Virus record (IMG/VR): IMGVR_UViG_3300048833_000312
Coordinates: 1-23,176 of that record
DNA from: a virus
DNA: 23,176 nucleotides
Reading direction: 5' to 3' (one strand)
Part shown: one piece after another, positions 1 through 23,176 of the stretch
How the letters are laid out: each line of letters starts with the position of its first letter
Position numbering within the stretch: position 1 is the stretch's first letter
Translations under genes and position numbers: made by a program
Notes under the pieces: model-generated
What the model was told of the DNA's origin: nothing
The model's database searches: none
What the model saw: the letters and a program-made list of their open reading frames with translations, nothing else

Positions 1-97
1 CGAAGGGCAAGAGACGGTAGCCCGAGGCCGGGGCCGTCCCGTAGGTCGTCTCGAAGGCAAGCGCGGCCTGCGTCCGCGCGCCGGTCTGGCGGGGCAT
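1..97 (-). CDS. Phage tail tube protein, N-terminal fragment
   Basis: The gene starts at the ATG at 97-95 and runs off the left edge, leaving 32 codons. The readable start is MPRQTGARTQAALAFETTYG followed by a PASGYR segment. I recognise this as the N-terminus typical of siphophage tail tube proteins in Rhodobacterales prophages, and its position just downstream of a tail-terminator-like gene agrees. A clear AAGGAG ribosome site lies about eight bases upstream, which fixes the start. The protein would polymerise around the tape measure to form the tail tube. The rest of the protein, including the tube domain, is outside the window, so the call rests on the N-terminus and gene order. Confidence 0.65.
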   Translation of the reverse strand, partial: MPRQTGARTQAALAFETTYGTAPASGYRLLPF

Positions 98-149
98 GGG
101 AAGAACTCCTTGAGGATGGGAAGGGAATTGGCCGAAGAAGGTGCCGGCG

Positions 150-569
150 TCAGGCCAACGGGTCCGTCAGGGTGTAGTGCAGGACAACGGCGATCACCGC
201 CGCTTTCAGGCTCGCGGCACCCTCGACGGGCAGGTCGACCGGCTCCGGCGCTTCCGCCTCGACCCAGTCGCAGACCCCGCCCAGCGTGCGGTCGGCGGCA
301 AGCGCAACGCCGATGCTAGAGCAGAGCGCGTCAAAGGTCGCGTCACGGGCAGCACCCTGCACGACCGCCTCGATCTCGGCGCGGTGCTGGAAGTGATAGC
401 GCAGGGGCGAGAGCGTGACCTCCGGCTCCCCCGGCTCGCCATCGCGCAGGATCAGGAGGCCGGCGGCCGGGACCCGTTCGGGCAGGACGTCACCGCGCAG
501 CACGGTCGCGGGCACCACCGAGAGCCGCGCGAAGAGCGCGGCGAGGATGGTTTCGCGGGAGGAAGGCAT
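150..569 (-). CDS. Tail terminator-like (gpU-type) protein
   Basis: A 139-residue protein between the head-completion genes and the tail tube gene, the usual place for the tail terminator that caps the tube and docks it to the head. The N-terminus (SSRETILAALFARL) is an amphipathic helix. A strand-rich core with RYHFQHRAEIEAVVQ follows, and the protein ends with VVLHYTLTDPLA; this helix-then-strands pattern is common in this family. Similar proteins are sometimes mislabelled acyl-CoA transferase; nothing here supports that enzyme. The ATG is preceded only by a weak AGGG ribosome site and by a 7-bp inverted repeat (580-612). Function is inferred mainly from position and size. Confidence 0.6.
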   Translation of the reverse strand: MPSSRETILAALFARLSVVPATVLRGDVLPERVPAAGLLILRDGEPGEPEVTLSPLRYHFQHRAEIEAVVQGAARDATFDALCSSIGVALAADRTLGGVCDWVEAEAPEPVDLPVEGAASLKAAVIAVVLHYTLTDPLA

Positions 570-579
570 GGGCGACCCT

Positions 580-612
580 GTAAAGCCACAAGGGGGCTAA
601 GATCAGCTTTAC
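580..612. promoter_or_regulatory. 7-bp inverted repeat upstream of tail terminator gene
   Basis: GTAAAGC at 580-586 and GCTTTAC at 606-612 form perfect arms around a 19-base spacer. On the minus-strand transcript this hairpin sits just before the ribosome site of the tail-terminator gene, at the left edge of the lower-G+C cassette. It could be an RNA hairpin, an operator or a scar of the insertion. A palindromic TGACGTCA follows at 618-625. No clear -35/-10 pair is visible. Confidence 0.3.
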
Positions 613-661
613 TTCAGTGACGTCAGCCAACACGCGTTAAGCCTGATGAAAGTTGCCGAAG

Positions 662-1267
662 TCAGAAGCGGTTCTCCATCACTACAAACCACGGATAGCG
701 AGAATCAGTCAGAAACCCGTCACTGCTGAGTCGAACTTGTTTTCGGGTCACCGAGTGCCCAACATTCCCGCCGATTACGAAAGCATACTTCGGTCCGACT
801 TCGACCACAATATCAGTGTGACTCTGATACCACCCGACAGTTGGAGCGTTCTCAACCGTAATCTTCTTATCACCCCTCCAATAGCCAATTAGGTCTCCTG
901 GTGCGACAGGCCGTTCGGACTTCCCCCAACCCCAAAACAACGCACCTTGATTACTGCTATTCTTTGCGCGGATAGACTCATTAATGTATGTCGAGTGTCC
1001 CGCGGAATAGGAGAAAGCACCTCCAGCGCCAGCGGCATTCATACAATAGGAAATGAAGGCTGCAGACCAAGGATAACCCCTGTCCTTTCCTGTAAGGTTT
1101 GAGTAGGCACCGCCGATGAATTTCCAGTAGTCACCAACTCTCTGCCAAGCACCGTCTTGGTACTCCTTCTTCCCATCGGTAGTGGAACCATCCAACTTCC
1201 AAGTTCCCGATCCAAAGAAAATCCACTCGTTTGTGGCAGCCTCAATAAGCTTATCGATAGACGCCAT
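662..1267 (-). CDS. DUF2272 protein, CHAP/NlpC-like cell wall hydrolase candidate
   Basis: A 201-residue protein, last of the three-gene cassette. The core YPWSAAFISYCM (about residues 65-76), then FSYSAGHSTYI (85-95), PGDLIGYW (123-130), SHTDIVVEV (149-157) and GGNVGH (166-171) match the layout I recall for DUF2272, which resembles CHAP/NlpC-P60 amidases. In that fold the W(S/C)AAF segment carries the nucleophile; here it is serine (Ser68) rather than cysteine. His150 with Asp152, or His171, would be candidate partners. No signal peptide is visible, so it would stay in the cytoplasm unless released by lysis, packaged in virions, or exported by a partner. The ribosome site GAGGG lies eight bases before the ATG. 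Peptidoglycan hydrolysis is inferred from the fold and is not shown for this protein. Confidence 0.65.
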   Translation of the reverse strand: MASIDKLIEAATNEWIFFGSGTWKLDGSTTDGKKEYQDGAWQRVGDYWKFIGGAYSNLTGKDRGYPWSAAFISYCMNAAGAGGAFSYSAGHSTYINESIRAKNSSNQGALFWGWGKSERPVAPGDLIGYWRGDKKITVENAPTVGWYQSHTDIVVEVGPKYAFVIGGNVGHSVTRKQVRLSSDGFLTDSRYPWFVVMENRF

Positions 1268-1317
1268 AGCTATTCCCTCTATTTGACCTACGACCCAGAG
1301 CCTATTCTCTTCCTGAT

Positions 1318-2250
1318 CTACGTTGGTAATAACACCCCACCAATCAACTGGCGACGAGCCTCACAAGGATATGGACGGGTCATATTTGTAGCCCAACATT
1401 GCACCGGGATGCACACATCCTCAATCTGATCAATCTCAGAAAACTGTACATACTCCATCAGGAAGCTCGACCTGCAGTTTTCGACCGAGAACCGAAGATA
1501 CTTTCCCCAAAGATCAAGATTCAATTGCTGAGACCTCTCTATTATTGGCCCGCAATACAGATTTCTGAATCTTTCGATATCCTGAAACAAACCCGATCCG
1601 GCTGAGCACAAAGTGCTAGAATCGCACCTCCCCGAATCAATGCAGTCAAATACTCTTTCATGAAAGGCCACGAGGTCAGAAAAAGACCTTGATCCGTCAT
1701 GACTATTCAGCTGCTGATGTATCATCTCCAGGGCAGCTTTCAGGTCGCGTTCCTCGGGGATCACTCGATCCTGACCTTCACCTCGGTATCCGGCCGATCG
1801 AGCAAGTGCAGCAAGTCTCGTAGGGTCGTCCCAATAGGCGCCCAAAGAAACTGCCGCCAAGCCTGCCGGGCTGTTGGCATCTCTGTATTCTTCAATCAAC
1901 CGCAGAGACTGTCGCTCGCCCTCGTCGGACAGTAGACTTGCCGGAGTAAAGAAGTATAAGACAACAAAAACTGCAAATGCGGCTGCGGCCTTTATTGAAC
2001 CTCGCCGAAAAATTGGGAAGGCGATTTCGAGCTGGCCAGTAAGGGTAACCGCAAAACCAGCGCCGCCCAAGGCGATAACGGTTCGGTAGATCAAGAACTG
2101 TGCTGGCGTTGGCTCATCGCCAAATGCGACGATGCCAACGATGAGAAGAAGGAAAAACGCCCCAGTAAGAAACGGCCAGAGCAGCGATATCGAACCCGTT
2201 GTCTCGACCCGAACCTTCGGCTTATCTTTACTAGCGCCATTCTCTGTCAT
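1318..2250 (-). CDS. Three-helix membrane protein with large soluble C-terminal domain
   Basis: A 310-residue protein read from the ATG at 2250, preferred over the in-frame ATG at 2280 because an AGGGGG ribosome site precedes it and the earlier start would overlap the upstream gene. A charged N-tail is followed by three hydrophobic segments at about residues 21-43, 52-72 and 87-105. A soluble domain of about 200 residues follows, with seven cysteines in its last 120 residues. The stretch FHERVFDCIDSGRC, a gap, then ERFRNLYCGPIIE loosely resembles helical DUF4760-type domains attached to membrane helices; that similarity is my impression only. It lies eight bases after the Tat-leader gene and 50 bases before the DUF2272 gene, so the three are probably co-transcribed. 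Function is not recognised. Confidence 0.6.
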   Translation of the reverse strand: MTENGASKDKPKVRVETTGSISLLWPFLTGAFFLLLIVGIVAFGDEPTPAQFLIYRTVIALGGAGFAVTLTGQLEIAFPIFRRGSIKAAAAFAVFVVLYFFTPASLLSDEGERQSLRLIEEYRDANSPAGLAAVSLGAYWDDPTRLAALARSAGYRGEGQDRVIPEERDLKAALEMIHQQLNSHDGSRSFSDLVAFHERVFDCIDSGRCDSSTLCSAGSGLFQDIERFRNLYCGPIIERSQQLNLDLWGKYLRFSVENCRSSFLMEYVQFSEIDQIEDVCIPVQCWATNMTRPYPCEARRQLIGGVLLPT

Positions 2251-2258
2251 AACACCCC

Positions 2259-2834
2259 CTATTCCCTCACTTCGGTACAACAGCTACACATTTGGCAAAA
2301 GTTCGGGAAGAATTCATCCTCGTTTCCACCCTGCCTACCAGACTGAAAAACCTCCGGTATCAATTCACCGAACGAAGGATAAAGGATACCCTTTCCGATA
2401 CCGCTAAGGTCAACAAATCCCTGGTCGCCGCTTCTCAAATAGAGGTAGATGGCATTGCTATCACCATTGGACAAAACTGCGCTGCTCGGCCCAAGAAGTG
2501 AAGGTGTGAGCTCAATTGCCATAACATTTTGGCTTTGTGCGCCCTGACAGTGATCAATTTCAGACTCTTCTAATAGGGAAGTTGATAAAACTATTGCGGG
2601 TGTCTCGGTTGAGATCACGCTGCACCACACAGATAGCGCCTGATCGGAGGTTGTCGAATTTCCGAGAACGGTTTGCGCCCAAATCTCTACATCCGTGGTT
2701 TGCGCTACAAGTGGTACATTTAGGTTTACATCCAAGCCTGGAATGACAAGAACAGCGATGTCTTCGCTAGAAACTGCGCCAGGAAGTGAGCAAGCAAAGA
2801 ATGCGATGGCGGAAAGAAATTGTCTTCTAGGCAT
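2259..2834 (-). CDS. Exported protein with Tat-like leader, unknown function
   Basis: A 191-residue protein, first of the cassette in transcription order. The leader MPRRQFLSAIAFFACSLPGAVSS has a twin arginine followed by QFL, a hydrophobic stretch and a plausible signal peptidase site near AVS-S, which fits a Tat or Sec signal. The FFAC at residues 12-15 is a poor lipobox. The mature part is predicted to be strand-rich, with a buried-looking Cys pair (WCSV and DHCQG) and a cysteine-rich tail, FCQMCSCC. I do not recognise a family. An AAGG ribosome site stands close to the ATG. Base composition is clearly lower in G+C than in the phage structural genes. Export is well supported; what it does outside the membrane is unknown. 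Confidence 0.55.
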   Translation of the reverse strand: MPRRQFLSAIAFFACSLPGAVSSEDIAVLVIPGLDVNLNVPLVAQTTDVEIWAQTVLGNSTTSDQALSVWCSVISTETPAIVLSTSLLEESEIDHCQGAQSQNVMAIELTPSLLGPSSAVLSNGDSNAIYLYLRSGDQGFVDLSGIGKGILYPSFGELIPEVFQSGRQGGNEDEFFPNFCQMCSCCTEVRE

Positions 2835-2862
2835 CTGCCTTCAACCCACCTGGTTGACCTAG

Positions 2863-2883
2863 TGTAACTGTGTTCAGGTTACA
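2863..2883. promoter_or_regulatory. Inverted repeat upstream of the cassette
   Basis: TGTAAC at 2863-2868 and GTTACA at 2878-2883 are 6-bp inverted arms around nine bases. They lie in the 99-bp gap between the DUF6441 stop and the first cassette gene, about 30 bases before its ATG. The position suits an operator for a separate cassette promoter. I do not see a convincing -35/-10 pair with correct spacing. Confidence 0.35.
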
Positions 2884-2933
2884 TCTTTCCGCATCAATTT
2901 CGAGTCCCTTTTTGGGGGTCGATGAAGCGCCCC

Positions 2934-3551
2934 TCAACTGAGTTTCGCCACGATCAGTCTTGGCAGGTCATTCGCCGCCCGCTCCGCGTCTCGCGCCAGA
3001 TCCAGCCGCTTCGGCAGCTTGAGCTGCGGCACAAGGAAAAAGACGGGCACGGTGGTCAGCCCGCGGCCAGTTTTCGACCGCGAGGCAACTGCGCGACCCT
3101 TCGTGGTCAGCCGCCCCTCCGCTACCAGCAAGCTTGGCCCCGTCCGGCGATAGACGAAACGCAGGCGCAGCCCCGTCCGCCGCTCCCACTCGCCCGGCGA
3201 CATCCGGCCGCCGCGCAAGGACCTGCCCGCGGCGGGCAGTGGGATCGCAAGCCATAACCCGTTCTTTGACCGGATCAACGGCCCGGTGTCATGCGCGCCG
3301 ACAATGACCGGCGCCTTGGACCAGACGAGCGCGGCCGCGTTCAGGCTGGGCTGCCCCTTCGGATAATGCGCTGCCCGGATTGTATTGGCGAGCCGCTGTC
3401 CGAGCCCCGCCCCGGTGATCTGGCCGCGCCAAGATGCCTTGAGCCCCTCTCCCGCCGCGCGCATCGCGCTCGAAACTGCCCGCTCGCCCGCGGCGATCTC
3501 GGCCGCCATCAGCGCCTCCAGATCGCCGTCGATGTCCGCACGCAGGTTCAT
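2934..3551 (-). CDS. DUF6441 head-tail/tail completion protein
   Basis: A 205-residue protein in the head-to-tail junction region. MNLRADIDGDLEALM at the start, SMRAAGEGLKASWR, then ALVWSKAPVIVGAHDTGPLI, LWLAIPLPAAGR, RLRFVYRRTGPSLLVAEG and the basic C-terminus FFLVPQLKLPKRLD are the signature I associate with DUF6441. The gene order (joiner, this protein, tail terminator) suggests a minor tail or tail-completion role like lambda gpZ; this is inference. The ATG at 3551 is preferred to the GTG at 3560 because it gives the family-like N-terminus; the GTG would overlap the previous stop. The next structural gene (tail terminator) is 2.3 kb away because the foreign cassette lies between them. Confidence 0.75.
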   Translation of the reverse strand: MNLRADIDGDLEALMAAEIAAGERAVSSAMRAAGEGLKASWRGQITGAGLGQRLANTIRAAHYPKGQPSLNAAALVWSKAPVIVGAHDTGPLIRSKNGLWLAIPLPAAGRSLRGGRMSPGEWERRTGLRLRFVYRRTGPSLLVAEGRLTTKGRAVASRSKTGRGLTTVPVFFLVPQLKLPKRLDLARDAERAANDLPRLIVAKLS

Positions 3552-3556
3552 CGCGA

Positions 3557-3868
3557 TCACGCAGGCCGCAGGTCGACGGTCCAGACCAGCCGCTCGCGAT
3601 GGCGGGTTGGCTCCCCCTGGATGTGGAAGGCCTCGCCGTCGATCTCGATCCGGTCGCCGGGGCGCGGGGCTGGCACCTCGGCCACGCGCAGGTCGATCCG
3701 CGTGGTCTCGGACCAGAGCCGCGCATCGCCGAACTCGGTGACGGCATCGGCACGCCGGGCAACGACGCGCACCAGCTGGGGCACGCCGCCGTCGGCGATG
3801 TAGACCGCGTCCCGGGCGATGTTCGGGTCGGCGAAGAGCGCGCCCACGGCGGCGTCGAACGCGCTCAT
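3557..3868 (-). CDS. Head-tail joining protein (FII-like)
   Basis: A 103-residue protein with N-terminus MSAFDAAVGALFADPNIARD, then PQLVRVVARR, RIDLRVAEVPAPRPGDRIEI and HIQGEPTRHRERLVWTVDLRPA. The small size, the strand-rich body with the PRPGDRI turn and the GEP-R-D-ERLVWTVDL ending fit the lambda FII-like head-tail attachment family. These proteins bind the head side of the portal connector and create the tail docking surface. Its ATG shares one base with the DUF2190 stop (TGATG), which implies coupled translation. It comes directly before the DUF6441 gene, as expected for this morphogenesis block. Confidence 0.7.
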   Translation of the reverse strand: MSAFDAAVGALFADPNIARDAVYIADGGVPQLVRVVARRADAVTEFGDARLWSETTRIDLRVAEVPAPRPGDRIEIDGEAFHIQGEPTRHRERLVWTVDLRPA

Positions 3869-4203
3869 CAGAAGGCGCCGTTCAGCCGCACCCGGCCGAC
3901 CACATCGCCAGCGCCGCCCGCCACCACCTCAGTCGCCACGCCGATCAGCGTGTTCGAGGTGGTGACCTTGGTAGTCTGGCGGGCGGTGTTGTCCCAATAG
4001 ATGCGGTCGCCGACGGCCCATGCCTGGCTGCCGAGTTTCTTCAGCTCGTAGGCGCCGACGAGCGCGGCCTCGATAGTTTCGCCGAGGGCGGCGGTGCCGG
4101 AGGCCACACCGAAGATGGAACCGACGAGCAGGCCCTCGCCCGAGACGACAGCATAGGGCGCGGTCAGAGTGAGGGTGTTGCCGGGCTGGACGTAGGTTTT
4201 CAT
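3868..4203 (-). CDS. DUF2190 capsid decoration-like protein
   Basis: A 111-residue protein that starts MKTYVQPGNTLTLTAPYAV and contains GEGLLVGSIFGVASGTAALGE, VGAYELKKL, WAVGDRIYWDN and VGRVRLNG. This is the recognisable DUF2190 pattern, a small beta-rich protein placed just after the major capsid gene in many phages and thought to act as capsid cement or decoration. The ribosome site AGGA stands nine bases before the ATG. The 80-bp gap to the capsid gene contains a 9-bp hairpin at 4230-4251. It shares one base with the next gene. Confidence 0.8.
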   Translation of the reverse strand: MKTYVQPGNTLTLTAPYAVVSGEGLLVGSIFGVASGTAALGETIEAALVGAYELKKLGSQAWAVGDRIYWDNTARQTTKVTTSNTLIGVATEVVAGGAGDVVGRVRLNGAF

Positions 4204-4229
4204 GGGAAGGATCCTCGTGGAAAGACGAA

Positions 4230-4251
4230 GGGCGGTCCGCCAGGACCGCCC
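4230..4251 (-). terminator. GC hairpin after capsid gene, attenuator-like
   Basis: A perfect 9-bp stem (GGGCGGTCC and GGACCGCCC) with a 4-base loop lies in the gap between the capsid and DUF2190 genes. On the minus-strand transcript it is followed by TTCGTCTTT, a mixed rather than pure U run. This suggests a partial terminator or mRNA-stabilising hairpin that would keep capsid transcripts more abundant than downstream ones. It is a good structure with a weak tail, so full termination is unlikely. Confidence 0.5.
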
Positions 4252-4283
4252 GTGTGTCAGGGTTCAGCATGTCGGGGTGCTGG

Positions 4284-6317
4284 TTACGCACCCGGGTTCT
4301 TGTATAGGCCGCGCCAGTCGATGGCCTTGGCGCCGAAGTCGAGGCGGCACTTGATCTCCACCCCGTCGACATCGAAGCCGTTGCGGGTCTCGATATAGGC
4401 GCCCTGCTGGCCTTCGAGATATGCGTACTCGATGGTGTCGATCTGGTTGGGCGAGGCCGCCAGATACCAGGAGGTGGCGCTGGCGGCATCGAGGCGCGGC
4501 TCACTGATCGGCGACAGCGTCCGGATCGACTGCGGCACCACCTTGGCGCTGTCGGCCGGCACAAGGTTCTGGGCGACCAGCTGTTCGGCCTTCAGTTCCA
4601 GCGCGGCCGGGACGATCAGGAAGGCGGGGCGGATGTTCAGCACCGTCTTCTTGTCGAGGCCGGTCTGCAGCGCCATCGCCGCGCGGGCCGCCCCGACACT
4701 TGCCACGTCCAGCGCAGCGCCCGTTGCGGCGAGGTTCTTGTGCGTGGTGTGGAACAGCGCATTGCCGTCGGCCATCGCCGGGTTGGCGGTGATGATGCCC
4801 CAGACGACGTCGCTCTCCAGCTGGGCGATGGAGTTGCCGTACATCGCCGGTATCCGGGTGAAGGCGTCGAGATCGTCATTGATCAGCACCTGCCGGGTGA
4901 TGGCGACCACCCGGCCATAGGTCTTCACGCGGTAGCTCTCCTTGCTTTCGCCCAGCGTCCCGCGCTTGAACTCGCCGCTCTCGCCTACCTCGAGGAGCTG
5001 CGGGGCCTCGCCGAGCTGGACGCGGTGCATCGCCTTGAAGTCGGTCGCCAGCACCTGGCGGCAGAAGAGGGCGAAGGTCCGGGGATAGGCGTCATAAGCC
5101 TGCCGAAGGGTCTTGTTCGTCACCGCCGCGAGGATCTCGGGGAAGTCCGAGGTCGAATGCAGCGCGCGCGTCGCAACCTCGTCGCGGGAGAGTCCCCGCG
5201 TCGAGACCCCGGCATTGCCGAGGCTTTCGCGGGCGAGCTCCAGCAGCGTCATGCCGCGATACTGGCGCGCGGCATCCTCCAGCGGGAAGAGCGTCGGGCT
5301 GTAGCGGTGCAGCAGCGCATTCGCCACCGCATCGCGACGGGTGATCCGCTCGTCGCGCCCGCCGAGGGGAACTGCGACCTGGCCGAAGGTCCGGGTCTCG
5401 TCGGACTTCGCCGCGACCTGGTCAAGGATCAGGCGGCGGGACTCGTCGACGCTGACGCCGCGCTTGACCAAGTCCTCGGCGAAGCTGCGTTCGAGGTTCA
5501 GGCGACTGGTCAGATCGTAGATGGTGGAGACGCGATCACGCTCGGCCTCGCGGGCACGGGTTGCAATGGCCTCGCTGTCGGGCGCGGGAGCCGTCTCCGG
5601 CATGCGCGCAGCCGTCGACTCAGACTGCGCCGGGGCCGCAGCGGGTGACAGGCGGGTCTGGGTACTGGCGGGGACATCCCTGGCCACGGTGGTCGTGCTC
5701 TCAGGCATGGATGCCTCCTTCTGCATGCGGGTGTCGACGATCTCGACGGGATAGTTGGCCTGATCCGCGGCGCGGACCTGTGCGCGGGGATCGGCGGGAA
5801 CGGTCACGAAGCTGACCTCGAGCGGGGTCCAGCGTTCGACGATGCGCTGCTCGACCTCGCCCTTTGCTGCGGGTTCCACCACCTTCACCCGCTCGATGGA
5901 ATAGCCGACCGAGACGTTGCGGATGATGCCGTCGCTGATCAGGCCGAACATGCGGTCTGCGGCCTCGTCGAGCCCTTCGCGGGGAAAGCGGATGGTGGCC
6001 TTGCCTTCCTTGCCCTCGATCCAGGCGCGTTCGACGACGCCCACCTGCGAATGCGAGGACCAGACCGAATGGCTGTCGAGCGCCGGGGCACCGGCGTTGA
6101 GGCGCGTCAGGTCCACCGCCCTGTCGCTGACCTCGAGGATTTCGTCGAAGGGCACGGAGGTGTCCCAGCCGGTCCAGCGCCGCCGCCGGACGGCAGCGCC
6201 GGTGGTGAAGACCACGTCGACGGAGCGCGCCTCGGTATTGACGGTCGCGGGCAGGATGGGCGCGCGCCGCAACTGCATCGGCAGGACGACCGGGGCCGAA
6301 AGGATCGTGTCGGGCAT
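4284..6317 (-). CDS. Prohead protease-major capsid protein fusion
   Basis: A 677-residue protein in one frame. Residues 1-200 form an HK97-type prohead protease: candidate catalytic His83 in LDSHS, Ser136 in NVSVGYS, and the conserved TPLEVSFVTVPADP (about 164-177). Residues 205-310 are an Ala/Pro/Glu-rich linker and a predicted coiled coil (EAIATRAREAERDRV), a scaffold-like delta region. Residues 325-677 are the capsid domain, with LESDVVWGIITANPAMADG, ALFHTTHKNLA and the C-terminal DFGAKAIDWRGLYKNPGA, similar to Mu gpT-like or HK97-like capsid proteins. The protease would cut itself and the scaffold from the capsid after prohead assembly. The ATG at 6317 follows an AAGGA site; an earlier in-frame ATG at 6374 would overlap the portal gene. 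Such fusions are known in Rhodobacterales phages. Confidence 0.85.
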   Translation of the reverse strand: MPDTILSAPVVLPMQLRRAPILPATVNTEARSVDVVFTTGAAVRRRRWTGWDTSVPFDEILEVSDRAVDLTRLNAGAPALDSHSVWSSHSQVGVVERAWIEGKEGKATIRFPREGLDEAADRMFGLISDGIIRNVSVGYSIERVKVVEPAAKGEVEQRIVERWTPLEVSFVTVPADPRAQVRAADQANYPVEIVDTRMQKEASMPESTTTVARDVPASTQTRLSPAAAPAQSESTAARMPETAPAPDSEAIATRAREAERDRVSTIYDLTSRLNLERSFAEDLVKRGVSVDESRRLILDQVAAKSDETRTFGQVAVPLGGRDERITRRDAVANALLHRYSPTLFPLEDAARQYRGMTLLELARESLGNAGVSTRGLSRDEVATRALHSTSDFPEILAAVTNKTLRQAYDAYPRTFALFCRQVLATDFKAMHRVQLGEAPQLLEVGESGEFKRGTLGESKESYRVKTYGRVVAITRQVLINDDLDAFTRIPAMYGNSIAQLESDVVWGIITANPAMADGNALFHTTHKNLAATGAALDVASVGAARAAMALQTGLDKKTVLNIRPAFLIVPAALELKAEQLVAQNLVPADSAKVVPQSIRTLSPISEPRLDAASATSWYLAASPNQIDTIEYAYLEGQQGAYIETRNGFDVDGVEIKCRLDFGAKAIDWRGLYKNPGA

Positions 6318-6321
6318 GGCC

Positions 6322-7845
6322 CTATTCCTTCTCTGGTTCGGATGCGGGAGCGGCCGGGTCACTTGCCTTGTCATTGTTCGGATCGGCCGCTTGCGCGCTG
6401 CCGGTCTTGGTGACGCGGCGCGGGTCGCTGTCGAGCACGAGGCCGAGGCCGTCGAGCTTGGCGTTGGTGGCGGCGATTTCCGCCAGCACCGCGTCCGGGT
6501 TGTGGCCCTGCCGGGCGATGGCCTGCGCCAGCGTCATCGTGCCGGTCCGGATCGCCAGCAGGTCGGCCATCGCGTCCTTGTAGGGATCGACGGCATCGAA
6601 CTTTGGCGGCGACCATTCCACCGGCACGTCCGGCGTCGGGATCTGGCCCGCGGCCCATGCGGCTTCGGTGAACCAGCGCCAGACCGGGGCGCAGAGCATC
6701 GGGATGAAGAGCTGCCACTGGACGGCATCGATCATGCGGCGGAACTCGACGAGCCCGGCGCGGATCGAGGAATAGTTGACCTGGCTGAGATCGCCGGTCA
6801 GCAGCTCATAGGGCACCCGGAACCCAGCCGAGATCGTGTGCAGGCTTGCGCGCTGGTATTCTCCGTAACCGCCGGTGGCAGCGGGCTGGTTGAAGCGGAT
6901 GTCCTTGCCGCCCCGCGCATAGGCGATCAGCCCCGGTTCGAATTGCTCGACCCTGTTGCCATCGGCGTCCACGACTGTGGGCGCGATGCCCTGCTGCGCC
7001 TCGTCATCGCCGAAGACGATGGCGGTGAAGCAGGCCTCGGTCTTCTTGCGGACCAGTTCTGCCACCTCGTAGTCGTCGAGATCGCGCAAGCTGCGGATCA
7101 CCGGCGCGCCCCAGGGAACGCCGCGCGCCTGCGTGCGCTGCTTCTCATAGACATGGGCGATCTCGGTCGCAGGGACCGGGCGTGAGCCGAGCCCGCCCTG
7201 CAGCGCGCCCCAGGCATCGCCGGATTGTGCCGCGTGCAGCCAATAGGCCCGGCGCTTGCCGAGCGGGTCGAACTCGATCCCCTGGACGAGGCGGCCTGTG
7301 CCAAGCACGCCGGACTTGGTGGCGTCGAGGAAGTCGGCTTCCAGCACCTGCAATTGCAGCGGCACCGGCAGTCCGTCCGCGGATCGCCGCAGACGGCGGC
7401 GCACCAGCACCTCGCCCGCTTCGACCACCTCGCGGCAGATCAGCGTCTGCAGGCCGTAGAAGTCGAGCTGGCCATCGGCATCGCACTCTGCCGTCCAGCG
7501 CTCGAACAGTGCATCGACCTCCCGGTCCAGCTTGTCGTCGCCACTGGCGGCGCGCGGCATGATGCCCGAACCGATGATGTTGTTGACCAGCACCGCCACG
7601 GCCTTGGCCGCATGCGGGTTGTTCCGCACCAGGTCGCGCATCCGGTCGCGCAGCAGCGCCCCGGCCACGCCGATCTCGGTGTCGGCCGAAGATCCCGGCG
7701 CGCGCCACCCGTCAGTCCGGCGCCCCTTCGCGGCCCCGTCATAGCCGCGCGTCAGGGTCTCAAAGGCCTGACGCGCCAGTACGCGCCGGGCCGCCATGCG
7801 TGGGGCGACCCTCGCGATGGCATGGTCCATCCAGTTTGCGGGCAT
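6322..7845 (-). CDS. Phage portal protein, lambda family
   Basis: A 507-residue protein with an N-terminal basic segment, DLVRNNPHAAKAVAVLVNNIIGSGI (about 91-115), GLQTLICREVVEAGEVLVRR, LQVLEADFLD, GIEFDPLGKRRAYWL, VPWGAPVIRSLRDLDDYEVAELVRKK and ELLTGDLSQVNYSSIRAGLVEFRRM. These match the lambda gpB-type portal, which forms the dodecameric ring through which DNA enters and leaves the head. Length is usual for the family. The C-terminal 40 residues are Ala/Pro/Asp-rich and probably disordered. The ATG overlaps the gpW stop (TGATG). The gene ends with TAG, which matters for judging the amber codon in the terminase. The protease-capsid ATG is five bases past this stop. Confidence 0.92.
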   Translation of the reverse strand: MPANWMDHAIARVAPRMAARRVLARQAFETLTRGYDGAAKGRRTDGWRAPGSSADTEIGVAGALLRDRMRDLVRNNPHAAKAVAVLVNNIIGSGIMPRAASGDDKLDREVDALFERWTAECDADGQLDFYGLQTLICREVVEAGEVLVRRRLRRSADGLPVPLQLQVLEADFLDATKSGVLGTGRLVQGIEFDPLGKRRAYWLHAAQSGDAWGALQGGLGSRPVPATEIAHVYEKQRTQARGVPWGAPVIRSLRDLDDYEVAELVRKKTEACFTAIVFGDDEAQQGIAPTVVDADGNRVEQFEPGLIAYARGGKDIRFNQPAATGGYGEYQRASLHTISAGFRVPYELLTGDLSQVNYSSIRAGLVEFRRMIDAVQWQLFIPMLCAPVWRWFTEAAWAAGQIPTPDVPVEWSPPKFDAVDPYKDAMADLLAIRTGTMTLAQAIARQGHNPDAVLAEIAATNAKLDGLGLVLDSDPRRVTKTGSAQAADPNNDKASDPAAPASEPEKE

Positions 7846-8054
7846 CAGCGATCCCCGCGGGAGAAACCCGCGAGCCCCGCCACCGGCAGCGGCCGCGTGG
7901 TCCCTGCGATGGCGCGCTCGATGGTGCGGATGCGGGCGAGCAGGTCAGCGGCCGAGCCGTAGTCGACGGATTTGCCATCATAGCTGACCCGGGTCGTGCC
8001 GCTGGCATAGGCCCGGCGCAACGCCGAAAGCTCCGTTTCCGTCCAGTCTGTCAT
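7845..8054 (-). CDS. gpW-like head-tail joining protein
   Basis: A 69-residue protein: MTDWTETELSALRRAYASGT, then VSYDGKSVDYGSAADLLARIRTIERAI. The small size, the YDGKSVDYGS strand-turn motif and the following helix are the gpW signature. gpW plugs and stabilises the packaged head below the portal before tail attachment. The ATG at 8054 overlaps the terminase stop (ATGA), and the stop overlaps the portal start, so it sits in a tightly coupled terminase-gpW-portal run as in lambda. An ATG nine bases earlier (8063) is possible but less well coupled. Confidence 0.85.
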   Translation of the reverse strand: MTDWTETELSALRRAYASGTTRVSYDGKSVDYGSAADLLARIRTIERAIAGTTRPLPVAGLAGFSRGDR

Positions 8055-10060
8055 CCAAACCATCCTCCGCGTCGTCCGAGCCAGTCGGAGCGACGCTTGC
8101 CTTGCGGGGCTTGTCCCTGCCTGTGGATCTGCCCGGCCGGGTCCATCTCACCGGACGGAGCGGCCCCGAGCTGATCCTCGAGGTCGCGCCATTTCGCCTC
8201 AGACCAGCGGTCCGCGCCCACGATCCAGGCGGCGGCGCGGGCATAGACCCGGCAGTCCAGCGCCTCGTTGCGTTCGCGCAGCTTCTGCCATTCCAGTTTC
8301 GCGAAGCCGCGCTTGGTACGGATCGTCACCAGCTGTTCGGCCACGAGCTGCTTCAGCCATTCGCTCTCCACCCATGTCGGCAGGTGGATCGTGCCGGGCT
8401 GGCACAGGGCGCCAGTTGCTCGTTCCTCATCTGTCGGCCGCGCGAGCCGCAGGAAGCGGTAGGTCTCGGTCTTGAAGGTCGAGACCGCCACGGTCCAGAG
8501 CCGCGCCCCGCGCCGCAAGCGTTTACCGCCCTCGGTCGCGTCGACGAAGGTCGGGCCCGAGACCGGGCTCGAGCGGTTGAACCCTTCGACACCCTTGACC
8601 GGGGAGACCTGTGCAAATCCCGCGCCCCGCGACCAGGCATAGACGGCCGGAGCCTCGTAGCCCGTGTCGATGGCCAGCCGCGCGATCCTCAGATGAGCGC
8701 TGCGTTCGTGCCGCCAGGACCGGTCCATCAGTGACGTCAGCTCCGACCATGCGTCGTGCCGGTCGGGTCCGCCCTCGATGACAATGTGGTCGATAAGCTA
8801 GCTTTCGAGGCCCCTGCCCCACGCCCAGACATCGACCTCGATCCGGTCCTTCTGCACGTCCGCACCGGCAGTCAGGAACAGCCCGCCGGCAGGAACGGTG
8901 CCGGGTTTCCATGCCTCGCGCCGGTCATAGAGCCGCTGCCAGTCCGGCGCTTCGCCGCTCTCGACCCAGGTCTCGCCGAGGATCGTGTTGCGGAACGCCT
9001 TGATCGCCTCGTCCGACCCTTGGGCCGCCTCCCAGCCGCGGGCGATGCGGGGCCAACTGAGCCATCCCACCGGCGAATAGAGCGCAGAGAGGTGATAGCC
9101 GACCGTGGTGGGATCGGTGGCCGTGGCGGTCGCCCGCCATTCGCCGCCCTCCAGCATCGCCGTCTTGTGGTGCTCCGCGATGGGCGTGTCGCAGCCCTCG
9201 CAGATGTATTCAGCCGTCTCCGGCCGCCCTTTCTGCCAGCGCAGCCGGTCGAACTTCAGCCACTGCATCGCGCTGCAATGCGGACACGGCACGAAGAACC
9301 GGCGTTGGTCGCTGGCCTCGTATTCGCGCTCGATCCGGCTCAACCCCCGGATCGTCGGGGTCGAGACCAGCAGCACCTTGCGCCGATGCGCAAAGGTCAG
9401 CGACCGGGCCTCCGCCAGCGTGACCGGGTCGCCTTCCTCGTCGGCCGAGGCCGGATAGGCATCGACCTCGTCGAGGAAGATGTAGCGCGCCGGAGTCGAG
9501 CGCAGCCCCACCGCGGAGTTCGCCCCGGTCATGATCAGGATGCCGCCCGCGAACTCCTTGGACAGCATCGTGTTGCCGGCGTCGCGGGAGCGGGCCGGTT
9601 TGACCCGCTCGCGCAGATCCGGGCTCTCGTCGATGAGCGGGTCGATCCGCTGCCGCGAGTTGCGTTTCGCCAGTTCCACCGTGGGCTGGACCGCCAGCAT
9701 CGGCCCCGGCGCCTGGTGGATCACGAAGCCGATCCAGTTGTTCCCGGCCTCGGTCGCACCGACCTGCGCCGCCTTCATGAATACCACCCGCTGCGTGGGA
9801 TCGCCGGGCGACAGCCGGTCCATGATCTCGCGGATGTAGGGCGTGCGCCCCGTGCGATACCGCCCCGGTTCGGCCGAGGCGCGTCCCGACAGCATCCGGT
9901 GCCGGTCCGCCCATTCCGAGACGGTCAGGTCTGGGTCCGGCCGCAGCCCGTTGCCCCAGGCTCGCAGGATCTCGCCCGCGCCGTCGAAGTCCGTCAGGCC
10001 CTCAACATCACCGGAAGTCAGGCCGGACCTCGGCAAGCTCGTCGAGGTGGGCACGGACAT
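8051..10060 (-). pseudogene. Terminase large subunit (GpA family) interrupted by an in-frame amber codon
   Basis: The reading frame spans 669 codons and is broken by one TAG at 8798-8800 (codon 421); both sides are in the same frame with no indel. The upstream part has the ATPase: a Walker A-like KAAQVGATE (96-104), Walker B YIFLDEVD (193-200), STPT coupling motif, and a zinc-binding pair CPHC (259-262) with CEGC (287-290). The RNase H-like nuclease starts at GADVQ (Asp401) and is cut after WAWGRGLES. Beyond the stop it resumes LIDHIVIEGGPDRHDAW and continues to LAIDTGYEAPAVYAW and the normal C-terminus. The most likely ancestor has Trp (TGG) at the stop. A start at 10060 is supported by GGAG close upstream. 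A 420-residue product would retain translocation motifs but lose most of the nuclease. Confidence 0.88.
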
Positions 10061-10604
10061 GTTTCTCCAGGACCTTTTGCATCGCGGCCGGCTCGACGCC
10101 CAGATCGGCCGCCATCAGCGCCGCCGCGCGCGCAGGCCAGTTCACCCATGCGTCCCGCACCTCACGCGCCAGGCGAAACACCAGCGACAGTGCACGGGCC
10201 CGCTCGATCAGCTCCCCTTTCAGCTTCTGGAGCCGGATACGCCGCTCTTGCGCCTTCAGCACCTCGTTCGCGGTCTTGGCCTGCAGGAAGGTCGTGCCGC
10301 CGCCGACAGCCGGGACCGCCAGCCCCTGTTCGCGCAGCGTGTCGCCAACGGCCGCCACCGCCGCCTCGGAAACGGGTTTCAGCTTCGGCCCGGACCGCGC
10401 TGGAGTTTGCGGCTTTGCCGCGGCTCCCCGCTCACCTCGCACCTTCGACGGATCTGTCATCTCGGCCCGGCGCGCGTCACTTGCCGCCGCATCGATGGAG
10501 CCGTCAGGAAAGAGGACGATCCGCCCCGCCTCTTTCGCCTTCTGGATCGCCCCACGCGAGAGCCCCACCCGGGCGGCATAGGCGCGTTCGCTCAGGCCCA
10601 GCAT
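10008..10604 (-). CDS. Terminase small subunit-like DNA-packaging protein
   Basis: A 198-residue protein directly upstream of the large terminase and overlapping it by 53 bases. The N-terminal MLGLSERAYAARVGLSRGAIQKAKEAGRIVLFPDGSID is a helix-turn-helix followed by a short wing, as in Nu1-type small terminases that bind the cos/pac site. A linker rich in Pro and Ala follows (about 50-100), and then a long helical part, TANEVLKAQERRIRLQKLKGEL, for oligomerisation. The ATG at 10604 is chosen; an immediately preceding GTG is possible. Lambda-like gene order (small, large, gpW, portal) supports the role. Sequence-specific DNA target sites cannot be named. Confidence 0.75.
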   Translation of the reverse strand: MLGLSERAYAARVGLSRGAIQKAKEAGRIVLFPDGSIDAAASDARRAEMTDPSKVRGERGAAAKPQTPARSGPKLKPVSEAAVAAVGDTLREQGLAVPAVGGGTTFLQAKTANEVLKAQERRIRLQKLKGELIERARALSLVFRLAREVRDAWVNWPARAAALMAADLGVEPAAMQKVLEKHVRAHLDELAEVRPDFR

Positions 10605-10740
10605 CACGGCACCGGAAAATAGATCAGGATCATGTGCTTATCCGCGTTGATGTGTACCAACGACAGAGCGAACGTGTCCGACGACAGGACGATGCAACTC
10701 ACCGCCGGCGCTGCCGGGAACCCCCGCAGACCGCGGGCTC

Positions 10741-10791
10741 GGGGTCGTAGAAGGCCCGCGATGGTCGCGGCCCCACACCGGAGACGACCCC
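10741..10791 (+). promoter_or_regulatory. Structured leader directly before the counter-strand operon
   Basis: An 8-bp inverted repeat (GGGGTCGT at 10741-10748, ACGACCCC at 10784-10791) encloses a second hairpin (CCGCGA 10756-10761, TGG loop, TCGCGG 10765-10770). The GGAG ribosome site of the next gene (10780-10783) sits just inside the 3' arm, and that arm ends at the base before the ATG. Folding could hide or expose the ribosome site, or the arms could bind protein as DNA. The surrounding 184-bp interval between divergent genes shows no clear promoter motif. Confidence 0.4.
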
Positions 10792-10989
10792 ATGACACTC
10801 CTGCATCCCCAAGCTTGTCTCGTGCTCACCGACCGCGGCGGCGAGATCGGCTGGCTCGGCCAGTTCAACGACATCGCCACCGCGCGTGACGCGATGGATG
10901 CCTGGCTCAAGGCTGACGATCGCGACGATGAAGACGCGGCCTTCATCCTTCCCATCCTCGGCTTCGGCCGCCCCGCGATGGAGGGCTGA
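10792..10989 (+). CDS. Small hypothetical protein, 65 residues
   Basis: The first gene of the plus-strand cluster. The protein is acidic, starts MTLLHPQACLVLTDRGGEIG and contains a central amphipathic part (FNDIATARDAMDAWLKADDR) and a hydrophobic end (DAAFILPILGFGRPAMEG). I do not recognise a family. GGAG lies eight bases upstream of the ATG, and its stop is three bases before the DUF3489 gene, so it is most likely real and co-transcribed. It could be a small regulator or an accessory subunit; no motif decides. Confidence 0.55.
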   Translation: MTLLHPQACLVLTDRGGEIGWLGQFNDIATARDAMDAWLKADDRDDEDAAFILPILGFGRPAMEG

Positions 10990-10992
10990 GCG

Positions 10993-11574
10993 ATGACGAG
11001 TCTTTCCGACACACAACTCGTGATCCTGAGCACTGCCGCCCAACGGCCCGAACACATCGCCCTGCCCTTGCCCGGGAGCCTGCGCGGCGGGGCCGCCGCC
11101 AAGGTGGTCGGTGCGCTGATCGCCAAGGGTCTCCTGCAGGAGGTCGATGCCGACCTGCGCAAAGGCGAACCCATGTGGCGCGAAACCGGCGACGGCCACG
11201 GCACCACGCTGGTCGTGACCAAGGCGGGCCTCTACGCTATCGGCGTCGAGCCCGAGGACGCGCCTACTGCGCCCACGTGCGCCGACAAGGCGCCGAGCGA
11301 GGACCTCGCGACGGATGCCCCTAACGAGACCGAAGCCGTGCCAAAGGCGCGCAAGCCGCGTGTGGGCACCAAGCAGGAGGCCCTGATCGCGATGCTCCGC
11401 ACCCCCGAGGGCGCAACCATCGACGAGATCGTCGCGGCCCTCGAGTGGCAATCGCACACAGTGAGAGGTGTCCTCTCCGGCGCGCTGAAGAAGAAGCTCG
11501 GACTCGAGGTCACCTCGGAAAAGATCGAGGGGCGAGGCCGTGCCTATCGCATCGTGACGGGGGCCGCCGGATGA
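10993..11574 (+). CDS. DUF3489 domain protein, probable DNA-binding regulator
   Basis: A 193-residue protein. The N-terminal third (LSDTQLVILSTAAQRPEHIALPLP, AAAKVVGALIAKGLL, LVVTKAGLYAIGV) looks like a winged helix. A Pro/Glu/Thr-rich linker follows (about 90-120). The C-terminal 65 residues, with KQEALIAMLRTPEGATIDEI, then WQSHTVRGVLSGALKKKLGL and RGRAYRI, are the DUF3489 domain, itself a helix-turn-helix-like fold. A GGAGG ribosome site overlaps the preceding stop, and its own stop overlaps the AlpA start (ATGA). Opposite orientation to the structural and replication genes suggests separate control. The targets are unknown. Confidence 0.75.
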   Translation: MTSLSDTQLVILSTAAQRPEHIALPLPGSLRGGAAAKVVGALIAKGLLQEVDADLRKGEPMWRETGDGHGTTLVVTKAGLYAIGVEPEDAPTAPTCADKAPSEDLATDAPNETEAVPKARKPRVGTKQEALIAMLRTPEGATIDEIVAALEWQSHTVRGVLSGALKKKLGLEVTSEKIEGRGRAYRIVTGAAG

Positions 11575-11795
11575 CAACCTGCATCCTGCGCCGCCGCGAC
11601 GTGATGCTGCGGACGGGCCTGAGCCGGAGCACGATCTACAAGTACATGGCTCTCGGAGAGTTCCCCAAACCAGTGCGGCTAGGGTCGAAGGCCGTCGGAT
11701 GGCGCGACAGTGACATCGAAGCGTGGATCGCATCGCGTCCTGTATCACCGCTTGGCCGTCCGGAACCCCGCCGCAGGGCGTTTCGTCGTCTCTGA
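11571..11795 (+). CDS. AlpA-like helix-turn-helix regulator
   Basis: A 74-residue protein with the compact AlpA/MerR-type winged helix: LRRRDVMLRTGLSRSTIYKY, then MALGEFPKPVRLGSKAVGWR and DSDIEAWIASRP. Every hallmark is present: recognition helix SRSTIYKYM, the FPKPVRLG wing and the W-DIEAWI helix. Relatives act as prophage activators, excisionase-like factors or repressors. The ATG overlaps the DUF3489 stop (ATGA). The basic tail (RPEPRRRAFRRL) may add nonspecific DNA contacts. It is the last gene before the terminator at 11812-11837. It could regulate the phage promoter at 15354-15383 or excision, but this is speculation. Confidence 0.85.
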   Translation: MTTCILRRRDVMLRTGLSRSTIYKYMALGEFPKPVRLGSKAVGWRDSDIEAWIASRPVSPLGRPEPRRRAFRRL

Positions 11796-11811
11796 CCCAT
11801 GCACATTTCAG

Positions 11812-11837
11812 CCGCCGCCCCGACCGGGCGGCGGTTT
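11812..11837 (+). terminator. Rho-independent terminator between convergent genes
   Basis: CCGCCGCCC (11812-11820), loop CGACC, GGGCGGCGG (11826-11834), then TTTCTC. The 9-bp all-GC stem lies 16 bases after the AlpA stop and one base before the HNH stop, between convergent genes. The short T run faces the plus strand, so it should mainly stop the plus-strand operon; the stem may also slow transcription from the other side. Confidence 0.7.
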
Positions 11838-11838
11838 C

Positions 11839-12216
11839 TCAAGGCGAAGAGAGCGGCGTTGCCGGCTTCGGCGCTACATGCGAGAACTGCGCCGCCAGCC
11901 ATTTGCCTGCTGCCATGCGTTTTTCGACGTGCCGACGATGCTCTTCCGGCGAAAGTGGACACTTCCGCCTGTGGCGCTGGTTGTTGCAGTACCAGCAGGC
12001 TGCGACGACGTTGTCGGCCGTGTTGCCGCCACCGTCTGAACGGGCGTGAAGATGCTCTGCGGTGCAGCGCAGCGACTTCGGCGCCAGCCTTATTCTGGCG
12101 TCTGGTCGTGATGCCACTTCCTTGACGGCATCATCCCACATCGGCAGTCCACAATAGTAGCAGCGGCCGCCTTGGGCGATCATTTTCCTTCGGCGTAAAA
12201 GTTTCAATGCTCCCAT
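11839..12216 (-). CDS. HNH endonuclease
   Basis: A 125-residue protein starting MGALKLLRRRKMIAQGGRCYYCG. Zinc-binding CYYC (residues 19-22) pairs with CWYC near the end of TAEHLHARSDGGGNTADNVV, where the EHLHARSDGG-N segment is the HNH core with catalytic His. The start is set at the ATG at 12216 because an AAGGA site stands eight bases upstream and the residues before it look non-coding. HNH proteins near terminase genes often assist DNA packaging; here it follows the methyltransferases and faces the AlpA operon, so packaging nuclease and homing-type nuclease are both possible. A 231-bp non-coding stretch separates it from the DUF7220 gene. Confidence 0.8.
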   Translation of the reverse strand: MGALKLLRRRKMIAQGGRCYYCGLPMWDDAVKEVASRPDARIRLAPKSLRCTAEHLHARSDGGGNTADNVVAACWYCNNQRHRRKCPLSPEEHRRHVEKRMAAGKWLAAQFSHVAPKPATPLSSP

Positions 12217-12388
12217 GGCAGGGATCCTTTCATTCGACTTCCTGAGAAGCGAATGCGCGGCGTCCGTGGGGACGCTCCCCGGCTGGAAGCTACTGCCCGC
12301 GCGAGGCCCGGGGAATCCGTGGCTCCGCATGCCGGACCGCGAAACCTGCAGGACAAGCCCTCGGGTCAGAGTAGCCTCTGGCTCACTC

Positions 12389-12408
12389 AAGTCGGTCACA
12401 GCCGACTT
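12389..12408. other. 7-bp perfect hairpin upstream of HNH gene
   Basis: AAGTCGG (12389-12395) and CCGACTT (12402-12408) flank six bases. It lies in the 231-bp non-coding stretch (12217-12447) between the DUF7220 stop and the HNH start. There is no T run on either side, so it is not a standard terminator; it could be an operator or a processing site. I see no other feature in this stretch apart from the HNH ribosome site. Confidence 0.3.
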
Positions 12409-12447
12409 CGCAGCAAGGATAAGGATAAGTGATCGTGCCCAAGCACG

Positions 12448-12657
12448 TCAACGACACCTTTCGAACAGCCGCCGCAAGACATAGGACCGCGCGATGCTGA
12501 CCACGGTAAAGACCACTCCCATCTGCAGTTTCTGCGCCAGCGTCGTGTGCAGCCCGAAGATCGGGAGGATCAGGATCTGTGTCATGACCGCGACGCCGTA
12601 GCCGACGATCACATTTGCGACGGACTCGACCAGCGACATGAGACGGGACTGCTTCAT
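12448..12657 (-). CDS. DUF7220 small membrane protein
   Basis: A 69-residue protein: MKQSRLMSLVESVANVIVGY, then GVAVMTQILILPIFGL and LQMGVVFTVVSIARSYVLRRLFE. Two hydrophobic segments (about 10-33 and 42-60) are separated by a short turn, and the basic ends should face the cytoplasm. I recall this pattern as DUF7220, common in Rhodobacterales prophages next to methyltransferase genes. The ATG is ten bases after the cytosine methyltransferase stop, with GAGG upstream, so it is coupled to it. Its role is unknown; superinfection exclusion or a holin-like task are possible for a two-helix phage membrane protein, but nothing decides between them. Confidence 0.75.
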   Translation of the reverse strand: MKQSRLMSLVESVANVIVGYGVAVMTQILILPIFGLHTTLAQKLQMGVVFTVVSIARSYVLRRLFERCR

Positions 12658-12666
12658 ACGAGCGCC

Positions 12667-13575
12667 TCATCCATCGGCCAGCAGCTGAGCCGCGAGAGTT
12701 CGCATCGCATGCGCTGCAACCAGGGGAACCACACCGTTGCCACAGAGCCGGAGCCGGTCCACCCGGTGGGCCAACCCATCAGCGCCTCGGCGAACAGCGG
12801 GTTCAGTGTCCGGCGAGCATCGCAGGTATCGCTCCCAACCATCGGCGTCACGAGGACCTGGCGGCCAAGCAGACCGTTCACCGGCGTGTTCGCCAATGTC
12901 GTCGCCCCGTCCTTGTGATCCCGCGCTGTCGGCGTCATCCAGTGCAACACTTTCTCCGTTCGGTTCTGGTCGCTCGACCGGGTTCCGGAGGAGGCGCGCG
13001 GGGTCGGCCTCACCGTCACCCTCGCGGATGGCGAGGATGAAGAGCCGTTCGCGCTTGTGGGGCGCACCGACTTCCGCCGCCGTGAAGAGGCCTGCCGCAA
13101 GGCGATAGCCTATGCCGACCAGTCCACTGGCGACTTCGGGGAAGCCGAGGCGGAGATGATGGGCGACATTCTCGAGGAACACGAAGGGCGGCTCGACCTC
13201 GGCGATGATGCGGGCGACATGCGGCCAGAGGTGGCGTGGATCGTCCGCGCCCCGCCGCCTGCCCGCGACGGAGAACGGCTGGCACGGATAGCCCGCAGTG
13301 ACGATGTCCACCGCGCCGCGCCACGGGCGGCCGTCGAAGGTCGCAACGTCGTCCCAGACAGGCGCGCAATCCAGGGACGTGTCCTCCATCCGCGCCACGA
13401 GAGTGGCCGCGGCGAAGGCGTCCCGTTCGACGTAACCCACAGCACGATATCCGGGGATGGCGAGGACGAGCCCGAGGTCGAGCCCGCCTGCACCGGAGCA
13501 GAGGGAGAGGCCGAACAGGCATGTGTCTGCGGTCCAGGAAACGTCTCCGGAGAAAGTTAGAGCCAGGTCATGCAT
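12667..13575 (-). CDS. C5-cytosine DNA methyltransferase
   Basis: A 302-residue enzyme with the standard motif order: motif I LSLCSGAGGLDLG (24-36), motif IV with nucleophile Cys98 in GYPCQPFSVAGRR, motif VI FLENV (133-137), motif VIII APHKRERLF (171-179) and motif X CGNGVVP (278-284). It transfers a methyl group from SAM to C5 of cytosine in a specific site. The recognition region between VIII and X is short, about 85 residues, and rich in Asp, Gly and Arg, so the target cannot be guessed. The start is one base after the preceding methylase stop. No cognate restriction enzyme is visible, so it is probably an orphan protecting phage DNA. All catalytic motifs are intact. Confidence 0.9.
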   Translation of the reverse strand: MHDLALTFSGDVSWTADTCLFGLSLCSGAGGLDLGLVLAIPGYRAVGYVERDAFAAATLVARMEDTSLDCAPVWDDVATFDGRPWRGAVDIVTAGYPCQPFSVAGRRRGADDPRHLWPHVARIIAEVEPPFVFLENVAHHLRLGFPEVASGLVGIGYRLAAGLFTAAEVGAPHKRERLFILAIREGDGEADPARLLRNPVERPEPNGESVALDDADSAGSQGRGDDIGEHAGERSAWPPGPRDADGWERYLRCSPDTEPAVRRGADGLAHRVDRLRLCGNGVVPLVAAHAMRTLAAQLLADG

Positions 13576-13576
13576 G

Positions 13577-14944
13577 TCACGCGGCGGTCTTGCGCTTTCG
13601 CGCGGGTTCGGGTTCCGCGTCGATGCCCGGTGTGTCGGCCGGAGCCCCGCCCAACCGCTCGGCCTTCACTTGCGCGAAGCTCCGCCCGTCGCCGTCGAGG
13701 ACCGCGTCGCGGCCCGTCTCAGCCTGCCAGCGCTCCACGCCGACATCGACATAGGCGGGGCTGATCTCCATCGCGAAGACGCGGCGGTCATTGGCCTCGC
13801 CCGCCATGATCTGCGATCCGGACCCCGAGAAGGGTTCGTAGCACAGGCCCCCGCGCGCAACGTGCTGGCGCATCGGGATCCCGAAGGCGTCGAGCGGTTT
13901 CGGTGTCGGGTGATCGGGGCGCTCGTCCTTGGCGAAGCTGGGCATCTCCCAGGTTGAGGGCAGCGTCTGCTCGGCCACCTTGGGCGGGCGGTTCGGTCGC
14001 CGCCAGCCCATGAAGCAGGGCTCGTGCTTCCACAGGTAGTGCGACCGGGTCAGGACGCCCCGGTCCTTCACCCAGATGATCTGCTGATGGACGAAGGCGC
14101 CGGCTTTTTCCCAGCAGGCTTCCAGCATCGCCTGACGCCGCGAGGCGTGCCAGCAGTACCAGGCCGCATCCTCGGTGATTGCCTCGGCGACAGCGGCGGC
14201 GATGAAACCGTCGTAGAGCTCGGCGCCTTGGCTGCTGTCGTCCCATGTCACGCCGTAGGACTGGCTCCAGTCTTTGTTGCGCGTCGGATGGTTCGAGCCG
14301 TCGTAGTCCACCAGATAGGGCGGGTCGGTCGCGAACAGCACCGCGCGCTCGCCGTTCATCAGACGGCGCACATCGGCCGCGCTGGTGCTGTCACCGCAGA
14401 GCAGCCGGTGATCGCCGAGGATCCACAGATCGCCCGTCCGCGAGGCCGGATTGCGGGGAGGCTCCGGGATGGTCACCGGCGGCACGGTGCCTCCGGCGCC
14501 ACCTTCCTCACCGTCCCCTTCCGGCACGAAGGCCAGCAGCTTGTCCAGCTCACCATCGGAAAAGCCGACCAGCGAGAGGTCGAAGTCGTCGGCCAGCAGG
14601 TCGTTCAGTTCGGCCGACAACAGCGCCTCATCCCAGGTCCCGAGTTCGGTCAGCTTGTTGTCCGCGATGCGGTAGGCCCGGCGCTGCGCCTCGGTCAGAT
14701 GCCCGAGAACGATCACCGGCGCCTCGGTCAGCCCGAGTTGCGTTGCGGCCAGGACGCGCCCGTGGCCCGCAATCAACTCGCCGTCCTCGCCGACGAGGCA
14801 GGGCACGGTCCAGCCGAACTCGGCCATGCTGGCCGCGATCTTCGCGACCTGCTCGGGCCCATGCACCTTCGCGTTTTTCGCGTAAGGCTGCAGGCGCGCA
14901 AGCGGCCACTGCTCGATCCGCTCGGGGGCGAAGGCGAGGGTCAT
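13577..14944 (-). CDS. ParB domain-DNA methyltransferase fusion (beta class, N6-adenine or N4-cytosine)
   Basis: A 455-residue protein. Residues 10-125 form a ParB/Srx-like N-terminal domain (ELIAGHGRVLAATQLGL, YRIADNKLTELGTWD). Residues 170-410 form the methyltransferase: motif IV DPPY (207-210) comes first and the SAM motif I PFSGSGS (371-377) near the end, so the order is the beta class. HPTPKP (345-350) is also typical. DPPY fits amino methylation of adenine or cytosine. The start is set at 14944 on an AGGA site eight bases upstream; an earlier in-frame ATG at 15037 would extend it into the repeat array. The basic tail ends KRKTAA. It is immediately followed by the cytosine methylase, and it lies downstream of the candidate promoter. 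Confidence 0.9.
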   Translation of the reverse strand: MTLAFAPERIEQWPLARLQPYAKNAKVHGPEQVAKIAASMAEFGWTVPCLVGEDGELIAGHGRVLAATQLGLTEAPVIVLGHLTEAQRRAYRIADNKLTELGTWDEALLSAELNDLLADDFDLSLVGFSDGELDKLLAFVPEGDGEEGGAGGTVPPVTIPEPPRNPASRTGDLWILGDHRLLCGDSTSAADVRRLMNGERAVLFATDPPYLVDYDGSNHPTRNKDWSQSYGVTWDDSSQGAELYDGFIAAAVAEAITEDAAWYCWHASRRQAMLEACWEKAGAFVHQQIIWVKDRGVLTRSHYLWKHEPCFMGWRRPNRPPKVAEQTLPSTWEMPSFAKDERPDHPTPKPLDAFGIPMRQHVARGGLCYEPFSGSGSQIMAGEANDRRVFAMEISPAYVDVGVERWQAETGRDAVLDGDGRSFAQVKAERLGGAPADTPGIDAEPEPARKRKTAA

Positions 14945-15003
14945 GAGGTTGATCCTGTTCGATAGGTTGGCCAGCACGCGCCCGTTCAAGCGGAGCGGCG
15001 CGG

Positions 15004-15298
15004 TGGACTCCGCTGGTGGATTCCGGCTGGACCCCAAAGGTGGATCCTGACTGACTTCCGGAGTCCAGGGTATCCACTCCGGAGTCCACCTGCCAAGTAT
15101 CTGTTATTGCGTCGTTATCAGAAGATCAGAGGGTGGACTCCGACGTGGGTGGACTCCCATAAAATCGGACCTGACGCTGGCGATATTGCGCGCTTCGCCC
15201 CCCAGCATACGAATATCGCCCGGAAGGAACCGGAAACTCGCCGGGGCTGGACCCCAACTGGATTCCCGGCTGGATTCCGGGGTCCACCATGGGGTCCA
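15004..15298. repeat. Array of 8-bp TGGAYYCC repeats in both orientations
   Basis: Twelve full copies of TGGA(C/T)(C/T)CC or its complement occur in 295 bp. Forward copies: TGGACTCC at 15004, 15134 and 15150; TGGATTCC at 15017, 15259 and 15271; TGGACCCC at 15028 and 15248. Inverted copies: GGAGTCCA at 15060 and 15081; GGGGTCCA at 15279 and 15291. A shortened TGGATCC starts at 15041. Under equal base frequencies fewer than 0.1 copies are expected, so the cluster is not chance. Copies fall in two groups, 15004-15157 and 15248-15298, with spacings of roughly 11-16 bases inside groups. This suggests a multi-site protein-binding region such as an origin or a silencer. Confidence 0.7.
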
Positions 15299-15353
15299 CT
15301 GAGACGACAACGGGGAGAGCCGTCTTCCAACGCACTCTCCCCATCATGATGCT

Positions 15354-15383
15354 TCTATAGCACCCCAATGTTGCATGTGTCGA
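15354..15383 (-). promoter_or_regulatory. Candidate sigma-70-type promoter for the methyltransferase operon
   Basis: On the minus strand, TCGACA (15383-15378) resembles the -35 box TTGACA with one mismatch, and TATAGA (15359-15354) is a fair -10 box, 18 bases apart. It points toward the methyltransferase genes and transcribes through the repeat array. The -35 box overlaps a half-site like the nearby palindrome (TGTTGCA, 15369-15375, extending to TGTGT at 15380), so binding there could block or help polymerase. Confidence 0.5.
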
Positions 15384-15391
15384 AGGGAAAA

Positions 15392-15403
15392 GTGTTGCAA
15401 CAC
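15392..15403. promoter_or_regulatory. 12-bp perfect palindrome, operator candidate
   Basis: GTGTTGCAACAC is self-complementary. A related half-site TGTTGCA occurs 23 bases away at 15369-15375, and the pair is part of a larger imperfect inverted repeat (CCAATG-TTGCA at 15365-15375 against its complement ending at 15409). The location just upstream of the -35 box fits a repressor or activator dimer site, possibly for a phage regulator. Confidence 0.5.
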
Positions 15404-15414
15404 ATTGGACTCGC

Positions 15415-15792
15415 TCATGCATTCAGCCGCGCCGCCATCTTGGTCAGTGCCAACTGCCAGCGCCGCCAGGCGGTCGTGCGGTCGCAGCCGAGCTCGCCGC
15501 TGATCTGCTTCCACGGCACCCGGGCCGCACGGGACCAGACCAGCTTGCGCTCCCCCTCCTCGATCCAGAGCACCCAGTCGAAGGTCTGTTCAAGCCGGGT
15601 GATCGCGGCGGCCGACGGCCAGACCCGCATCGGCTCGGGCTCCATGCGGGCGATCTCCTTTGGCGAGCGCAGGATGGCGGGCCAGGCGTTGAAGTAGCCC
15701 TGCACTTTCACGGGCGGCAGCTTGCGCAGGGTGCGGAAAGCCTCCTCGAAATGATCCGCCACGTCGTCGGCGGTCCAGACGCGGTCAGTCAT
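15415..15792 (-). CDS. DUF6362 protein, C-terminal helix-turn-helix
   Basis: A 125-residue protein. The conserved beginning WTADDVADHFEEAFRTLRKL, KVQGYFNAWPAI, the central ITRLEQTFDWVLWIE and LVWSRAARVPWKQI, then GCDRTTAWRRWQLALTKMA, match DUF6362. The C-terminal third is a sigma-like helix-turn-helix, with LGCDRTTAWRRW as the recognition helix, so DNA binding is likely. The start at 15792 overlaps the previous stop by eight bases. It is the last gene before the 470-bp control region, and may be a good candidate for binding there. Prophage regulator of late or methylase genes is a guess. Confidence 0.8.
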   Translation of the reverse strand: MTDRVWTADDVADHFEEAFRTLRKLPPVKVQGYFNAWPAILRSPKEIARMEPEPMRVWPSAAAITRLEQTFDWVLWIEEGERKLVWSRAARVPWKQISGELGCDRTTAWRRWQLALTKMAARLNA

Positions 15793-15994
15793 GGCGCACC
15801 CCCTGCCCCGTCGTCCGCTTGCCGTAGAGCTTTTCCGCGAGCTGGCGGACCAGCTCGCGTTCGGGCCAGGTAAGCCGCTGGTCGTCGACACTGACCGCGA
15901 GCATCCCCTGCTCATGCCAACCGTCGCGTTTGACCCGGTCGGCGTCACGGCGGTCGCCACCATAGCCGCGGGGCGTGAAGCGCATGCCGATCAT
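15785..15994 (-). CDS. Small conserved-type hypothetical protein, 69 residues
   Basis: A 69-residue basic protein: MIGMRFTPRGYGGDRRDADR, VKRDGWHEQGMLAVSVDD and LTWPERELVRQLAEKLYGKR. The ATG overlaps the resolvase stop (ATGA) and its stop lies inside the start of DUF6362, so it is part of the coupled run. The middle RDGWHEQGMLAV looks strand-rich and the end looks helical. I recall similar small proteins in related prophages but no named domain. It is a different frame from both neighbours, and the coupling is the main support for it. Confidence 0.65.
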   Translation of the reverse strand: MIGMRFTPRGYGGDRRDADRVKRDGWHEQGMLAVSVDDQRLTWPERELVRQLAEKLYGKRTTGQGVRHD

Positions 15995-16479
15995 GCCAGG
16001 CCTCCCTTTGTCTCGATGGCCCAGAGCAACAGCGCGATGGCGTCGGCCTCGTTGTCGTCGGCCGGGCTGAAGCCCCGGGCCCGCGCGGACGCGATCATCG
16101 CGGTCTTGTCTGCGTTGCCCTTGCCGGTGGCATGGCGCTTGATCGTGCCGACCGGGACGCCCTCGTAGGGCACGCCCCGCAGCTCGGCCCATGCGGTCAG
16201 CGTGGCCATGAGCCCGCCATAAACATGGGCCGCGTCAGTGCCTGCGTGGCGGCGGACTTCCTCGAACCAGATGGCAGCGACAGGTCCGGACAGCCGGTCG
16301 ATCTCGGTCAGCCAGTTGGTGAAGCGCAGGTAGCGCATACCGCCACCGTCGAAGCGGCCGGGCTTGAAGCTGACCGTGCCGCTGGTGATCAGGCCGTCAT
16401 GCGCGCGCAGGGCCCAACCGGTGCTGGTGCCGAGGTCGAGCGCGAGGATGGTGCGCGGGTTCTGTGTGGGTTCGGCCAT
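15991..16479 (-). CDS. RuvC-like Holliday junction resolvase
   Basis: A 162-residue RNase H-fold protein. ILALDLGTSTGWAL carries the first acid (Asp15), IWFEEV the second (Glu73 or Glu74), and DDNEADAIALL the last pair (Asp142, Asp146). Spacing and size match phage RuvC-like resolvases, which cut four-way junctions formed in replication and recombination before packaging. A strong ribosome site, AGAGGAGG, lies just upstream of the ATG. It starts the resolvase-69aa-DUF6362 run and follows the 344-bp gap with the AT-rich island. Its neighbours (helicase, nuclease, primase) fit a recombination-replication role. The exact substrate is inferred from family. Confidence 0.82.
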   Translation of the reverse strand: MAEPTQNPRTILALDLGTSTGWALRAHDGLITSGTVSFKPGRFDGGGMRYLRFTNWLTEIDRLSGPVAAIWFEEVRRHAGTDAAHVYGGLMATLTAWAELRGVPYEGVPVGTIKRHATGKGNADKTAMIASARARGFSPADDNEADAIALLLWAIETKGGLA

Positions 16480-16823
16480 GCCGACCTCCTCTTCGCTTGG
16501 GCGAGCGTGGCGGGAGGGCTGGCCGGTGAAGGCTGCGGTCTCGCCAGGCCCCGAAGGGTGGTCTGGTCATGTCAGGCGCGGGGCGAACGGGCCGCCCGGC
16601 AATGTTTCTGTGCTTCAGTGCAATCCGCTTGAAGCAACCCGGGGCCTAACCCCTTGGCGTCCCTATATAATATATATATTTCATATTGTTATATTGAGAT
16701 ACGGGGCACATCACTCCTTACTTATGCCGCGCGCACGCACACGCGTAGGGAAAGGGTTTCCTCCTGAAAGATTGAAGCAAGGACGGGCCCCCATTTTTCT
16801 CATCCTGTTCTGATGGTTACGGG
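16480..16823. other. 344-bp non-coding gap with AT-rich island
   Basis: No convincing gene on either strand. The main feature is the stretch 16664-16701, with only four G or C in 38 bases, in a genome of about two thirds G+C. It includes TATAATATATATAT and two ATATTG steps nine bases apart. A small GGGG-CCTAA-CCCC hairpin sits at 16641-16653. The ribosome site of the resolvase is at the left end. The island could be a promoter for the resolvase operon or an unwinding element. Confidence 0.55.
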
Positions 16824-19151
16824 TCATTTGACTTCCTTTTGAGAGATCCTGCGCCCTGAAGCATCGCGCCAGGGACCGACCCACCTTGCCATCCTGTAGA
16901 CCATCGCCTGTTTGGTCGATGACCCGCGCATGCCAGTGGTGATATCCCCGCTCTCGAAGAGGGTCAGCAGGATTTCGTCCCGGTCACGGGATTTCAGCCA
17001 TTGTGAGGCCCGGGTGATCTCGGACTTGGTGATCCCCTTGGCGCCGGCCGCCCGGATGATCTCCTTCAGCCGCTTCAGATGGGCCTCGGTCTCGGTGTCC
17101 GCGACATGCCGCTCGACCGCTTCCATCGTGCGCTGTGCATAGTGCCGCACGAAGGTGATCGCCCACTCCGCGGCGGTGATGTCGATTTCGGGTCGGGTCG
17201 GATCACGCCCCACCGCCACGATGAGCGCCAGCTTCAGGGCATTTTCCCCGATGCGGGCCAGGATTGCGGTGAAAGCCGTGCCAGCCGCCGCGCGCAATTC
17301 CTCCGTCAGCTCGACGCTGAGTTGGCTGAACCGGGCCCTCGCTTCCTCGGTCATCGGCACGACCATCGGGTTCACGGCGGTGTTCTGGTCGGCGGTCTTG
17401 CCGGTCAGGTTGCCCTTTCTGCCTCCACCGCCCGCTGCGATCCGTTGCAGCCCCTGGATCAGTGCGAGCGGGGCCTGCCGGATGCCCACGGCGATGTTTT
17501 CATCGGGGTAGTCCTCGTCGCTGGGCAGGATCAGAAAGCGCGCGAGCGAGCCATCAACCACGTTGGCGCCCTGCAGCGCGCCCCAGAAGTGCAGCGGCGT
17601 CGTGGTGCCATAGACGCAGAGACAGGGCTGGTTGATGTCGCGCCGTTCGTTCGTGCCGTCCCGGTTGGCATACTCCGCCCCAAGGAAGATCCCGCCCGCA
17701 GCCGTGAAGAGCTCGGTCATGTTGTCGAGAATCTCGGTGATGTGGCGCGGGCTGCGCTTGCGGTCCGCGGCCGCCGACAGGAACATGCCGAACTCGTCGA
17801 TCTGGAACAGGATCGCGGGCTGGCGGTACAGCGCGGTCAGAAGCCCCGCGCCGGAGGCGATCTTGTTGCCACCAAGGTGATGGGCGAGCCCCGCCTCGAA
17901 GAAGGTCTCGTTGATGATCTCCCGGGCGTGGTTCTTGCCCGATCCGCTGTCCGCGATGCCCACGACATAGAGGTTCGAGCGCAGGTTGCTCTCGGTGCGG
18001 TAATTCCGCCCCATCAGCGCACCGATGGCGCAGAGGCTGGCCCCGAGCGACAGAAGCGGTTGCGGGCGTCGGGCGGTGGACAGCATGTAGTCCGTCAGAT
18101 CGCCCACCAGCCCGTCAGGGATGACCAGCGAGAATGGCGGCGCGGCAGGTGACGCGGATGGCACTGTTGCCGCCACATCCAGCCTCGCGAGAAGCCCTGC
18201 CGCGGGATGCTCCCCGTCTGCGTGGAGGCTGCCGTCGAGACGAAGATCGGGGTCAGGTTGCCAGCCGCGTTCCATGGCAAGATGGTAGATCGTGCCAGCC
18301 CCGATCCGGTCGGGCTTGAAGCTGCACCAGGTCTTCATGGTGGTGGCGGGCACGTCCTTGGCCGCCTGCGCAGACCAGTCGGCAAAGAGACCGGCCCCGG
18401 CCTCGCCGAGCGCCCCCTTCAGAGCCATGCCGACGCGCATCCAGCTGTCATAGTCGAGCTCGGTATTCGGGAGCCAGGCAAGCGCCGCCTCAATCGCGGG
18501 CAAAGTGCCGATTTGACTGTGGCTGCGCACGACATCAGCGGCTGGTGACATGGCAGCTAACCCGCGCTGACGAAGGGCTTCAGGCAGCAGAGCATAGGCC
18601 TCGTCGAGGAAAGCGGTGGCAGCCTCGGCCGAGATCTCCGGCAGGTCGGTGATGTCGATGTCCGCCAGCCCTTCCTCGGGCCAGGCATAGGGCGCGCCGG
18701 TGTCAGGGTGGATGGCATAGGCCAGGAACTGCTGCCCGAGGCAGAGCACCTCCAGCGGGTGGCGCTTGATTCCGCGGAATGGTTCTGCGGTGCGATAGAC
18801 CAGCAGGCGCTTCGGGGCCCGGCCAATCCGCAGGGCGGGTGTATCGCCGAGACGTTCCCGGGCGAGGCGATCGATCTGCAGCGCCAGGTCTGCATCGTCC
18901 TTGATGTCGATGTCGACCGCCGCCACGGCGCCGCCAACGATGCCGACGCCGCAATCGGGCCACGACGACCATGTGGCCACCTCGACCTCGGTAGTGCCGC
19001 GTTCCGCATGGCGGTTCCATTCCGGGTAATCCGTCCATGCGCCGCGCTGGAACCGGCCGGGCTTCTTCGTTCCGGGAGCGATGGGCAGGATGGCATAGCC
19101 ATGGGTGACGAGCCGCGCGCCGTAGCGCGCCATGAAGGATGTGTCAGCCAT
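16824..19151 (-). CDS. Bifunctional primase-polymerase with helicase/ATPase domain
   Basis: A 775-residue protein. Residues 5-200 form an AEP prim-pol domain: GYAILPIAPGTKKPG, metal-binding VDIDIKD (Asp80, Asp82) and the basic RAPKRLLVYR. Residues 212-298 resemble a PriCT domain (AIEAALAWLP, WMRVGMALKGALG). Residues 340-700 form a P-loop ATPase of the DUF3987 kind: Walker A-like IADSGSGKN (399-407), Walker B ILFQIDEFGMF (447-457). The C-terminus has a winged-helix-like part (ITKSEITRAS). It should prime and unwind phage DNA. The ATG at 19151 overlaps the DUF6511 stop (ATGA) and fits the domain; an earlier ATG at 19226 adds 25 unrelated residues. Confidence 0.85.
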   Translation of the reverse strand: MADTSFMARYGARLVTHGYAILPIAPGTKKPGRFQRGAWTDYPEWNRHAERGTTEVEVATWSSWPDCGVGIVGGAVAAVDIDIKDDADLALQIDRLARERLGDTPALRIGRAPKRLLVYRTAEPFRGIKRHPLEVLCLGQQFLAYAIHPDTGAPYAWPEEGLADIDITDLPEISAEAATAFLDEAYALLPEALRQRGLAAMSPAADVVRSHSQIGTLPAIEAALAWLPNTELDYDSWMRVGMALKGALGEAGAGLFADWSAQAAKDVPATTMKTWCSFKPDRIGAGTIYHLAMERGWQPDPDLRLDGSLHADGEHPAAGLLARLDVAATVPSASPAAPPFSLVIPDGLVGDLTDYMLSTARRPQPLLSLGASLCAIGALMGRNYRTESNLRSNLYVVGIADSGSGKNHAREIINETFFEAGLAHHLGGNKIASGAGLLTALYRQPAILFQIDEFGMFLSAAADRKRSPRHITEILDNMTELFTAAGGIFLGAEYANRDGTNERRDINQPCLCVYGTTTPLHFWGALQGANVVDGSLARFLILPSDEDYPDENIAVGIRQAPLALIQGLQRIAAGGGGRKGNLTGKTADQNTAVNPMVVPMTEEARARFSQLSVELTEELRAAAGTAFTAILARIGENALKLALIVAVGRDPTRPEIDITAAEWAITFVRHYAQRTMEAVERHVADTETEAHLKRLKEIIRAAGAKGITKSEITRASQWLKSRDRDEILLTLFESGDITTGMRGSSTKQAMVYRMARWVGPWRDASGRRISQKEVK

Positions 19152-19537
19152 CAGAAGGGTACCTCGGGGGTCATGGCGTCGAGGCGGTTGCGGTCGCTGG
19201 CCGCAAGCTCGCGCAGGTGGTCGCAATATCCGGTGACGACTGCATCAATGAAGCGGTCCCATTCGATCTCGGTCAGCGTGGCGAGGTCGGATTTGCCGAT
19301 GCTTTCGAGATACTCGCCGCCCGTCTGGCCGCCGACGGTCATCGCCTCGGCCTCGTTCGGGGTGGGATCGATCATGCCCTTCCTCCCGTGGCAGATGTCC
19401 TGGCAGGTGCGGCTGCAGAGCTGCTTGCGGCTGGTGTCGCGCCGTGGGTCCGAGACGCGGAAATCCCGGTCGAACCAGCCAAAGCCGCGAGGTTGCCGGT
19501 GACAGATGGCGCAAAGGCCGGGGTGGGATGCGCGCAT
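19151..19537 (-). CDS. DUF6511 zinc-finger-like protein
   Basis: A 128-residue protein starting MRASHPGLCAICHRQPRGFG. The CAIC pair (9-12) and LCSRTCQDICH (41-51) form a likely zinc-binding knuckle, separated by the aromatic FGWFDRDFRVSDP. A hinge (MIDPTPNEAEAM) and a helical C-terminus (EIEWDRFIDAVVTGYC) follow. I recognise this as the DUF6511 layout. It overlaps the end of the helicase frame by 166 bases and the primase start by 1-3 bases. It sits between helicase and primase, so a helper role in replication is a reasonable guess only. Confidence 0.78.
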   Translation of the reverse strand: MRASHPGLCAICHRQPRGFGWFDRDFRVSDPRRDTSRKQLCSRTCQDICHGRKGMIDPTPNEAEAMTVGGQTGGEYLESIGKSDLATLTEIEWDRFIDAVVTGYCDHLRELAASDRNRLDAMTPEVPF

Positions 19538-21108
19538 GGGTCAAACCTGTAGCCGGAGACTTCGACATAGCGGCCCGAGGGACGGACCGAGATCGCGCTG
19601 GGGCGGGTAAGTCGGGCGGCCTGAACGAGGGCCTCATCGACGGTGAGCGGCACCGGGCAGTCCGGGGCACGCTTCCGCCACCACTCGGCCGCCTTCTGGC
19701 GGGCATAGCCCTGATGCTCGATGCAGACCCATTCGCTGCGGGATGTGAGCCCGCAGCTGTAGGTCACCTTGAGCGAGGGCAGCCCGCCCAGCTTGTCGTG
19801 GCGGCTGTAGGACACGCCTGAGACCTGTAGCCACTGCACCTTGGGCGAGAGGACCGGGAGCGTGGCCGCCGTGGGGGCGATCCTCACCTTGCGCGCCGGG
19901 AACACATGGCCGCAATCCGGGCATTCCGTCGCCGAGAGCGCGATGATGCTCTCGCACATCGGGCAAACCTTGGTCGGCGCCTCGCCGCCACTGGCCTCGC
20001 CGGGGCGCCGGGGCCGGACCAGATCGATCGGCCCGTGACGGCGGACATTGCCGGCGAAGTCGAGAACCAGGCAGTTCTCCTTTCCCGGTGCCAGGCGCGT
20101 GCCGCGGCCGACCATCTGCACATAGAGGCCTACGGATTTGGTCGGGCGCAGGAGCGCGATCAGATCGACGGCGGGAGCGTTGAAGCCGGTGGTCAGCACA
20201 CCCATCGAGGCCAGCGCGCGGATCTCACCGCGCTTGAAGGCGGCGATGATGGCATCGCGCTCCTCCTTCGGCGTGTCCCCGAAGATCGTGCGGCAGGTGA
20301 TCCCCTGCCGACCAAACTCCTCGGCCACATGGCGCGCGTGCTCGACGCCGGAACAGAAGGCCAGCCAGGATTTGCGCTCGCGCCCGTGCTCGATGATCTC
20401 GGTGACCGCCGCCCGCGTGATGGCTTCCTTGTCAACAGCAGCCGCCAGATCGCGCTGAATGAAGTCTCCGGCACGGGTGCCGACCTTCGAGACATCCAAC
20501 CGCGTGGCGGGTTGTTTCGAGACCAGAGGGCTGAGATAGCCCGCATCGATCAGATCGCGCACCGGGGCCTCGTAGGCGATGTCAGTGAAGAGCGCGTTTC
20601 TGCCCTCGTGCAGCATCCCACTGTCCAAGCGGAACGGCGTGGCGGTCAGCCCGATTACCTTGAGCGCGGAGTTGATCCGGGCCAACCCGTCCAGGAAGCG
20701 GCGATACATCGTGCTGGTGTTGCCTGGGATGAGATGCGCCTCGTCGATCAGCACCAGATCGGTATGGCCGACCTCCTGTGCGCGGCGGTGGATCGACTGG
20801 ATCCCCGCGAAGAGGATACGGGCCTGCGCCTCGCGCTTGCCCAAGCCCGCCGAATAGATACCGGCCGGGGCCTCAGGCCAGAGGCCGATCATCTCGGCAT
20901 GGTTCTGGGCGATCAGCTCGCGGACATGGGTCACGATCAGGATGCGCTGGTCGGGCCAGGCCTTCAGCACGCCTTCGATGAAGGCGGCCATGACAAGCGA
21001 CTTGCCTCCGGCGGTCGGGATCACCACCAGCGGATTGCCGTCGTGGTTCTGGAAATAGCCGTAGATCGAAGCGATCGCGGCCTGTTGATAGGGGCGCAGG
21101 GTCAGCAT
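19372..21108 (-). CDS. SF2 DEAD/DEAH-type helicase with zinc ribbon
   Basis: A 578-residue ORF. Helicase motifs: LRPYQQAA (Q-motif), I PTAGGKS (31-37), II DEAH (122-125), III LTATPF (154-159), V GVLTTGFNAPAVD (303-315), VI QMVGRGTR (331-338). A zinc ribbon follows, CPMC (382-385) and CPDC (396-399). Residues 400-523 end with SGRYVEVSGYRFDPC, after which about 55 residues of Ala/Ser/Thr-rich sequence coincide with the out-of-frame DUF6511 gene. The functional protein probably ends near residue 523; the tail looks like a shadow. The ATG overlaps the nuclease stop by seven bases. It likely remodels forks or recombination intermediates with the neighbouring nuclease. Confidence 0.9.
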   Translation of the reverse strand: MLTLRPYQQAAIASIYGYFQNHDGNPLVVIPTAGGKSLVMAAFIEGVLKAWPDQRILIVTHVRELIAQNHAEMIGLWPEAPAGIYSAGLGKREAQARILFAGIQSIHRRAQEVGHTDLVLIDEAHLIPGNTSTMYRRFLDGLARINSALKVIGLTATPFRLDSGMLHEGRNALFTDIAYEAPVRDLIDAGYLSPLVSKQPATRLDVSKVGTRAGDFIQRDLAAAVDKEAITRAAVTEIIEHGRERKSWLAFCSGVEHARHVAEEFGRQGITCRTIFGDTPKEERDAIIAAFKRGEIRALASMGVLTTGFNAPAVDLIALLRPTKSVGLYVQMVGRGTRLAPGKENCLVLDFAGNVRRHGPIDLVRPRRPGEASGGEAPTKVCPMCESIIALSATECPDCGHVFPARKVRIAPTAATLPVLSPKVQWLQVSGVSYSRHDKLGGLPSLKVTYSCGLTSRSEWVCIEHQGYARQKAAEWWRKRAPDCPVPLTVDEALVQAARLTRPSAISVRPSGRYVEVSGYRFDPCAHPTPAFAPSVTGNLAALAGSTGISASRTHGATPAASSSAAAPARTSATGGRA

Positions 21109-22046
21109 GGCGCGGCCCCCGTCGTGCGGGCGTCGTTTGCCCAGGTCGAGCCATCGGCCATGCAGTAGGTGACGATATCGTCGCCCGCATCGATGACTTC
21201 GCCCGGAACGAGATCGGGGATGAAGAGATGGCGGATGCAGGCCACACGCTGCTCGGCGGGTGTCAGCATCCGGTCGTGGCGGGCGCAGTGCCAGCCGCCG
21301 TCAACGGGCGTCGCATGCAGGCAGGATCGGCAGGTCACGGCCGCCCCGCCGCCGTCATGACAGGCGGCATGGTGATCGCAGAACCGACATTCGAACCAGG
21401 CCGGGTCCTCGCTGATCCGCGCGGGCGGATGCTGGGCGAAGATAACCCGGCCCGCCTTTTCCATCAGCCGTTCGGCCATGGCGCTGTCGGCCTCGATGCG
21501 CTCGATGTGCAGCGCATCGGTGTCCTTGCAGACCGCCACGTAGAGCGCGCGGGTGATCCCCGTCAGGTACATGTAGATCTGCATCTGCGCGGCGTGCTGA
21601 GGCTTGGCGAGCACCACGCCATTGGCGGACAACTCGGCGAAGCTCTTGACCCCGTGGGTCTTGAACTCCAGCACATGCCAGGTCTTTGGCGCCTCGAGGA
21701 TCCCGATGGCCACGCCATCGAGCGATCCGCCGAAATGCCCGCCATGGGCCTCGACGCGGAACTGGCGGCCGGTTTCGGGGTCGACCTCGAGCACCGTCGC
21801 ACCGGTGGCGCGCAGATTGCGCACGAGGCGGTCCTCTTCCAGCTGGCCGGTCTCGAAGAGGCGCAACTGGCGGCCGGAATGGCGCGCGGGCGTGACCCAG
21901 CGAAAGTCGTACCAGAGCGCGCGGGCGCAGGACTTGCCGATGATCGAGGCACCGAGGTGGTCGCGGAGACCATCGCCCTGGCGGGCCTCATAATCGGCAT
22001 AGATCGCCGTCAGTGTCGGCGTGGGGGCTTCGGGAAGCTCGGCCAT
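21102..22046 (-). CDS. Cas4/RecB-like PD-(D/E)XK nuclease with Fe-S-type cysteines
   Basis: A 314-residue protein. The nuclease core has GGSLDGVA (Asp110), LEFKTHG (Glu127, Lys129) and AQMQIYMYL (Gln154, Tyr158), the RecB-family metal site. One cysteine near the N-terminus (GKSCARALWY, Cys40) and three after the core (Cys220, Cys223, Cys229 in ECRFCDHHAAC) reproduce the Cas4/AddB pattern of a 4Fe-4S cluster. A second group, TCRSC, WHCARHD and ACIRH, follows and may bind zinc. The ATG at 22046 overlaps the upstream stop (TGATG); a GTG just before it is possible. It is paired with the SF2 helicase as in AddAB-like end processing, for recombination. DNA degradation polarity is not predictable. 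Confidence 0.85.
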   Translation of the reverse strand: MAELPEAPTPTLTAIYADYEARQGDGLRDHLGASIIGKSCARALWYDFRWVTPARHSGRQLRLFETGQLEEDRLVRNLRATGATVLEVDPETGRQFRVEAHGGHFGGSLDGVAIGILEAPKTWHVLEFKTHGVKSFAELSANGVVLAKPQHAAQMQIYMYLTGITRALYVAVCKDTDALHIERIEADSAMAERLMEKAGRVIFAQHPPARISEDPAWFECRFCDHHAACHDGGGAAVTCRSCLHATPVDGGWHCARHDRMLTPAEQRVACIRHLFIPDLVPGEVIDAGDDIVTYCMADGSTWANDARTTGAAPC

Positions 22047-22408
22047 CACAGACCTACCCGTTCACTGCGGGCCTGCGCCTCAGCCAGAATGCCGCTCCAG
22101 GTCTCGGGATCATGGCGCTCGCGCAGGACGCCGATCAGCGCGTCCTTCAGCTTCTCGCGACGGCGGCGGCCGGTGCCTTGGGCCAGGAGTTCTGCCCGCT
22201 CGCGGCTCAGATGGCGAAGCGCCGTACGGGCGCGGTGGAACCAGTCCGGGTCGATGGGCTTGTGGCCGCGCTGACGTGCCAGATCGGCTGTCGCGATCTG
22301 GGTACGGATCTTGGCGATGGCGTCGTCGAGATCGATCAACCGGCGCTGGTCATCAGGCAAGCCGGGGCTGTTCACGGCCACGGTGGCCGCGTTGTGCAGA
22401 TTGGTCAT
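22046..22408 (-). CDS. Hypothetical helical protein, 120 residues
   Basis: A 120-residue protein between DUF669 and the nuclease. It is mostly charged helix: DDQRRLIDLDDAIAKIRTQI (about 19-38), FHRARTALRHLSRERAEL and KLKDALIGVLRERHD, with the basic GRRRREK in the middle. No named domain is recognised. A GAGGA ribosome site lies eight bases upstream of the ATG and its stop overlaps the nuclease start, so it is a real coupled gene. The coiled-coil and basic character would suit a DNA-associated helper of the nuclease or helicase. That role is inferred from context. Confidence 0.7.
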   Translation of the reverse strand: MTNLHNAATVAVNSPGLPDDQRRLIDLDDAIAKIRTQIATADLARQRGHKPIDPDWFHRARTALRHLSRERAELLAQGTGRRRREKLKDALIGVLRERHDPETWSGILAEAQARSERVGL

Positions 22409-22473
22409 GGGAGTGTCCTCAGATGGGGTTGGGCACCGCCCCGGCTGTCACCATGTCAGGGCGGCGCAGCACA

Positions 22474-22971
22474 TCAGCTCTTCTTGTTCCAGGGCGCGGA
22501 TGCCATCCTGGGCGGGGCCGCGGAGGTGGCGGGCGCTGCGGGCGCCGGTTTGGCTGCACGGGCCGCCGTGCCGCGTTCCGGCGGCAGGTAGGCGATGCCA
22601 TTGCTCTCGCCGTAGCCGTTCTTGGGCGGCTTGATCTTCACCTGGATCGTCATCGGGATGAGGTGCAGCTCCTCGCTGTCGCTGACATGCATCTTGCCTG
22701 TCGCGTGGCAGATGGCCGACAGCGTGCGCTGCGCGATCTCCACCGTGGTCGGGTTCGCGTTCACAAGGTTCAGCTGGTCGAAGATCTTCCGGCCCTTGTG
22801 CTCGCCCTCGAGGATGTCGAGCATCAGCCAGAGGAACTGGCCCATGCCGTTCTTCGTGACGCGCATCTCGCTTTCGACGATCTGGGCGCGGTACTTGCCG
22901 GCGGGCAGCAGCTCGTAGGGCGTGGTGGGTTCAACGCTGGTGGCGTCAAAGGACGTGTCGAAACGTGCCAT
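22474..22971 (-). CDS. DUF669 protein, likely ssDNA-associated recombination helper
   Basis: A 165-residue protein. MARFDTSFDATSVEPTTPYE, then PAGKYRAQIVESEMRVTKNG, WLMLDILEGEHKGRKIFDQL, RTLSAICHATG and IQVKIKPPKNGYGESN are the DUF669 signature. The first 130 residues are a beta-barrel-like core, followed by an Ala/Pro-rich linker and a short basic end (PWNKKS). DUF669 genes typically follow a phage AAA ATPase of the Sak4 type in a recombination module, and this gene follows such a fragment. The core plus flexible acidic or basic tail resembles single-strand-binding proteins; that role is inferred. The ribosome site AAAGGA precedes the ATG. Confidence 0.85.
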   Translation of the reverse strand: MARFDTSFDATSVEPTTPYELLPAGKYRAQIVESEMRVTKNGMGQFLWLMLDILEGEHKGRKIFDQLNLVNANPTTVEIAQRTLSAICHATGKMHVSDSEELHLIPMTIQVKIKPPKNGYGESNGIAYLPPERGTAARAAKPAPAAPATSAAPPRMASAPWNKKS

Positions 22972-22992
22972 GGTCTTGTCCTTTCGGGGCGA

Positions 22993-23176
22993 TCATTCAG
23001 ATTGGGGCATGGCCGCCATGAACTCGGCCCAGCTGAGGGGCAGCGTGTCCGGCAGGCCGTAACGGTTCTTGGCGAGGAAGGCGGGGCGCTCTTCGGTGTG
23101 CATGACGCGCGCACCGGACCCGAGCGCCCGGGTCACCTTCTTGTTGAAGCCGACATCGGATTTCGCGACCGAGATC
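22993..23176 (-). CDS. C-terminal fragment of probable AAA ATPase (Sak4-like)
   Basis: The frame enters from the right edge and ends at the TGA at 22995-22993, leaving about 60 residues. Visible parts are SVAKSDVGFNKKVTRALGS, HTEERPAFLAKNRYGLPDTL and PLSWAEFMAAM. The AKNRYGLPDTLPLSW ending is typical of phage AAA-24/Sak4-like single-strand annealing ATPases, which are usually encoded directly before DUF669. Only the end is seen; Walker motifs are outside the window. Its stop is 22 bases before the DUF669 ATG. Confidence 0.6.
   Translation of the reverse strand, partial: ISVAKSDVGFNKKVTRALGSGARVMHTEERPAFLAKNRYGLPDTLPLSWAEFMAAMPQSE

Follow-up and report, generated by a model that had tools for sequence, protein, structure and literature searches.

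A 2364-bp block in the viral record studied here is one of many interchangeable cargo inserts that occupy a hotspot between the DUF6441 and tail terminator genes in a large, Rhodobacterales-centred lineage of siphophages and prophages, an assignment made with very high confidence. The window analysed is the whole 23,176-base viral record. The block carries three genes (A, B and C), predicted to encode an exported protein, a membrane protein and a DUF2272 protein. The best explanation as a whole, namely hotspot cargo exchanged by recombination in its flanks and carrying an envelope trio that would act in exclusion or abortive lysis, is about evenly poised between right and wrong.

Results

Layout and composition of the block

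The block, its anchor genes and the repeats around it are located as follows:

2934..3560, minus strand: DUF6441 minor tail/completion protein, left anchor of the hotspot (PF20039, 1.4e-46)
2841..2883, minus strand: leader with two short inverted repeats with 6-bp arms, TGTAAC...GTTACA (2863-2883) and TCAACC...GGTTGA (2841-2857)
570..2933, no strand: cargo insert, 2364 bp, G+C 0.50 vs 0.69 in the flanks, which are adjacent or overlapping in empty relatives and enclose unrelated inserts in others
2259..2834, minus strand: gene A, 191 aa, predicted exported protein (open frame and RRQFL signal)
1318..2250, minus strand: gene B, 310 aa from ATG, three predicted helices (open frame, helix and charge prediction)
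662..1267, minus strand: gene C, 201 aa, DUF2272 CHAP/papain-like domain (PF10030, E 1.5e-32)
580..612, minus strand: trailer inverted repeat GTAAAGC...GCTTTAC, 7-bp arms, 19-nt loop
150..569, minus strand: tail terminator, right anchor of the hotspot (phrog_4204, 8.9e-41)

The insert runs from the DUF6441 stop codon on one side to the tail-terminator start codon on the other. Genes A, B and C share one strand and the direction of the late genes, with 99 bp ahead of A, 8 bp between A and B, 50 bp between B and C, and 92 bp between C and the tail terminator. Each of their starts is preceded by a purine-rich stretch compatible with a ribosome site, and an alternative TTG start for gene B at 2280 would make it overlap gene A. 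The three genes have a G+C content of 0.48-0.51 vs 0.68-0.73 in neighbour genes, and a third-position G+C of 0.45-0.53 vs 0.82-0.91. The first-pass annotation had described a lower-G+C three-gene block with different codon use, one direction and short gaps between DUF6441 and the tail terminator, and all of this was confirmed (50% vs 69% G+C over 2,364 bp).

Inverted repeats had also been reported before and after the block. They are present but do not exceed chance and were given no weight, as equally good repeats were found in 26% (leader) and 7% (trailer) of shuffled sequences, with RNA folding z-scores of -0.96 and -0.83, respectively; the leader repeats are a possible operator, no better than chance. 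A promoter scan of the window likewise returned nothing better than chance. Rfam and tRNA scans of the window gave no matches, and thus no tRNA-type integration site is indicated.

Elsewhere in the window, further dips in G+C (0.58-0.63) at 11750-12750, 15000-15500 and 16500-17000 cover an HNH endonuclease gene and genes without matches, and may represent additional acquired genes. A 486-aa protein encoded at 13577-15037 matches both ParB-like and DNA methyltransferase families and adjoins a second methyltransferase (12667-13575).

The DUF6441-tail terminator junction is a cargo hotspot

Comparable loci were collected by searching viral contigs and genomes for DUF6441 relatives, and viral contigs for tail-terminator and head-tail attachment protein relatives, so that the queries were flanking genes and the presence of an insert was not selected for. 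The best 80 loci per scan were retained, and the counts therefore describe a sample biased to close relatives. Over all queries, at least 278 loci have the site between DUF6441 and the tail terminator, and 219 of them are non-identical. An insert of 372-4262 bp is present in 208 of these 219 sampled loci, and in the remaining 11 the two genes overlap and the site is empty. The DUF6441-terminator distance is bimodal in the first 144 loci, i.e., 13 are overlapping and 131 have 372-4262 bp between the two genes. The other junctions of the region served as controls: more than 300 bp separates the genes in 131/144 loci at the DUF6441-terminator junction vs 5/144 at attachment-DUF6441, 1/50 at g10-attachment, 3/45 at capsid-g10 and 3/33 at portal-capsid. 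Where genome records name a host, it is mostly a member of the Rhodobacteraceae, with some Hyphomicrobiales.

Grouped by shared 15-mers, the inserts of the 219 sampled loci fall into at least 161 unrelated groups, 139 with a single member, a number that depends on the 15-mer threshold. Insert G+C is below that of the flanks in all 161 groups (means 0.559 vs 0.679). The inserts start on or close to the DUF6441 stop codon and extend to the start of the terminator gene, which is conserved (ATGCCCACC...CGCGAAACC). No common recombination site and no flanking repeat was visible when insert junctions were compared, which suggests homologous recombination within the conserved flanks as the route of cargo exchange. 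The longest cargo open reading frame, picked by length and hence approximate, has the direction of the late genes in 72 groups and the opposite direction in 89, and this use of either orientation fits the expectation for autonomous genes. The same 507-bp insert was seen in seven loci (L070, L072, L077, L079, L133, L136 and L141), whose records come from hosts of different genera (Cereibacter, Paracoccus, a Methylocystaceae MAG); either one phage has spread broadly, or the cargo was shared recently.

These comparisons strongly support the earlier proposal that the block is a moron, i.e., separately acquired cargo. The empty site that the first-pass annotation suggested looking for in relatives was found, and the same genes at the same place with normal composition, which it held would speak against cargo, were not; relatives carry different, non-homologous inserts, all lower in G+C than their flanks. 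Its statement that the two anchor genes are normally adjacent applies to the lytic relative RcKemmy and Synechococcus phage Sc-Yong805-1, as well as to the 11 empty loci, but within the lineage an insert is the rule.

Other cargo of the slot

Pfam and PADLOC searches with representative cargo proteins, in which most families were matched by a single scanned protein each, returned a range of conflict-type matches (DarT, NADAR-DarT1, putAbiC, HipA, Fic, NYN, NERD, HEPN and SIR2). Further matches were SocA/Panacea, PIN_10 and DUF433, GIY-YIG/PD-T4-3, PDC-M09A, HNH, PLD, DprA, QueC, OGG and nucleoside deoxyribosyltransferase. Transport and metabolic cargo included chromate and cation transporters, PTE, MFS, formamidase and isochorismatase, and regulatory or sensory cargo included LysR, TetR, MerR and HxlR regulators, BLUF and a histidine kinase. 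Known defence and toxin-antitoxin genes are thus common in the slot yet a minority of its cargo, and they share it with metabolic and resistance genes. In three loci (L068:6776-9794, L134 and L150), the cargo consists of a nucleoside deoxyribosyltransferase-domain protein, a QueC-like protein and further genes, resembling a defence or DNA-modification operon.

Gene C is a probable peptidoglycan hydrolase

Gene C is a clear member of DUF2272 (PF10030), scoring 113.4 bits against a curated cut-off of 27, and is 44% identical to a Rhizobium plasmid protein. It has no signal peptide. In alignments with plasmid and with viral relatives, W67, S68, H91, G124-D125, H150, D152 and GGN166-168 are retained, almost all of them without exception in either set. 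At the position of the catalytic Cys of CHAP/NlpC-P60 enzymes stands Ser68, which, like His150, is invariant in all aligned DUF2272 sequences. The AlphaFold model of gene C (pLDDT 88) has a papain-like, CHAP-like fold; CHAP-type lysins and amidases ranked first among solved structures, although weakly (best E 0.0075, TM about 0.4), and matches among viral models were the DUF2272 protein of phage Ccr34 (1e-12), CHAP endolysins and a tail lysozyme.

Read by eye, DUF2272 in relatives is joined to SleB-, lysozyme-, lytic transglycosylase- and SH3b-like stretches, and also lies within very large proteins resembling baseplate hubs on T4-like contigs. In a published classification, the family is placed among papain-like domains with Ser for Cys, and a peptidase-like or amidase activity is suggested as a prediction (PMC10318531). 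Because of the CHAP-like fold, the conserved Ser and His, the wall-hydrolase-like fusions, the hub-like proteins and this classification, gene C probably encodes a peptidoglycan hydrolase. The earlier suggestion that the trio acts at the envelope gains support from this prediction and from the predicted localisation of the other two products.

Several DUF2272 loci deserve mention in their own right. In large T4-like environmental phages (L208-L255, e.g., L228:5218-6507, L230:5260-6498, L253:5218-6606 and L224:2260-6528), the domain sits in big hub-like tail proteins as if in place of a tail lysozyme domain, and may represent a new tail-lysin family. On a Nostoc plasmid (L083), a DUF2272 gene lies beside AAA-like/WD40 proteins, and on a Rhizobium plasmid (L090) beside patatin, DUF3616, serine protease and MBL-fold genes, both arrangements recalling conflict loci of several genes. 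On short GC-rich loci where gene calls are unreliable, many alphaproteobacterial members of the family resemble host lipoproteins.

Genes A and B, and the uniqueness of the trio

The product types named in the first-pass annotation are upheld as sequence predictions. Gene A begins with MPRRQFLS, in which RRQFL at residues 3-7 is a twin-arginine-type signal, and has seven Cys, with a C-terminal CQMCSCC cluster. Gene B has three predicted helices near residues 24-106, a charge pattern that predicts an N-inside, C-outside topology, and eight Cys, all of them within the C-terminal domain (203-296). Export of A, membrane insertion of B and an outside location of its C-terminal domain are accordingly predicted. 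The helices of gene B weakly match the C-terminal part of phrog_5814 (1.9e-8), a profile that matched nothing in 32 host genomes or controls. An AlphaFold model of gene B alone was discarded (pLDDT 42).

No credible relatives of A or B were found by tblastn in phages and plasmids or in viral contig scans, none of gene B in a genome contig scan or in 395 genomes of one family, and none of gene A in 385 genomes from the class or 293 from the order. Gene A gave weak matches (E 0.002-0.009), some of them in frames interrupted by stops, and all were dismissed as chance. The trio was in no other hotspot locus sampled (tblastn, phmmer against all cargo frames, DUF2272 profiles), the DUF2272 gene was in no other inserted locus sampled, and DUF2272 neighbourhoods on plasmids and in 37 alphaproteobacterial loci had no A or B partner. 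In a PADLOC search for described defence families, none of A, B and C gave a match at E <= 1. Family profile searches returned no immunity family for gene A and no holin family for gene B, whose 310 aa comprise three helices and a Cys-rich outer domain, and gene A has no spanin motif. The lack of co-occurrence elsewhere, which the first-pass annotation had itself named as a refuting outcome, therefore speaks against a recurring three-gene system in the collections searched, and leaves the cargo reading intact.

Discussion

Possible functions of the trio

The trio may form an envelope module. Protein A would be exported by the Tat route, probably folded, and B would reside in the inner membrane with its disulfide-rich domain outside. 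C would be a cytoplasmic CHAP-like peptidoglycan hydrolase that is harmless while the membrane is closed; without a signal peptide, it could not reach the wall unless the membrane is opened. A and B might sense or gate at the envelope, with B opening or gating the membrane and A sensing or regulating in the periplasm. When a rival phage attacks, C would then reach the wall and the cell would be sacrificed. Exclusion or abortive lysis is favoured because the slot is rich in defence genes, and is held tentatively, at rather less than even confidence. The export and membrane signals and clustered Cys of A and B, the phage-conflict cargo in the slot, and a related R. capsulatus phage that keeps its holin and endolysin elsewhere were counted in its favour. 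Counted against it were that no relative of A or B backs any role, that the trio is a single instance, that its orientation is that of the late genes and its expression may be confined to lysis, that much of the other cargo has metabolic, regulatory or metal-related rather than defensive functions, that the DUF2272 nucleophile is Ser, not Cys, and that PADLOC gave no match for A, B or C.

The slot also holds chromate and cation transporters, PTE, MFS, BLUF, formamidase and isochorismatase genes in other loci, and, together with the lipoprotein-like appearance of many alphaproteobacterial DUF2272 proteins, this is consistent with lysogenic conversion unrelated to phage competition, in which the trio would remodel the envelope or serve a stress or nutrient function for the host. 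No evidence links A or B with this kind of function, and no other specific point argues against it; we consider it somewhat unlikely.

The position of the trio inside the late operon and in its orientation, the endolysin-like C without signal peptide and the three N-terminal helices of B would suit an accessory late lysis set used in a particular host; B would then form a holin-like pore or gate, C would add a further endolysin and A would be an envelope partner. However, B, with 310 aa and a large Cys-rich outer domain, is unlike a typical holin, A is not a spanin by motif, and no other sampled insert has a DUF2272 gene. In RcKemmy, the holin and endolysin follow the tail genes, and the window ends before that region. 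An accessory lysis role is thus rather unlikely, and a reading of the block as the phage's own lysis cassette was rejected as the leading one because the related RcKemmy encodes these functions elsewhere.

An exported A next to a C without signal peptide also recalls effector-immunity pairs, and Tse1-like amidase roles have been suggested for DUF2272 proteins (PMC10318531). C could then be a wall-degrading toxin delivered to competitors, from which periplasmic A, with B, protects the producer; this is quite improbable, as neither a delivery system nor an effector-trafficking domain was seen, A matches no immunity family and the trio is a single instance. That C is a tail-associated lysin packaged in the virion is highly improbable, since, despite the hub-like DUF2272 proteins of big phages and the location among tail genes, C is a stand-alone protein absent from all relatives and accompanied by two envelope proteins, at a site that takes any kind of gene.

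Returning to exclusion or abortive lysis, a bolder form of it would make the trio a prophage defence system not described before. Two envelope proteins acting as sensors (Tat-exported, Cys-rich A and membrane-bound B with its disulfide-rich outer domain) would free or activate a Ser-type CHAP-like wall hydrolase, and the slot would be a large, still unmined store of such systems in phages of alphaproteobacteria; we regard this as rather unlikely.

Relation to known systems

The hotspots of P2 and P4 are small, roughly 1-5 kb in size, have a high turnover and lie between two conserved genes (Rousset et al. 2022; PMC9122126). The DUF6441-terminator slot is likewise small, has high turnover and two conserved anchors, and holds defence and toxin-antitoxin genes. 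It differs in that it belongs to another phage lineage and other hosts, lies between two tail-completion genes and not beside cos, carries many metabolic and resistance genes, and has a putative defence role. It fits a P2/P4-type site in Rhodobacterales-centred siphophages, i.e., a new hotspot carrying an uncharacterised trio. Prophage morons or lysogenic conversion genes are, like the block, genes of foreign composition between conserved late genes, whereas in this lineage a single fixed slot is occupied in about 95% of the relatives sampled, mostly with different inserts. Gene C resembles CHAP/NlpC-P60 peptidoglycan hydrolases (Ly7917, PlyC, PlyPy, Gsp amidase) in its predicted fold and catalytic-site His, but has Ser for Cys, as throughout DUF2272, and only a distant best solved-structure match. 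Unlike the other DUF2272 genes examined, it has A and B as neighbours.

Key-term searches of papers on Rhodobacteraceae prophages, R. capsulatus phages and RcGTA origins (PMC8224337, PMC8601537, PMC11409702) gave no description of the slot, and gene insertions in the g6-g10 head-tail region of GTA-like phages are reported in one of these three sources. DUF6441 was not mentioned in the literature searched.

Implications

Anchor-gene hotspots in E. coli phages have been a productive source of new defence systems. The slot is equally clean and occurs in a widespread alphaproteobacterial lineage, and the 219 loci sampled contain at least 161 distinct inserts. These inserts, many of whose genes are without known function, are short enough for whole cloning, making them a ready screening set. 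The context of the slot also suggests that the uncharacterised DUF2272 domain is a wall hydrolase. It is predicted that the trio of the window and the other cargo of the slot are selected for effects on the host or on rival phages.
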